Assembly (NCBI GenBank): GCA_022452145.1
Contig: JAKURY010000014.1
Location: 1 to 56,820 of the forward strand
Direction: 5' to 3'
DNA length: 56,820 bases
Source of the DNA: Acidimicrobiales bacterium
Lineage (GTDB): Bacteria > Actinomycetota > Acidimicrobiia > Acidimicrobiales > MedAcidi-G1
This document shows, one piece after another, positions 1-56,820 of the stretch (position 1 is its first letter; each line of letters begins with the position of its first letter). A program made the translations under genes and the position numbers. A model generated the notes under the pieces. It was not told the origin of the DNA. It ran no database searches and was given only the letters and a program-made list of their open reading frames with translations.

Positions 1-18
1 CGAGACCCAGGCGCGACG

Positions 19-39
19 AAAACCGCTGTCAATCAGCGG
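19..39 (-). terminator. Intrinsic terminator after tRNA-Leu(AAG)
   Basis: On the minus strand, ten bases past the tRNA 3' end, CCGCTG and CAGCGG form a 6-bp stem around a 5-base loop and are followed directly by TTTT. This is the clearest U-tailed terminator in the window and ends the secG/tRNA transcript. Confidence 0.75.
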
Positions 40-48
40 CTCTCTACG

Positions 49-132
49 TGTCGGAGGGGGGACTTGAACCCCCACGCCCTTGCGGGCACCAGCTCCTTAA
101 GCTGGCGCGTCTGCCAATTCCGCCACTCCGAC
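49..132 (-). tRNA. tRNA-Leu(AAG)
   Basis: The 84-nt cloverleaf has a long variable arm, as in class II tRNAs. The 7-bp acceptor stem GTCGGAG/CTCCGAC is perfect, with discriminator A and no encoded CCA. The D-arm is GCG...CGC, the anticodon stem CCAGC/GCTGG encloses loop TTAAGGA, the variable arm is TGCCC-GCAA-GGGCG, and the T-arm is GGGGG-TTCAAGT-CCCCC. The anticodon reads AAG, so it decodes CUU (and CUC/CUA if A34 becomes inosine). GAG is the usual bacterial anticodon here, so AAG is odd. A possible -10 TATCCT lies at 164-169 on the minus strand. Confidence 0.93.
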
Positions 133-217
133 GTAACTCCCGGACAGGTCCGGATCGGCGGTCAGGATACCGCCCACTCCCCCGGCCGCCGCATGGCTGC
201 GGGGTGCCCCAGGCGAC

Positions 218-442
218 CTAGAAGAGCAGGCCGAGGCCGATCGTGGTGAAGGCGAAGACCAGGGCCGTGAGCACGGTGATCCGGTCCAGGTTCTGCTCCA
301 CCACGGTCGAGCCGGCAGTCTGGGCACCGATGCCCCCGCCGAACATGTCGGACAGGCCGCCGCCCTTTCCGCTGTGCAGCAGCACGAGGAAGATGAGGCC
401 GAGCCCCGAACAAGCCTGGATGATGGCGACGATCACGAACAT
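218..442 (-). CDS. secG: Preprotein translocase subunit SecG
   Basis: At 74 aa this is the usual size of SecG, the small two-helix subunit of the SecYEG channel in the inner membrane. Helix 1 covers about residues 3-22 and helix 2 about 53-73. Between them lies the family's glycine-rich loop with HSGKGGGLSDMFGGG. It is the last protein gene of the gap-pgk-tpiA-secG run, 30 bp after tpiA, a common actinobacterial arrangement. No Shine-Dalgarno sequence is visible. A TAGCCT hexamer nine bases before the ATG could be a private promoter for secG and the tRNA behind it. Confidence 0.93.
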   Translation of the reverse strand: MFVIVAIIQACSGLGLIFLVLLHSGKGGGLSDMFGGGIGAQTAGSTVVEQNLDRITVLTALVFAFTTIGLGLLF

Positions 443-472
443 GGTGGCGTAAGGCTATCGGTGGCCGGCCGG

Positions 473-1252
473 TCAGCCGACCAGGCGATAGGCGATGATC
501 CGGGCGAATTCGTCGGCGTCCAGCGAAGCCCCGCCGACCAGCGCTCCGTCTATGTCGGGCTGTCGCATCAGGTCCGGTGCGTTGACCCCCTTGACCGATC
601 CGCCGTACTGGATGCGTACCCCGTCGGCCGCGTCGCCGCCCCACTTCGCACGCACCACGGTCCGGATGGCACAGCACATCTCCTGGGCGTCCTCCGGTGT
701 GGCCGTCCTGCCGGTTCCGATGGCCCAGATGGGCTCGTAGGCGATGACCAGGCCGGCCACCTGGTCGGCCGTCAGGCCGGCGAGGCCCTCGAGCACCTGA
801 CGCTCGACCTTCGCCGAGGCCCGGTCCGCCTCCCGCTCCTCCAGGGTCTCCCCACAGCAAACGATCGGGGTCATCCCCGCCGCCATCACGGCCTTCACCT
901 TGCGGCTCACGTCGTCGTCGGTCTCGGCGAACAGCTCCCGCCGTTCCGAGTGGCCGACGATCACCAGGGACACGTTCAGCTTGGCCAGCATCCCCGTGGA
1001 CACCTCGCCGGTTAAGGCGCCCTTCTCGTCGGCGTGGCAGTGCTGGGCGCCGAGGGCAATCGGGATGTCGTCGGACTCCAGCACCGTCTGCACGGACCGG
1101 AGGTCGGTGAACGGCGGGTGGACCGACACGTCGACCGCGTCGTAGTCGTTACGCGACAGCAGGTACGACAGCTTCTGGACCATCTGGATGGCCTCGAAGT
1201 GGTTGTGGTGCATCTTCCAGTTGCCGCTGATCAGCGGCTTGCGATCGGCCAT
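473..1252 (-). CDS. tpiA: Triosephosphate isomerase
   Basis: This 259-aa cytosolic TIM-barrel enzyme interconverts dihydroxyacetone phosphate and glyceraldehyde 3-phosphate. The catalytic residues are visible: Lys in NWKMH near the N-terminus, His in GHSERR and Glu in YEPIWAIGTG. The phosphate-binding YGGSVKG and GGASL motifs follow. I chose the ATG giving MADRKP because AGGAG sits six bases upstream. An upstream GTG overlapping the pgk stop would add 13 non-conserved residues. It lies between pgk and secG in a glycolytic operon and is probably co-transcribed with both. Confidence 0.95.
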   Translation of the reverse strand: MADRKPLISGNWKMHHNHFEAIQMVQKLSYLLSRNDYDAVDVSVHPPFTDLRSVQTVLESDDIPIALGAQHCHADEKGALTGEVSTGMLAKLNVSLVIVGHSERRELFAETDDDVSRKVKAVMAAGMTPIVCCGETLEEREADRASAKVERQVLEGLAGLTADQVAGLVIAYEPIWAIGTGRTATPEDAQEMCCAIRTVVRAKWGGDAADGVRIQYGGSVKGVNAPDLMRQPDIDGALVGGASLDADEFARIIAYRLVG

Positions 1253-1277
1253 CATCGACTCCTGTCCAGTTCCGGGT

Positions 1278-2399
1278 TCACTCGTGCTCACCGCGTAGGG
1301 CTGCCAGGCCCGGCAGGTCGCCCTTCTCGATCAACTCCAGCGCCGCGCCGCCACCGGTCGACACGTGGTCCATCCTGTCTGCCAGGCCGAACTGGCGGGC
1401 CGCAGCCGCGCTGTCGCCACCACCGACCACGGTGAAGCCCCGGCAGTTGGCGACCGCCTCGGCCACCGTACGGGTACCGGCGGCGAACCTGGGGTCCTCG
1501 AACACACCCATCGGGCCGTTCCACAGCACGGTGCGCGCTTCGGCTATCAGGTCGCAGAACTCCACTGCCGACCCGGGCCCGATGTCGAGCCCCATCCAGC
1601 CGTCCGGCATCGAGGTTCCGACCTGGCGCACCTCGCCACCGGCGGACGGGTCACCGATCCTCCCGCCGGGCCCAAGGGCCGTGATGTCCAGTGGCAGTCG
1701 GATCGGGGCACCGGAGTCAAGCAGCCGTGCGCATTCCCCGATCAGGTCCTCCTCCAGGAGCGAAGAGCCGACGTTGGCTCCCTTCGCCGCCAGGAAAGTG
1801 AAGCACATGGCGCCTCCCACGATCAGCTCGTCGACCACCCTGAGGAGCGCCTCAATCACGCCCATCTTGTCGCTCACCTTGGCCCCGCCCAGGATCCCCA
1901 CGAACGGACGGCGGGCCGACGTGCGCAGCCCTCCCAGCACCTCCACCTCACGGGCCAGGAGTCGACCGGCCGCCGACGGGAGGTGGCGGGGCGGGCCTAC
2001 GACCGAGGCGTGGGCCCGGTGGGAGGCCCCGAAGGCGTCGTTGACGTAGGCGTCCCGCCCGGCTACCAGTTGGGCCACGAACGCGGGATCGTCAGCGGTC
2101 TCCCCCGGGTCGAAGCGCAGGTTCTCCAACAGGTCCACCCCGGGGGCCAGGTCGGCCAACCGGGCCCGGACCGGCTCCACTGACCAGGCAGGATCCGGCG
2201 CTCCCCTCGGGCGACCCAGGTGGGAACAGGCCGTCACGTGGGCACCGGCATCCAGGAGGTACCGAAGGGTGGGAACCGCCGCCCGGATCCGGAGGTCATC
2301 GGTGATGACGCCGTTGGCCAGGGGCACGTTGAAATCGCAGCGCACGAGCACCCGACGACCGTCAAGGTCGCCGAGGTCCTCGAGTCGGGGAAAGTCCAC
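1278..2399 (-). CDS. pgk: Phosphoglycerate kinase
   Basis: This protein converts 1,3-bisphosphoglycerate and ADP to 3-phosphoglycerate and ATP. The N-terminal domain has RCDFNVPL, the substrate-site HLGRPRG, LLENLRF and the DAFG-SHRAHAS stretch. The C-terminal nucleotide domain has GGAKVSDK, WNGPMGVFE and the GGGDSAAA loop. At 373 aa it is somewhat shorter than the usual 390-400, mostly through trimmed loops, with no catalytic motif lost. The start is a GTG 20 bp after gap. I see no good Shine-Dalgarno sequence, so translational coupling to gap is likely. Confidence 0.95.
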   Translation of the reverse strand: MDFPRLEDLGDLDGRRVLVRCDFNVPLANGVITDDLRIRAAVPTLRYLLDAGAHVTACSHLGRPRGAPDPAWSVEPVRARLADLAPGVDLLENLRFDPGETADDPAFVAQLVAGRDAYVNDAFGASHRAHASVVGPPRHLPSAAGRLLAREVEVLGGLRTSARRPFVGILGGAKVSDKMGVIEALLRVVDELIVGGAMCFTFLAAKGANVGSSLLEEDLIGECARLLDSGAPIRLPLDITALGPGGRIGDPSAGGEVRQVGTSMPDGWMGLDIGPGSAVEFCDLIAEARTVLWNGPMGVFEDPRFAAGTRTVAEAVANCRGFTVVGGGDSAAAARQFGLADRMDHVSTGGGAALELIEKGDLPGLAALRGEHE

Positions 2400-2419
2400 G
2401 GTATCGACGGGCCGGACGG

Positions 2420-3457
2420 CTACTTCCGCTTGCCGGCCTTCACCTTCTTCGCTCGGCGGGTTCCTACGATCTTCGCCAGGTCGACCAGGCGGGTCGAGTA
2501 CCCCATCTCGTTGTCGTACCAGCCGCAGACCTTGACCATCTTCCCTACGGCCATCGTCAGGCCGGCGTCGAATGTGCAGGAGGCTGGCCGGCCCACGATG
2601 TCGGACGACACCAGCGGGTCCTCGCTGTAGTCCAGGACCTTCGCGAGCGGACCCCTGCGGGCCGCTGCGGCGAAGGCGGCGTTCACCTGCTCGACCGTGG
2701 CGTTCTTCCTGAGGGTTCCCACGAAGTCCGTGATCGATCCGTCCGGAATCGGAACCCTCAGCGAGATGCCGTCCAACTTCCCCTTCATCTTGGGCATGAC
2801 CAGGCTGGTGGCCCGGGCGGCTCCGGTCGAAGTCGGAACGATGTTCACCGCCGCTCCACGGGCCCGACGAAGATCGCTGTGCGGGCCGTCCACCAGGCTC
2901 TGGTCACCCGTGTAGGCGTGCGTGGTTGTCATGAAGCCCTGCTCCACGCCGAAGGCATCGTCCAGGACCTTGATCATCGGGACGAAGCAGTTCGTCGTGC
3001 AGGAAGCGTTCGAGACGACGTGGTGCTTCGCCGGGTCGTAGTCGTCGTCGTTCACGCCGACGACGAATGTGGCGTCGGCGTCGCCGGAAGGCGCCGAGAT
3101 GATCACCTTGCGGGCACCGGAGCCGAGGTGCAGGGCGGCCATGTCGCGAGCCGTGAAGAAACCGGTCGACTCGATGACGACGTCAACGCCCAGGTCTCCC
3201 CACGGCAGGTCGGCCGGGTTGCGTTCGGAGAGGACCCTGATCTTCAGGCCGTCGACCGTGATGCCGTCCCGGGTGGCTCTCACCCTGGCATCCAGCCTGC
3301 CGTGGACCGAGTCGTTGGCCAAGAGGAATGCCATGGTGTCGATCGACCCCAGGTCGTTGACGGCGACGAACTCCAGGTCGGCGCCCCGGGCCCTGGCGGC
3401 CCGGAAGAAGTTGCGGCCTATGCGGCCGAATCCGTTGATGCCCACACGGACTGTCAT
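2420..3457 (-). CDS. gap: Glyceraldehyde-3-phosphate dehydrogenase, type I
   Basis: This 345-aa enzyme oxidises glyceraldehyde 3-phosphate to 1,3-bisphosphoglycerate. The Rossmann motif GINGFGRIGR opens the protein. The catalytic Cys (about residue 153) is in SNASCTTNC and the base His in THAYTGDQ. Near the C-terminus is WYDNEMGYSTRLVDL. The last residues form a short Lys/Arg-rich tail (KKVKAGKRK) beyond the normal end. The ATG for MTVRVGING was chosen; AGGAGG lies eleven bases upstream and 12 in-frame residues before it are not conserved. It is the first gene after a 132-bp non-coding gap and probably leads the gap-pgk-tpiA-secG transcript. Confidence 0.95.
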   Translation of the reverse strand: MTVRVGINGFGRIGRNFFRAARARGADLEFVAVNDLGSIDTMAFLLANDSVHGRLDARVRATRDGITVDGLKIRVLSERNPADLPWGDLGVDVVIESTGFFTARDMAALHLGSGARKVIISAPSGDADATFVVGVNDDDYDPAKHHVVSNASCTTNCFVPMIKVLDDAFGVEQGFMTTTHAYTGDQSLVDGPHSDLRRARGAAVNIVPTSTGAARATSLVMPKMKGKLDGISLRVPIPDGSITDFVGTLRKNATVEQVNAAFAAAARRGPLAKVLDYSEDPLVSSDIVGRPASCTFDAGLTMAVGKMVKVCGWYDNEMGYSTRLVDLAKIVGTRRAKKVKAGKRK

Positions 3458-3542
3458 TCGAAGTGCTGCCTCCTGCGACGGGTCGTCGCCCACTGGTGCG
3501 GATCAGGCCGGCGCCGTGTCTGCATACCGGACCCATGTATTG

Positions 3543-3558
3543 CTAGCCGATCGGTTAG
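3543..3558. promoter_or_regulatory. Imperfect palindrome in the gap operon leader
   Basis: CTAGCCGATCGGTTAG is a 16-bp inverted repeat with one mismatched pair, centred on CCGATCGG. On the minus strand it lies just after a TANNNT hexamer, TATCGT (3562-3567), so it would cover the start of the gap transcript. It sits in the only long gap (3458-3589) of the operon. A repressor site for glycolytic genes is an inference; no regulator is identified. Confidence 0.35.
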
Positions 3559-3589
3559 CCGACGATACGGTTACCAACGCGGAAATCGG

Positions 3590-4456
3590 TCACATGTTCG
3601 CGGCCGTACAGGTCGAGAGGGCGGCACCCAGGAGTACCGGATCGTGGAGTCTTCCACCCGACGCCGAGACCGGAGCCCACTTCACCGGACAGGTCTCGGG
3701 CATCTCGCCGTCGAATGCCTCGTCCAGCAGGACCATGTCCGGTCGGATCCCGTGGTCCTCCAGGACCAGGAGCTGGTCGTCCAACGCCTCCGGTGACTCG
3801 ACGTCGGGTTGCAGGTTCGCCACAAGCACCGTCGGACCACCCCGTCCGGCCAGGGCCTCGACCACGTCACGTGCCAGCGTCGCCGCCAGGACGCTCGTGT
3901 AGAGCGATCCCGGGCCCAGAACCACCTGGTCGGCGGCGGCTATGGCTTCTCCCACCTCGGGGGGCGACGACACGTCGGGTGGCACGAGCCGGAGCCTCAC
4001 TATCCCGGAGGCCCGGTGTACGGCCACCTGCCCCTCCACCTCCCAGTCGCCCGTGTCGGCAACCAGGTCCACCGGCTGGCTGGTGGCGGGCAGCACCCGG
4101 CCGACGGCGCCCACCAGGCGGCCCACCTCGTCGAGGGAACCCAGGAGGTCGTCGCCGGCGCCGACCATGCCGGCGATCAGGAGGTTCCCGATGGCATGCC
4201 CGTCCAGTTCTCCACCCGAGAACCTCCAACCCAGCTCTGCTGTGAGCATCGAACCGTCACCGAGGGCCTCGAAGCAGCGCCTCAGGTCGCCGGGCGCCGG
4301 GCCTCCGGCGGCAGCCCTGATCCGCCCACTGGAGCCGCCGTCGTCGGCGATCGAGACCACCGCCGTGATCTCCTCCGCATATGTCCGAACGGCCCGCAGG
4401 CTGGTGGCCAGGCCGTGGCCTCCGCCCAGGGCGCAGACCCGGCGCGGGGTGCTCAC
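3590..4456 (-). CDS. yvcK: YvcK/CofD-like gluconeogenesis factor
   Basis: This 288-aa protein belongs to the YvcK branch of the CofD/UPF0052 family, cytosolic UDP-sugar-binding proteins needed for growth on gluconeogenic carbon and for normal cell-wall synthesis. Visible signatures are GGGHGLATSLRAVR at the N-terminus, the VSIADDGGSSGRIR loop, PGDLRRCFEAL, HAIGNLLIAGM and PGSLYTSVLA. The GTG start overlaps the rapZ stop by 4 bp (GTGA), so the pair is translationally coupled. In most actinobacteria whiA follows; here the next gene is gap. Confidence 0.9.
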   Translation of the reverse strand: MSTPRRVCALGGGHGLATSLRAVRTYAEEITAVVSIADDGGSSGRIRAAAGGPAPGDLRRCFEALGDGSMLTAELGWRFSGGELDGHAIGNLLIAGMVGAGDDLLGSLDEVGRLVGAVGRVLPATSQPVDLVADTGDWEVEGQVAVHRASGIVRLRLVPPDVSSPPEVGEAIAAADQVVLGPGSLYTSVLAATLARDVVEALAGRGGPTVLVANLQPDVESPEALDDQLLVLEDHGIRPDMVLLDEAFDGEMPETCPVKWAPVSASGGRLHDPVLLGAALSTCTAANM

Positions 4457-5301
4457 CGCTCGACGTCGCGGTGGCTCACCACCGGGTCGAAGCCCCTGCC
4501 CCTGAGCATCTCGGCGACCGTCTCGGCGACCGCCACCGAACGGTGTCGACCACCCGTACACCCGAAGGCCACCGAGAGGTAGGACTTGCCCTCGGCCACG
4601 TAGGACGGCATGAGGACGGCCAGCAGGTCGCCCAACTGGTCCAGGAAGTCCTGGGTCGCCTCATGGGCGAGGACGTACTCGCTGACCGGGCCGTCCCGCC
4701 CGCTCAACGGGCGGAGGTCGGGTATCCAGTGTGGGTTGGGCAGGAACCGGCAGTCGAACACCAGGTCGGCGTCCCGGGGTAGGCCGTGCTTGTAGCCGAA
4801 CGAGGTGATGGTCGTACGCATCGGTCGATCGTCGGCCTCGCCGTAGAGGGCCGACACCCGGTCACGCAGCTCGTGGACGTTGAGGTCGGAGGTGTCCAGC
4901 ACCAGGTCGGCGGCGGTCCGGACTGGATCCATGATGTCCCGCTCGGCCTCGATGGCGTCCTGGAGCCCCTCATCCACCGGGAAGGGGTGCGGGCGCCGGC
5001 TGCTCTCGTAGCGACGCACCAGCGCCTCCGTCGAACAGTCCAGGAACACCACACGGAGGCGCTCCCCCGTCTCCCGCAATTCGGCCACCGCCCGAAGCGT
5101 CTCGCCGCCCGTCAGGTCGGCCCGAAGCACGAACGCCACCCGGTCCCACGCCGAGCCGCCTCCCAGCGCCAGATCGGCCACCTTGGAGGCGATGTCCGGG
5201 GGTAGCCGGTCGATGACGAACCAGCCCAGGTCCTCGAGGTCCTTGGCGAACTCGCTGCGCCCGGCCCCCGAGAGGCCGGTGATCACCAGTAGGTCGCTCA
5301 T
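4453..5301 (-). CDS. rapZ: RapZ/YvcJ-family nucleotide-binding protein
   Basis: At 282 aa this has the family's normal length. The N-terminal P-loop is GLSGAGRS, a Walker-B-like FLDCS lies near residue 95, and the C-terminal domain carries GCTGGRHRSV, the RapZ signature implicated in RNA binding and sugar sensing. In Proteobacteria RapZ controls glmS through small RNAs; in Gram-positives YvcJ is an NTPase linked to competence, so the role here is uncertain. It pairs with yvcK. The ATG has no Shine-Dalgarno sequence but TACGCT lies six bases upstream, suggesting a leaderless mRNA. Confidence 0.9.
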   Translation of the reverse strand: MSDLLVITGLSGAGRSEFAKDLEDLGWFVIDRLPPDIASKVADLALGGGSAWDRVAFVLRADLTGGETLRAVAELRETGERLRVVFLDCSTEALVRRYESSRRPHPFPVDEGLQDAIEAERDIMDPVRTAADLVLDTSDLNVHELRDRVSALYGEADDRPMRTTITSFGYKHGLPRDADLVFDCRFLPNPHWIPDLRPLSGRDGPVSEYVLAHEATQDFLDQLGDLLAVLMPSYVAEGKSYLSVAFGCTGGRHRSVAVAETVAEMLRGRGFDPVVSHRDVER

Positions 5302-5307
5302 GGGAGC

Positions 5308-5313
5308 AGCGTA
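5308..5313 (-). promoter_or_regulatory. -10 element of leaderless rapZ promoter
   Basis: TACGCT-GCTCCC-ATG on the minus strand: a TANNNT hexamer six bases before the start codon, no Shine-Dalgarno sequence and no recognisable -35. Confidence 0.5.
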
Positions 5314-5393
5314 GACGGCGCCCCGGGTGCCCTTCCCTGCAGACCGTGGCCCTCAGGCCACCACTTCGGCAATGGACACGGACAGCGTCTCCC

Positions 5394-6176
5394 TCAGGCC
5401 TCCCTCTCGGCCACCAGGACCAGGAGACGTGGGATGGTCGAGGCCTCCCGGTACTCCGACGCCCGGGCCAGGAAGCCCTCCGGCGGTGCCGGTTCGTGCA
5501 TGCGTCGCAGCACCATGCCGTGGTCGGCCATGGCGTTCACATACCGGCTGAGGGGCCGGTGTACGAAAGGCAGGAACACGTCCTTGTGGACCTCCTCCAA
5601 CTCGATGGACTCCACCAGGTATGGCCCAATGCGCCAGTACTGCTCCGGAGGGTCCAGGACCTGGTCGTCGATCCAGCCGCTACCCGGTGTCTGGAGGAGG
5701 GGGTGGTTGAGGAAGAAGGCGAACCGCCCACCCGGCCGGAGCACCCGGGCCACCTCGGCGATGGCCTCGTCGACCGCCTCTATGTGCTCGAAGACCAGGC
5801 AGGCCACCACGGCGTCGAAGGAGGCGTCGCCGAACGGAAGGTGGTCGGCACCTGCACGCAGGTAGGACGGGCCACCAGCACGGGCCACGGCCGCGAGGAC
5901 CTGCGCCGCCGCGGGATCCACGCCCACGACCGCCGACGCTCCCAGGCCGGCCGCCAGGCGGCTGATCTGGCCCTCCCCGGCCCCCACGTCCAGAATTCGG
6001 TCGTAACCGGCCAGCAGATCGGCGGCCAGCGGAAGTATCTGCTCGGTGTACTCGGCATCGGTGCCATCTGTGAAGCTGTCTTGCCACCATCCGGCGTGTT
6101 CCTCCCACGGGTCCGCGTCCGCGGCGTCATCGTCCACCGTCTGAGCCTCGCACGGCCCGGTGCCGAGCGTGGACAT
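5394..6176 (-). CDS. Class I SAM-dependent methyltransferase
   Basis: This 260-aa protein has a Methyltransf_11-type core. Motif I is ILDVGAGEGQISRLA (about residues 61-75), the acidic residue ending beta-2 is in VVGVDP, motif IV is FDAVVACLVFEHI, and VLRPGGRFAFFLNHP follows. The C-terminal third has an aromatic cluster (PPEQYWRIGPYL) of the kind that can form a substrate lid; the substrate cannot be told. About 90 bp separate it from rapZ, and it is divergent from the permease at 6230. It interrupts the usual uvrC-rapZ adjacency. Confidence 0.8.
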   Translation of the reverse strand: MSTLGTGPCEAQTVDDDAADADPWEEHAGWWQDSFTDGTDAEYTEQILPLAADLLAGYDRILDVGAGEGQISRLAAGLGASAVVGVDPAAAQVLAAVARAGGPSYLRAGADHLPFGDASFDAVVACLVFEHIEAVDEAIAEVARVLRPGGRFAFFLNHPLLQTPGSGWIDDQVLDPPEQYWRIGPYLVESIELEEVHKDVFLPFVHRPLSRYVNAMADHGMVLRRMHEPAPPEGFLARASEYREASTIPRLLVLVAEREA

Positions 6177-6215
6177 TGGCAGGCCGCCACACAGGGCCCG
6201 GGTGTGGCCGCCCCC

Positions 6216-6221
6216 TAGCCT
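6216..6221 (+). promoter_or_regulatory. -10 element before the EamA permease
   Basis: TAGCCT lies eight bases before the GTG at 6230 with no Shine-Dalgarno sequence, which supports that start over a TTG at 6176. Confidence 0.4.
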
Positions 6222-6229
6222 CCTCGGGC

Positions 6230-7078
6230 GTGGCCGCCGCCCTCGCCCTCCTGTCCGCCCTGCTGTTTGGGGCCGCCGACTTCTTCGGCGGAACGGCGGC
6301 GCGCCGCACCCACGTTCTGGTGGTGGTGGCCGCCTCGCACCTAATTGGCCTCGCCCTGATCCTCGCAGTCGCCCCGGCCATAGCCGAGACCGTCTCCGGC
6401 CGGGACCTGGCCTACGGGGCCCTGGCCGGGCTGTTCGGACTTCTAGGCATTGGCCTCCTCTACCACTGTCTCAGCCAGGGTCCGATGGCTGTCGTGGCAC
6501 CGATCACCGCCATCAGCAACTTCGCCCTTCCCGTCCTCTGGGGAGTGGCCTTCGGGGAGCGCCTCTCGGCGGTCAACGTGGTCGGGGTGCTCCTTGGACT
6601 GGTCGCCATCACCCTCGTCTCCCGCGGACCCAACACAGGTGGAGTGGCCAGCCCCACACGCGTTCCCACCACCCTCCTGCTGGAAGCGCTGCTCGCTGGT
6701 GTGGGATTCGCAGGGTTCTACATCGTCATGGCCGCCACCGCTGAGGCCAGCTTTCCCTGGCCCCTTGTCAGCGCCCGTGTGGTGGCGGTCGGTGTGGCAC
6801 TCCTGCTGCTTGTTCGCGTCGGGCGCTCCCCGATCCCGAGGAGGGCCGAGGGCGGAACGGCCATCGTCATGGCCGGCCTCCTCGACATGATGGCAAATCT
6901 GGCCATCCTGGCGGCCATTCACCGTGGGTTGCTCAGCCTCACGGTGGTTCTTGCCTCGCTGTACCCGGCTACCACCGTCATCCTGGCCCGAACGGTCCTC
7001 GACGAGCGGATGAGTCGGAGCCAGGTGGTTGGCCTGTTCGGCGCACTGGCCGCCGTGGCCTGCATCGTCGGCGGATGA
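6230..7078 (+). CDS. EamA/DMT-superfamily permease
   Basis: This 282-aa, very hydrophobic protein has about ten predicted membrane helices in two five-helix repeats, the DMT (drug/metabolite transporter) plan. Features include the helix-1 stretch LLSALLFGAADFFGG, ISNFALPVLWGVAFGERLS at the end of repeat 1 and the matching ASLYPATTVILARTVLDERMS in repeat 2. The paired PxxxxxxGxxxxxE-type motifs are typical of EamA domains. Substrate is unknown; exported metabolites or amino acids are usual. GTG at 6230 was chosen because it is led by a -10-like TAGCCT and because the preceding in-frame residues are Gly/Pro/Arg-rich. It converges on uvrC with a 4-bp gap. Confidence 0.8.
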   Translation: MAAALALLSALLFGAADFFGGTAARRTHVLVVVAASHLIGLALILAVAPAIAETVSGRDLAYGALAGLFGLLGIGLLYHCLSQGPMAVVAPITAISNFALPVLWGVAFGERLSAVNVVGVLLGLVAITLVSRGPNTGGVASPTRVPTTLLLEALLAGVGFAGFYIVMAATAEASFPWPLVSARVVAVGVALLLLVRVGRSPIPRRAEGGTAIVMAGLLDMMANLAILAAIHRGLLSLTVVLASLYPATTVILARTVLDERMSRSQVVGLFGALAAVACIVGG

Positions 7079-7082
7079 AGGC

Positions 7083-8945
7083 TCAGCCCGGCCGATGGAC
7101 CTTGGCGAAGACCGCTGCAGCCACCTTGTCCGGCAACCACGACAGCGCCTTCAGGTCGTACAGCGATGCACGCTGTACGGCACGCACCCCGCCGAAGGCA
7201 GCCACCAGGCGCTTCCGCCTGGTCGGCCCTAGGCCGACTATGCCGTCCAGCACAGAGCCCGTCATGCGCCGGGAGCGGAGCCGACGGTGGTATTCGATGG
7301 CGAACCGGTGGGACTCGTCACGGATCCGCTGCAGCAGGTAGAGCGCCTCCGAGCCGCGCTCCAGGCGAACCGGCACCGACGACCCTGGGCGGTACACCTC
7401 CTCGAACTGCTTGGCCAGCGAGGCGACCGGGATCCGGTCGCCCAGGCCCATCTCGGCGACCACGCGTTCGGCCACCCCCAACTGTCCCTTTCCACCGTCC
7501 ACTAGGAGCAGTTGTGGTGGGTAGGAGAAGCGACCCGGTCGCTCATCGAGGGGCACGGCCTGCTCCTCCAGGAAGGCCGTAAGGCGCCGGGTGAGCACCT
7601 CGGCCATCGCCGCGTAGTCGTCGTTGCCCTCCACCTGTCGGATCTTGAAGTGCCGGTACTCCGACTTGGCGGGCAGGCCGTCCTCCATGACCACCATCGA
7701 GCCCACGTAGTCGGTGCCCTGGAGGTGGCTCATGTCGTAGCACTCGATCCGCAGCGGGGCCTCGGGCAGCCCCAGAGCCTCCTGCAGTTCGCTCAGGGCC
7801 CGGGCCCGGGTGTTGTGGTCTGCTGCCCGCTTCAGGCGGTGCCGCACGAACTCCTCCTCGGCGTTGCGCGTGACGGTCTCCAGCAGGGATCGCCTGTCCC
7901 CTCGCTTCGGTACCCGGATCGTCACCGGTCGACCGCGTTCGGCTGCCAGCCACTCGGCCAGCAGCGGCCCGTCATCCGGATCCTCGGGAACCAGCACCTC
8001 GCGGGGTATCCCCTGCGGGGGATCCTCCCGGTAGTGGGCCGACAGGACCTCGGCCACCAGCCGCCCCCGGTCCAGGTCCTCCGCCCTGTCCACCACGAAG
8101 CCCTTGCGCCCCACCACCCGTCCCCGTCGTACGTAGAACACCTGGGCCGCCGTCTCCAACTCGTCGCCCGCCAGGCCGATGACGTCGAGGTCCTCATGGC
8201 GGGCGGCCACCATCTGCTGCTTCTCCAGCACCCTCAGCACGCTGGTGAGCCGGTCGCGCAGGCGGGCCGCCGCCTCGAACTCGAGGGCCTCGGAGGCGTC
8301 AGCCATCTCCTCCCTGAGTCGGGCGACCACCTCGTCGGTGTCGCCGTCCAGGAACCGCAGCAGATCGCTCACGATTCCGGCGTAGTCCTCTGCTGTGACC
8401 TCCCCGACGCACGGGCCACTGCACTTCTCGATGTGGAAGAGGAGGCACGGCCGGCCCATGCGCTGGTGCTCGTCGAACTTCGAGTCGCTACAGGTCCGGG
8501 CCGGGAAGGTACGCAGCAGCAAGTCGAGGGTCTCCCGGATGGCCCCGGCGTGGCCGTAGGGCCCGAAGTACCTGACCCCCCGCTTCCGCTTTCCCCGGGT
8601 GACCATCGGACGCGGCCACTCGTCGCCCACCGTCACCGCCAGGAACGGGTAGGACTTGTCGTCCTTCAGGTCGACGTTGAAGCGCGGCCGGTGCTCCTGG
8701 ATGAGGTTGAACTCCAGCATCAGGGCCTCGAGCTCGTTGGCGACCTGGATCCACTCCACCGTGGCCGCCTCGTCGAGCATCTGGGCCGTACGGTTGGCCA
8801 TCCTGTCCCGCCGCCCGAAGTAGCTGTTCAGGCGGTTCCGGAGGCTCTTGGCCTTGCCCACGTACAGGACTCGACCCTCGGCATCGCGGAACTGGTACGA
8901 CCCCGGTGCGTCGGGCACCGTGCCCGCCACTGGACGTTCGACCAT
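7083..8945 (-). CDS. uvrC: Excinuclease ABC subunit C
   Basis: UvrC makes both incisions around DNA lesions after UvrA/UvrB recognition. In this 620-aa protein the GIY-YIG nuclease comes first (PGSYQF, YVGKAKSLRNRL, then the Glu in ANELEALMLE). A Cys-rich region around ARTCSDSKF and RPCLLFHIEKCSGPCVGE follows, then a UVR domain near residues 190-225 (LEFEAAARLRDRL). The endonuclease-V-like domain has ECYDMSHLQG and LLLVDGGKGQ, and C-terminal helix-hairpin-helix motifs end it (VGLGPTRRKRLVAAFGG). The ATG giving MVERPVAG puts the GIY-YIG motif at the normal distance and is led by TACTCT six bases upstream; the longer GTG start would overlap the NadA-like scrap. Confidence 0.95.
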   Translation of the reverse strand: MVERPVAGTVPDAPGSYQFRDAEGRVLYVGKAKSLRNRLNSYFGRRDRMANRTAQMLDEAATVEWIQVANELEALMLEFNLIQEHRPRFNVDLKDDKSYPFLAVTVGDEWPRPMVTRGKRKRGVRYFGPYGHAGAIRETLDLLLRTFPARTCSDSKFDEHQRMGRPCLLFHIEKCSGPCVGEVTAEDYAGIVSDLLRFLDGDTDEVVARLREEMADASEALEFEAAARLRDRLTSVLRVLEKQQMVAARHEDLDVIGLAGDELETAAQVFYVRRGRVVGRKGFVVDRAEDLDRGRLVAEVLSAHYREDPPQGIPREVLVPEDPDDGPLLAEWLAAERGRPVTIRVPKRGDRRSLLETVTRNAEEEFVRHRLKRAADHNTRARALSELQEALGLPEAPLRIECYDMSHLQGTDYVGSMVVMEDGLPAKSEYRHFKIRQVEGNDDYAAMAEVLTRRLTAFLEEQAVPLDERPGRFSYPPQLLLVDGGKGQLGVAERVVAEMGLGDRIPVASLAKQFEEVYRPGSSVPVRLERGSEALYLLQRIRDESHRFAIEYHRRLRSRRMTGSVLDGIVGLGPTRRKRLVAAFGGVRAVQRASLYDLKALSWLPDKVAAAVFAKVHRPG

Positions 8946-8951
8946 CGTCAG

Positions 8952-8957
8952 AGAGTA
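8952..8957 (-). promoter_or_regulatory. -10 element of leaderless uvrC promoter
   Basis: TACTCT-CTGACG-ATG on the minus strand, six-base spacing, no Shine-Dalgarno sequence. Confidence 0.5.
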
Positions 8958-8963
8958 GGGGCC

Positions 8964-9071
8964 GTGCACCCCTGGTGGGACCGTCGGGTCGTCGGCCGTC
9001 ACATCACGGTGGACGCCGAGACGGCCGAGTGGACCAGGGTGGCCCTGGACCGGATGCTCGCCATCACCTGA
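8964..9071 (+). pseudogene. Possible C-terminal remnant of quinolinate synthase (NadA)
   Basis: Plus-strand codons between uvrC and uvrA read through 35 residues and end HITVDAETAEW...ALDRMLAIT then a stop. From memory this matches the C-terminal helix of many NadA proteins, where an I-x-V strand leads into an AL-x-RML helix. Nothing else of NadA (no Cys ligands, no upstream domains) is present; further upstream the frame is antisense to uvrC. It is either a truncated leftover or chance. Confidence rests on residue pattern only. Confidence 0.35.
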
Positions 9072-9095
9072 TCTGAGGCAGTCGGCAGACCTGGG

Positions 9096-11951
9096 TCAGG
9101 CCAGCATCCCTGCCAGGAACCTGCCGGTGTAGCTCCCTGGAACCTGTGCAACCTGCTCGGGCGTCCCGACGGCCACCACCGAACCGCCCTTGTCGCCACC
9201 CTCCGGACCCAGGTCGACCAGCCAGTCGGCCGTCTTGACCACGTCCAGGTTGTGCTCGATGACGATGACCGTGTTTCCGTGGTCGACCAGGCGGTTGAGC
9301 ACGCCCAGCAGCTTGCGCACGTCCTCGAAGTGGAGCCCGGTGGTCGGTTCGTCGAGTATGTAGACGGTGTGTCCGGTGGGACGCTTGGCCAGTTCGCTGG
9401 CCAACTTCACCCGTTGGGCCTCCCCTCCCGACAGGGTGGGAGCCGACTGTCCGAGGCGCACATAGCCCAGCCCGACGTCGACCAGGGTCTGCATGTGCCG
9501 GGTGATGGAAGGCTGGTTCTGGAAGAAGCCGAGCGCCTCGTCGCACGACATGTCCAGGACGTCGGCGATCGTCCGGCCCTTGAAGCGCACGTCCAGGGTG
9601 TCCCGGTTGTAGCGCTGTCCCTTGCAGACCTCGCATGCGACGTAGACGTCGGGCAGGAAGTGCATCTCGATGCGGATGGTGCCGTCGCCCGAGCAGGCCT
9701 CGCACCGTCCGCCCTTCACGTTGAAGCTGAACCGGCCCGGCTGGTAGCCCCGGATCCGGGACTCCTCGGTCCTGGCGAACAGTTTCCGGACGTGGTCGAA
9801 CACGCCCGTGTAGGTGGCCGTGTTGGACCGTGGCGTCCGACCTATGGGCGCCTGGTCGATGTTGATGACCTTGTCGATGCCCTCGGAGCCCTCCAGCGCC
9901 CTGTGGAGTCCGGGTGGCACCTTGGAGCGGTACACCCTCTGCATGAGGGCCTTGTGCAGGATCTCGTTCACCAGGGTCGACTTGCCCGATCCGGAGACGC
10001 CGGTGACCGCCACGAAACAGCCAAGCGGGAACTCCACGTCGATGTCGTGGAGGTTGTTCTCGCGGGCACCCCTCAGCAGCAATCGGTCGCCGTCGGCGGG
10101 GCGGCGGACCTGCGGTACCAGGATCTCCTTCCCGCCTGAGAGGTACTGCCCGGTGAGGGAATGCTCCAGTGCCAGGAGGCCCTCCAGGTCGCCGGAGTGG
10201 ACCACCTCGCCGCCGTGCTCCCCGGCTCCGGGTCCGATGTCGACCACGTGGTCCGCTGCCCGGATGGTCTCCTCGTCGTGCTCGACGACGATCACCGTGT
10301 TGCCCAGGTCACGGAGCCGCTCCAGGGTGTCGATGAGGCGCCTGTTGTCCCGCTGGTGGAGGCCGACGGACGGCTCGTCCAGCACGTACAGCACGCCGAC
10401 CAGGCCGCTGCCGATCTGTGAGGCCAGGCGGATCCGCTGGGCTTCACCCCCGGCCAGGGTTGCCGCAGAGCGGGACAGGCTGAGGTAGTCGAGGCCCACG
10501 TCCAGCAGGAAGCCCAGCCGGGCGTTGACCTCCTTGAGGACCTGCTCGGCAATGATCGCCTCCCTGTCGGTCAACTCCAGGTCCCGAAGGACCGCGGCCG
10601 CCTCAGCGATCGACAGGCCGCAGACCTCGGCCAGGGAATGTCCGTCGATGGTCACGGCCCGCGAGAGGGGGTTGAGCCGAGCCCCCCCACAGTCGGGGCA
10701 GGCCACCTGGCGCATGTAGCCCTCGAAGTGCTCCCGTTGGACATCGGACTCGACGTCCTGGTGGCGGCGTCGCAGGTAGGGCATCACGCCCTCGAAGTTG
10801 GCCGAGTAGACACGGGAGCGGCCGAACCGGTTCTTGTACCTGACCTGGACCCGACCCCCGATGCCGCCGTCTAGGAGGGTTCTGCGGTGCTTCGCCGAGA
10901 GCTTCCGCCAGGGCATGTCCGGGTCGATGCCCTGGTCGGCGGCGACGGCCTCGATCAGCCGGGCGAAGTAGCGGTTGCGGCCTCCCGACCAGGGCGCGAT
11001 GGCGCCCTCCGAGAGGCTCAGGTCGGCATTCGGGACCACCAACTCAGGGTCCACCTCGAACACCGAGCCCAGCCCGTTGCAGTGCTCGCACGCGCCGTAG
11101 GGGCTGTTGAAGGAGAAGTTCCGAGGGGCCAGGTCCTCGAACGATTTGCCGTCACTGGGTCGGGAGAGGTGCTGGCTGAACACGATGGTCCTGGGTTCGG
11201 CCGGCTGGCCGTCCTCGTCGACGTCGGCGTCCCGGGGGACCACCTGAATCTCGGCCACTCCCTCGGTGAGGGCCAGCGCCGTCTCCATCGACTCGGTGAG
11301 GCGTCGCTCCAACCCGTCGCGCAGCACCAGGCGGTCCACGACCACCTGAATGGTGTGCATCTCGTAGCGGGCCAGGTCCACGTCGTCGCCTAGCTCGTGG
11401 GGTTCGCCGTCCACGATGGCCCGGCTGAAGCCCTGGGCTGCCAGGTCGGACAACAGGGTGTCGTAGGTGCCCTTCCGCCCCCGCACGACCGGTGCCAGCA
11501 CCTGGAACCGGGTGCCCTCCTCCATCTCCAGAACCCGGTCCACGATCTGTTGGGGTGTCTGGCGGACCAGGCGCTCGCCGGTCTCGGGGTCGTGGGGCAG
11601 GCCGATTCGGGCGTAGAGGAGTCGCAGGTAGTCGTACACCTCGGTGATGGTGCCGACCGTGGAACGGGGGTTGCGCGAGGCGCTCTTCTGGTCGATGGAG
11701 ATGGCCGGTGAGAGTCCCAGGATGAAGTCCACGTCGGGCTTGTCGATCTGGCCCAGGAACTGCCTGGCGTAGGCCGACAGCGACTCCACGTAGCGACGCT
11801 GTCCCTCGGCATAGATGGTGTCGAAGGCCAGCGACGACTTGCCGGATCCCGAGATCCCGGTGAACACGATCAGCCGGTCCCGAGGGAGGTCCAGGTCGAC
11901 GTCCCGGAGGTTGTGTTCGCGCGCTCCCTTGACGATCAACCGGTCCGACAT
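9096..11951 (-). CDS. uvrA: Excinuclease ABC subunit A
   Basis: UvrA is the damage-sensing dimeric ATPase that loads UvrB. This 951-aa protein has the canonical layout. ATP-binding half I has Walker A GISGSGKS and the later [14 protein letters not shown] signature with [11 protein letters not shown]. Half II has [31 protein letters not shown] and [11 protein letters not shown]. Zinc-ligand pairs appear in CEHCNGLG and CPDCGGARL, and in CEACSGDG and [18 protein letters not shown] was chosen as the start; TAGGCT lies eight bases before this ATG. The downstream end faces the NadA-like scrap. Confidence 0.96.
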
Positions 11952-12038
11952 CGCCGGCGAGCCTAGGCCGGGATCGGTGGACGCCACGGGCCGGCGCCCT
12001 GCCCACCCCGCACCATCGGCGTGGGCTCCGGACCAGGG

Positions 12039-14123
<2,085 letters not shown>

Positions 14124-14129
14124 CGGGGC

Positions 14130-14135
14130 ATGGTA
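14130..14135 (-). promoter_or_regulatory. -10 element of leaderless uvrB promoter
   Basis: TACCAT-GCCCCG-ATG on the minus strand. This element decides the start of uvrB. Confidence 0.5.
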
Positions 14136-14174
14136 CCCAGCACCCGCCGGCGGCTCCCGTTTACGATGGCGGGG

Positions 14175-14822
14175 TCAGCTGTCCTCGGCCCTGCTGCCGA
14201 TTCGAGGTACCCCAGAGCCGGACTGCGGGCGTTCCAGGCTGCAGATCCATGACCATGCTCGGTCCACCTCCCGGGTCAGGTCCTCGAGGCTGCCGCCGTT
14301 GTCGACCACCAGGTCGGCCCGACCCAGGCGTTCCTCCCGGGATGCCTGGCGCGCTATCCGGCTCCGGGCATCGTCCGGTGTGAAGCCACGGCCGGCCACC
14401 AACCGCGTGACGGCCACCTCCGGATCGACGTCGACCACGATGACCCCGGCCAGGCCCTGGTGGCCCGACTCGACGAGCAGTGGTATGTCCAAGATCACCG
14501 TGGCGTCGGTATCGGCCAGTGCTTCGCGTCGCCGGCTCATCTCGTCGCCCACAGCCGGATGGACGATCCCGTTCAACGCCGCCAGCTCATCCGCATCGGC
14601 GAAGACGATGTCCGCAACCGCCTGGCGGTCCAGCCCACCGTCGTCGTCCAGGATCCTGTCGCCCCACCGCTCGACCATGGCCGTGAAGACCGGTGTGCCG
14701 GGTGTCTGCAGGTCCCGGACGATGGCGTCGGCGTCCACCAGGGACGCTCCCCGGTCCCCGAGCATCGCCGCCACGGTGGACTTGCCGGAGCCAATCCCGC
14801 CGGTCAGGCCTATTTCCAGCAT
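14175..14822 (-). CDS. coaE: Dephospho-CoA kinase
   Basis: CoaE carries out the last step of coenzyme A synthesis, phosphorylating the 3'-OH of dephospho-CoA. This 215-aa P-loop kinase has GLTGGIGSGKST at residues 5-16, then DADAIVRDLQ, HPAVGDEM, ILDIPLLVESG and a GRADLVVDNGG segment near the end. In some actinobacteria CoaE is fused to a C-terminal GrpB-like domain; here the protein stops at the kinase with a short tail. It starts 36 bp after rpsA, as in the mycobacterial polA-rpsA-coaE-uvrB order. Confidence 0.93.
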   Translation of the reverse strand: MLEIGLTGGIGSGKSTVAAMLGDRGASLVDADAIVRDLQTPGTPVFTAMVERWGDRILDDDGGLDRQAVADIVFADADELAALNGIVHPAVGDEMSRRREALADTDATVILDIPLLVESGHQGLAGVIVVDVDPEVAVTRLVAGRGFTPDDARSRIARQASREERLGRADLVVDNGGSLEDLTREVDRAWSWICSLERPQSGSGVPRIGSRAEDS

Positions 14823-14858
14823 CTGGCCAGGGTCGACTTCAACGTGGCCCCGGACGGA

Positions 14859-16304
14859 TCAGACCCCGGTGGTCTCCGGCTCGACGACCTCGGCTGCCTC
14901 ATCGTCGGAAACGTCGTCGGTAGCTGCCTCATCGTCGGAAACGTCGTCGGTAGCTGCCTCATCATCGGAAACGTCGTCGGTAGCTGCCTCATCATCGGAA
15001 ACGTCGTCGGTGGCGGTAGCCGCGCCCTCGTCGAACATGTCGGCCCAGGCCTCCTGACCCTCCGAGTCTTCACCACCGATGAAGTTGCCCTCATCGTCGT
15101 AGGCGTGCTCGCCGAAGTGCTCCTGGTACTCGGCTGCGACGATGCCTCCCTCGGCGGCCTGCTTGACCGACAGGCTGATCCGGCGGCGCTGGAGGTCGAG
15201 GTCGATGATTTTCACCCAGAGTTCCTCACCCGGGGTGACCACCTGCTCGGGCAACTCGACGTGGTGGGCTGACATCTCGGAGATGTGGACGAGGCCCTCG
15301 ATGCCGTCACCGACCTGGACGAACGAGCCGAAGGGAACGAGCTTGGTGACCCGGCCGTAGACCAGTTCGCCGACCTGGTGAGCGCCGGCGAACTCCTGCC
15401 ACGGATCCTGTTGGGTGGCCTTCAGGGAGAGGCTGATGCGCTCCCGGCCCAGGTCCACCTCAAGCACCTGGACCTCGATCTCATCACCCACGGTCACGAC
15501 CGAACCGGGGTGGTCGACGTGCTTCCATGACAGCTCGGAGACGTGCACCAGGCCGTCCATGCCGCCCAGGTCCACGAAAGCACCGAAGTTGACCACGCTG
15601 GACACGACGCCCATACGGATCTCGCCGGGCCGCAGGTTGTGGAGGAACTCCTCACGCTGTTCCTTCTGGGTCTCCTCCAGCCACGCCCGCCGGGACAGGA
15701 CCACGTTGTTGCGGTTCTTGTCCAACTCGATGATCTTTGCGTCGATCGTGGTGCCGATGAAGGGCTGCAGGTCACGGACCCGCCGCAGATCCACCAGGGA
15801 GGCCGGCAGGAATCCCCGCAGGCCGATGTCCACGATGAGGCCGCCCTTGACCACCTCGATGACGGAGCCGGAGACGATGCCATCGCCTTCCTTGATCTCC
15901 TCGATCCTGCCCCAGGCCCGCTCGTACTGGGCCCGCTTTTTGGAGAGGATCAGGCGCCCGTCCCTGTCCTCGCGTTGGAGGACCACGGCCTCGATCTTCT
16001 CGCCGACGGCCACAACCTCGCTGGGGTCGACGCCGTTGCGGATCGACAGCTCGCGTGGAGGGATCACGCCTTCGGACTTGTACCCAATGTCGAGGAGGAC
16101 CTCGTCCTTGTCGACCCGTACGACGGTGCCCTCCACGAGCTGCCCATTCTCGACGTCGACCATGGTGGCCGAGTAGGCCTCCTCCAGGGTCAGGGTGCCG
16201 AGGTCGTTCTCGGTGATCGGGCGGGGAACGTACTCGCCGCTCTCGTCGAAGGTCCCCATGGGCGTGGATTCGAGGGCGGTTGCGGTCAGGGTGAGGTCGG
16301 ACAC
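14859..16304 (-). CDS. rpsA: 30S ribosomal protein S1
   Basis: S1 binds mRNA at the ribosome and aids initiation on structured messages. The 481-aa protein has four S1/OB domains (about residues 55-125, 140-210, 225-300, 312-385) with typical segments GTVVRVDKDEVLLDIGYKSEG, VNFGAFVDLGGMDGLVHVSELSW and PFGSFVQVGDGIEGLVHISEMS. Four domains is the usual actinobacterial number. The tail after about residue 410 is very acidic and ends in four 10-residue repeats (ATDDVSDDEA) encoded by a 30-bp tandem repeat. The GTG start has only a weak GAGAAG upstream; an internal ATG 15 codons in is possible. Confidence 0.95.
   Translation of the reverse strand: MSDLTLTATALESTPMGTFDESGEYVPRPITENDLGTLTLEEAYSATMVDVENGQLVEGTVVRVDKDEVLLDIGYKSEGVIPPRELSIRNGVDPSEVVAVGEKIEAVVLQREDRDGRLILSKKRAQYERAWGRIEEIKEGDGIVSGSVIEVVKGGLIVDIGLRGFLPASLVDLRRVRDLQPFIGTTIDAKIIELDKNRNNVVLSRRAWLEETQKEQREEFLHNLRPGEIRMGVVSSVVNFGAFVDLGGMDGLVHVSELSWKHVDHPGSVVTVGDEIEVQVLEVDLGRERISLSLKATQQDPWQEFAGAHQVGELVYGRVTKLVPFGSFVQVGDGIEGLVHISEMSAHHVELPEQVVTPGEELWVKIIDLDLQRRRISLSVKQAAEGGIVAAEYQEHFGEHAYDDEGNFIGGEDSEGQEAWADMFDEGAATATDDVSDDEAATDDVSDDEAATDDVSDDEAATDDVSDDEAAEVVEPETTGV
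14893..15012 (-). repeat. Four tandem 30-bp repeats in the 3' end of rpsA
   Basis: Four head-to-tail copies of a 30-base unit differ at only a few positions (tcgtcg versus tcatcg, and the last base). The unit is a multiple of three, so the frame is kept and copy number can vary without breaking S1. Encoded peptide: repeated ATDDVSDDEA. Confidence 0.95.
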
Positions 16305-16416
16305 GTGTTCTTCTCGTCGGATGGGAGTAGGTGGACAGGGTCAGTCCGGGAGCCCACGGTTGCGCGGATCGGACCGCAAGAGCCTACCGGGGGACGACTG
16401 CTACAGCGCCCGGAGC

Positions 16417-16458
16417 CGTTCCAAACTGTCCGAGGCCCGTTCCAGGCTGTCCGAGGCC
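16417..16458. repeat. 21-bp direct repeat upstream of rpsA
   Basis: Two adjacent 21-base copies share 19 bases (CGTTCCAAACTG.../CGTTCCAGGCTG..., both ending TCCGAGGCC). They fall in the 198-bp non-coding stretch (16305-16502) between the methyltransferase stop and rpsA. On the minus strand the inner copy contains TTGGAA, followed 15 bases later by TAGCAG (16398-16403), a weak promoter candidate for rpsA. Nothing else is visible in this gap. Confidence 0.5.
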
Positions 16459-16502
16459 TGCTCCGGGGCGCTCTGTGCTCATTCGGGGTGCCGATGTCCG
16501 GC

Positions 16503-17249
16503 TCAGGGGCACCGCCGCCCCAGGACCAGGAACTCCGGGTGCTCCAGGTCGGGTGCCCGATCCGAGTAGTCCCCCGGCCGGACCGAGCGGATTCCGATCA
16601 CCTCCAGGCCAGCCCGGTCACAGAGGAGGCGAAGCTCACGTGGGGTGAAGCAGGTCGTCCACAGGTCGGCCGCGACCTCCGACCCGTCGACACCGCGCAG
16701 CACCGTCCGCTCCTGGTTGACCCCGGAGCCCGCATCGAAGTCGTCATGGTCCTCCAGGAAGCGGACCTGGAAGTAGGCGGAGAAGGCACTCATGGCCACT
16801 CCCCCGCCGGGCTTAGCCGCCGCCACGATTCGCTCCAGGATCACCCCGTCCGGGTCCACCACCCCATCGTCGGCTCCCGGGCCGCCTGCCAGGCCGAAGG
16901 CCCCCTGGCAGAGGGAGATGACGGCATCGAACTCCGCTTCGAAGTCCATCCGTCGGGCGTCACCGACGACGAAGGAGGCGCCGTCAGGAGCCTCCAGGCG
17001 GGCGAGGTCGATGAAGGTGGACGAGACGTCCACACCCACCACCGAGAATCCACGTCGGGCCAGCTCGTGGGCGTGGCGACCGGGCCCGCAGCCGACGTCC
17101 AGGATCCGCTGGCCAGACCTCAGGCCCAACGCGGCCACGATGGTGTCGACCTCATGGACCGTGCCGTAGGTGAACGAGTAACGCAGGTAGGCGGCACCCA
17201 GGTGGTCGGCCACCTCCTCGAACCAGTGGTTCCCGCCCCGTTCGACCAC
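16503..17249 (-). CDS. Class I SAM-dependent methyltransferase
   Basis: This 248-aa protein has motif I ILDVGCGPGRHAHELA (residues about 49-64), VVGVDVSSTFIDLAR, the acidic VVGDARRMDF and FDAVISLCQGAFGLAGG. The ending is a conserved-looking C-terminal domain. The CQGAFGL region, with an inserted acidic loop, resembles methyltransferases often annotated only as class I enzymes; substrate unknown. The GTG start follows GGGAGG by four bases and lies 10 bp after polA, so it is coupled to polA and sits between polA and rpsA. Confidence 0.8.
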   Translation of the reverse strand: MVERGGNHWFEEVADHLGAAYLRYSFTYGTVHEVDTIVAALGLRSGQRILDVGCGPGRHAHELARRGFSVVGVDVSSTFIDLARLEAPDGASFVVGDARRMDFEAEFDAVISLCQGAFGLAGGPGADDGVVDPDGVILERIVAAAKPGGGVAMSAFSAYFQVRFLEDHDDFDAGSGVNQERTVLRGVDGSEVAADLWTTCFTPRELRLLCDRAGLEVIGIRSVRPGDYSDRAPDLEHPEFLVLGRRCP

Positions 17250-17259
17250 CTGGCCTCCC

Positions 17260-19938
17260 TCAGCCCTTGGCGGCGGCCCAGGTGGTGCCGACCGCCACCT
17301 CCACGGCCAACTCGACCCGCAGCTCGTAGGCGCCGGTCATCTCGGCCCGGACCATGGCCTCGACCTCGGAGAGCTCGTCGGGCGGCACCTCCAGGATGAC
17401 CTCGTCGTGGACCTGCAGGACCAGGGCCGTGGTCGCCCCGGCGTCCCGGAGACCCCGGTCGATGCGGATCAGGGCCACCTTGAACACGTCTGCGGCCAGA
17501 CCCTGAATGGCGGCGTTCATGGCCTGCCTCTCCCCCGCCAGCCTGACGTTGTAGTTGGGCGACGAGAGCTCCGGTATGCGCCGACGGCGGCCGAACAGGG
17601 TTTCCGTGTAGCCCTTCTGTCGGGCCTCTGCCACCGTCCGGTCCATGTAGGCACGGATCGCCGGAAAGGCCTCGAAGTACGAGTCGAGGATCTCGGCGGC
17701 CTCCTCCACCGGGGAACCGAGGCGCTGGGCCAGGCCGTAGGCCTCCATGCCGTAAGCCAGGCCGTATGCCACCATCTTCGCCCGGTTGCGGACCTCGGTG
17801 GTGACCTCCGAGGGGTCGATGCCCCAGGTCCGCGAGGCCACGGCGGTGTGCACGTCGTCTCCGGCCTCGAAGGCGGCGATGAGCCCCGGGTCATCGGCCA
17901 GGTGGGCAATGCAGCGCAGCTCTATCTGGTTGTAGTCGGCCACCAGCAGGGACCGGCCCGGCGCCGGCACGAAGGCTCGCCGGAATGCACGGCCGGCCTC
18001 GGTACGAATCGGGATGTTGTGGAGGTTCGGGGCGTCGGAGCTGAGCCGACCCGTCCTGGCCACCGTCTGGTTGAACGTCGCCCGGATCCGGTCTCCCGGC
18101 CCGACCGCGGCCAACAGGCCCTCGCCGTACGTGGAGCGGAGCTTCTCAACCTCCCGGTAGGCCAGCAGGTGATCAACCACCGGGTGGTCCCCGCGGAGCC
18201 GTTCCAGGGTCGCAGCGTCGGTCGAGTACCCGGTCTTGGTCTTCTTTCCCGGGGTGAGGCCCAGGTTTCCGAAGAGGACCTCCCGGAGCTGCTGGGTGGA
18301 GTTCACGTTGAACTCCTCCCCGGCAGCCTCGTGCACCATGCCCCGAAGCCGGTCGCAGTCCGACGTCAGTTGGTCGCGCAGCCGGGTCAGCTCGGCCACG
18401 TCGACCCCCACGCCCAGCTCCTCCATCCGGGCCAGCACGGCGACCAGAGGCACCTCGAGGGTGGCGTTCAGCTCGCGTAGGCCCTGGGCTTCCAGGGCTG
18501 CCAGGAGCGGCTCCTGCAGGACGGCTGCTGCCGCTGCCCGGACCCCCGCCTCGACCGCCGGGTCGAAGGTCTCCCCGGACAGGTCGAGCTGCCCATCAGG
18601 AGGCCCCAGGTCGGACAGGCTCCGCCCATCGTGGCGTTCCAGCAACGTCGCCAGGTCGTAGCCGGCGTCGGCCGGGTCCAGCAGGTACGCGGCCAGGGCC
18701 GTATCCATGACGAGTGTCACCTCGTCCAGCCCGAGGCGGGCCATGGCCCTGAGCGCCGGCTTGGCGTCGTGGGCCACCACCCCGGGTCCGCCCGGTCCGA
18801 GCAGGTTTCGGAGCGCCTCCAACGAGTCGGACAGCAAATTCTCGTCGACCCACCATGCCCGCTCGCCGTCGGACAACGCGATGCCGCCACCCAGACCGGG
18901 CCCGGTGGCGCTGGGCGGCGGGTCCTGCACTGTCGCCATCCCGATCGGGGATCCCGTGAGTGCCCGCACGGCGGCAAGGACCGCCGCCCTGTCGAAGCAA
19001 CGTTCCACGGCCACCTCCAGGTCGCCGGCCGGGCCGCCGGGTCCATCGGCCGGTCCACCGAAGTCCACGCCCAGCAGAGGGGCGAGGTTCTTCCGGGCCC
19101 TGCTCAGCTCCAGTACCTCCAGGAGACCGCCCGCCCGCTCCATGTCGACCGGCCCCTGTTCGAGGTCGTCGACGCACAACCCGAGGGGGACGTCGCGCAC
19201 CAGGGCCATGAGCTCCTCGTTCAGGCGTGCGAGCGCCTCGTGCGCCAGCAGGTTCTCGCTGAGCCTGGGGGTCTGCTCTCCGGCGGCAGCAAAGACGCCA
19301 TCCAGCCCCCCATAGGCGTTGATCAGCTTCGCGGCCGTCTTCTCGCCGACGCCGGGGACACCGGGGAGGTTGTCCGAGGGGTCCCCCCGGAGTGCCGCAT
19401 AGGCGACGTAGTCGACGGGTCGCACACCGGTGCGTTCCCGGATCCCCGCCTCGTCGTACAGGGCGTAGTCCGACACGCCCCGCCTGTTGTAAAGCACGCG
19501 GACATGGGGATCATCGACCAGTTGGTAGCTGTCCCGGTCGCCGGTGACGATGGTGACGTCCCGACCGGCGGCCGACGCCATGGTGGCCAGGGTGGCGATC
19601 ACGTCGTCGGCCTCGAAGCCTTCGGCCTCCACCACCAGGAACCCCAGGGCATCGACCAACTCGCGCACGAGGTCCAACTGCTGGTAGAGGCTGTCATCCT
19701 GCCTCTCCCGGTTGGCCTTGTAGGAGGGCAGCCGCTCGTGGCGGAACGTGTCGCCCGGCAGGTCAAAGGCCACCACCACCCCGTCGGGCTCATGCTCCCG
19801 GAGCAGGGTGATCAGCATCTGGGTGAAGCCGAAGATGGCGTTCGTCTCCTGGCCGGACCTGGTCACCATGTCCCGAGAGATCGCGAAGAACGCCCGGTAG
19901 ATCAGGGAGTTACCGTCGAGGATCAGCAGGCCGGACAC
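17260..19938 (-). CDS. polA: DNA polymerase I
   Basis: PolA fills gaps and removes RNA primers. The 892-aa protein has an N-terminal 5'-3' exonuclease (LLILDGNSLIYRAFFAI, EADDVIATLA, TGDRDSYQL, GVPGVGEKTAAKL), a middle domain and a C-terminal polymerase (RTGRLSSDAPNLHNIPIR, DYNQIELRCIAHL, the O-helix RNRAKMVAYGLAYGM, and VHDEVILEVP). The middle domain lacks the DxE and other carboxylates of a 3'-5' exonuclease, so proofreading is probably absent, as in mycobacterial PolA. I chose the GTG giving VSGLLILDG, because TATTGT lies seven bases upstream; the 14 residues before it are not conserved. Confidence 0.96.
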   Translation of the reverse strand: MSGLLILDGNSLIYRAFFAISRDMVTRSGQETNAIFGFTQMLITLLREHEPDGVVVAFDLPGDTFRHERLPSYKANRERQDDSLYQQLDLVRELVDALGFLVVEAEGFEADDVIATLATMASAAGRDVTIVTGDRDSYQLVDDPHVRVLYNRRGVSDYALYDEAGIRERTGVRPVDYVAYAALRGDPSDNLPGVPGVGEKTAAKLINAYGGLDGVFAAAGEQTPRLSENLLAHEALARLNEELMALVRDVPLGLCVDDLEQGPVDMERAGGLLEVLELSRARKNLAPLLGVDFGGPADGPGGPAGDLEVAVERCFDRAAVLAAVRALTGSPIGMATVQDPPPSATGPGLGGGIALSDGERAWWVDENLLSDSLEALRNLLGPGGPGVVAHDAKPALRAMARLGLDEVTLVMDTALAAYLLDPADAGYDLATLLERHDGRSLSDLGPPDGQLDLSGETFDPAVEAGVRAAAAAVLQEPLLAALEAQGLRELNATLEVPLVAVLARMEELGVGVDVAELTRLRDQLTSDCDRLRGMVHEAAGEEFNVNSTQQLREVLFGNLGLTPGKKTKTGYSTDAATLERLRGDHPVVDHLLAYREVEKLRSTYGEGLLAAVGPGDRIRATFNQTVARTGRLSSDAPNLHNIPIRTEAGRAFRRAFVPAPGRSLLVADYNQIELRCIAHLADDPGLIAAFEAGDDVHTAVASRTWGIDPSEVTTEVRNRAKMVAYGLAYGMEAYGLAQRLGSPVEEAAEILDSYFEAFPAIRAYMDRTVAEARQKGYTETLFGRRRRIPELSSPNYNVRLAGERQAMNAAIQGLAADVFKVALIRIDRGLRDAGATTALVLQVHDEVILEVPPDELSEVEAMVRAEMTGAYELRVELAVEVAVGTTWAAAKG

Positions 19939-19945
19939 CGGCCGG

Positions 19946-19951
19946 ACAATA
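19946..19951 (-). promoter_or_regulatory. -10 element of leaderless polA promoter
   Basis: TATTGT-CCGGCCG-GTG on the minus strand, seven-base spacing. It is one of the closest matches to TATAAT-like consensus among the leaderless candidates in the window. Confidence 0.5.
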
Positions 19952-20015
19952 CCGCGGACCCCGTGACCGCTACCGCCCACGGTCGGCCATGTACCGCTCC
20001 CGTGGGCAGGTCCGG

Positions 20016-20645
20016 TCAGGGGCGAAGGTCGTCGCCGATGACCGCCCGGGCCACGTCGGCCATGGTCCGGCGACCGGACATCGCTGTGACCTGGATGAAG
20101 CGGAAGGCCTCACCCTCCGACAGCCCAGCGTCGTCGATTAGGACGCCCTTGGCCCGGTCGATCGCCTTCCGGGCCTCCAGCCGGTCGGCCAGGGTACGGG
20201 CCTGGTCGGTCAGCGCACGCATCTCCCGATGGCGTGCCAGGGCAATCTCCACGGCCGGTACGAGTTCCGAACGTTGGAAGGGCTTAACCAGGTAGGCCAG
20301 TGCCCCGGCCTCGACGGCCCGATCGATGAGCTCCCGCTGGCTGAAGGCGGTGAGTATCACTACCGCGGCGTCATGGGAGGCGGCTATCCGTCGAGCCGCC
20401 TCGATCCCGTCAAGTCCCGGCATCTTGATGTCCAGGATGACCACGTCGGGATCCAGGTCGCCTACGAGCTCGACGGCGTGGTCGCCCCGACCCGTGTCAC
20501 CGACCACGTCGTAGCCCTCGTCCTCGAGGGTCTCCTTCAGGTCCAGCCGGATTATGGCCTCGTCCTCGGCGAGGACCACCCGGACCCTGGTGGAAACCTC
20601 GCCTGGGGTGGCGCCGTCGGCGGCGATGCCGAGCGTCTCACCCAT
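20016..20645 (-). CDS. pdtaR: ANTAR-domain response regulator (PdtaR-like)
   Basis: The 209-aa protein has a receiver domain (VRVVLAEDEAIIRLDL, phospho-Asp in VVILDIKMPGLDG, Thr in VVILTAFS, Lys in YLVKPF) followed by an ANTAR RNA-binding domain (ARKAIDRAKGVLIDDAGLSEGEAFRFIQVTAM). ANTAR proteins act as transcription antiterminators by binding paired hexaloop RNA hairpins. Its place beside polA matches mycobacterial Rv1626. No PdtaS-type kinase is in the window. The ATG overlaps the upstream gene's stop by 8 bp (ATGGGTGA), so the two are coupled. Confidence 0.9.
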   Translation of the reverse strand: MGETLGIAADGATPGEVSTRVRVVLAEDEAIIRLDLKETLEDEGYDVVGDTGRGDHAVELVGDLDPDVVILDIKMPGLDGIEAARRIAASHDAAVVILTAFSQRELIDRAVEAGALAYLVKPFQRSELVPAVEIALARHREMRALTDQARTLADRLEARKAIDRAKGVLIDDAGLSEGEAFRFIQVTAMSGRRTMADVARAVIGDDLRP

Positions 20646-20928
20646 CGGCGGCCAGCCGGTCCAGCAGGCCGTCCTGGGCGGCCTCCAGTCGTGAGATCTC
20701 GGCCACCACCTCATCCCGGTGGCGGGCCATGGTACGGGCGTGTCGGTCTGCACCCCGATGGGCCCGCTCGGAGATGGCCGTCTCGGATACCAGCGACCTG
20801 ACCCTGGCGTCGTCGGCGTCGGCGGCGAAGTGGGCCAACTGTTCCTCTGCCACCGCCAAGTCGGCCCGGAGCCGCCGAAGGCGGTCGCCGAGCTCTCTCA
20901 GCCGTCGTTCGATCACCGGTCGTGCCAT
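20638..20928 (-). CDS. Small coiled-coil protein coupled to the ANTAR regulator
   Basis: This 96-aa protein is charged, almost wholly helical and rich in Arg, Glu, Leu and Ala (MARPVIERRLRELGDRL...LEAAQDGLLDRLAADG), with a heptad-like pattern over about residues 5-95. There are no Cys residues, no membrane segment and no signal peptide. I do not recognise a family. Its stop overlaps the pdtaR-like start, so a functional link is likely; it might be a partner or sensor adaptor, which is inference. A TAGACT hexamer ten bases before the ATG suggests a very short leader. Confidence 0.7.
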   Translation of the reverse strand: MARPVIERRLRELGDRLRRLRADLAVAEEQLAHFAADADDARVRSLVSETAISERAHRGADRHARTMARHRDEVVAEISRLEAAQDGLLDRLAADG

Positions 20929-21076
20929 GGGACTAGCCAGTCTACGGACCTGGAACCGCTGGGCCGTCCCGACCAGGCGAAGCCGACCGCATGGCCCATG
21001 GGAGGGGCCAGTCCAGGTCCGTCGCGACCGGGCGCAACGCTGCGGGGACGCCGCAGCCGGCAGCCTGTCGTCATCG

Positions 21077-21160
21077 TGCCCGGGGCGGGACTTGAACCCG
21101 CACGACCTCGCGGCCAGAGGATTTTGAGTCCTCCGCGTCTGCCAATTCCGCCACCCGGGC
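21077..21160 (-). tRNA. tRNA-Leu(CAA)
   Basis: This 84-nt class II tRNA has acceptor GCCCGGG/CCCGGGC, discriminator A, no encoded CCA, anticodon stem GAGGA/TCCTC with loop CTCAAAA (anticodon CAA, decodes UUG), variable arm GGCC-GCGA-GGTC and T-arm GCGGG-TTCAAGT-CCCGC. A TAGGCT hexamer at 21170-21175 lies nine bases before the 5' end and is a likely -10. No U-tailed terminator follows; a GC-rich hairpin (21040-21056) does. Confidence 0.95.
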
Positions 21161-21334
21161 GACCGGCCGAGCCTACCGGTGGGCATTACCGCACCTGCCG
21201 GTCCCCATGCTCCCGCGCCGCCCATCTGGGCCACCGTGCCCAAAGGAGCCGCCCATCGGCCACACTATGGGCCGCAGGATTGGTCAGGCTGCCGCCCGGC
21301 CCGGCCGTGGCACCACCGCCCGAGGAGACCAACG

Positions 21335-22510
21335 ATGATCGCCTTCACGTACTCCGGCCAGGGCTCCCAGCAGCCAGGCATGGGCGCTCCGTGGGTGGAC
21401 CACCCGTCGTGGGAACTGGTCGAGGATGCCTCGGCGGCAGCCGGGCGGGACGTGGCCCACCTCCTGCTCGAGGCCGATGCCGAGAAGCTCCGCGCCACCC
21501 GCAACGCCCAACTGGCCACCTTCGTCACCAGCATGGTCATCCTGGACGCAGTGGCCCGCCTGGGCATCGACGCAGCCGGCCACGCTGGGCACAGCCTCGG
21601 GGAGTACAGCGCCCTGACGGCTTCTGGAGCGCTCGACTTCTCCGACGCGGTGGCCCTTGTCGTCGAGCGGGGCGAGGCCATGCAGGAGGCCGCCCGGGAC
21701 CCGATCGGCACCATGGCTGCGGTTCTGGGCCTCGATGACGCCGGCGTGGAAGAGGCGTGTGCCGAGGTTGGTGGCTCCGTGTGGGTGGCCAACTACAACG
21801 CCCCGGGCCAGGTGGTAATAGCCGGTGACCCGGATGCCGTCGCCGCAGCCGGCGACGGGTCAAGGGCCCGTGGCGCCAAGCGGGTCACCGGACTGGAGGT
21901 ATCCGGTGCCTTCCACACACCGTTCATGTCCCCGGCCAGGGACCGCCTCGGCGAGGCCATAGAGCGAACCGACCTCCGGTCGCCGGAGAGCGTGGTGGTG
22001 GCCAACGTGGACGCCGGCATCCATTCGAACCCCGCAACCTGGCGGGTGCTCATGAATGCCCAGCTGTGCAGCCCGGTCCGCTGGTCCCAGACACTCCAGA
22101 CCCTGACCGGGGCCGGATTCACCACGTTCGTGGAGCTGGGCCCCGGCAGCGTTCTGACCAGCCTGGTGAAGCGCAGCCTGAAGGGGGCGCTGCGCCTCAC
22201 GGTCAACACGCCTGACGACCTCGACACCCTCCTGGACGCGTTGGCCGCACCGCTCGACGATGGCGTCCATGCACCCGAGGGAGAACACCTCTTCGCCACG
22301 GACCGGATGGTGGTCAGCCCCTGCGCCGGGGTCTTCACCCCTGTGCCGGACCTGTATCCGGGCCAGCAGGTCGCAGCAGGCGCACTCCTCGGCCACATCG
22401 GCGTAGAGGAGGTCTACTCCCCGTTCGCCGGTGAGCTCATGGGCTGGCTGGCCGTGGAAACCGAACGGGTGAGCTCATCCAAGCCGATCGCCTGGCTGCG
22501 GGCCACCTGA
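21335..22510 (+). CDS. fabD: Malonyl-CoA:ACP transacylase with a C-terminal lipoyl/biotinyl-like domain
   Basis: FabD moves malonyl from CoA to acyl carrier protein. Residues 1 to about 300 form the transacylase: oxyanion GQGSQQPGM, nucleophile Ser in GHSLGEYSA, the malonate Arg in VVERGEAMQ, and the catalytic His in GAFHTPFM. The protein is 391 aa rather than about 310. The extra end (about residues 325-391) reads VVSPCAGVFTPV...YPGQQVAAGALLGHI...VYSPFAGELMGWL, the plan of a barrel-sandwich (biotinyl/lipoyl-like) fold, but the hairpin Lys of the EAMKM motif is missing. GAGGAG lies nine bases before the ATG. It leads fabG-acpP-fabF. The 174 bp upstream hold no other gene. Confidence 0.93.
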   Translation: MIAFTYSGQGSQQPGMGAPWVDHPSWELVEDASAAAGRDVAHLLLEADAEKLRATRNAQLATFVTSMVILDAVARLGIDAAGHAGHSLGEYSALTASGALDFSDAVALVVERGEAMQEAARDPIGTMAAVLGLDDAGVEEACAEVGGSVWVANYNAPGQVVIAGDPDAVAAAGDGSRARGAKRVTGLEVSGAFHTPFMSPARDRLGEAIERTDLRSPESVVVANVDAGIHSNPATWRVLMNAQLCSPVRWSQTLQTLTGAGFTTFVELGPGSVLTSLVKRSLKGALRLTVNTPDDLDTLLDALAAPLDDGVHAPEGEHLFATDRMVVSPCAGVFTPVPDLYPGQQVAAGALLGHIGVEEVYSPFAGELMGWLAVETERVSSSKPIAWLRAT

Positions 22511-23254
<744 letters not shown>

Positions 23255-23343
23255 GCCCGTGTGTCGGCCTACATGGGCTGACCTCCGCCGGCTCCCCGGC
23301 TGACGGATCGTCAGGCTGTGACAGGAATGACCACCTCCTCCGG

Positions 23344-23382
23344 GGGGAATGGATTCCCCGCTTGGCCCGACCGCCGTAGGGT
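23344..23382 (+). promoter_or_regulatory. acpP-fabF promoter with overlapping palindrome
   Basis: TAGGGT (23377-23382) is a good -10; the -35 position, 17-18 bases upstream, falls inside a perfect inverted repeat GGGGAAT-GG-ATTCCCC (23344-23359). A two-base centre is too tight for a hairpin loop, so a dimeric repressor site is more likely. The predicted leader of about 33 bases carries GGAG before the acpP GTG. The rest of the 23255-23421 gap shows nothing more. Confidence 0.45.
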
Positions 23383-23421
23383 GATGCAGTTCAGATCACC
23401 GATGAGAAACGGAGCCTGACG

Positions 23422-23658
23422 GTGAGTAACGAGAATTTCGAAAGATTCACGAAGTGTGCGGTGGAGGTCCTCTCAGTCGATGCCGGGCAGGTAACCAGGG
23501 AGGCTTCCTTCGCCGACGACCTCAACGCCGACAGCCTCGACCTGGTAGAGCTGATCATGGCCCTCGAGGAGGAGTTTGGCGTGACGGTCGAGGAGGAGGA
23601 GCTCGAGGGCATCACCACGATCGGTGGCGCCTACGACCTCATCGCCTGCAAGCTCTGA
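23422..23658 (+). CDS. acpP: Acyl carrier protein
   Basis: This 78-aa acidic four-helix carrier holds growing acyl chains on phosphopantetheine. The attachment Ser is in [13 protein letters not shown], and the recognition helix follows ([24 protein letters not shown]). It differs from many ACPs in having Cys residues at positions 12 and 76 (FTKCAVEV and the IACKL end). The GTG start is preceded by GGAG. It overlaps the fabF start (TGATG). Confidence 0.95.
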
Positions 23659-24830
23659 TGCCCCGTCGTCGGGTCGCCGTCACGGGACTGGGCGTCGTCG
23701 CCTCGTGTGGCATAGGCACCGACGCGTTCTGGGACGGCCTCTGCGGAGACGCACCGGTGGGTGACAGGCGGGTCCACGACTTCGATCCGACCCCCCACTT
23801 CAAGAACCCGAAGGAGGTCCGACGGAGCGACCGGTGCACCCAGTTCGCCATCGCGGCCGCCGACATGGCCCTCGAGCAGGCCGGCCCCCTGACCGCCGAT
23901 CCGTTCCGTAGCGGCGTGTTCATCGGTACCGGCATCGGCGGGATTGCCACCCTCGAGGATCAGATCCTGATCATGCATGAGAAAGGCCCCCGTCGGGTGT
24001 CGCCCTTCATGGTGCCCATGATGATGCCGAATGCCGCTCCGGCGGCTGTCTCCATGCGCCACGGCTTCCAGGGTCCGGCTGAGAACACCTGCACTGCGTG
24101 TGCCGCCGGCACCCATGCCGTGGCCAACGCCGCCCGCCTCATCGCCCACGGGCGCTGCGACGTTGTGCTTGCTGGCGGCAGCGAAGCGGCCTTCGTAGAG
24201 ACGGCGATAGCTGGCTTCACCAACATGACCGCCTTCTCCTCGCTCGGGATCTCACGGCCGTTCGACGCCGAGCGCGACGGCTTCGTCATGGGCGAGGGCG
24301 CCGGCATCCTGGTCCTCGAGGACTGGGAGATGGCCAGGGCCAGAGGGGCAACCATCCTCGCCGAGATACTCGGAGGGGCCAGCACGGCCGACGCCCACCA
24401 CATCACCGCTCCGTCTCCCGGCGGCGTCGGAGCCATCACCTGCATGCGCCTCGCCCTCGAGGAGGCCGAGGTGGAGCCTGACCAGATCCGCCACGTGAAC
24501 GCCCACGGCACCTCGACCCCGTTGAACGACATGGCCGAGGCCGTGGCCATGGCCGAGATCTTCGGCCCCGACGGGCCCCGGGTCACGTCCACCAAGGGGA
24601 TCACGGGCCATGCCCTCGGCGCAGCCGGCGCCATCGAGGCCGTCGCCGTCGTGCTCTCCATGCAGAAGGGGCTCATCCCCCCGACAGCCGGCTACGCCAC
24701 GGTGGATCCGGACATGCCGCCGATCGACCTGGTCACCGGATCGGCGGCCCCGTGGGAGCCGGGCATCTCGATGTCTAACTCGTTCGGGTTCGGCGGCCAC
24801 AACGGCAGCCTGGTGATCGCTCCGAACTGA
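23658..24830 (+). CDS. fabF: 3-oxoacyl-ACP synthase II
   Basis: FabF condenses malonyl-ACP with acyl-ACP. The 390-aa thiolase-fold protein has VTGLGVVASCG at the start, the catalytic Cys in NTCTACAAGTHAV, the two His in NAHGTSTPLND and GITGHALGAAG, and NSFGFGGHNGSLV at the C-terminus. The last gene of the fabD-fabG-acpP-fabF group, it uses an ATG that overlaps the acpP stop by 1 bp. No fabH (KAS III) is nearby, so chain initiation is encoded elsewhere or uses another route. Confidence 0.95.
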   Translation: MPRRRVAVTGLGVVASCGIGTDAFWDGLCGDAPVGDRRVHDFDPTPHFKNPKEVRRSDRCTQFAIAAADMALEQAGPLTADPFRSGVFIGTGIGGIATLEDQILIMHEKGPRRVSPFMVPMMMPNAAPAAVSMRHGFQGPAENTCTACAAGTHAVANAARLIAHGRCDVVLAGGSEAAFVETAIAGFTNMTAFSSLGISRPFDAERDGFVMGEGAGILVLEDWEMARARGATILAEILGGASTADAHHITAPSPGGVGAITCMRLALEEAEVEPDQIRHVNAHGTSTPLNDMAEAVAMAEIFGPDGPRVTSTKGITGHALGAAGAIEAVAVVLSMQKGLIPPTAGYATVDPDMPPIDLVTGSAAPWEPGISMSNSFGFGGHNGSLVIAPN

Positions 24831-24870
24831 TCGCCCCCTCCGTCGGCCCGGGGCCCACGGACCGTATCGA

Positions 24871-25317
24871 TCAGGCGTCCTGTACGAAGACGAAGAGGAG
24901 ATCACATCGGCAGGCCTCCTCGCCGTCAACCGACGCCCGACCACTCCCCCTGCCGGCCCTGGCCGACACCCGGCCCAACTCGACCTCGAGGTCCAGCCTC
25001 TCCCCGGGTAGGACCTGGCGGCGGAACCTGACACCGTCCAGACCCCCAAACAGCGCCAGGCGACCCGCGAAGTCGGGCCGGCTGAGCAGCGCATAGGCCC
25101 CCAGCTGTGCGATCGACTCGCACATCAGGACTCCCGGGAGCGTTGGGCGACCCGGGAAGTGTCCTGCGAAGAACGGTTCGGCTCCCGTCAACTGCCAGTA
25201 GCCCACGGCCCGTTCGCCCACCGTGACCTTGGTGACCTCGGTCAGCAGCAGGAAGGGGGCCCGGTGGGGTATCACCGCCTCAGGTGGCGGCAGGTCGGTC
25301 ATCGGCTCGTCATACAC
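24871..25317 (-). CDS. fabZ: FabZ/FabA-type 3-hydroxyacyl-ACP dehydratase
   Basis: This 148-aa hot-dog protein dehydrates 3-hydroxyacyl-ACP. Conserved residues: PHRAPFLLL near the N-terminus, catalytic His in FFAGHFPGRPTLPGVLMCE and the Glu of the same segment, then VRFRRQVLPGERL. It converges on fabF, fitting the fatty-acid role and completing reduction-dehydration-condensation steps around acpP; enoyl reductase is absent. GGGAGG lies nine bases before the first ATG; a second ATG five codons in is also possible. The 123 bp between this gene and hupB downstream of HU show a GC-rich hairpin but no U-tract. Confidence 0.88.
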   Translation of the reverse strand: MYDEPMTDLPPPEAVIPHRAPFLLLTEVTKVTVGERAVGYWQLTGAEPFFAGHFPGRPTLPGVLMCESIAQLGAYALLSRPDFAGRLALFGGLDGVRFRRQVLPGERLDLEVELGRVSARAGRGSGRASVDGEEACRCDLLFVFVQDA

Positions 25318-25440
25318 CGGCGCCTCCCCGCTGGTCTGGCGAATCCGAGGAACGTACGAGGGCGCAGCAGGATCGCCCCGGCCTCACTGCCCACGGTGGT
25401 GTTCGCCTGCCGGTCGTCGCGGCCGGGCAGGTGCCGAGTG

Positions 25441-25794
25441 TTACCAGGCTCGGGGAGCGGAGTACTCCTCCGGTGCAGGTGTCTCTTCTTCTGCGGCTGC
25501 CTCGCCGGGCGCCCCGCTGCTCTTGGCGGCCGCCTTCAGCTTCGAGCCGACCGAGACCTTGCAGGCCCTGGTGGCGGCAACCTGGATCTCCTCACCCGTC
25601 TGCGGGTTGCGGCCCTTGCGGGCGGCCCTGATGACCTGCTCGAACGAGATCCAGCCGGGCACCGACACCTTGGCGTCACCAGATGCCACCTCCGCGGCCA
25701 CCACCTCGAAGAATGCGTCCAGACAGGCGCCGGCGTCCTTGTTGGACACGCCAGCCCGACCGGCCATAGCTCCGATCAAATCGCTCTTGTTCAT
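25441..25794 (-). CDS. hup: HU-family DNA-binding protein with acidic tail
   Basis: This 117-aa protein has the HU fold over residues 1-90 (MNKSDLIGAMAGRAGVSNKDA, GDAKVSVPGWISFEQVIRAARKGRNPQTGEEI; the RKGRNPQTG beta-arm binds the DNA minor groove). Where mycobacterial HupB carries a Lys/Ala-rich basic tail, this one ends in about 25 residues rich in Glu, Ala and Pro. AAAGGAG lies six bases before the ATG, the strongest ribosome-binding site in the window. Expected abundant nucleoid protein; own promoter upstream. Confidence 0.92.
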   Translation of the reverse strand: MNKSDLIGAMAGRAGVSNKDAGACLDAFFEVVAAEVASGDAKVSVPGWISFEQVIRAARKGRNPQTGEEIQVAATRACKVSVGSKLKAAAKSSGAPGEAAAEEETPAPEEYSAPRAW

Positions 25795-25851
25795 CGACCA
25801 TCTCCTTTTTTTGGTCCCCGGATGGGCCTGCCCACCTGGTGGTCGAATGAC

Positions 25852-25880
25852 ATCCGACTACCTGAAGCGGCCCATGTCAA
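25852..25880 (-). promoter_or_regulatory. Promoter of the HU gene
   Basis: A perfect -35 TTGACA (25875-25880), a 17-base spacer and TCGGAT at the -10 position (25852-25857) give a leader of about 50 bases ending in AAAGGAG. It lies in the 195-bp stretch between the globin stop and HU, which shows nothing else clear apart from AT-richer sequence at 25900-25950. Confidence 0.5.
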
Positions 25881-25989
25881 GCATTTCCGCCCAGCGTTCC
25901 GCTTGATTGCACGGATCTGCCCTACATCGAGGTGCTATGACAGAATCACAAGGGTTGACGAAGAGGACGTCGGGAGCCCCGTTTCGGGT

Positions 25990-26412
25990 TCAGTCGGGAT
26001 CGTTCACCACGTGGCTGGCCGCACCCTCGAAGTACTCCATCACCGTCGTGGCCGCAGCCTCCAGGAGGTCCCCGGCGGCCACAGCGGTGGCCATGTGCCG
26101 GATCCAGGCGTCGCGCTCCTGTGTCCTGATCCGAAACGGTGCGTGGCGCATGCGGAGGCGGGGATGCCCACGCTCCGCGCTGTAGTCGGGCGGCCCGCCC
26201 CAGTACTGCTGGAGGAATCCGGCCAGATGGCGACGGGACTCCTCCAGGTCCTCCGGATAGAGGGGCCTCAGCAACTCGTCGGTGGCGACGCCGTCGTAGA
26301 AGCGATCCACGAGTGCGACGAACCAGTCCGGGCCGACGAGGTCGTAGAGGCTGTCGGCGGATCGACCATCCTCGGCCGTCCAGGGAGTTCGACGGCCCAG
26401 CGGGACCCTCAC
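25990..26412 (-). CDS. glbO: Group II truncated haemoglobin (TrHbO-like)
   Basis: This 140-aa 2-over-2 globin has the TrHbO features SLYDLVGPDWFVALVDRFYDGVA, LRPLYPEDL, FLQQYWGGPPDYS, the proximal-His region RGHPRLRMRHAPFRI and RDAWIRHM. Group II globins bind oxygen tightly and help with reactive oxygen or nitrogen species. The GTG start overlaps the trpA stop by 4 bp (GTGA), placing it at the tail of the trp genes; a tryptophan link is not implied. It ends the his-trp supercluster. Confidence 0.9.
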   Translation of the reverse strand: MRVPLGRRTPWTAEDGRSADSLYDLVGPDWFVALVDRFYDGVATDELLRPLYPEDLEESRRHLAGFLQQYWGGPPDYSAERGHPRLRMRHAPFRIRTQERDAWIRHMATAVAAGDLLEAAATTVMEYFEGAASHVVNDPD

Positions 26413-27203
26413 GAGGCGTCGAGGGCGGCGCGGAACCCGGCGACCAGCTCGCCAACGCCTTCCGGACCCGCGCCGTCGACCATGCGTTGCACGACCGCCG
26501 AGCCGACCACCACGCCGTCGCCGTGTCGCGACGCCTCGACCGCCTGGGCGGGTGTGCCCACCCCGACGCCGACGAGCACCGGAACGTCGGTCACGGCCTT
26601 CAGGCGGGTGGCGATCTCGACCGCGCTGGCCGCCAGCTCGGCCCTGACCCCTGTCACGCCCAGGAGCCCTACGCCGTAGACGAAGCCCCTGGAACGTCCA
26701 CAGATCCGGGGAAGGCGGTCGTCGGGGGCGGTGGGTGCGGCGAGCAGGATCGACTCCACGCCGACGTCGGCGGCGACCTCCAGCCAGGGCTCGGCCTCCT
26801 CCAGGGGAAGGTCGGGCAGGATGCAGCCTGAGACACCGGCCTCCAGCAGCGAGTCGGCGAACCTCTCCAGGCCCATCCGATGGGCGATGTTGTAGTACGT
26901 CATCACGGCCAGCGGGACGCCCACGTCGGCGCCCCGGAGGGCATCGAGGATGCTGACCGGAGTGGCGCCGCCTGCCAGTGCCAGGTCGTTGGCGGCCTGG
27001 ATGGTGGGCCCGTCCATGACCGGATCGGAGAACGGGATGCCGACCTCGATGGCGTCGGCGCCCGCTGCGGCAGCGGCCCGGGCGGTCTCGACCCAGTCGT
27101 CGCCAAGGCCACCGGTCAGGTAGGGCACCAGGCACTTGCCCCCAGCGTCCCGCCGAGCCCGAAGCGCCGTCTCCACCGGTCCGGTGACCCGATCGCCGCT
27201 CAC
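26409..27203 (-). CDS. trpA: Tryptophan synthase alpha chain
   Basis: TrpA cleaves indole-3-glycerol phosphate and passes indole to TrpB. This 264-aa TIM barrel has catalytic Glu in [17 protein letters not shown] and Asp in [10 protein letters not shown], plus [12 protein letters not shown] and the phosphate-binding [11 protein letters not shown]. The GTG start shares GTGA with the trpB stop, the classic coupling for the alpha-beta complex. Confidence 0.95.
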
Positions 27204-28354
27204 GCCAGGATCTCCATCATCTGGGCGACGTCCTTGTCGCCACGACCCGAGAGGTTCAGGACCACGGACCTGCCGGCCAACGACGCCCGCTCTCTGGACA
27301 CCCAGGCCAAAGCGTGGGCCGGCTCGAGAGCCGGAATGATCCCCTCGGCCCGACTCAGGAGCTGGAAGGCCTCCACCACCTCCGCATCGGTGACCGACTC
27401 GTAGCGCGCCCGCCCGACGGCCGCCAGGTGGCTGTGTTCCGGCCCGACGCCCGGATAGTCCAGCCCGGCGCTGATCGACTCGGCCTCCAGGACCTGGCCG
27501 AACTCGTCCTGCATCAGGTACGACTCCATGCCGTGGACGACCCCGGGCACGCCCCGACCGATCGCCGCCCCGCCTGCCGGCTCCACGCCCACCAGCTCGG
27601 TCGCCGCGTCGGCGAAGCCGGAGAAGATGCCTATGGCGTTCGATCCACCACCCACGCAGGCCACCACCACGTCCGGTGGGCCCCCCAGCAGTGTCTCGCT
27701 CTGCTCCCGGGCCTCACGACCAAGCACCTCCTGGAAGGTTCGCACCATCCATGGATAGGGGTGGGGTCCCATCACCGAACCGAGGCAGTAGTGCGACTCC
27801 TCCACCGTGGCGACCCAGTCGCGCATGGCCTCGTTCACCGCGTCCTTCAGAGTCCGGCTGCCGGACATGGCCGTCCGGACCTCGGCCCCCAGCAACCGCA
27901 TGCGAAATACGTTCAACTCCTGGCGCTGCACGTCCACCTCGCCCATGTAGACGCAGCACTCCATGCCCAGCAGAGCGGCCGCCGTCGCCGCGGCCACGCC
28001 GTGCTGTCCGGCACCGGTCTCGGCCAGGAGCCGGGTCTTGCCCATCCTCCTGGCCAGGAGCGCCTGTCCGAGCACGTTGTTGATCTTGTGGGAACCCGTG
28101 TGGTTCAGGTCCTCGCGCTTCAGGAGCAACCGGCAGCCCAATTGTTCGGAGAGATTGTGGCATTCGGTCATCGGGGACGGCCGGCCGGCGTAGTCGGCCA
28201 GCAACCCGTCCAGGTCGGCCCGGTAGGACGGGTCGGCCCAGGCCTCCAGGAAGGCCTCCTCGAGTTCCAGCACCGCGGGGATCAGCGTCTCCGGGACGAA
28301 GCGACCACCGAAGTCGCCGAACCTGCCGTCGGGCGTCGGATCGGTCAGGCTCAT
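27200..28354 (-). CDS. trpB: Tryptophan synthase beta chain
   Basis: TrpB joins indole and serine using PLP. The 384-aa protein has [13 protein letters not shown], the PLP Lys in [39 protein letters not shown] (phosphate loop) and [12 protein letters not shown]. The ATG giving MSLTDPT fits homologues; no Shine-Dalgarno sequence sits next to it, though GAGGAGG lies 25 bases upstream at the end of trpF. Gap to trpF is 34 bp. Confidence 0.95.
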
Positions 28355-28388
28355 GGTCGGGGGCCCCCGCTTTGGCTCGTAGTCCTCC

Positions 28389-29054
28389 TCACCGCCACTC
28401 CTCCTCCTGCCAGTCGAAGGGTTGACGCTCCACATCGCCCTCGTAGCGGACGGGTTGTGCCGCCCTCGCGGTGGTAATGAACGCCCGGAGCAACCGAGGG
28501 TCCTTGCGACCCGGGCCTGACTCGACCCCGGACGAGACGTCGACACCGTAGGGGTCCACCTGCTCGATCGCCGAACCGACGTTGTCGGGGGTGAGGCCGC
28601 CGGCCAGCAGGGTCCGACGGTTCGCCGGCGCCCCTTCCGCCAGGGCCCAGTCGAAGACCTCGCCGGAGCCGGGAGCCGCCGAGTCCAGGAGGAGGAGGTC
28701 GGCGTCGTACTCGTCGAACCGTTGCAGGTCGGGTGAGCCCGCCGGCAGGGCGCGGATCGTCAACGGAACCCTCTCGGCCACCCAGCGACAGGTGGCCGGA
28801 GATTCCCGGCCGTGCAACTGGGCCGCCTTCAGGCCGATCCGGTTCACGATCTCGACGACCCGGGTCTTCCCGGTGTTCCGGAACACCCCCACGGTCAGGA
28901 CGTCGTGGGGCAGTTGGCCGACGATGTCGCGCACCACCGTCTCGGACACCTGCCGGCGGGACGGGGCGAATACGAAGCCCAGCGCATCGGCACCCAGGGC
29001 GGTTGCCAGCAGGGCGTCCTCGGCGCACGTGATACCGCAGATCTTCACGAACAC
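28389..29054 (-). CDS. trpF: Phosphoribosylanthranilate isomerase
   Basis: TrpF performs the Amadori rearrangement of phosphoribosylanthranilate. The 221-aa barrel has the catalytic Cys in [31 protein letters not shown], catalytic Asp in [23 protein letters not shown] and [16 protein letters not shown]. An Arg/Glu/Trp-rich tail of about 20 residues ([13 protein letters not shown]) extends past the usual end. Start GTG (VFVKICG); the GTG two codons on is an alternative. Confidence 0.94.
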
Positions 29055-29064
29055 GGCAGTGACG

Positions 29065-29859
29065 CTACTCCCCTGCTCCGACGCCCCGGAGGGCCCGGAT
29101 GGCCCCGGCCCTGTCTCCTGCGGTCACGACCGACTCTCCCACCAGGAGGGCGTGGTAACCGGCTTCGAGGAGGGTCGCTGCGTCCTGTGGGCCGCGTATC
29201 CCCGACTCGGCGACGCTGGTGACGGCATCCGGAATGAGGGGGGCCATGCGGACAGCCCGCGCCATGTCCACCTCGAAGGTGGCCAGGTCCCGCTGGTTCA
29301 CGCCGACGAGCCGGGCTCCGACCGCCAGCGCCCGCTCCAACTCGGGCTCGTCGTGGACCTCGACCAGGGCGTCCAACCCGAGCTCGAGCGCCAGGGCGTG
29401 GTGGTCCACCAGCTCGGCGTCGTCCAGGGCCGATGCTATGAGGAGGACGGCGTCGGCACCCATGATGCGGGCATCGCAGACGTCACGGGCGTCGATGGTG
29501 AAGTCCTTGCGGAGCACCGGGACCGTGACGGCCTCCCGTGCCCTCGTCAGGTCCTCCACCGAGCCTCCGAAGTGGCCCGCTTCGGTCAGGACCGAGATGC
29601 ATGTCGCACCCCCGAGGACGTACTGGGAGGCCGTCTCCGCCGGGTCCAGGTCGGCGACCAGGTCACCCCTGGAGGGGGACCGGCGCTTGACCTCGGCGAT
29701 GATCGCCGGCTCGGTGCCGGCACCGCCCCGCAGCGCTGCTCCGAATCCGCGGACGGCAGGTCGGGAACGGGCCAGATCCATGAGGCCATCGAGGCTCCGG
29801 GTGTCGACGGCAGCCGCAGACCTGTGGTCGGAGAGAATTCGGTCCAGGTAGGTGGCCAC
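29065..29859 (-). CDS. trpC: Indole-3-glycerol phosphate synthase
   Basis: TrpC closes the indole ring from CdRP. The 264-aa barrel has IIAEVKRRSPSRGD (catalytic Glu and Lys), VLRKDFTIDARDV, LLIASAL, LVEVHDEPELERA, VGVNQRDLATFEVD and VAESGIRGPQDA. It is a stand-alone IGPS, not fused to TrpF. GTG start has TAGCCT six bases upstream and no Shine-Dalgarno sequence, so a second transcript for trpC-F-B-A-globin may begin here, 60 bp after ygfZ. Confidence 0.95.
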   Translation of the reverse strand: MATYLDRILSDHRSAAAVDTRSLDGLMDLARSRPAVRGFGAALRGGAGTEPAIIAEVKRRSPSRGDLVADLDPAETASQYVLGGATCISVLTEAGHFGGSVEDLTRAREAVTVPVLRKDFTIDARDVCDARIMGADAVLLIASALDDAELVDHHALALELGLDALVEVHDEPELERALAVGARLVGVNQRDLATFEVDMARAVRMAPLIPDAVTSVAESGIRGPQDAATLLEAGYHALLVGESVVTAGDRAGAIRALRGVGAGE

Positions 29860-29865
29860 CGTCCG

Positions 29866-29871
29866 AGGCTA
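29866..29871 (-). promoter_or_regulatory. -10 element of leaderless trpC promoter
   Basis: TAGCCT-CGGACG-GTG on the minus strand, inside the 60-bp ygfZ-trpC gap. It implies an internal promoter in the trp cluster without a leader, so no attenuator. Confidence 0.5.
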
Positions 29872-29919
29872 CTGATGGCCCCGGACCACTGGGGCCGGGT
29901 TTCAACGGACTACGGCTCC

Positions 29920-30744
29920 TCAGAGGAGTGAGACCGGGGTCGTGCCCGCCTCGGCGTCGGCCGGGGTGACCACAGCCCGACGGACCGACGCGAGGGCCAC
30001 GAAGCCGTCCCGGACCGCCGCCACGCTGGTTAGGTGTCCGGCCGGACCGCCGTCGACGGTGATGTCGGTGCCGACGGCCGGGGCAGTGCCGCTCCCCGAT
30101 GCCCGGACGATCCGGGTCGGCGTCCCGGCCGACCGGCTGTCCACCCGGGCCACCAGCTCCTGGCCGGTGTAGCAGCCCTTGGTGAAGCTGGCCGACCGGT
30201 CGACCATACCGGTGGCTCCCGGAATGGTGCTGGAATCGATCTCGGCTCCCATGGCGGGGATCCCGGCTGCGATCCGTCGGGCCTCCCAGCACTGCAGTGA
30301 CCCCTCGGAAACACCGTCGGGCAGCACCACCGAGGGCCCGAGGAGGTCCACGGCCTCCAGGCCGGGCCATGCCACCGACAGGGCCAAGCCTCCGGCCGGA
30401 GCCGGGAACGTGGAGGGTTCCCCGTCGATCACGGTCACGAGGTCCCAGTCGACCGACTCGATCATGCAGTCGGTCCGGAGCAGGAACCGCTGCAACCGAT
30501 CGACCACCACCCGGCCGTACCCGGCGTCGGCGTCCAGCACGTAGTGGTCGTCGGCGAGCCGTGAGACCCTCAGCCAGACATCCACCTTTCCGGCCGGCTG
30601 GAGCAGGAACGTCTCAGCCGCTCCACCCACCCCAAGGGCCTCGACGTCCTGGCTGAGCTGGCCCTGCAGGTAGGTCCGGGCCTCTGGGCCCACCACCGCC
30701 ACCACGTCGCGTGGCCGCCTGACGGCCAGTCGTGTGTCAGCCAC
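29920..30744 (-). CDS. ygfZ: YgfZ/GcvT-like iron-sulfur maintenance protein
   Basis: This 274-aa folate-binding protein resembles the T-protein of glycine cleavage. The hallmark KGCYTGQELVAR with its reactive Cys is present near residue 190, together with the N-terminal YLQGQLSQDVEAL and LLQPAGKVDVWLRV. YgfZ proteins help repair or assemble certain Fe-S enzymes. The GTG start overlaps the trpE stop by 8 bp, with GGAG just upstream, so it is translated with trpE. Its place in the middle of the trp genes is unusual. Confidence 0.9.
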   Translation of the reverse strand: MADTRLAVRRPRDVVAVVGPEARTYLQGQLSQDVEALGVGGAAETFLLQPAGKVDVWLRVSRLADDHYVLDADAGYGRVVVDRLQRFLLRTDCMIESVDWDLVTVIDGEPSTFPAPAGGLALSVAWPGLEAVDLLGPSVVLPDGVSEGSLQCWEARRIAAGIPAMGAEIDSSTIPGATGMVDRSASFTKGCYTGQELVARVDSRSAGTPTRIVRASGSGTAPAVGTDITVDGGPAGHLTSVAAVRDGFVALASVRRAVVTPADAEAGTTPVSLL

Positions 30745-32272
30745 GGGTCTCCTCATCTGGTACCGAGGTGGCACGCCGGGCCGCAGTCATGCGACGGGCC
30801 GCCGGAATGGCCGACAGCAGCGCTCTGGCCTTGTTCTGGCATTCCAGGTGTTCCAGCTCGGGGACGCTGTCGGCCACGATGCCCGCGCCCGCCTGCACCG
30901 AGGCCACGCCATCGGCCACAAGCATCGTGCGGATGGCGATCGCCGTGTCGATGTTGCCCGAGAAGTCGAAGTAGCCGACCACGCCCGCGTACGGCCCCCG
31001 CTTGACCGGCTCCAGGGCGTCGATGATCTCCATGGCCCGGACCTTTGGGGCGCCGGACACCGTGCCGGCCGGCAGGGTGGCGCGCAGCACATCGATCGGG
31101 GTGCACCCGTCGGCAAGGTCGCCGGCCACCTGGCTGGTCAGGTGCATGACGTGGCTGTAGCGCTCCAACGTCATCATCTCCTCCACCTCCTCGGTGCCGA
31201 ACCGCACGACCCGTCCCACGTCGTTGCGGGCAAGGTCCAGCAGCATCACGTGCTCGGCGACCTCCTTGGGATCCTCGGCCAACTCGGCAGCCATCCGGCG
31301 GTCGTCGGCGTCGGTCCGGCCCCTGCGGCGGGTCCCGGCGATCGGCCGGGAGACCACCCGCCCGTCCAGGAGGCGGACCATCGGCTCCGGCGATGCGCCG
31401 ACCACCGACAGGTTGTCGTAGCGAAGGAAGTACATGTAGGGGCTGGGATTGAGTTGGCGGAGCACGCGGTAGACGTCGAACGGCTCGGCGTCGAGGTCCA
31501 CGTCGAACCGTTGGGAGAGGACCACCTGGAACACGTCTCCGGCGAAGATGTGCTCCCGCGCCGCCTCGACTGCGGCCCCGTAGAGCACGGGACCCATGCT
31601 GGACGTCACCTCCGGCGGCTCGTCATCGGGATCGGGTGGCTCCATGAGGGGTTCGTCGAGGGGACGGGCCCCGTCGCTGGCCAGAACCTCCAGGCTGGAG
31701 ACCGCTTCGTCATAGGCGGCGTCCAGCGTCGCATCGTCTGCATCGTCGGGCACGACCACGTTCACGATGAGCACGGCCCGCTGGCGCCAGTGATCGATCG
31801 CCACCAGCTCGCCTATGACCGACATCACCCCGTCCGGGAAGCCCTTGTCGTCGGGAGGTACGTCCGGAAGGTGCTCGACCTCCCTCACCACGTCGTATCC
31901 CAGGTAGCCCATCAGCCCGCCGTGCAGGGGCGGCATGCCCTCGATGGTCGGTGATTCGAAGTGGGCCAACAGGTCCTCGAGGGCGGCCAGCAGACCGTCG
32001 CCGGTCCGGATGCCCTCCGGCAGGTCACCTTCGACAACCAGCTCGCCCCCGATCGAGGTGAGGGTTGCCGAGGGTCGCCGGCCGATGAACGACCAACGAC
32101 CCCAGGTCTCGCCCCTTTCCACGCTCTCGAGCAGGAAGCCCTCACCATCGCCGACGCAGCGGGCGAAGAGCGAGACCGGGGTGGTCAGGTCGGCCAGGAG
32201 TTCCCTCCACACGGGAACCACGGAGTGGCTGCGGGCCAGCCTCCGGAACTCCCCGCGATCGGGCGAGACCAC
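30737..32272 (-). CDS. trpE: Anthranilate synthase component I
   Basis: TrpE makes anthranilate from chorismate, with ammonia from a TrpG subunit not encoded here. The 511-aa protein has the N-terminal regulatory segment with LLES (tryptophan-feedback motif) and the chorismate-binding core: SPSPYMYFLRYDN, RPIAGTRRRG, LDLARNDVGRV, TLPAGTVSGAPKVRAMEIID and VGYFDFSGNIDTAI. The GTG lies 4 bp after hisI. No ribosome-binding site is evident; coupling to hisI is likely. No leader peptide or attenuator is seen. Confidence 0.93.
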   Translation of the reverse strand: MVSPDRGEFRRLARSHSVVPVWRELLADLTTPVSLFARCVGDGEGFLLESVERGETWGRWSFIGRRPSATLTSIGGELVVEGDLPEGIRTGDGLLAALEDLLAHFESPTIEGMPPLHGGLMGYLGYDVVREVEHLPDVPPDDKGFPDGVMSVIGELVAIDHWRQRAVLIVNVVVPDDADDATLDAAYDEAVSSLEVLASDGARPLDEPLMEPPDPDDEPPEVTSSMGPVLYGAAVEAAREHIFAGDVFQVVLSQRFDVDLDAEPFDVYRVLRQLNPSPYMYFLRYDNLSVVGASPEPMVRLLDGRVVSRPIAGTRRRGRTDADDRRMAAELAEDPKEVAEHVMLLDLARNDVGRVVRFGTEEVEEMMTLERYSHVMHLTSQVAGDLADGCTPIDVLRATLPAGTVSGAPKVRAMEIIDALEPVKRGPYAGVVGYFDFSGNIDTAIAIRTMLVADGVASVQAGAGIVADSVPELEHLECQNKARALLSAIPAARRMTAARRATSVPDEETRG

Positions 32273-32276
32273 GTGA

Positions 32277-32657
32277 TCAGTCGGCGTCGGGGCCGAATGC
32301 CCGGAAGAAGCAGCTGTACTCGCCCGTGTGGCACGCTCCCCGACCCTCCTGCTCGACCACGAACAGGAGGGTGTCGCCGTCACAGTCGTAGTAGGCCTCG
32401 CGGACGTACTGCCGGTCGCCCGACGTCTCGCCCTTGCACCAGTACTCCTGACGGCTTCGACTCCAGAACCACGTCCGGCCGGTCGCCATCGTCTCGCGAA
32501 GCGAGTCGGCGTTCATCCAGGCCATCATCAGGATCCGCCCCGTGTGCTCCTCCTGGACGATTGCCGGCACGAGCCCGGCCTCGTTGAAGGTGACCCGACC
32601 GAGTTGCTCGGTGGTGACGGAAATCGGGGTGGAGATGGGCGTAGCGACGTCGGACAT
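32277..32657 (-). CDS. hisI: Phosphoribosyl-AMP cyclohydrolase
   Basis: HisI opens the adenine ring of PR-AMP in histidine synthesis. The 126-aa metalloenzyme has [29 protein letters not shown] and [23 protein letters not shown], with the zinc Cys residues and the Asp-x-Asp-x-Asp metal site (DCDGD). The usual HisE domain (PRA-PH) is absent. It is split from hisDCBHAF by the groES-like gene. TAGGCT six bases before the ATG marks a leaderless start. Confidence 0.94.
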
Positions 32658-32663
32658 GACGTC

Positions 32664-32669
32664 AGCCTA
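32664..32669 (-). promoter_or_regulatory. -10 element of leaderless hisI promoter
   Basis: TAGGCT-GACGTC-ATG on the minus strand, six-base spacing; the -35 position overlaps the palindrome at 32680-32695. Confidence 0.5.
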
Positions 32670-32679
32670 CGGTCGCCCA

Positions 32680-32695
32680 CCCATCGGCCGATGGG
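32680..32695. promoter_or_regulatory. Perfect 16-bp palindrome before hisI
   Basis: CCCATCGGCCGATGGG is a perfect, loop-free inverted repeat in the 64 bp between the groES-like stop and hisI. It begins 11 bases upstream of the -10, over the -35 position. A dimeric repressor site is the simplest reading; no T-tract makes a terminator less likely. Confidence 0.4.
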
Positions 32696-32721
32696 GGTTT
32701 CGGCGCCGGAGCGACTCCAGG

Positions 32722-33099
32722 TCACAGGTAGAGCCCGGTGCTGCCCTCCTCCAGGCGATGGGCGGCTACAGCGTGGACGTCCCGCTCCCGGAGGATGATG
32801 TAGTCGTGGCCCCGGACCTCGACCTCGTAGCGGTCCTCAGGGTTGAACAGAACCTGGTCGCCGACCTCCATGGAGCGCACGTTGGGACCCGCCGCCACCA
32901 CCTGAGCCCATGACAGGCGCTTGCCGACCTGCGCGGTGGCCGGGATGAGGATGCCCCCGGTGGAGCGTCGCTCACCCTCGTCGGTGTCGGTCCGGACGAG
33001 GATCCGGTCGTTGAGCATCTTGATCGGGAGGCCCTCGTGGTCAGAGGGCCCCGGCATCACGGCCTCGCCCCCGGCGGCGGTGGTCGTGGTCCTGCTCAC
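32722..33099 (-). CDS. GroES-like co-chaperonin paralogue
   Basis: This 125-aa protein has the Cpn10 fold: LNDRILVR, the mobile-loop core [30 protein letters not shown] and [13 protein letters not shown]. It is longer than GroES (about 97 aa), with a 27-residue N-terminal extension and a C-terminal STGLYL. From memory this matches a second, groEL-free GroES-like group common in actinobacteria, so it may not serve GroEL. No groEL is near. The GTG start has TACCGT seven bases upstream. It sits between hisF and hisI. Confidence 0.85.
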
Positions 33100-33106
33100 C
33101 TGTTGA

Positions 33107-33112
33107 ACGGTA
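33107..33112 (-). promoter_or_regulatory. -10 element of leaderless groES-like promoter
   Basis: TACCGT-TCAACAG-GTG on the minus strand, seven-base spacing, in the 20-bp gap after hisF. Confidence 0.45.
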
Positions 33113-33119
33113 TCGGCCG

Positions 33120-33893
33120 TCAGGCGGCGGGGGGACGCACGGCGACACCGGCCCCGGCCAGGTGCCGCTTGGCGTCGGCCACCGTGTGCTCGCCGAAGTG
33201 GAATATGGATGCTGCCAGCACCGCGTCGGCCCCACCTTCGGTCGCGCCCTGCACCAGGTGGTCCAGGTCGCCCACGCCTCCGCTGGCGATGAGGGGCACC
33301 GTGGCCACCGCCCCGACGGCCTTCAGCATCTCGATGTCGAACCCGTCACGAGTGCCGTCGCGGTCCATCGAGGTGAGGAGGATCTCGCCGGCACCGAGCG
33401 CCACCACCTCTGCGACCCAGGCCACGGCGTCGCGACCAGTGGGTGTGCGGCCACCATTGGTGAAGACCTCGAAGCCGCTGGGCACCGCTGTGCTGCGTCT
33501 GGCGTCCACGGCCACGACCACGCACTGGATTCCGAACTCGGCGGCGAGTCCGGTTACGAGCTCCGGCCCGTCGACCGCCGCCGTGTTCACGGACACTTTG
33601 TCGGCGCCCGCGCGCAGAATTCCCCGGGCATCCTCCACCGAGCGGATGCCGCCTCCCACGGTGAATGGTATGAACACCTCTTCGGCGGTCCGGCGGACCA
33701 TGTCGATCGTTGTGTCCCTGGAGTCGACCGAGGCCCTGATGTCGAGGAACACCAGCTCGTCGGCGCCCTCACGGTCGTAGCGGGCAGCCAACTCCACCGG
33801 GTCACCTGCATCCCGCAGGCCCACGAAGTTGACCCCCTTGACGACACGACCCCCGTCCACGTCGAGGCAGGGCACGACCCTGACGGTCTGCAT
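33120..33893 (-). CDS. hisF: Imidazole glycerol phosphate synthase subunit HisF
   Basis: HisF is the cyclase half of the HisF-HisH complex, forming IGP and AICAR from PRFAR and ammonia. This 257-aa barrel has [15 protein letters not shown] (catalytic Asp11-type), [44 protein letters not shown] (second catalytic Asp) and [12 protein letters not shown]. Its ATG overlaps the hisA stop by 1 bp (TGATG). Confidence 0.95.
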
Positions 33894-34633
33894 CAGCGGC
33901 CGCCCAGCGTCCGGACGGCTGTCGCCAGGTCCACCGTCCCCTCGTAAATGGCCCGTCCGATGATGATTCCCGCAAGGCGCCGACCATCCACCTCCAGGTC
34001 TGCCAGGTTCTCCAGGTCGGACGGGCTGCCCACTCCGCCCGAGGCCACGACGTCTATCCCGGTCGCCGCCAGGGCCCCGCCCAGCCCGTCGAGGTCGGGA
34101 CCCCCGAGGGTGCCGTCCCGCTCGATCCGGGTGATCACGAAGGCATCGGTGCCGAGCGTGGAGAACCGATCCAGGGCGTCGTACAGGCCGAGGCCGCTGG
34201 CGACAGTCCAGCCGCGCACCGCCACCTCGTCGCCGCGTACGTCGAGGCCCACGGCTACGCGGCCGATGGCGGCCACCGAGGTCACCAGGTCGGGTGACTC
34301 GATCGCAGCGGTGCCCATCACCACGCGGGTGACGCCGGCGTCGAAGAGCGCCCGGGCGTCGTCGACCGTACGGACACCGCCCCCGGCCTGGACCCCGATG
34401 TCCAGGGCCTCGGCGACCGCTGAGACCACCGGGCGGTTCACCGGCTCGCCGGTACGGGCGGCATCCAGGTCGACGATGTGTACCCACGCGGCACCGGCCT
34501 CCTGGAAAGCCCGGGCCTGGGCCACCGGGTCGTCGCCGTAGACGGTCTCCCGGTCGTAGTCCCCCTGCATGAGCCTGACGCAGCGTCCGTCCCGGAGGTC
34601 GATCGCCGGAAACAGTGCCGGGGCGGCGCTCAT
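33893..34633 (-). CDS. hisA: Phosphoribosyl isomerase HisA
   Basis: HisA isomerises ProFAR to PRFAR. The 246-aa barrel has [18 protein letters not shown] (catalytic Asp), [36 protein letters not shown], the second catalytic region [16 protein letters not shown] and [13 protein letters not shown]. In some actinobacteria lacking trpF the enzyme is bifunctional PriA. Here a separate trpF exists in the same cluster, so a dedicated HisA is expected; the sequence alone does not prove it. Start overlaps the hisH stop by 4 bp (ATGA). Confidence 0.93.
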
Positions 34634-35265
34634 GCGGGCACCGTGGCCAGGGCCTCCACGAAGTTGGTCAGGATCCGGAGTCCGGTGTCGCCCGACTTCT
34701 CGGGGTGAAACTGACACGCCCAGAGGTTGCCCCTGGCTACGGCGGCGCAGACCTCGGTGCCATACCGGCAGGTGGCCACCGTGTCGGGTCCGACCGCTGC
34801 GGCGTAGCTGTGGACGAAGTAGGTCCATGGCTCCTCGCCCAGGCCATCGAACATGGGGTGGTCCCGCCGGCACTCGAGTCGGTTCCACTGCATCTGGGGC
34901 CGCTTCACGTCACCCGCCAGCAGGTCGACCCGTCCGTCCATCACGCCCAGGCCCAGCATTTCGGGACATTCGCCGCTCCCCTCGTAGAGGAGTTGCAGGC
35001 CGACGCAGATTCCCAGGAACGGCCGACCGCCACCCATCGCCTCGAGGGCTGCGTCGGTGGCCACACCGGTCAGGCCGGAGGAGCCCAGCGCCTCCACGCA
35101 CCGGCCGAAGGCGCCGACTCCTGGCAACACGACCCCGTCGGCACGTGCCACCAGGTCCGGGTCATCGGTCAGCCGGGCATCGGCGCCGACGCGCTGGAGG
35201 GCCTTCTGGGCGGAGCGCAGGTTCCCGATGCCGTAGTCGAGGACGGCGACCAGGGGTCTCGTCAC
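34630..35265 (-). CDS. hisH: Imidazole glycerol phosphate synthase subunit HisH
   Basis: HisH is the glutaminase that feeds ammonia to HisF. The 211-aa class I amidotransferase has [24 protein letters not shown], the nucleophile Cys in [13 protein letters not shown] (Val replaces the more common Leu), [15 protein letters not shown] and the His/Glu pair in CQFHPEKSG. The GTG start overlaps the hisB stop by 4 bp. Confidence 0.94.
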
Positions 35266-35852
35266 AGGCTTCCCTTGGTGGAGGGCACGCCTCCGCCGTC
35301 GACTCGCACCGCGTCCCGCAGCGCCCTGGCGACGCCCTTGAAGGATGCCTCGACGATGTGGTGGGTGTTCTTCCCGCGGACCAGGGTCAGGTGCAGGGTG
35401 ATCCGGGCGGCGACGGTGAAGGCCCGCCAGAACTCCTCCATCAACTGGGGATCGAACGGCGGGTCGCCGAGGATCTTCTCGCCCGGGAAGTCCACCTCGT
35501 GGTGCAGGTAGGGACGACCGGAAAGGTCCAGAGCCACGTCCACCAGGGCCTCGTCGAGCGGCACCCGGATGGAGGCGAAACGCCGCACGCCGGCCTTGTC
35601 GCCCAGCGCCTCTGCGAAGGCCTCGCCGATGGCGATGCCCACGTCCTCGACGGTGTGGTGCGCGTCGATCTCGAGGTCGCCGTCACACCGGACCTCCAGG
35701 CTGAAGCCGCTGTGGCGCCCCAACTGGTGGAGCATGTGGTCGAAGAATGGGATGCCGGTGGCCGCAGACACCGCTCCCCCGTCCAGGTCGATCGAGACGA
35801 CGATCGCCGTCTCCGTGGTCGTCCGTTCCCTGCTGGCGGATCGGGTCGTCAT
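35262..35852 (-). CDS. hisB: Imidazoleglycerol-phosphate dehydratase
   Basis: HisB dehydrates IGP. This 196-aa monofunctional enzyme has the manganese-binding repeats FFDHMLHQLGRHSGF, DAHHTVEDVGIAIGEA, LDLSGRPYLH, ITLHLTLVRGKNTHHIVEASFKGVARAL. No HisN-type phosphatase domain is fused. The ATG shares ATGA with the hisC stop. Confidence 0.95.
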   Translation of the reverse strand: MTTRSASRERTTTETAIVVSIDLDGGAVSAATGIPFFDHMLHQLGRHSGFSLEVRCDGDLEIDAHHTVEDVGIAIGEAFAEALGDKAGVRRFASIRVPLDEALVDVALDLSGRPYLHHEVDFPGEKILGDPPFDPQLMEEFWRAFTVAARITLHLTLVRGKNTHHIVEASFKGVARALRDAVRVDGGGVPSTKGSL

Positions 35853-36922
35853 GTCAGCGCCTCCCGGAGGGCATCGAGGAATCGGTCGTTCTCGTCGTGG
35901 CTTCCTATCGTGACGCGCAGGCACCCCTCTACGCCCGTCATCGTCGTGAAGTCCCGGACCAGCACCGACCGGTCGACGAGGCCCTGCCAGACATCGGCGC
36001 CGGACCGGTCCTCGGGACGGAAGAGAATGAAGTTGGCCGCCGACGGCCACGTGGTCACCGGAAGCGAGGCCAGGGTCGCGGCCACCCGTTCCCTCTCCTC
36101 GACCAGGCGTGCCACCCGGGTGTCCATGGCTCCGGAGTGTGCCAGGGCCAGTACCCCGGTCTCCTGCTTGAGGGCATCGAGGTGGTACGGCAGTGCCACC
36201 TTCTGCAACTCGGCCACGCACCATGAGGGGGCGACCAGGTAGCCCAGTCGGGCTCCGGCCATGGCCCATGTCTTGGAGAAGGTCCGGCTCACGACCAGGG
36301 AGCGGTCCTCGGCAACCAGTCCCACGGCGCTGCCCGGGGCAAACTGCCCGTAGGCCTCGTCTACCACCAGGAGGCCACCGTACGGTCCGGTCACCTGGAT
36401 CAACTCGGTCACCAGTCCCTCCGGGTCGAGCGTCCCCGTGGGGTTGTTGGGCGAGCAGAGGATGACCACGTCGGGGCGCTCTCCGTCCACGAACTCGCAG
36501 GCGTCACCGGAGACGACGGTGAAGTCCGTGTCCCGACAGCCCCGCAGCAGGCGCGTTCCGGTGGTCCGTGCGATCTGTGAGTACATGGCGTAGGTGGGCT
36601 CGAATACGGCCACGGAACGCCCGGCGCCGCCGTAGGCCAGCAGCAGGCTCTGGAGTACCTCGTTGGAGCCGTTGGCGGCGAAAACCTGTTCGACGTCCAC
36701 GCCGTACCGGGCGGCCAGGGCAGAGCGCAGACGCGTCGCGGACCGGTCCGGATAGCGGTTCCAGTCGATGCCGCGGGCTGCCTCGGCCACCGCCTCGACG
36801 AAGCCCTGCGGAGGAGGGAACGGCGACTCGTTGGTGTTCAGCCGGACGTCGACGTCGAGCTGGGGCGAGTGGTAGCCGGACTCCGAAGCCAGGTCGGTTC
36901 GGGCGACCGGGCGCTCACCCAT
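35849..36922 (-). CDS. hisC: Histidinol-phosphate aminotransferase
   Basis: HisC transfers an amino group from glutamate to imidazole-acetol phosphate. The 357-aa fold-type-I PLP enzyme has LNTNESPFPPP, AANGSNEVLQSLLLAYG, FEPTYAMYSQIAR, CSPNNPTG, DEAYGQFAP and the PLP Lys in VSRTFSKTWAMAGARLGY. The ATG overlaps the hisD stop by 8 bp (ATGGGTGA). Confidence 0.95.
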   Translation of the reverse strand: MGERPVARTDLASESGYHSPQLDVDVRLNTNESPFPPPQGFVEAVAEAARGIDWNRYPDRSATRLRSALAARYGVDVEQVFAANGSNEVLQSLLLAYGGAGRSVAVFEPTYAMYSQIARTTGTRLLRGCRDTDFTVVSGDACEFVDGERPDVVILCSPNNPTGTLDPEGLVTELIQVTGPYGGLLVVDEAYGQFAPGSAVGLVAEDRSLVVSRTFSKTWAMAGARLGYLVAPSWCVAELQKVALPYHLDALKQETGVLALAHSGAMDTRVARLVEERERVAATLASLPVTTWPSAANFILFRPEDRSGADVWQGLVDRSVLVRDFTTMTGVEGCLRVTIGSHDENDRFLDALREALT

Positions 36923-38219
36923 CGTCGGACCCGTCCGTCCAGGCCGTGCGCAGACGCACCGACTCGGCGTGGGCGTCCAGGCCCTCGGCGCCGGCAAGGG
37001 CAACCACGTGCGGGGCCAGCCGCAGCAGCGCTGGGCGGTCGGCGGTGATCAGGTGGATGTCCCTGGTGAAGTCGGAGACGGTGAGTGCTCCGGCGAACCG
37101 GGCCGTCCCGGCAGTGGGCAGGACGTGGCTGGGGCCGGCCACGTAGTCGCCGAGCGATGCAGGCGACCACGGTCCACAGAAGACGGCGCCCGCGTTGCGG
37201 ACCCGCTCGGCCATGTCGCCGGCGTCTGCCACCATGAGCTGGAGGTGCTCGGGGGCGATGGCATCGGCGATTGCCAGCGCCTCCTCGGGACCGTCCACCA
37301 GCACGCTCCAGCCGGACGCCGCCAGCGTCGCGGTGATGTCAGAGCGTCGCGGTGCCGCCTCGGCGATCCTGACGACCTCGGCCTCCACGGCCTCGGAGAC
37401 CGCCTCGTCCCAGGTGACGAGCCATGCCAGGCCATCGGGACCGTGCTCCGCCTGGGCCACGACGTCGATGGCGGCGAATTCCGGCGGAACCGTGGCGTCG
37501 GCGACCACCACGACCTCGGACGGGCCGGCGAACGCCGACGGCACGCCGACCTGTCCGGCCACCTCGCGCTTGGCCAGGGCCACGTAGACGTTTCCCGGGC
37601 CGGCGATCACGTCCACGGCGGGAATGCTCGCCGTGCCGTAGGCCATGGCCGCCACGGCCTGGGCGCCGCCCACGGCGTAGACGGCGTCCACCCCCGCCAC
37701 GGCTGCGGCCGCCAGGGTCGCGTCGGCGACCCGGCCGTCCGGGCCCGGGGGCACGCACAGCACGACGACCTCCACCCCAGCCACCCGGGCCGGTACCACG
37801 GTCATCAGGACGGTGGACGGGTAGGCGGCCCGACCGCCCGGTGCGTAGCAGCCGGCCCGTTCCACCGGGCGGCTGAGCGACCGCACGCACAGCCCGTCGT
37901 CATCGGTTCGGTGCTCCGCACGTAGTTGTCCCTCGTGGTGTCGGCGGATGGCCGCCGCGGCGACCTCCAGCGCACCCAGGACCGCCGGATCTATGCGGGC
38001 CGGTGCCGAGGCCACGTCTGCGGGGTCCACGACGACGGTTTCCAGGTCCACCCCGTCGAACCGGGCGGTCAGCTCACGCAGGGCCGTGTCACCCCGCTCA
38101 CGGACGTCGGCGATGATGCCCCGTACGGCGTTCAGGGGTCCGTCGCCACCGGTCGTCGGTCGGGGCAGGACGGCTCGCAGGTCTCCGAGGGGGCCGCGGA
38201 GGTCCAGGCGCCGGAGCAT
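36915..38219 (-). CDS. hisD: Histidinol dehydrogenase
   Basis: HisD oxidises histidinol to histidine in two NAD-dependent steps. The 434-aa zinc enzyme has CYAPGGRAAYPSTVLMT, VGGAQAVAAMAYGT, IAGPGNVYVALAKREV, SEVVVVAD, AQAEHGPDGLAWLVT (zinc ligands Gln and His), APEHLQLMV and GPSHVLPTAGTARF. It is the first gene of the supercluster. The ATG is led by TAGCGT six bases upstream, so the whole his transcript may be leaderless, leaving no room for an attenuator. Confidence 0.95.
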   Translation of the reverse strand: MLRRLDLRGPLGDLRAVLPRPTTGGDGPLNAVRGIIADVRERGDTALRELTARFDGVDLETVVVDPADVASAPARIDPAVLGALEVAAAAIRRHHEGQLRAEHRTDDDGLCVRSLSRPVERAGCYAPGGRAAYPSTVLMTVVPARVAGVEVVVLCVPPGPDGRVADATLAAAAVAGVDAVYAVGGAQAVAAMAYGTASIPAVDVIAGPGNVYVALAKREVAGQVGVPSAFAGPSEVVVVADATVPPEFAAIDVVAQAEHGPDGLAWLVTWDEAVSEAVEAEVVRIAEAAPRRSDITATLAASGWSVLVDGPEEALAIADAIAPEHLQLMVADAGDMAERVRNAGAVFCGPWSPASLGDYVAGPSHVLPTAGTARFAGALTVSDFTRDIHLITADRPALLRLAPHVVALAGAEGLDAHAESVRLRTAWTDGSDDG

Positions 38220-38225
38220 CCCATC

Positions 38226-38231
38226 ACGCTA
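38226..38231 (-). promoter_or_regulatory. -10 element of leaderless hisD promoter
   Basis: TAGCGT-GATGGG-ATG on the minus strand, six-base spacing. Likely main promoter of the his-trp supercluster. Confidence 0.5.
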
Positions 38232-38308
38232 CCGGCCGTCGCCGGGAGCATCGGAGGGCATTTCGGATGCCGTTGGACCGGACCGGCCCACAGGAGCAGA
38301 CTCCCACC

Positions 38309-38506
38309 ATGGACACCGGCAATTCCGCTGAGCTCTCCTCGATCGCCACCCAGATGGCAGACCTGGTGCGCCGTGTGGTCGCCCTGACTGAACAGGGGGA
38401 CGGGGTCCGGGCCGGGGAGCGACCGGCGCTCCTGGAGGTCGAACGCCACCTCAGGGGTGCGATGAGGGAGTTGGAGCGCTCCCGCCGGGCCACCCTCGGC
38501 GACTGA
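38309..38506 (+). CDS. Small conserved-looking helical protein
   Basis: This 65-aa protein is charged and helical, with a leucine-zipper-like spacing (MADLVRRVVALTEQ ... ALLEVERHLRGAMRELERSRR). It has no Cys, signal peptide or membrane segment. It looks like the short actinobacterial proteins often found between larger operons, but I cannot name the family. Codon use (GC-rich third positions) supports coding. The ATG for MDTGNS is led by CAGACT six bases upstream; an ATG 14 codons earlier is less likely. It is divergent from hisD. Confidence 0.6.
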   Translation: MDTGNSAELSSIATQMADLVRRVVALTEQGDGVRAGERPALLEVERHLRGAMRELERSRRATLGD

Positions 38507-38512
38507 CCACCG

Positions 38513-38528
38513 GTTGGTGTCTACCAAC
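38513..38528 (+). terminator. Hairpin after the small helical gene
   Basis: GTTGGT-GTCT-ACCAAC is a 6-bp stem with a 4-base loop starting 6 bases after the stop codon. There is no U-tract, as is common for high-GC terminators. Confidence 0.35.
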
Positions 38529-38558
38529 GGATGTCGTTCGCCTCCACCACAAAACGTC

Positions 38559-38584
38559 GTTCGGCGCCCCTGAGGGCGCCGAAC
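38559..38584 (-). terminator. Strong hairpin downstream of nth
   Basis: A perfect 10-bp stem (GTTCGGCGCC/GGCGCCGAAC) with a 6-base loop is followed on the minus strand by GACGTTTTG. It lies about 140 bases past the nth stop and may end that transcript, or a small RNA that starts within 38585-38726. The remainder of this 220-bp gap has no open frame I trust. Confidence 0.45.
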
Positions 38585-38726
38585 GGGCGAGGTGGGTGGC
38601 GGGAACCCGCTCCTCGCGGCCAGGTGGCGGGACCCGGCAGGGGGAAGGTACTACACCGGGAAGCGTGCTAGAAGCGGTTCTGATTCACATTGGCATGTGT
38701 CATTCGTCTCATGCTTGTCGACGTGA

Positions 38727-39368
38727 TCAGACCTCCGAGGCCGGACAGAAGTCGTTCAGGACGCATTCACCGCAGCGGGGCCTTCGGCTCGGGCAGACAC
38801 GCCGACCATGGAGGATTAGGCGCATACTGAACACGCCGCGCTCGGCCATGGGCACCATGGGGTTCAGCTCGTACTCCACCTTGACCGGATCGGTCTCCGT
38901 CGTCAGCCCCAGACGCCGTGACAACCTCCCGACGTGGGTGTCCACGGGCAGCCCCGGCAGGTCCAGGGCCACGCTCCGCACGACGTTTGCAGTCTTGCGA
39001 CCAACTCCCGGAAGTGACGTCAAGTCGACCATGCCACCCGGCACCACGCAGTCGAACACCTCGACGAGGCGTTGGGCCATGCCGAGCAGGCTCCTCGCCT
39101 TGTTGGCGTAGAAGCCGGTGGAATGGACGATCTCCTCCAACTCGTGGGGCACGGCCCCGGCAAGGTCCTCAGGCCGCGGATATGCGGCGAAGAGGGCCGG
39201 GGTAACCATGTTCACCCGCTTGTCGGTGCACTGTGCAGACAGGATGGTGGCCGCCAGGAGCTGAAACGGTCCATCGTGGTCGAGCTCGCACTCTGCATCC
39301 GGATATTCGTCGGCGAGCCGACGATGGGTCTCGCCGGCCCGACCCTTCGCAGACCGGGGTCGTCCCAT
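38727..39368 (-). CDS. nth: Endonuclease III
   Basis: Nth removes oxidised pyrimidines and nicks at abasic sites. This 213-aa HhH-GPD enzyme has LLAATILSAQCTDKRVN, the helix-hairpin-helix LPGVGRKTANVV with the catalytic Lys, catalytic Asp in PVDTHVGRLSRRLGL, and a 4Fe-4S loop CPSRRPRCGECVLNDFC (C-x6-C-x2-C-x5-C). The ATG for MGRPRSA was chosen; TACCGT lies eight bases upstream. It is divergent from mshD with only 26 bp between start codons. Confidence 0.95.
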   Translation of the reverse strand: MGRPRSAKGRAGETHRRLADEYPDAECELDHDGPFQLLAATILSAQCTDKRVNMVTPALFAAYPRPEDLAGAVPHELEEIVHSTGFYANKARSLLGMAQRLVEVFDCVVPGGMVDLTSLPGVGRKTANVVRSVALDLPGLPVDTHVGRLSRRLGLTTETDPVKVEYELNPMVPMAERGVFSMRLILHGRRVCPSRRPRCGECVLNDFCPASEV

Positions 39369-39376
39369 GGGGGCCG

Positions 39377-39386
39377 ACGGTAGCCT
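39377..39386. promoter_or_regulatory. Overlapping divergent -10 elements of nth and mshD
   Basis: On the plus strand TAGCCT (39381-39386) is eight bases before the mshD ATG. On the minus strand TACCGT (39382-39377) is eight bases before the nth ATG. The two hexamers share the central TA, so opposite polymerases cannot bind together. Confidence 0.5.
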
Positions 39387-39394
39387 CACCGGCC

Positions 39395-40156
39395 ATGGAC
39401 CGGTTCACCGTCTCGGACGGAACCGACACCGCCACCCTGACCGGCGACCCGGAACATCCGGACGTCGAGCTGCGGAGGTGGACCGTCGACCTCGACCTTC
39501 CCGCCGACGGCCCGGAGGCCGGCAACCACGCGGAACGTGGCTGCCGCATGCTCGAGGCGGCCACGCAAGCCGTGTCCATACAGGGCGGAGGACGCCTCGA
39601 GTTCTGGATCGAGCGGGTCGGCCCGCGGAGCGATCAGGTACCGACGACCGCCGGCTTCACACCACATCGCGACCTGCTCCGCCTCCGTCGGGAGCTTCCG
39701 GCACTGCCTACCGACCTGACCACCCGCCCGTTCACCCCGGAGGACGCCGAAGGGTTCCTGGCGGTGAACAACCTGGCCTTCGACTGGCACCCCGAGCAGG
39801 GAGGCATGACGCTCGAAGTACTGCAGGCCCGGCAGTCCGAGTCGTGGTACGACCCGGAGGGCTTCCTGCTCCACGAGGTCGACGGCGACCTGGCCGGCTT
39901 CTGCTGGACAAAGGTGCATGCCGAACAGTCCCCGCCGCTGGGCGAGATATATGCAATCGCCGTCCACCCCGAGCACCACGGCAGGGGCCTGGGCCGGGCA
40001 CTCACCCTGGCCGGCCTCGCACACCTGGCCGGTCGTGGGCTCCGCCACGCCATCCTCTACGTCGAGTCCGACAACCGACCAGCACTCCGGATGTACTGGG
40101 GCCTCGGGTTCGACAAGGAGTTCACCAACCGCGCCTACCAGCGCATCGTCCGGTGA
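39395..40156 (+). CDS. mshD: Mycothiol synthase
   Basis: MshD acetylates Cys-GlcN-Ins to finish mycothiol, the actinobacterial glutathione substitute. This protein has two GNAT domains. The C-terminal one is well preserved (RPFTPEDAEGFLAVNNLAF, HPEQGGMTLE, AGFCWTKVH, IAVHPEHHGRGLGRALTLAGL, LYVESDNRPALRMYWGLGF). The N-terminal half is shortened and lacks a clear acetyl-CoA loop; total length 253 aa against about 300 in mycobacteria. It overlaps rlmN by 3 bp and starts close to nth, a common actinobacterial-type redox/repair grouping. Confidence 0.9.
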   Translation: MDRFTVSDGTDTATLTGDPEHPDVELRRWTVDLDLPADGPEAGNHAERGCRMLEAATQAVSIQGGGRLEFWIERVGPRSDQVPTTAGFTPHRDLLRLRRELPALPTDLTTRPFTPEDAEGFLAVNNLAFDWHPEQGGMTLEVLQARQSESWYDPEGFLLHEVDGDLAGFCWTKVHAEQSPPLGEIYAIAVHPEHHGRGLGRALTLAGLAHLAGRGLRHAILYVESDNRPALRMYWGLGFDKEFTNRAYQRIVR

Positions 40157-41289
40157 ACGAGCGGATCGACTCCGGGTCGGTGGACGGTCGTCCCAGGAGC
40201 CGGTACGACCTGGACCGCCAGGAGTTGTCAGACCTGCTCGACGGCCAACCGGCCTACCGGCTGGACCAGCTCTGGCAGGGCCTCTACCGCGACCTCGCCG
40301 AGCCCGACCAGATCACCACGCTCCCCACCGACCTCCGCCGGGAACTCCTCGAACGCCTGCCGGCTGCCCTGGCCCTGGACACCCGCTCCGAGGGCGACGG
40401 TGGCGACACCGTCAAGTGGCTCTGGAAGCTGGCCGACGGTGCCCTGATCGAGACGGTCCTCATGCACTACGACGACCGGTCCACGGTCTGTGTGAGCACA
40501 CAGGTCGGCTGTGCCATGGCCTGTGGGTTCTGCGCAACCGGCCAGATGGGCTTCGACCGCCACCTGTCGACCGGCGAGATCCTCGAACAGGTCGTGCGGG
40601 CCCAGTTGGAGGCCGGGGACCGGCGGGTCTCCAACGTGGTCTTCATGGGCATGGGGGAACCGCTGGCCAACTACGACAGGACCTGGGCAGCCGTCGAGAG
40701 GATCCACGGTGACCTGGGGCTCTCGGCACGCCACCTGACCATCTCCACGGTGGGCCTGGTCCCCGGAATCAGGCGGCTGGCCACCGAGGAGCTACCGGTG
40801 AACCTGGCCGTGTCCCTGCACGCCGCCGACGACGGGCTACGGGACGAGCTGGTTCCCATCAACCGACGGTGGCCGCTGGCCGAGTTGGCCCGGGCATGCG
40901 CCGAACACGTCGCCGCCACCGGTCGCCGCCTCTCCTTCGAGTGGGCGCTGATCCACGACACCAACGACCGCCCCGTCGATGCCGAGCGCCTGGCTGCCTA
41001 CGCCAGACCCCTGGGCGCCCACATCAACCTGATCCCCCTGAACCCCACCCCCGGCTGGCCCACCCGCGGCTCGGCACCCGACCGGGTCAGGGCCTTCGCC
41101 GACGAGCTCCGCTCCCGGGGTGCCAACGTCACAGTCCGGCGCACACGTGGCACCGACATCGATGCGGCCTGCGGGCAGCTCCGGGCCGACCGGGTGGGCG
41201 GCCGGGACACCTCCCGGGTCGCCGATCCGGTCCGGCGGGCAGTCGGCACGGCGCCGTCGTCGTCGGGCCGCATCCAGCCCCGCCCCTGA
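40153..41289 (+). CDS. rlmN: 23S rRNA/tRNA adenine-C2 methyltransferase RlmN
   Basis: RlmN methylates A2503 of 23S rRNA and A37 of some tRNAs by radical-SAM chemistry. The 378-aa protein has the N-terminal helical domain (YRLDQLWQGLYRDLAEP), the Fe-S motif CAMACGFC, FMGMGEPLANYD, STVGLVPGIRRLA and VSLHAADD. The mechanistic C-terminal Cys lies in DIDAACGQL. About 30 residues of Arg/Ser/Gly-rich tail follow. The GTG start shares GTGA with the mshD stop. Confidence 0.95.
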   Translation: MNERIDSGSVDGRPRSRYDLDRQELSDLLDGQPAYRLDQLWQGLYRDLAEPDQITTLPTDLRRELLERLPAALALDTRSEGDGGDTVKWLWKLADGALIETVLMHYDDRSTVCVSTQVGCAMACGFCATGQMGFDRHLSTGEILEQVVRAQLEAGDRRVSNVVFMGMGEPLANYDRTWAAVERIHGDLGLSARHLTISTVGLVPGIRRLATEELPVNLAVSLHAADDGLRDELVPINRRWPLAELARACAEHVAATGRRLSFEWALIHDTNDRPVDAERLAAYARPLGAHINLIPLNPTPGWPTRGSAPDRVRAFADELRSRGANVTVRRTRGTDIDAACGQLRADRVGGRDTSRVADPVRRAVGTAPSSSGRIQPRP

Positions 41290-41302
41290 CAGACTGTCCG
41301 CC

Positions 41303-41641
41303 GTGGAACCCAGACGCTGGCTGAACCGCAGCCATCCCCAGACCCTGCTCAGCGCGACGATGCTCCTCTACATCGAGGGGCTCTTCAGCCTCGTCAGGGG
41401 CGAAGTTCAGTTGCTGATCGGCGTGGCGATGTTCCCTGCGGCATGGGCCATCGCCAACGACCGTCGTTGGGGCTGGCGGCTCGGCATAGCCGCAGCGGTG
41501 CTGAACGTGCTCCTGCCTCTGCAGTGGTACGGGCTCGGCCGCCCGATGAGCCTCGCCTTCGCCCTGCTGTTCCCCGTCGTCCTACTGGTGCTCCTGGTGC
41601 ACCCGGTCAGTCGGGAACACCAGCGCATCTGGTTCGAGTGA
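41303..41641 (+). CDS. Small four-helix membrane protein
   Basis: This 112-aa protein has four hydrophobic segments (about residues 13-30, 35-50, 57-75, 80-98) and little loop sequence, with a basic N-terminus (MEPRRWLNRSH). I recognise no domain. The GTG start is led by CAGACT seven bases upstream, 13 bp after rlmN; an extra 61 codons in the same frame overlap rlmN and are not credible. It is followed 13 bp later by menG, which could mean a membrane partner, but that is a guess. Confidence 0.65.
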   Translation: MEPRRWLNRSHPQTLLSATMLLYIEGLFSLVRGEVQLLIGVAMFPAAWAIANDRRWGWRLGIAAAVLNVLLPLQWYGLGRPMSLAFALLFPVVLLVLLVHPVSREHQRIWFE

Positions 41642-41654
41642 GCCGTCGGTGCCC

Positions 41655-42371
41655 ATGAGCGCCTCCGACTCCCCCACTCCAGATCCGACGCAACCCCTTC
41701 CCGAGGGGGAGGCGAAGGCGACCGCCATGCGGTCGATGTTCGATGCCATCGCTCCCCGCTACGACCTGGTCAACAGGATCATGACGTTCCGCCTCGACGT
41801 GCAGTGGCGGCGCCGGACCGTCCGCCGGCTGGACCTCCCCGACGGCTCCGTCGTCTTGGACCTGGCCTGTGGCACCGGCGACCTCTGCCGGGACCTGGAG
41901 CGGGCCGGCTTGGCACCGATCGGCATGGACCTCTCCTGGGGAATGCTGGCCGCCGCCCGTACCGGCGCCCCGCTGGTGCACGGCGATGCCCTGCGCCTCC
42001 CGGTGGCCGACGGCGCGGCGGACGGCGTCACCTGTGGGTTCGCCCTGCGCAACCTGATCGGCCTCGAGCCCTTCTTCGCCGAGCTGGCCCGCGCCCTGCG
42101 ACCGGGTGGCCGGATCGCCATCCTGGAGGTGGACAGCCCACCGAACCCGTTACTGCGCCTGGGACACGGCCTCTATTTCGGGCGGGTGGTGCCCTTCATC
42201 GGCGGCCTGCTCTCCGACCGTGACGCCTACCGCTACCTGCCACGATCGGTGGCATACCTGCCATCCGAGGAGGACCTGCTGGCGACAATCGCGTCAGCCG
42301 GTTTCGTCAGCGTGGCCAAGGAGCGGTGCAGCGGCGGAATAGCCCAGCTGCTCACCGCAACCCGGGCCTGA
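41655..42371 (+). CDS. menG: Demethylmenaquinone methyltransferase
   Basis: MenG/UbiE adds the last methyl group in menaquinone synthesis. The 238-aa enzyme has MRSMFDAIAPRYDLVNRIMTF (family signature), VLDLACGTGDLCRDLER (motif I), GMDLSWGML, VTCGFALRNLIGLEPFFAELARALRPGGRIAILEV, and the UbiE end YRYLPRSVAYLPS with AGFVSV. The start is either this ATG or a GTG two codons earlier; neither has a clear ribosome-binding site. It converges on menA, another step of the same pathway. Confidence 0.94.
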   Translation: MSASDSPTPDPTQPLPEGEAKATAMRSMFDAIAPRYDLVNRIMTFRLDVQWRRRTVRRLDLPDGSVVLDLACGTGDLCRDLERAGLAPIGMDLSWGMLAAARTGAPLVHGDALRLPVADGAADGVTCGFALRNLIGLEPFFAELARALRPGGRIAILEVDSPPNPLLRLGHGLYFGRVVPFIGGLLSDRDAYRYLPRSVAYLPSEEDLLATIASAGFVSVAKERCSGGIAQLLTATRA

Positions 42372-42374
42372 CCG

Positions 42375-42404
42375 CCTGACCGGATCCGACGGCTCCCGGT
42401 CAGG
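42375..42404. terminator. Bidirectional hairpin between menG and menA
   Basis: CCTGACCGG and CCGGTCAGG form a perfect 9-bp stem with a 12-base loop just after the menG stop. The convergent genes and the lack of a U-tract fit a GC-rich two-way terminator. Confidence 0.5.
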
Positions 42405-42432
42405 CCGAAAGCGCCAGAACCACGGTCGCCGA

Positions 42433-43296
42433 TCAGGCTGAGAGCGCCAGGCCGGCGGCCAACAGGATCCCTGCCGCCAGCTGCGTCCTTCCGGTCCGCT
42501 CCAGCACGCCGATCAGGTCCCGACCCTCGGCTCCGCCCAGCACCACCCGCACGGCCGGGCCGGCCAGGACCCCCGCGCCGAGGACCAGGAATGCCCAACG
42601 CCGGTCCAGGGCGCACAGGGAGCCCACGACCAGGGCTCCGTCCACCAGGACGACGTAGAGGACCCGGGTCCTACGGTCGCCCATGCGGACGGCCAACGTG
42701 CGCTTGCCGGCCTCGGCGTCGGCCGGACGGTCCCTCAGGTTGTTCACCACCAGCAGGGCACAGGCCAGGAGTCCCACGGCGGTGGCCGCCGCCCAGGCCA
42801 CGGCGGGTACCTGCCGCTGGTGCACGTAGGTGCTGCCGACGGTCGCCACCAGGCCGAAGAAGACGAAGACGAACACCTCGCCCAGGCCCAGGTATCCGTA
42901 GGGACTCGGTCCGCCCGTGTAGAGCCAGCCGGCGGCCATCGACGCGGCTCCGACCACCAGGAGCCACGGCGTGACCGCTGCCGCCAGGAGGAGGCCGGCC
43001 ACGGCAGCCACGCCGAAGGCGCCCAGCATCGCTAGCCGGACCTCCTGCGGGGTGGCCAGGCCGGATCCCACGAGGCGTTGCGGCCCCACCCGGTCCTGGC
43101 CGTCGGTGCCCCTCACGCCGTCCGAGAGGTCGTTGGCGTAGTTCGCCGCCACCTGGAGTGCGAGGGCCACCACGAGGGCGGCGGCGGCCCGCCACCAGAC
43201 GATCCCGGACCCGGCAGCCACGGCGGTACCCACCAGTACCGGGACTACGGCAGCTGGCAGCGTCGGGAGTCGGGCACCGAGGATCCACCGCTGCAT
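42433..43296 (-). CDS. menA: 1,4-dihydroxy-2-naphthoate polyprenyltransferase
   Basis: MenA attaches the polyprenyl tail to dihydroxynaphthoate in the membrane. This 287-aa UbiA-family protein has about nine helices, the first Asp-rich motif NYANDLSDGVRGTD, VGSGLATPQEV, the YTGGPSPYGYLGLGEVFVFVFFG signature of MenA, and the second Asp motif NNLRDRPADAEAGKRTLAVRMG. The ATG giving MQRWILGARL was chosen; CAGACT lies six bases upstream. In-frame upstream codons are not conserved. Confidence 0.93.
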   Translation of the reverse strand: MQRWILGARLPTLPAAVVPVLVGTAVAAGSGIVWWRAAAALVVALALQVAANYANDLSDGVRGTDGQDRVGPQRLVGSGLATPQEVRLAMLGAFGVAAVAGLLLAAAVTPWLLVVGAASMAAGWLYTGGPSPYGYLGLGEVFVFVFFGLVATVGSTYVHQRQVPAVAWAAATAVGLLACALLVVNNLRDRPADAEAGKRTLAVRMGDRRTRVLYVVLVDGALVVGSLCALDRRWAFLVLGAGVLAGPAVRVVLGGAEGRDLIGVLERTGRTQLAAGILLAAGLALSA

Positions 43297-43302
43297 CCCG
43301 GC

Positions 43303-43308
43303 AGTCTG
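43303..43308 (-). promoter_or_regulatory. CAGACT -10-like element before menA
   Basis: CAGACT-GCCGGG-ATG on the minus strand. The same hexamer precedes the starts at 38309 and 41303 at 6-7 bases. Confidence 0.35.
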
Positions 43309-43407
43309 CCAGCGTGCCCGCCCGCTGGCCGCTATCCGTCGGCGGAGCCCGGCGGCAACGCAACGGGCCGCCACCAGGGTCTCGGCGGCAACGCAGCGGG
43401 CCATCAC

Positions 43408-43413
43408 TAAGGT
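43408..43413 (+). promoter_or_regulatory. -10 element of leaderless promoter for the YyaL-like gene
   Basis: TAAGGT-CCGGGCG-ATG, seven-base spacing, no Shine-Dalgarno sequence. Confidence 0.45.
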
Positions 43414-43420
43414 CCGGGCG

Positions 43421-45391
43421 ATGAACCTCCTCGGCGACGAGACCAGCCCCTACCTGCGACAGCACGCCGACAACCCCGTCCACTGGTACCCGTGGGGACC
43501 GCTTGCAATGGCCGCCGCTGTCGAACGGGACGTGCCCATCCTGCTGTCCGTCGGCTACTCGGCGTGCCACTGGTGCCACGTCATGGCCCACGAGTCGTTC
43601 GAGGACCCGGTCATCGCCGCGACCATGAACGAGGGCTTCGTGAACGTGAAGGTGGACCGGGAGGAGCGTCCCGACGTCGACTCGATCTACATGGATGCCG
43701 TCACCTCCCTGACCGGTCGGGGCGGCTGGCCCATGACAGTGTTCTGCCATCCAGACGGACGACCCTTCCACGGCGGCACCTACTGGCCGGACCGTCCCAG
43801 GGGCGGGATGCCCTCCTTCCCGCAGGTTCTGGCCGCGGTCAGCGAAGCCTGGCAGAACCGTCGTGACGACCTGGACGGCATGGGCGACCGGCTCACCGCC
43901 ACGATGGGCCGCCACGCCGAGGTGGAGCCCTCCGACGCGCCCCCGGGTCCCCGGACCCTCGCCGGCGCCGCCGTCCACATGGTCCAGGTCCACGACCTTG
44001 AGTGGGGTGGATTCGGTGGAGCCCCCAAGTTCCCACAGGCCATGAACCTCGAGGCGCTGCTGCGCCACATCGCCACCACCGGGGACATACCGGCGAATCT
44101 CATTCTCACACGGACACTGGATGCCATGGCCTCAGGCGGGATCTACGACCACCTTGGTGGCGGGTTCTCCCGCTACTCGGTGGACCGCTACTGGCTGGTC
44201 CCCCACTTCGAGAAGATGCTCTACGACAACGCCCTCCTGGCCCGCGCCTACCTGCACGGCTGGCAGGTCCTCGGACACGACCATTGGCGGCAGGTGGCAT
44301 CCGAGACCATCGAATACGTGCTGCGAGACCTCCGCCACCCCGACGGCGGGTTCCTCTCGGCGGAGGACGCCGATTCCGAGGGAGTCGAAGGAAAGTTCTA
44401 CGTCTGGTCTGAGGCAGAGGTCCGTGAGGTGTGCGGGGTCGATGCCGACGCTGCCGTCTCCTGGTACGGGATGTCCGAGAACGGCAACTTCGAAGGCGCC
44501 AACATCCTGCACAGGCCGGTCCGCGGCGACCTGTCGAGGCCCGACGACGTGGAGCGGGCCCGACAGGCCCTCTTCGCCCGACGGGAGGCCAGGGTCCGTC
44601 CGGGCCTTGACGACAAGGTCCTGACCGAGTGGAACGGCCTGATGCTGGCCACCCTGGCCGATGCCGCCATGGCGATGGGCCGCGAAGACTGGATGGAGGC
44701 CGCCCGGACCAACGGCGACTTTCTGTGCAGGACGCTGCAACGCGCCGACGGCCGATGGCTGCGCTCCTGGCAGGCCGACGGAGGCGCCAGGGCGCTCGGC
44801 TACGCAGCCGACCATGCGGCGATGGTGGACGGCCTGACCCGGCTGGGCGAGGCCACCGGCGAGGCCCGCTGGACCGAGGCGGCCATCTGCAGCGCCGACG
44901 TCCTGCTGGAGCGCTTCAGCGACGATGCCAACGGCGGCTTCCACATGACCGGCAGCGACGCAGAGGCCCTGGTCAGGCGTCCCAAGGACCTGATGGACAA
45001 CGCCCAGCCGTCGGCCAACAGCCTTGCCGCCGTCGGCCTGCTCCGCCTCGGAGCCCTGGTCGGCGACAGCCGCTATACGGAGGCCGCTGAGGGCGTGCTG
45101 CGGCTCCTCGGCGACCGAGTGGCCGAGCACCCCACGGCGTTCGGCCACCTGCTGGGTGCCGTCGACCTGTTCCACTCGGGAATCACCGAGGTGGTGGTCA
45201 CCGGCGACCGACCGGATCTGGTGGCCGCGGCCGGCGGGACATGGCGACCGAACGTGGTCCTGTCATGGGGTGAGCGCATCCCGGGCCCGCTCTGGGAGGG
45301 CCGTGACGGGGACCGCGCATGGGTCTGCCGGGACTTCGCATGCCGGGCCCCGGTGGACACCCCCGACGGCCTCCGGGCCGAACTGGGCTGA
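43421..45391 (+). CDS. YyaL/SPATA20-like thioredoxin-fold protein (DUF255)
   Basis: This 656-aa protein opens with a thioredoxin-like domain (residues 1-160: LRQHADNPVHWYPWGPLA, the CxxC SACHWCHVMAHESFEDP, GRGGWPMTVFCHPDGRPFHGGTYWP) followed by a long alpha/alpha-toroid region like glycosidases and epimerases (GGIYDHLGGGFSRYSVDRYWLVPHFEKMLYDNALL, EDADSEGVEGKFYVWS, DDKVLTEWNGLML, DNAQPSANSLAA). The family is widespread; its biochemical function is not settled. Length is normal. Divergent from menA. A TAAGGT hexamer seven bases before the ATG suggests a leaderless mRNA. Confidence 0.9.
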   Translation: MNLLGDETSPYLRQHADNPVHWYPWGPLAMAAAVERDVPILLSVGYSACHWCHVMAHESFEDPVIAATMNEGFVNVKVDREERPDVDSIYMDAVTSLTGRGGWPMTVFCHPDGRPFHGGTYWPDRPRGGMPSFPQVLAAVSEAWQNRRDDLDGMGDRLTATMGRHAEVEPSDAPPGPRTLAGAAVHMVQVHDLEWGGFGGAPKFPQAMNLEALLRHIATTGDIPANLILTRTLDAMASGGIYDHLGGGFSRYSVDRYWLVPHFEKMLYDNALLARAYLHGWQVLGHDHWRQVASETIEYVLRDLRHPDGGFLSAEDADSEGVEGKFYVWSEAEVREVCGVDADAAVSWYGMSENGNFEGANILHRPVRGDLSRPDDVERARQALFARREARVRPGLDDKVLTEWNGLMLATLADAAMAMGREDWMEAARTNGDFLCRTLQRADGRWLRSWQADGGARALGYAADHAAMVDGLTRLGEATGEARWTEAAICSADVLLERFSDDANGGFHMTGSDAEALVRRPKDLMDNAQPSANSLAAVGLLRLGALVGDSRYTEAAEGVLRLLGDRVAEHPTAFGHLLGAVDLFHSGITEVVVTGDRPDLVAAAGGTWRPNVVLSWGERIPGPLWEGRDGDRAWVCRDFACRAPVDTPDGLRAELG

Positions 45392-45472
45392 GGTCCTGAC
45401 CACCCGGCCGTCGTGGGCCACAGGCCTGCTATCAATGCCACCCGTAGCCAACGACAATCAGGAGGCCCACCA

Positions 45473-45766
45473 GTGCTCTTCCACATCACCCACCACCACG
45501 ACGAGACCACCTGTCCAGCGCACGACGAGGCTGTGGTTGCCGAGACCTTCGGTGCAGTGCTCGGCACGCTCAAAGAGAACGTGAACGAGGTGATCGGCGC
45601 CTGGGTGGATCCACCCGGACATGACTTCTTCTTCGTGGTCGATGCCGACGACGCGGGACAGATATTCACCGGCCTGTTCCCGATCGTCTCCGCCGGGACT
45701 GCGAAGGTCCAGCCGGTCGGCGACTATGTGGCAATGATGAAGGTGCGCGAGCAGATGAATGCATGA
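45473..45766 (+). CDS. Small uncharacterised protein, possible dimeric alpha/beta barrel
   Basis: This 97-aa acidic protein (MLFHITHHHDETTC...KVREQMNA) has a predicted beta-alpha-beta-beta-alpha-beta order, as in small ferredoxin-like or DUF3303-type proteins; the match is weak. An HHH run near the N-terminus and a central GHDFFFVVDADD strand stand out. AGGAGG lies seven bases before the GTG start. A TATCAA hexamer (45430-45435) could be its -10. The 80-bp gap before it holds nothing else. Confidence 0.65.
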   Translation: MLFHITHHHDETTCPAHDEAVVAETFGAVLGTLKENVNEVIGAWVDPPGHDFFFVVDADDAGQIFTGLFPIVSAGTAKVQPVGDYVAMMKVREQMNA

Positions 45767-45808
45767 CCGGCTTGGCCCTACCTACGTGGCAGGTCAGGGC
45801 TTCCAGAT

Positions 45809-47008
45809 TTAGGCAGCCGCCTTCTCCAAGATGTGGATGCCGCACGCCGAGCCGAGGCCGATCACGTGTGTCAGGCCGACCTTCGCGCCCTCGATCTGGC
45901 GGTCGCCGGCCTCGCCACGGAGGTGGGTGGTGACCTCGTAGACGTTGGCCACGCCGGTGGCGCCGATCGGGTGACCCTTGGAGATCAACCCGCCCGAGAC
46001 GTTCACAGGGGTCGGACCGTCGCGGAAGGGGCCACCCGAGTCGATGAACTCGCCGGCACCGCCACGCTCGCAGAGGCCTAGGTTGTCGTAGTGGATCAGC
46101 TCGGCGGTAGCGAAGCAGTCGTGCAACTCGACGAGGTCCAAGTCCTCCGGGCCAACGCCGGCCGCCTCGTAGGCCTGGGCGGCGGCGTTGCGGGTCAGGG
46201 TGTTCACGTCAGGCTGTACCTGGCCGCTCTCCACCCAGGGGTCACTAGTCAGCACCGAGGCCGAGATCTTCACGGCCCGCTTCTGCACATCGTCGGGCAT
46301 GGAGCGGAGGCGCTCCTCGGAGACCAACACGGCGGCGGCCGCACCGTCGCCGGTCGGACAGCACATCAGCAGGGTGTTGGGGTAGCTCTGCACCGGTGAG
46401 CCCATGATCTCCTCCATGGAGAACTCCTTGCGGTACTGGGCCAACGGGTTCAGCGTGGAGTGCTGGTGGTTCTTGTAGGCCACCCTGGCGAACTGCTCGA
46501 AGCCGACGCCGTCGTAGTCACACGCGTACTCCATGCCCGCCTGGGCAAAGACGCCGGGCATCGTCTCGGTCCCGAGGATGCCGTCGACGCCGGTCACCGC
46601 TCCGTAGCGGCCTGTGGGCTCGAAGACCTTCTCCTCGGCCTTGCTGCCACCACGCAGCAGGCCCATCTTGCCCATCTGCTCTACGCCGAAGGCCAGGCCC
46701 ATCTGCGCCTCCCCGGCCTTGATCGAGAGGTAGACGGTGCGCAGGGCCGTCGCCCCGGTGGCACACGCGTTGGTCACGTTGAACACCGGTATGCCGGTCT
46801 GGCCGATCTGCTTCTGCACCCGCTGGCCCATGCCCGACTGGGCCTGGAAGAGCGTGCCGGCGCCCATCACGTCCATGTCGTGGATGGTCACCCCGCCGTC
46901 CGCCAACGCGTCCATGCAAGCCCGCGAGGCCAGGTCGACCGCGTCCAGCTCCGGGTAGCGGCCGAACCGGGTCATGGACGTTCCGAGGATCCAGACTGCG
47001 TCGCTCAT
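45809..47008 (-). CDS. Thiolase-family protein (lipid-transfer/SCP-x type)
   Basis: This 399-aa thiolase-fold protein has the nucleophile Cys in VTNACATGATAL, the His of ELHDCFATAELIHYDNLGLC and GGLISKGHPIGATGVANVYE, with a C-terminal LGSACGIHIL in place of the second thiolase Cys motif CxG. It belongs to the acetyl-CoA acetyltransferase-like group encoded beside DUF35 proteins. Such pairs include Ltp2-type aldolases of steroid side-chain degradation and degradative thiolases; substrate here unknown. GAAGGAG lies nine bases before the ATG, 29 bp after the DUF35 gene. Confidence 0.88.
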   Translation of the reverse strand: MSDAVWILGTSMTRFGRYPELDAVDLASRACMDALADGGVTIHDMDVMGAGTLFQAQSGMGQRVQKQIGQTGIPVFNVTNACATGATALRTVYLSIKAGEAQMGLAFGVEQMGKMGLLRGGSKAEEKVFEPTGRYGAVTGVDGILGTETMPGVFAQAGMEYACDYDGVGFEQFARVAYKNHQHSTLNPLAQYRKEFSMEEIMGSPVQSYPNTLLMCCPTGDGAAAAVLVSEERLRSMPDDVQKRAVKISASVLTSDPWVESGQVQPDVNTLTRNAAAQAYEAAGVGPEDLDLVELHDCFATAELIHYDNLGLCERGGAGEFIDSGGPFRDGPTPVNVSGGLISKGHPIGATGVANVYEVTTHLRGEAGDRQIEGAKVGLTHVIGLGSACGIHILEKAAA

Positions 47009-47037
47009 TCCTAGTTCTCCTTCTATCGTCCGTAGGG

Positions 47038-47460
47038 TCAGGCAGCCGCGTAGCCGAAGGCCACGCAGTCGGTGCCGTTGTCGTCTGTGCCGCAGCTGAA
47101 GGTGGTGAACCGGAGGCGCATTCCCAGCTCCGCTGTCATCGGGTCCTCCAGCCCGACCACGTTGGCCCGCACCGAGGTGCCGTCATCGGTCTTCACGATG
47201 GCCGACACGTACGGCACCGGTATGCCGGGGGCCGCCCGGTAGACGATGCTGAAGGAGCGCAGGGTGGCGTCGTCCGCGACGCGCACGGGCCTGAACTCAT
47301 CCTTCCCACACTTCGCGCAGGCATTGCGCCGGTCGAAGTAGCGGGCCTGACAGCCGGTGCACTCACTGGCCTCCAGGTGCGGGTCGTCCCCGAGGCGCAG
47401 GTAGTCGACGATCGGCAGCAGGGCCGGAATCTCGGCGCTCTCAGACGATTCCTCAGTCAT
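47038..47460 (-). CDS. DUF35 (OB-fold, zinc-ribbon) acyl-CoA-binding protein
   Basis: The 140-aa protein has a rubredoxin-like zinc ribbon (CTGCQARYFDRRNACAKCG, residues about 34-52) and an OB fold (VRVADDATLRSFSIVYRAAPGIPVPYVSAIV...). DUF35 partners bind CoA substrates and form complexes with thiolase-like proteins. Directly upstream of the thiolase gene, so an obligate pair is likely. GGAGGAG precedes the ATG by about six bases. Mycobacteria carry a similar pair (Rv1627c-Rv1628c) next to polA; here it lies 26 kb from polA. Confidence 0.9.
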   Translation of the reverse strand: MTEESSESAEIPALLPIVDYLRLGDDPHLEASECTGCQARYFDRRNACAKCGKDEFRPVRVADDATLRSFSIVYRAAPGIPVPYVSAIVKTDDGTSVRANVVGLEDPMTAELGMRLRFTTFSCGTDDNGTDCVAFGYAAA

Positions 47461-47504
47461 GCGGTCTCCTCCGGACGTGGCGCACGGTCACGCCAACGGG
47501 CCGG

Positions 47505-47561
47505 ACACTACCGACCCTCCCATCGACCCTCCCATTCGGGCCCATGTCGGAGGATCCTCCG
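47505..47561 (-). promoter_or_regulatory. Promoter and operator candidates for the DUF35-thiolase pair
   Basis: On the minus strand TAGTGT (47505-47510) is a plausible -10 with a leader of about 40 bases. Just upstream lies a perfect 12-bp tandem repeat, CGACCCTCCCAT twice (47512-47535), and 12 bases farther a perfect palindrome CGGAGGATCCTCCG (47548-47561). The whole 47461-47600 gap is non-coding. Confidence 0.4.
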
Positions 47562-47600
47562 GCACCGCAACCCGGACACACGGAGAGACCAGCGACCGGA

Positions 47601-48218
47601 TCACCAGGAGCCGCGGTGCAGGACCTCGCCGAGCGGACGCCGGCCCCTGGCTGCCGACCGGCTGGAGCGGGCTGCGGATGGTTCCGGATGGCCGATCGCC
47701 ACCGTGCCGACGGCGCGGGCCTCGTCGGGAACGCCGAAGCGGCGACGTACCGCATCCTCGTGTTCGAAGAGCCCAAAGAAGCAGCAGGCCAGGCCCGTCT
47801 CGACGGCCAGGAGCTGGAGGGCCAGGGCCGCGAACGCCGCGTCGGTCAACCAGTACGGGACCGTCCATGCCTCCGAGCCGGCGCCGAGGCCGGTCGGCGC
47901 CTTGTCCGGTTCCCCGTAGCGGGATACGTAGAGACCTGGCAGGCCGAACGGCACGACGAGTGCTGGGACATTCAGGAGCCCCGGCCAGGGAAACCCCCCA
48001 CGCCGATCGGCGGGAAGGGTGGTGTCCCAGTAGGCCCCCACGTCGACGCCCTCCAGGACCAGGAACTCGACGCCCTGGCAGTTGCCGGCGGTCGGGGTGC
48101 GTCGTGCCAGGTCGACGAGGTCGTCAAGCAGGCCGGCGGCCAGGGGTTCGGGAGTGAACGACCGGCAGGACCTGCGGTAGCCCAGGGCGTCGGAGACGGT
48201 CACCGGAGGCGGCGCCAC
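47601..48218 (-). CDS. Nitroreductase-family flavoprotein
   Basis: This 205-aa FMN protein has YRRSCRSFTPEPL (the RRSxRxF FMN loop), LARRTPTAGNCQGVEFLVL, WPGLLNVPALVVPFGLP and LALQLLAVETGLACCFFGLFEHEDAVRRRFGVPDEARAVGTVAIGHP, which closes the FMN site. Many such proteins use NAD(P)H or F420 to reduce nitro or quinone compounds; the substrate cannot be told. Start: GTG at 48218, 7 bp after the upstream stop; a GTG five codons on (MTVSDAL) is equally possible. It follows the unknown gene at 48226 closely. Confidence 0.82.
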   Translation of the reverse strand: MAPPPVTVSDALGYRRSCRSFTPEPLAAGLLDDLVDLARRTPTAGNCQGVEFLVLEGVDVGAYWDTTLPADRRGGFPWPGLLNVPALVVPFGLPGLYVSRYGEPDKAPTGLGAGSEAWTVPYWLTDAAFAALALQLLAVETGLACCFFGLFEHEDAVRRRFGVPDEARAVGTVAIGHPEPSAARSSRSAARGRRPLGEVLHRGSW

Positions 48219-48225
48219 CGCCGGA

Positions 48226-48894
48226 TCAGAGGTGCTTCTCGAGGTCCTCGGCGAGCGCCCAGCCGAAGGCCACCAGCACGTCGCCGTTCGCCACGTCCAG
48301 CGCATCGAAGTAGGCGGCCACGTCCGCTTCGATCTTCTCCGGCTTGAGGCTGGAGTGGTCGAACAGGCAGGCCTGGGTGCCCTTGCCCGGTGAGACGAAG
48401 CGGCGTTCGTCGTAGGCCAGGGTGGATAGGCCAAAACGCTTCACGAACCGTCGACCCCACGCCCTCTCCTCGCCGGAGGCCTTGTGGCCGGGACGGGGGA
48501 CGATGTCGGAGAGGGCCCTGTAGGCCTCGAACCCCGAGGGTTCGTTGAACCGGGAGCCGATGATCACGTCCTCGTCCGGGAAGGCGAGCACGGCCCGACG
48601 CAACTGCTCGGCGACCAGCGCCCGGAGCACCGTGTCACGCCTGGAGGTCCTGTGAACCGAGGCCAGGCCCACGATGACGCTCGGCGTCCCGCCGATGCGC
48701 TCCAGGGTGCAGAAGGCGAAGCCCTTCAGGCGGCCACCCTCGCGGACGGTGGTGATGAGCACCCACTCCTCGGTCTGCTTGGAGATCAGCCCGATGCCGA
48801 ATGGGTTCGGCCCCATGGCGCAGAGATCCGCCATCTCCTCGATCTCGGCGTCGCCGAGCATCGTGCAGTCCTTGGTCTCGACCTCGATAGCCAT
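48226..48894 (-). CDS. Unknown protein, possible GNAT-like fold
   Basis: This 222-aa protein has no domain I can name. Its middle (GGRLKGFAFCTLERIGGTPSVIVG, then RRAVLAFPDEDVIIGSRFNEPSGFEAYRAL) recalls an acetyltransferase strand-helix order, but the acetyl-CoA loop is unclear. The end is acidic with an amphipathic helix (ADVAAYFDALDVANGDVLVAFGWALAEDLEKHL). No signal peptide or membrane segment. ATG for MAIEVETKD; a -35/-10 pair TTGGGA (48958-48963)/CAGGAT (48935-48940), 17 apart, precedes it. The gap to dnaE is 128 bp. Confidence 0.7.
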   Translation of the reverse strand: MAIEVETKDCTMLGDAEIEEMADLCAMGPNPFGIGLISKQTEEWVLITTVREGGRLKGFAFCTLERIGGTPSVIVGLASVHRTSRRDTVLRALVAEQLRRAVLAFPDEDVIIGSRFNEPSGFEAYRALSDIVPRPGHKASGEERAWGRRFVKRFGLSTLAYDERRFVSPGKGTQACLFDHSSLKPEKIEADVAAYFDALDVANGDVLVAFGWALAEDLEKHL

Positions 48895-49022
48895 CGGCCC
48901 AGATGCCTCCGAATCCGCCTGTGGTACCCACTCCATCCTGCCGGTCGATGGCCTTGTTCCCAACCCGGCAGCTCACCGGGGGCCGCAGGGGGCCGATCGG
49001 GGGGGGCCGGTCATCCGAAAAC

Positions 49023-52000
49023 TCAACCGACCAGAACCGAGTCCGCTCCCAGCAGCACCCTGATCTCGCCCACCAGTCCACTGGCCGGATCCACCGAGAA
49101 GTCGTCCGGGAGGCGCAGCACCTGGCTGTCGCCCAGGTGGAGGTAGACCTCGGAGTCGCCGGGATGGGCCACCAGCAGCACCTTGAGCTCCTCGATGGTC
49201 TCCTCACGGATGCTCTCCACCGGCAGCCGCACGCGTACCGGCCTGGCCTGCTCCAGCTGAGAGACCTCCAGGACCTCGACCTCGTGGCAGATCAGCTTGG
49301 GAAGGTCGTCCCGTCGATCGACCCGCCCCTTGACCAGCACGATCCTGTCGTCCTCCAGCTTGTGGCCGTGTTCGGCCATCGTCTTCGGGAAGACCATGAC
49401 CTCCATCGCTCCACCCAGGTCCTCCAGGTCGAAGACGGCCATCAGGTCCCCGCGTCTGGTCCACTTCTTGGAGAGGTTCGTGACCACCCCGCCGACCACC
49501 CTGATCAACCCGTCATCGACCTCGGCCAGGTCGTCGATGCTGGATTCGGATCGGCGTCGCAGCGCCCCCTCGTAGCCGCGCAGCGGGTGGTCTGACACGT
49601 AGAGGCCGAGCATCTCCTTCTCGAATGCCAGCCGTGTGTTCTTGTCGAACTCCACGTCGGCCACCACCGCACGCTCGTCGAAGTCCGGGCCTTCGGTGCT
49701 CTCGCCGAACAGCGACATGACCCCCATGTCGTGTTCCTTACGGCGGGCCACCGTGTGGTCGATTATCTGCTCGTGGGCATGGAGGAGCCCCTGGCGAGGG
49801 TGGCCCAGGGCGTCGAATGCCCCAGCCTTGATCAGCGACTCGACCGTCCGCTTGTTGAGCACCATGGTGTCGCAGCGCTCCGCGAAGTCGTAGAAGTCAG
49901 CGAAGGGTCCGTTGGCGGCCCGCTCGACCTCGATCAACTCCACCATCCCCTCACCCACGTTGCGCACTGCGGAGAGCCCGAAGACGATCCGACCCGGCGA
50001 CTCCCCCGGCCTGGCGTCCGGCGCGGGCACCGGCTCGAAGTCCGAACGTGCCACGTTGATGTCCGGTACGTCCACGACGATGCCCAGCACCCGGCACTCG
50101 TTCAGGTACACGGCGGCCTTGTCCAGGTTCGACTTGACGCTTGTCAGCAGGGCCGCCAGGTACTCCACCGGATAGTGGGCCTTGAGATAGGCGATCTGGT
50201 AGGCGATCAGGCCGTAGCCGTACGAATGGCTCTTGTTGAAGGCGTAGTCGGCGAACTGCTCGATGACGTCGAACAGTTCCTCGCCCAGGGCCGTGCCGTA
50301 GCCGGTGGCGTCGCAGCCACCCACGAAGGACGCACGCTCCTTCTGCATGAGCTCCCGTATCTTCTTGCCACAGGCCTTCCGGAGGTTGTCAGCCTCTGCC
50401 AGCGAGTAGCCAGCGAACTTCTGGGCGACCCGCATCACCGATTCCTGATAGATCATGAGGCCGTAGGTGTCGGCCAGGAGTTCCTCGGCATCCGGGTGGA
50501 AGTAGTTCACCGCCTGCCGGCCGTTCTTTCGATCGGCATAGTCGTTGTGCATGTTGGCCGCCATCGGCCCGGGCCGGTAGAGGGCCACCAGGGCGGCCAC
50601 GTCCTCGAAGCTCGTCGGGGACAGCGAACGCATCAGGGCACGCATCGGGCCGGACTCCAGCTGGAACACCCCTATGGAGTCGCCCCGGGCCAGCATCTCG
50701 AAGGTCGGCCCGTCGTCCAGGTCCACGTCGTCGATGTCGACGACCTCTCCGCGGATCCGATCCACGTGGGCAAGGGTGTCGGTGATCACATCCAGGTTCC
50801 GGAGGCCCAGGAAGTCCATCTTGAGTAGGCCCAGGTCCTCGACACCGTGCATCTCGTACTGCGTGACGACCGGGGCGTCGTCGGGATCCTGGCCCGACTC
50901 CGGCTTGCGCTGGATGGGGAGGTACTCGGTGAGTGCCTCCCGCGTAATGACCACGGCCGCCGCGTGGATCCCATCCTGGCGACGAAGCCCCTCCAGGCCC
51001 TTGGCGACGTCGACCACCGATCGCACGTCGTCGTCGCCCCTGTACATCTCGCGCAGGTCAGCGGCCATCTTGTATCCGTCGGCGTGCTTCTCGGTCTCGG
51101 TGAGACATGCGGCCAGCGGGGTGTCCCGGCCCAGGATCAGAGGCGGCATGGCCTTGGCGATGCGGTCTCCCATCAGGTACGGGTAGCCCAGCACCCGGGC
51201 GGCGTCGCGCACGGCGGCCCGGGCCTTGATCTGGGAGAAGGTAACTATCTGGGCGACATGGTCCCGTCCGTACTTCTCTGCGGCGTAGCGGATCATCTCG
51301 TCCCGGAACCGGGAGTCGAAGTCCATGTCGATGTCCGGCATCGAGATCCGGCTGGGATTCAGGAAGCGCTCGAAGAGCAGGTCGTACCGGATCGGATCCA
51401 GGTCGGTGATCCGGAGGCTGTACGCCACGGCACAGCCAGCTGCGCTACCCCGCCCGGGGCCGACCCGGATGTCCTGCTCGCGGGCGTGGCGGATGAGGTC
51501 CCAGGTGATGAGGAAGTACGACGAGAACCCCATGTCCCTGATGGTCCGCAGTTCGTAGGCCAGGCGCTCCACCACCGTGTCCTCGAGCTCGGCGCCCCAC
51601 CTGCGTCGTGCCCCCTCGAAGGTCAGGTGCTCGAGGTAGGCGTCCGCGTCCTCGAATCCCTCCGGGATCGGAAAGTCCGGAAGCCGGGGATTGCCGAACT
51701 GGATCTCCACGTTGCACCGTTCAGCGATCCACAACGTGTTGTCGCACGCATCGGGGAGGTCCCGGAAGAGTTCCCGCATCTCGTGCGAGGTCTTGAGGTA
51801 GTGCTCCTCGCCGGAGAACCGGAACCGGTTCGGGTCGCTCATGAGCGAGCCGGTCTGGACGCACAGCAGGGCGTCGTGGGCCCGGGCGTCCTCCCTGCGG
51901 ATGTAGTGGCTGTCGTTGGTTGCCAGCAGGGGTGCCCTGAGCTCCCGTGCGATCTGCTCCAGCTGCGGGTTGGTCCGGTGCTGTTCGGGCATCCCGTGAT

Positions 52001-52571
52001 CCTGGAGCTCGACGAAGAGGTTTTCCCTTCCGAAGATCTCCTGCAGGCGGGCCGCCTTGGTCAGGGCGTCGTCGTAGTCGTCACGCATCAGGGCCTGGAG
52101 CACATGGCCGCCGAGACATCCCGTGGTGGCGATGAGTCCCTCGCTGTGCTCGGACAGCACCTCCCAGTCGACCCGTGGCTTGTAGTAGTAGCCCTCCAGG
52201 AACGCCCGGCTGGCCACCTGGATGAGGTTGCGGTAGCCCACGTCGTTCTCGGCGAGGAGGGTCAGGTGGTACATGAGCTTGCGGCCACCGTCGGTCTGGC
52301 CGCCGGAGTCGTCCACCCGGCCCCGGCGCGACGGCCGTTCAAAGCGGGTGTCATGGGCCATGTAGGCCTCCGTACCCAGGATCGGCTTCATCCCGCGGTC
52401 CCGGCAGGCCCTGTAGAAGTCCAGGACCCCGTACATGTTTCCGTGGTCGGTGATCCCCAGCGCCGTCTGACCGTCGGCCGCTGCAGCGTCCACCAGCTCG
52501 TCGACCCGTGCCGCTCCGTCCAGCATGGAGAACTCGGTGTGGACGTGGAGGTGGGTGAACCCGCTGCTCAT
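49023..52571 (-). CDS. dnaE: DNA polymerase III alpha subunit
   Basis: DnaE is the replicative polymerase. The 1182-aa protein has a PHP domain with an intact metal motif set (HLHVHTEFSMLDG, GITDHGNMYG, GTEAYM), the polymerase core with PGRGSAAG and the catalytic MPDIDMDFD, a helix-hairpin-helix region and a C-terminal OB fold (GGVVTNLSKKWTRRGDLMAVFDLEDLGG). The intact PHP motifs suggest a possible PHP proofreading activity, as in mycobacterial DnaE1. ATG for MSSGFTHLHVH, 13 bp after bpa; no clear ribosome-binding site. Confidence 0.97.
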   Translation of the reverse strand: MSSGFTHLHVHTEFSMLDGAARVDELVDAAAADGQTALGITDHGNMYGVLDFYRACRDRGMKPILGTEAYMAHDTRFERPSRRGRVDDSGGQTDGGRKLMYHLTLLAENDVGYRNLIQVASRAFLEGYYYKPRVDWEVLSEHSEGLIATTGCLGGHVLQALMRDDYDDALTKAARLQEIFGRENLFVELQDHGMPEQHRTNPQLEQIARELRAPLLATNDSHYIRREDARAHDALLCVQTGSLMSDPNRFRFSGEEHYLKTSHEMRELFRDLPDACDNTLWIAERCNVEIQFGNPRLPDFPIPEGFEDADAYLEHLTFEGARRRWGAELEDTVVERLAYELRTIRDMGFSSYFLITWDLIRHAREQDIRVGPGRGSAAGCAVAYSLRITDLDPIRYDLLFERFLNPSRISMPDIDMDFDSRFRDEMIRYAAEKYGRDHVAQIVTFSQIKARAAVRDAARVLGYPYLMGDRIAKAMPPLILGRDTPLAACLTETEKHADGYKMAADLREMYRGDDDVRSVVDVAKGLEGLRRQDGIHAAAVVITREALTEYLPIQRKPESGQDPDDAPVVTQYEMHGVEDLGLLKMDFLGLRNLDVITDTLAHVDRIRGEVVDIDDVDLDDGPTFEMLARGDSIGVFQLESGPMRALMRSLSPTSFEDVAALVALYRPGPMAANMHNDYADRKNGRQAVNYFHPDAEELLADTYGLMIYQESVMRVAQKFAGYSLAEADNLRKACGKKIRELMQKERASFVGGCDATGYGTALGEELFDVIEQFADYAFNKSHSYGYGLIAYQIAYLKAHYPVEYLAALLTSVKSNLDKAAVYLNECRVLGIVVDVPDINVARSDFEPVPAPDARPGESPGRIVFGLSAVRNVGEGMVELIEVERAANGPFADFYDFAERCDTMVLNKRTVESLIKAGAFDALGHPRQGLLHAHEQIIDHTVARRKEHDMGVMSLFGESTEGPDFDERAVVADVEFDKNTRLAFEKEMLGLYVSDHPLRGYEGALRRRSESSIDDLAEVDDGLIRVVGGVVTNLSKKWTRRGDLMAVFDLEDLGGAMEVMVFPKTMAEHGHKLEDDRIVLVKGRVDRRDDLPKLICHEVEVLEVSQLEQARPVRVRLPVESIREETIEELKVLLVAHPGDSEVYLHLGDSQVLRLPDDFSVDPASGLVGEIRVLLGADSVLVG

Positions 52572-52584
52572 CTGAACGCTCAGG

Positions 52585-53100
52585 TCACAGGTAGGTGCCG
52601 TGCCGGGTCTCCGGACCGTCGACCGGGTCACCAGGCGCCAGTTCCGGACGCCGCATGCCCGCCAACTGCTGCTGGGCGGCCATCTGCTGGGCGAACAGGG
52701 TGGCCTGGATGCCCTGGATCAGGCCCTCCATCCATCCCACCAGCTGGGCCTGGGCGATCCGCAGTTCGTCCACGCTGGGCGCCGCCTCCTCCCCGAAGGG
52801 AAGCGCCAGCCGTTCCAACTCGTCCCGGAGGTCGGCCGAGAGCGCTGAGCCAAGCTCGGCCACCGAGGTCGCGTAGATCTCCCGGAGTCGATCCCGGCTG
52901 GGCTCGTCCAGGGGTGCCGATCGCACCTCCTCGAGCAATTGGCGCATCATCGTGCCCACCCGTATGACCTTGCCGGGATGCTCGATCGACTCGTCGACAT
53001 CGTCCACCTCGTCGCCCGATCCCTCCCCGACCACCTCCGTGGGGTCGGTCAGCACCTCGGGTTCCACCGTCTCCGGTGGCTGTGGGTCATCGTCCGGCAT
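52585..53100 (-). CDS. bpa: Bacterial proteasome activator (Bpa/PafE-like)
   Basis: Bpa forms a ring that opens the 20S proteasome without ATP. This 171-aa protein starts with a long acidic, Pro-rich stretch, then a helical core (VIRVGTMMRQLLEEVRSAPLDEPSRDRLREIY, LSADLRDELERLALPF, ELRIAQAQLVGWMEGLIQGIQATLFAQQMAAQQQL) and ends HGTYL. Mycobacterial Bpa ends in GQYL, the HbYX-like motif that docks on the proteasome. Proteasome genes themselves are not in the window. ATG (MPDDD) is led by TAGAGT eight bases upstream; a GTG nine codons earlier is the alternative. Confidence 0.88.
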   Translation of the reverse strand: MPDDDPQPPETVEPEVLTDPTEVVGEGSGDEVDDVDESIEHPGKVIRVGTMMRQLLEEVRSAPLDEPSRDRLREIYATSVAELGSALSADLRDELERLALPFGEEAAPSVDELRIAQAQLVGWMEGLIQGIQATLFAQQMAAQQQLAGMRRPELAPGDPVDGPETRHGTYL

Positions 53101-53179
53101 CGTCCCGGACTCTATGCCGATCGACACCCCCCGGGTGGGCGACCATCGGGCTCCATCCGTCGGTGTTCGGAGCCACTCC

Positions 53180-54325
53180 TCAGGTGACCACGGCCAGGGC
53201 CGGAACGAGCATCTCGTCGACCGTCATGGAGCCGTGACGACCGATCAGGTGGAACGACATCGCCTCGGCGGGATCCACGAAGGCCACTGGGTCTCGGGCC
53301 AGCACCGCCACGTCGCCCAGCCGCGCCCTCGCCACGGCGGTCACCTCGGGTCCCAGCCACCCGGCAGTAACCACCTCGTCCACCGAGCGGACCCAGCCGA
53401 CAGCGTCGAAGGCCTCGTGGGCGGCTTCCAGCAGGTCGCCGGCAGACCCGGCGCGGGCGTGAAGCCACCGGAACCGGGCCTCGCCACTCTGTCCGTCCAC
53501 CAGCCTGGTCACGGACTGCGGAAGGTCGATGAGCTGGTCCCCCACGTGGACCTGGCCGTGGTCGGCGGTGACGACGATCGCAGTACCCGCAGGAAGCCGG
53601 GTGGCCAGCTCCGCGACCATGGCGTCGCACGCCGCCAGCTCCTCCTCGTAGCGATCGGCCAACCCAAATTCGTGGGCCGTTCGGTCGATGTCGTCCCAGT
53701 AGGCGTATACGAACGGCTCACCGCCGTCGAAGGCCTCGAGAACCCTGGACACGAGGCCGTCCCGATCCCGGTACCCCATGAGGCGGGTGTCGGACAGGTG
53801 GACGGCCGTGAACCCCGACTCGGCGAAAGCCTCCCGGGTCACCACCGGTGGCCACTGCGCTTCGAACAGCTCGCAGGGCTGGAACTCCCGGGGATCGTGC
53901 CGTCGTCGGGCATCCCCGTCCCCGGTGGTCCACCGCAGAGCGTTCAACACCTCGGCGTGGGCCGCCCCCTCCGGAGCCCCGACGGCGATCCGATACCCGA
54001 CCACCCCGTGGAGTCCAGGCGCCACGCCGGTGGATATCGAGGTGAGGGCGGCCGCCGTCGTGCTGGGGGCGACCGTGGTAATCGGTCCGCCGGCGAGGGC
54101 CGCCAGGTTCGGAGCGGCCGCCGAACGGGACCTCAACTGCTCCCAGCCCAGGCCGTCCAGGACCAGCAGGAGGATCCGGCGGGACCCGAGCACCTCTCCT
54201 GGTAGCCACGACGGCCAACCACCGGGTACAAGGTCACCATGCAGCAGGGCCGGCACCAGGGCCGTCACGCACGCTGCGTCGTACGCCGGGGCGACCGGTT
54301 GGGCATCTACCTCGGCAGGTTGCAC
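53180..54325 (-). CDS. Alkaline-phosphatase-superfamily protein
   Basis: This 381-aa protein has the nucleotide pyrophosphatase/phosphodiesterase plan: ILLLVLDGLGWEQL (metal Asp, about residue 51), TTVAPSTTAAALTSISTG (nucleophile Thr/Ser, about residue 85), HGVVGY, VYAYWDDIDRTAHEFG (metal Asp and His), VVTADHGQVHVG (metal Asp and His) and a C-terminal GRHGSMTVDEMLVP (metal His). No signal peptide, so the enzyme is probably cytosolic. Substrate unknown. The GTG start is led by TACGGT six bases upstream. Divergent from rrf2. Confidence 0.85.
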   Translation of the reverse strand: MQPAEVDAQPVAPAYDAACVTALVPALLHGDLVPGGWPSWLPGEVLGSRRILLLVLDGLGWEQLRSRSAAAPNLAALAGGPITTVAPSTTAAALTSISTGVAPGLHGVVGYRIAVGAPEGAAHAEVLNALRWTTGDGDARRRHDPREFQPCELFEAQWPPVVTREAFAESGFTAVHLSDTRLMGYRDRDGLVSRVLEAFDGGEPFVYAYWDDIDRTAHEFGLADRYEEELAACDAMVAELATRLPAGTAIVVTADHGQVHVGDQLIDLPQSVTRLVDGQSGEARFRWLHARAGSAGDLLEAAHEAFDAVGWVRSVDEVVTAGWLGPEVTAVARARLGDVAVLARDPVAFVDPAEAMSFHLIGRHGSMTVDEMLVPALAVVT

Positions 54326-54331
54326 GGGCCG

Positions 54332-54337
54332 ACCGTA
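54332..54337 (-). promoter_or_regulatory. -10 element of leaderless promoter for the phosphatase-family gene
   Basis: TACGGT-CGGCCC-GTG on the minus strand, six-base spacing. It fixes the start at 54325 rather than an ATG 42 bases upstream. Confidence 0.5.
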
Positions 54338-54415
54338 CTGTCGGCTCCACCGACAGGCGACCACCATGGGCCGACATCGCTGGTGCCGGGAGCACCGGGT
54401 CTAGGATCCACCGAC

Positions 54416-54856
54416 GTGAAGGTCTCGACGCGGGGTGATTACGCCAGCCGCGCACTGTTGTCCCTCGCCCTCCACGGCGACGGCCAGACTCCCCGATCGG
54501 TCCGCGAGATCGCCGACAAGACCGGGCTTCCCCAGCCCTACCTGGAACAGATCCTGCTGGCCCTGAAGGGCGCCGGCCTGGTCCGGTCCAAGCGGGGCGT
54601 CGGCGGGGGCTACGTCCTGGCACGCCAACCGTCGCTGATCCTGCTCTCCCAGATCGTGGCCGCCGTGGACGGACCCATAGTGGCCGGCGACTTCAGCGAT
54701 CCCCACACCGACGGGGCCTGCGACCACGAGGGCCAGTGCGTCCTGCTCTCCATCTGGGCGAGCGCCGGGAGCCACATGCGCAGCTACCTGGACTCGTTCA
54801 CCCTCGAGACCATCGCCACCATGGCCCGCGGTGAGGCCTCCTGGCCTGACGCCTAG
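54416..54856 (+). CDS. Rrf2-family transcription regulator
   Basis: The 146-aa protein has a winged helix (KVSTRGDYASRALLSLA, SVREIADKTGLPQPYLEQILLALKGAGLVRSKRGVGGGYVLAR) and a dimerisation helix near the end. Rrf2 proteins such as IscR use three Cys to hold an Fe-S cluster; here only two (CDHEGQC) are seen, so it may hold a cluster with other ligands or sense something else. The GTG start has TAGGAT eight bases upstream. Target genes unknown; the divergent phosphatase gene is the nearest candidate. Confidence 0.9.
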   Translation: MKVSTRGDYASRALLSLALHGDGQTPRSVREIADKTGLPQPYLEQILLALKGAGLVRSKRGVGGGYVLARQPSLILLSQIVAAVDGPIVAGDFSDPHTDGACDHEGQCVLLSIWASAGSHMRSYLDSFTLETIATMARGEASWPDA

Positions 54857-54869
54857 GGGACCGGCGGGT

Positions 54870-55835
54870 TCACGTCGTCTGCTCGGCGGGCCGATCCAGC
54901 GACTCAGGCTCGCCGAGGCCATCAAGGATCTCGCGGAGGTCGGCAGGCAGCGGCGCATCGAAGGCGAGGTGGTCGCCGGTCACCGGGTGGTCGAAGGACA
55001 GGTGGGCGGCGTGCAGGAACGGCCGATCCAGCACCAGCCCGCTCCGCTCCCCACCGTAGGTGCCGTCGCCCACCAGTGGGTGTCCTATGGCCGCCAGGTG
55101 GACGCGGATCTGGTGGGTCCGCCCGGTCTCGAGCCGGCACGACACCCGCGAGACCTCGGGATCCCTCCAGATGGCCATCACCTTGTAGCCCGTCCTGGCC
55201 GGTCGGCCCGAACCGACCACGGCCATCCTGGTTCGGTCCCTGGGTGACCGCCCGACCGGGGCATCCACCACGCCGTCAGCCGCCTCGAACAGCCCCCAAG
55301 CCAGCGCCTCGTAGCGACGTCCGACCGAACGGTCCGCCAGTTGGGCCACGAGGGAGTCGTAGGCCGCCTGGTTGCGGGCGACGGCCAGCGCCCCGGACGT
55401 ACCCAGGTCCAGCCGATGCACGATGCCCGGCCGGGCCGCCGAGCCGACGCCGGCGATATCCGGGTGGCTGGCCAGGAGCCCGTTGACGAGGGTACCTGTC
55501 GAGTTGCCGGCGCCGGGATGGACAACGAGGCCTGCCGGCTTGTCCACGACGAGGACGTCGTCGTCGGCGTACAACAGCGGAACGCTGATCGACGAGTCCG
55601 GCTCGGGCACGTGGACCGCCTCGCGCTCGAAGCCGGTGACCACCAACTCCTCACCCTCCCGGAGCCGACGGGACCGTTGGAACACCACCTGGCCGTCTAC
55701 GGACACGCTTCCGGCCGCCAGGGCACCGGCCGCCCGGTTCCTGCTCACGTAGGCCAGGAGGGATACCACCCGGTCGATGCGCTCGCCGTCCAGGGCAGGA
55801 GGTATGGCCTCCCGGAAGCCGGCCCCGTCAGTCAT
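54870..55835 (-). CDS. rluD: RluD-type pseudouridine synthase
   Basis: This 321-aa enzyme converts uridines in 23S rRNA (RluD sites 1911/1915/1917 by homology). It has an N-terminal S4 RNA-binding domain (RIDRVVSLLAYVSRNRAAGALAAGSVSVDG), then DDDVLVVDKPAGLVVHPG, the catalytic Asp in GIVHRLDLGTSGALAVA, RYEALAWG and ETGRTHQIRVHLAAIGHPLVGD. ATG overlaps the lspA stop (ATGA), the common lspA-rluD coupling. Confidence 0.94.
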   Translation of the reverse strand: MTDGAGFREAIPPALDGERIDRVVSLLAYVSRNRAAGALAAGSVSVDGQVVFQRSRRLREGEELVVTGFEREAVHVPEPDSSISVPLLYADDDVLVVDKPAGLVVHPGAGNSTGTLVNGLLASHPDIAGVGSAARPGIVHRLDLGTSGALAVARNQAAYDSLVAQLADRSVGRRYEALAWGLFEAADGVVDAPVGRSPRDRTRMAVVGSGRPARTGYKVMAIWRDPEVSRVSCRLETGRTHQIRVHLAAIGHPLVGDGTYGGERSGLVLDRPFLHAAHLSFDHPVTGDHLAFDAPLPADLREILDGLGEPESLDRPAEQTT

Positions 55836-56302
55836 CGTCGCCAACCACGCCAGACGACGAGCCCCCCGGCCACGACGATCGTCGCGTCCGCCAGGTTGAA
55901 CACGGGCCACCACTGCAGGTCGACGAAGTCGACCACGGCACCGCCCAGGAAGCCAGCGTCGTCCCGGAAGGCACGGTCCGAGAGGTTGCCGATGGCCCCG
56001 CCCACGATCGCACCTACGGCGACCCTGGCCACCGGATCCACCGTGACCGCACCCTGGCGGACCAGGAGCACGATCACGACCAGCACCAAGACTGCGAGGA
56101 TCGGGCCGAGGCCCTCACCCCGACTGAAGGCCGCTCCGGTGTTGAAGACGAGTCGGAGCCGCAGGGTCCAGAAGATGTCGATGGTCTGATCGGCGAGCAC
56201 TTCGGAGGCCCACCACTTGGTCAGCTGGTCGACGACCAGGACCGTGGTACCCACCACCGCCGACGCCTTCCACCGGCGCCGCGGGCCGGCGACGACGGTC
56301 AC
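55832..56302 (-). CDS. lspA: Lipoprotein signal peptidase
   Basis: LspA cleaves lipoprotein signal peptides in the membrane. The 156-aa protein has four helices with catalytic Asp in GAIVGGAIGNLSDRAFR and FVDLQWWPVFNLADATIVVAGG, and NTGAAFS earlier. It begins with a GTG overlapping the upstream stop by 4 bp and is coupled to rluD behind it. Confidence 0.95.
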   Translation of the reverse strand: MTVVAGPRRRWKASAVVGTTVLVVDQLTKWWASEVLADQTIDIFWTLRLRLVFNTGAAFSRGEGLGPILAVLVLVVIVLLVRQGAVTVDPVARVAVGAIVGGAIGNLSDRAFRDDAGFLGGAVVDFVDLQWWPVFNLADATIVVAGGLVVWRGWRR

Positions 56303-56655
56303 CGCCTACCCAGTCCCCCGACCTTGAACTCGACCCGCTGGGCGGCCCACGGGATGGCCTTGAGTCGTTCCTTGGGCACGTTCTTGCCCGAGGCGACGCA
56401 GACCCCGTAGACGCCAGTGCGGATCCGTTCCAGGGCGGCGTCGATCTGGTCGACCGCATCTCGGGCCTGGGCGCTCAGGGCGAGGTCCAGGTCGCGTTCC
56501 ACAGCGAGCGTGTCGCCCTCGCCCGACTCGTCGTCGAACTGGACGTCACCAGGATCACGGTCCTCGAGCAACGAGTCCGCCTCGGCCTGCAGGCTGTCGG
56601 CACTACGCACGTAGCGGGCGCGCTCCTCGAGGAGGGCCTTCTTCTGCTGTTCCAC
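56299..56655 (-). CDS. DksA/TraR-family protein, possibly disrupted at the N-terminus
   Basis: This 118-aa core has the coiled-coil (MEQQKKALLEERARYVRSADSLQAEAD) and the C-terminal TraR motif GVYGVCVASGKNVPKERLKAIPWA. The zinc finger is degenerate: CVAS replaces CxxC and later Cys are lost. Homologues normally begin with an Ala/Lys/Pro tail, and this coding frame continues upstream as such a tail (AAKKAPARK repeats, 56656-56742) but is cut by an in-frame TAG at 56743-56745. Beyond it the frame goes on to ATGs at 56763 and 56796. Translation from the GTG at 56655 would give an intact core, but no ribosome-binding site is seen. Its stop overlaps the lspA start. Confidence 0.75.
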   Translation of the reverse strand: MEQQKKALLEERARYVRSADSLQAEADSLLEDRDPGDVQFDDESGEGDTLAVERDLDLALSAQARDAVDQIDAALERIRTGVYGVCVASGKNVPKERLKAIPWAAQRVEFKVGGLGRR

Positions 56656-56796
56656 AAACTTCGCACCAAACGGAGACTTCTTGGCAGGAGCCTTCTTGGC
56701 TGCGGGAGCCTTCCTGGCAGGAGCCTTCTTGGCTGCGGGAGACTAGCAGGCCGGAGACGTCATGCAAACCGGAGAAATGCAGCCCGGCGAGTTCAT
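56656..56796 (-). other. Interrupted 5' region of the DksA/TraR-like frame
   Basis: Read in the frame of the core gene, the minus strand gives MNSPGCISPVCMTSPAC, then TAG, then SPAAKKAPARKAPAA... into the core. The segment is a run of degenerate 15-18-base repeats (Pro/Ala/Lys codons). A TACTCT hexamer (56801-56806) sits four bases before the first ATG. The window ends 14 bases beyond it, so the promoter cannot be fully judged. Confidence 0.5.
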
Positions 56797-56820
56797 AAAG
56801 AGAGTAGAAATGCGTGGGGG

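Follow-up and report, generated by a model that had tools for sequence, protein, structure and literature searches.

The FabD encoded in the window, the whole 56,820-nt stretch of DNA that we analysed, ends in a domain that is widespread in the type II fatty-acid synthesis operons of actinobacteria, where it forms a non-biotinylated and apparently undescribed component, here fused to the enzyme. That it occurs both fused to FabD and as a stand-alone protein beside FabD suggests that an adaptor or regulator of fatty-acid synthesis has been overlooked. Tentatively, and with somewhat less than even confidence, we propose that the tail is a non-catalytic adaptor on a tether, through which FabD docks with a partner; the likeliest partner is the acyl-CoA carboxylase that makes malonyl-CoA, and the arrangement would be comparable to plant BADC.

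The FabD ORF occupies 21335-22507 plus the stop codon on the forward strand and encodes 391 aa. Its acyltransferase part (aa 1-284; 21335-22186) is matched by PF00698 over aa 4-284 (3.3e-36) and by the FabD equivalog TIGR00128 over aa 1-281, the latter scoring 260.2 bits against a cut-off of 260.9 and thus missing it by 0.7 bit. Gln9, Ser87 (in GHSLGEY), Arg112 and His194, which we take to be the catalytic residues of FabD, with Ser87 and His194 as the active-site Ser and His, are unvarying across 34 aligned FabDs, and therefore the enzyme part looks intact. On the same strand follow a variable linker (aa 285-313; 22187-22273), a conserved tether motif, PEGEHLFATDR (aa 314-324; 22274-22306), in which G316, E317, L319 and R324 are invariant, and the BCCP-like barrel-sandwich domain without attachment lysine (aa 325-391; 22307-22507), assigned from its predicted fold, the lysine survey and profile comparisons. 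The last 67 residues correspond exactly to the interval in which the first-pass annotation had placed a biotinyl/lipoyl-like fold; the conserved unit starts ahead of them, with the EGEHLF tether at aa 315.

AlphaFold2 modelled an 88-aa construct (51 aligned sequences) as all-beta, with seven strands and a mean pLDDT of 88.2; ten-residue blocks from residue 21 on reached 94-98, and the core about 97. The full-length FabD model (34 sequences) had a mean pLDDT of 92.0 and a pTM of 0.77, and in it aa 309-319, at pLDDT <50, connect the enzyme part to the tail domain. A Foldseek search of the PDB placed biotin carrier domains in the first six ranks, namely Pyrococcus BCCP (5gua, 2evb, 2d5d), E. coli BCCP (4hr7_G, 1bdo) and Arabidopsis BCCP1 (9a87), with E-values of 1.3e-4 for 5gua and 6.5e-4 for 4hr7_G; the efflux adaptor BesA held ranks 7 and 8. 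VIA-align superposed the domain on 4hr7_G, which is E. coli BCCP taken from its complex with biotin carboxylase, with Z 12.0 and an rmsd of 1.0 Å over 67 aligned residues at 21% identity. The other Z scores were 11.8 for 5gua and 9a87, 11.2 for BesA (4kkt_A, at 3.4 Å), at most 10.8 for the remaining adaptors and 10.5 for a lipoyl domain; rows no more than 1 Z apart count as tied, so that calling the domain closest to BCCP is a modest claim, which depends on the tighter rmsd. The FabD tail is thus predicted with confidence to adopt a barrel-sandwich hybrid fold. The lysine-less biotinyl/lipoyl fold that had been read from the letters was borne out by the model, Foldseek and VIA-align, and this comparison revealed neither an unrelated fold nor disorder.

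Sequence profiles point firmly to kinship with the biotinyl/lipoyl family. Against the curated Pfam cut-offs the window tail domain matched no family, and the score of PF00364 (biotinyl/lipoyl) was not reached. Stand-alone copies from three genomes passed the Pfam Biotin_lipoyl cut-off of 22.1 bits (G045, 25.8; G038, 25.5; G043, 23.6), and that of G039 scored 21.8 bits alone and 23.5 counting neighbours. When five stand-alone copies of the fab type were scanned singly, two passed (L034, 26.3 bits; L128, 24.3 bits), L139 scored 18.7 bits, and L119 and L120 matched no Pfam family. No NCBIfam cut-off was reached by any of these five; the best models below cut-off were the acetyl-CoA carboxylase carrier for L034 and L120, YqeB for L119, secretion adaptors for L128 and none for L139. 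The AccB/BCCP equivalog TIGR00531 gave L128 17.7 bits against a cut-off of 115.2, and no listed match for the window protein. Profile-profile comparison joined the fused and stand-alone forms at E 8e-27, and true biotinyl domains were matched at 5.3e-13 by the stand-alone form and at 2.5e-9 by the fused form. A PDB search with a profile of 16 stand-alone copies retrieved 54 sequences, nearly all of them biotinyl/lipoyl proteins; a phmmer search of the PDB with the window domain alone gave no match. Because the pyruvate dehydrogenase E2 lipoyl domain (3.1e-9) and transcarboxylase 1.3S (5.1e-9) outrank E. coli BCCP (7.1e-8) in the family-profile ranking, an origin from AccB specifically is not established.

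At the lysine column defined by true biotinyl domains, the attachment lysine was present in none of 126 distinct fused and none of 44 distinct stand-alone sequences. The column is a gap in 120 of the fused sequences, the other six having A three times, D, G and Q; the stand-alone sequences have G (28), S (8), R, D and N (2 each), and A and P (1 each). Lys lies one position from the column in three stand-alone rows, and an [MLVA]K[MLVAS] triplet occurs in three others, several columns off and outside the turn. True biotinyl domains (EAMKM, ESMKM) are present elsewhere in the window genome. Since the attachment lysine is absent from every fab-linked copy aligned, the domain cannot be biotinylated in the usual way, and its sequence makes a role as a normal biotin or lipoate carrier very unlikely. 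An active biotin/lipoate carrier was accordingly rejected on the lysine survey.

The hairpin that should hold this lysine had been described as deleted, which applies in part and to the Acidimicrobiia fused form only, where it is shortened; the stand-alone copies retain a full-length hairpin without lysine. In the window FabD it is about 4 residues shorter (a 4-column alignment gap). Model strands 48-52 and 55-58 (aa 351-355 and 358-361) are linked there by a two-residue turn, aa 356-357 (22400-22405, forward strand), which replaces the AMKM hairpin of biotinyl domains. The segment at the thumb position comprises 17 residues in 26 of 41 stand-alone copies measured and is short and thumbless-like, with 11-16 residues, in the other 15, compared with 20 in three AccB-type rows and 13 in one thumbless row; only stand-alone values are given, since automatic anchoring went wrong for some fused sequences (values 8 and 17-30). 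The 17-residue segments favour a carboxylase adaptor, and the short ones speak against it. Hairpin and thumb are the parts shortened in the FabD-linked domain, and the accessible text of one study names both in BCCP as contacts with partners (PMC10863985), which also weighs against a carboxylase adaptor.

The fused form is consistently found among close relatives. A whole-protein search matched 55 of 61 genomes. Within the genus, the window genome and 15 of 16 others matched over aa 1 to 390-391 (G013 gave no match), and same-genus and same-family matches spanned aa 1 to 388-391. The first-pass annotation had called for a survey of related FabD proteins, and the C-terminal extension was found in every same-genus match. 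A scan of one genome per species yielded 118 relatives, of which 80 were kept as named loci; domain and FabD share one frame in all 80, a figure that is no census, as the scan pattern favours the fused type. Chance or mis-annotation of the tail was ruled out, the tail being in frame in all same-genus matches and the 80 named loci. The titles of these loci name Acidimicrobiaceae, Acidimicrobiales, Acidimicrobiia, Microthrixaceae and Candidatus Microthrix, others merely Actinomycetota or bacterium. Three public MAG records titled Bifidobacterium breve (L162, L180, L186) have Acidimicrobiia-type fab operons, so that their labels look wrong.

Selection was estimated from 16 same-genus FabDs (120 pairs) in four segments. 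The pN/pS ratio was lowest in the PEGEHLFATDR tether (0.104), followed by the enzyme part (0.189), the domain (0.245) and the linker (0.361); the median dN/dS values, rough given a high pS of 0.50-0.60, were 0.051, 0.111, 0.125 and 0.210 in the same order, and the tether estimate covers 11 codons only. Purifying selection acts on the domain almost as strongly as on the enzyme, a constraint that disfavours a pseudogene or relic. The tether, although largely at pLDDT <50, is more constrained than either the enzyme part or the domain, as a docking motif might be, and it is partly kept in stand-alone copies as GE.L...ER. These results bear on the idea that the tail is a structural appendix, the relic of a former carrier domain that merely stabilises FabD or its folding. 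Fusion in 80/80 named loci and the eroded lysine hairpin would suit such a relic; the strong constraint on the domain and the still stronger one on the tether, the low-confidence segment that sets the domain apart from FabD, and the persistence of the domain as a separate protein in other lineages speak against it, and we consider it very improbable.

Order-level relatives and other classes of the phylum have the domain as a stand-alone protein, about 80-130 aa long, whose gene usually lies between fabD and fabH; the first-pass annotation had not anticipated this form. In five order-level genomes (G039, G043, G045, G046, G050) the C-terminal part gave a separate match, and on reading the loci it proved to be a small ORF of its own. 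Across the phylum, 130 of 396 genomes had domain-profile matches at E <=1e-3, the weaker of which include true biotinyl domains; context was read for all 72 matches with E <=1e-6. Fab context was found for 59 of the 72. Fusion to FabD accounts for twenty, of which 16 come from the window's order (its own genome counted) and four from other classes (G073, G088, G101, G262); 32 are separate ORFs adjoining fabD, with fabH downstream in 31 and the contig end in one; and seven, from six genomes, adjoin fabH without a same-strand fabD. One (G336) adjoins a carboxyltransferase gene only. The remaining 12 lie elsewhere, in YqeB-like proteins, true biotinyl/lipoyl domains, one acc operon and one sulfotransferase-/aminotransferase-like locus. 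At this last locus (L130, G085:C117) a domain-like sequence is flanked, away from fab genes, by sulfotransferase-like and aminotransferase-like genes, named by eye.

The FabD tree requires three switches between fused and separate forms, of which starred branches force only one; many of its forks are unsupported and L125 is a long branch. The tree suggests that fusion happened repeatedly (L124 and L125 lie outside the window's order). In one genome, G043 (loci L032 and L037), the stand-alone domain lies beside fabH without fabD, and the FabD of this genome is encoded on another contig and clusters in the tree with those of other classes, an arrangement that possibly reflects gene replacement or contamination.

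Within the window's order the domain occurs in 18 of 29 other genomes, and the 11 without it belong to families f20, f23 and f28. Five of these 11 were searched for FabD: G268 has a FabD-like match (197.9 bits) and no domain, G055, G058 and G378 have no FabD match, and in G278 matches occur only inside frames of ~1,600 and ~2,400 aa. In G044, also of the window's order, acyltransferase matches are likewise confined to long frames (about 1,400-2,400 aa over G044 and G278); with completeness of 92-98%, it is as if G044, G055, G058, G278 and G378 used another fatty-acid synthase. In the same class, FabD is canonical in G104, G116, G235 and G360, and no domain is linked to their fab genes, the weak domain match in G360 being a true EAMKM biotinyl domain.

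The typical gene order at the named loci is fabD-domain, fabH, fabG, acpP and fabF, followed by fabZ on the opposite strand, and a subset that includes the window has the cluster without fabH. According to the ORF list and the gene order of relatives, fabG (22541-23254) is the next cluster gene after fabD in the window, followed by acpP (23422-23658) and an ORF containing fabF (23454-24830), whose true start is probably close to the acpP stop, all on the forward strand; a fabZ-like dehydratase gene (24871-25317, reverse strand) is convergent. The FabH-type C-terminal domains of the window genome lie on contigs C10 and C29. Immediately upstream of the fabD cluster is a tRNA-Leu (caa) gene (21076-21160, reverse strand).

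This gene order invites a reading in which the domain would tether FabD to FabH, or to ACP, as a scaffold of the initiation module that hands on malonyl-ACP, with the carboxylase uninvolved. The stand-alone copies between fabD and fabH (31 of the 72 phylum matches) and the seven more beside fabH without an adjoining same-strand fabD are consistent with such a scaffold. However, the window's family keeps the fused domain even though fabH lies outside the cluster, the domain of G336 stands beside a carboxyltransferase gene without these fab genes, and the biotin-carrier kinship suggests carboxylase partners. We regard a FabH or ACP scaffold as somewhat doubtful overall and, judged by gene order, as almost as likely as the carboxylase adaptor.

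Carboxylase genes do occur near the domain. In G336 a carboxyltransferase gene (PF01039, 5.6e-163) directly follows it, in a stretch without fabD, fabH, acpP or fabF. Of 20 neighbouring stretches, 8 (L246, L255, L259, L261-L265) have a carboxyltransferase gene behind fabF, and three more genomes have one in the cluster (L142, L153, L280). None was found within the flanks of the 80 named fused loci, and the best carboxyltransferase match of the window genome is on another contig, C16, at 54% identity. In mycobacteria, accD6 lies within the fab operon, which is not known to encode such a domain; the carboxylase link is therefore supported, not proven, by context. FabD and FabH outnumber carboxyltransferase as neighbours of the domain. 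The first-pass annotation had suggested ACP or the carboxylase behind malonyl-CoA as putative partners. Gene context is compatible with the carboxylase idea, as several lineages with the stand-alone form have a carboxyltransferase gene in the cluster, and fits a FabD-FabH partnership equally. Separately, a 251-aa lysine-less BCCP-like protein (L279, G261:C173:297-1049) is encoded with a biotin carboxylase fragment on one side and a carboxyltransferase gene on the other; we gave it no weight as carboxylase support because, of 14 genomes searched, it was found solely in its own.

We nevertheless prefer the carboxylase as partner, for three reasons: biotin carboxylase and carboxyltransferase are the enzymes that biotin carriers visit, carboxyltransferase is the sole relevant neighbour in G336, and plant BADC sets a precedent. 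In the carboxylase-adaptor model, the domain would derive from a biotin carrier and serve, without catalysis, as a module for protein-protein docking, carried as an arm on FabD by the flexible linker and the conserved tether motif. It would keep the malonyl transferase close to an initiation-stage partner, most likely the carboxyltransferase or biotin carboxylase of an acyl-CoA carboxylase, and could thereby couple malonyl-CoA supply to malonyl-ACP formation. Its mode of action may resemble that of the plant BADC subunit, assembling or restraining acetyl-CoA carboxylase, and in the window's lineage fusion would have made the link of domain to FabD permanent.

A more specific version, which we hold to be doubtful, is that the domain is the bacterial counterpart of BADC: a lysine-less carrier mimic, free or FabD-fused, that docks FabD on the acyl-CoA carboxylase so that malonyl-CoA is passed directly to ACP. 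If so, the first two steps of type II fatty-acid synthesis would form one assembly in several lineages of the phylum. Neither the fold nor the profile results set BCCP apart from related barrels, which reduces the weight of both the carboxylase adaptor and the BADC counterpart. To our knowledge, the coupling of the carboxylase to the bacterial type II fatty-acid synthase is little understood, and a lysine-less BCCP-like protein in fab operons offers a small, testable handle on this coupling and on the control of malonyl-CoA use.

BADC proteins are lysine-less BCCP-like subunits to which the accessible part of a study of the plant enzyme ascribes two roles towards acetyl-CoA carboxylase, that of glue and that of inhibitor (PMC11926652). 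The inhibitor model raises the question of whether the domain is instead a regulator, sensing a ligand or partner and inhibiting or tuning FabD or the carboxylase. Barrel-sandwich domains have many non-carrier roles, which would accommodate such a function; we found no specific support for it, however, and the same accessible text favours BADC as assembly glue (PMC11926652), so that we judge a regulator improbable.

The FabD-linked domain can be compared with several known systems. It resembles AccB/BCCP in fold (Z 12.0, 4hr7_G), in its two-fold G-rich pattern and in distant sequence similarity; unlike AccB/BCCP, it has no attachment lysine or AMKM motif, is fused to or encoded beside FabD, and has a shortened hairpin and thumb. 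The barrel-sandwich segment of YqeB (TIGR03309) is a weak profile match (3.4e-4), and the YqeB-like matches (L133, L135, L278, L281, L282, L309; judged by eye) are larger proteins in stretches without fab genes. FabD proper shares the acyltransferase part and the conserved catalytic residues with the window FabD, which adds the second, C-terminal domain. Among the matches listed in a literature search by titles and abstract starts, with few subscription papers, none was on this domain or operon. Like the present domain, BADC combines a BCCP-like domain without biotinylation motif with a fatty-acid synthesis setting, and lysine-less BCCP-like subunits are termed unique to the plant enzyme in the portion of the study available (PMC11926652). 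BADC proteins belong to plant plastids, where BCCP and biotin carboxylase are their interaction partners, whereas the present domain is bacterial, small and linked to FabD and FabH, and the two are likened by fold. The fold and the BADC precedent are already known, and what is apparently new is that a lysine-less protein resembling BCCP is conserved between fabD and fabH and, in places, fused to FabD.
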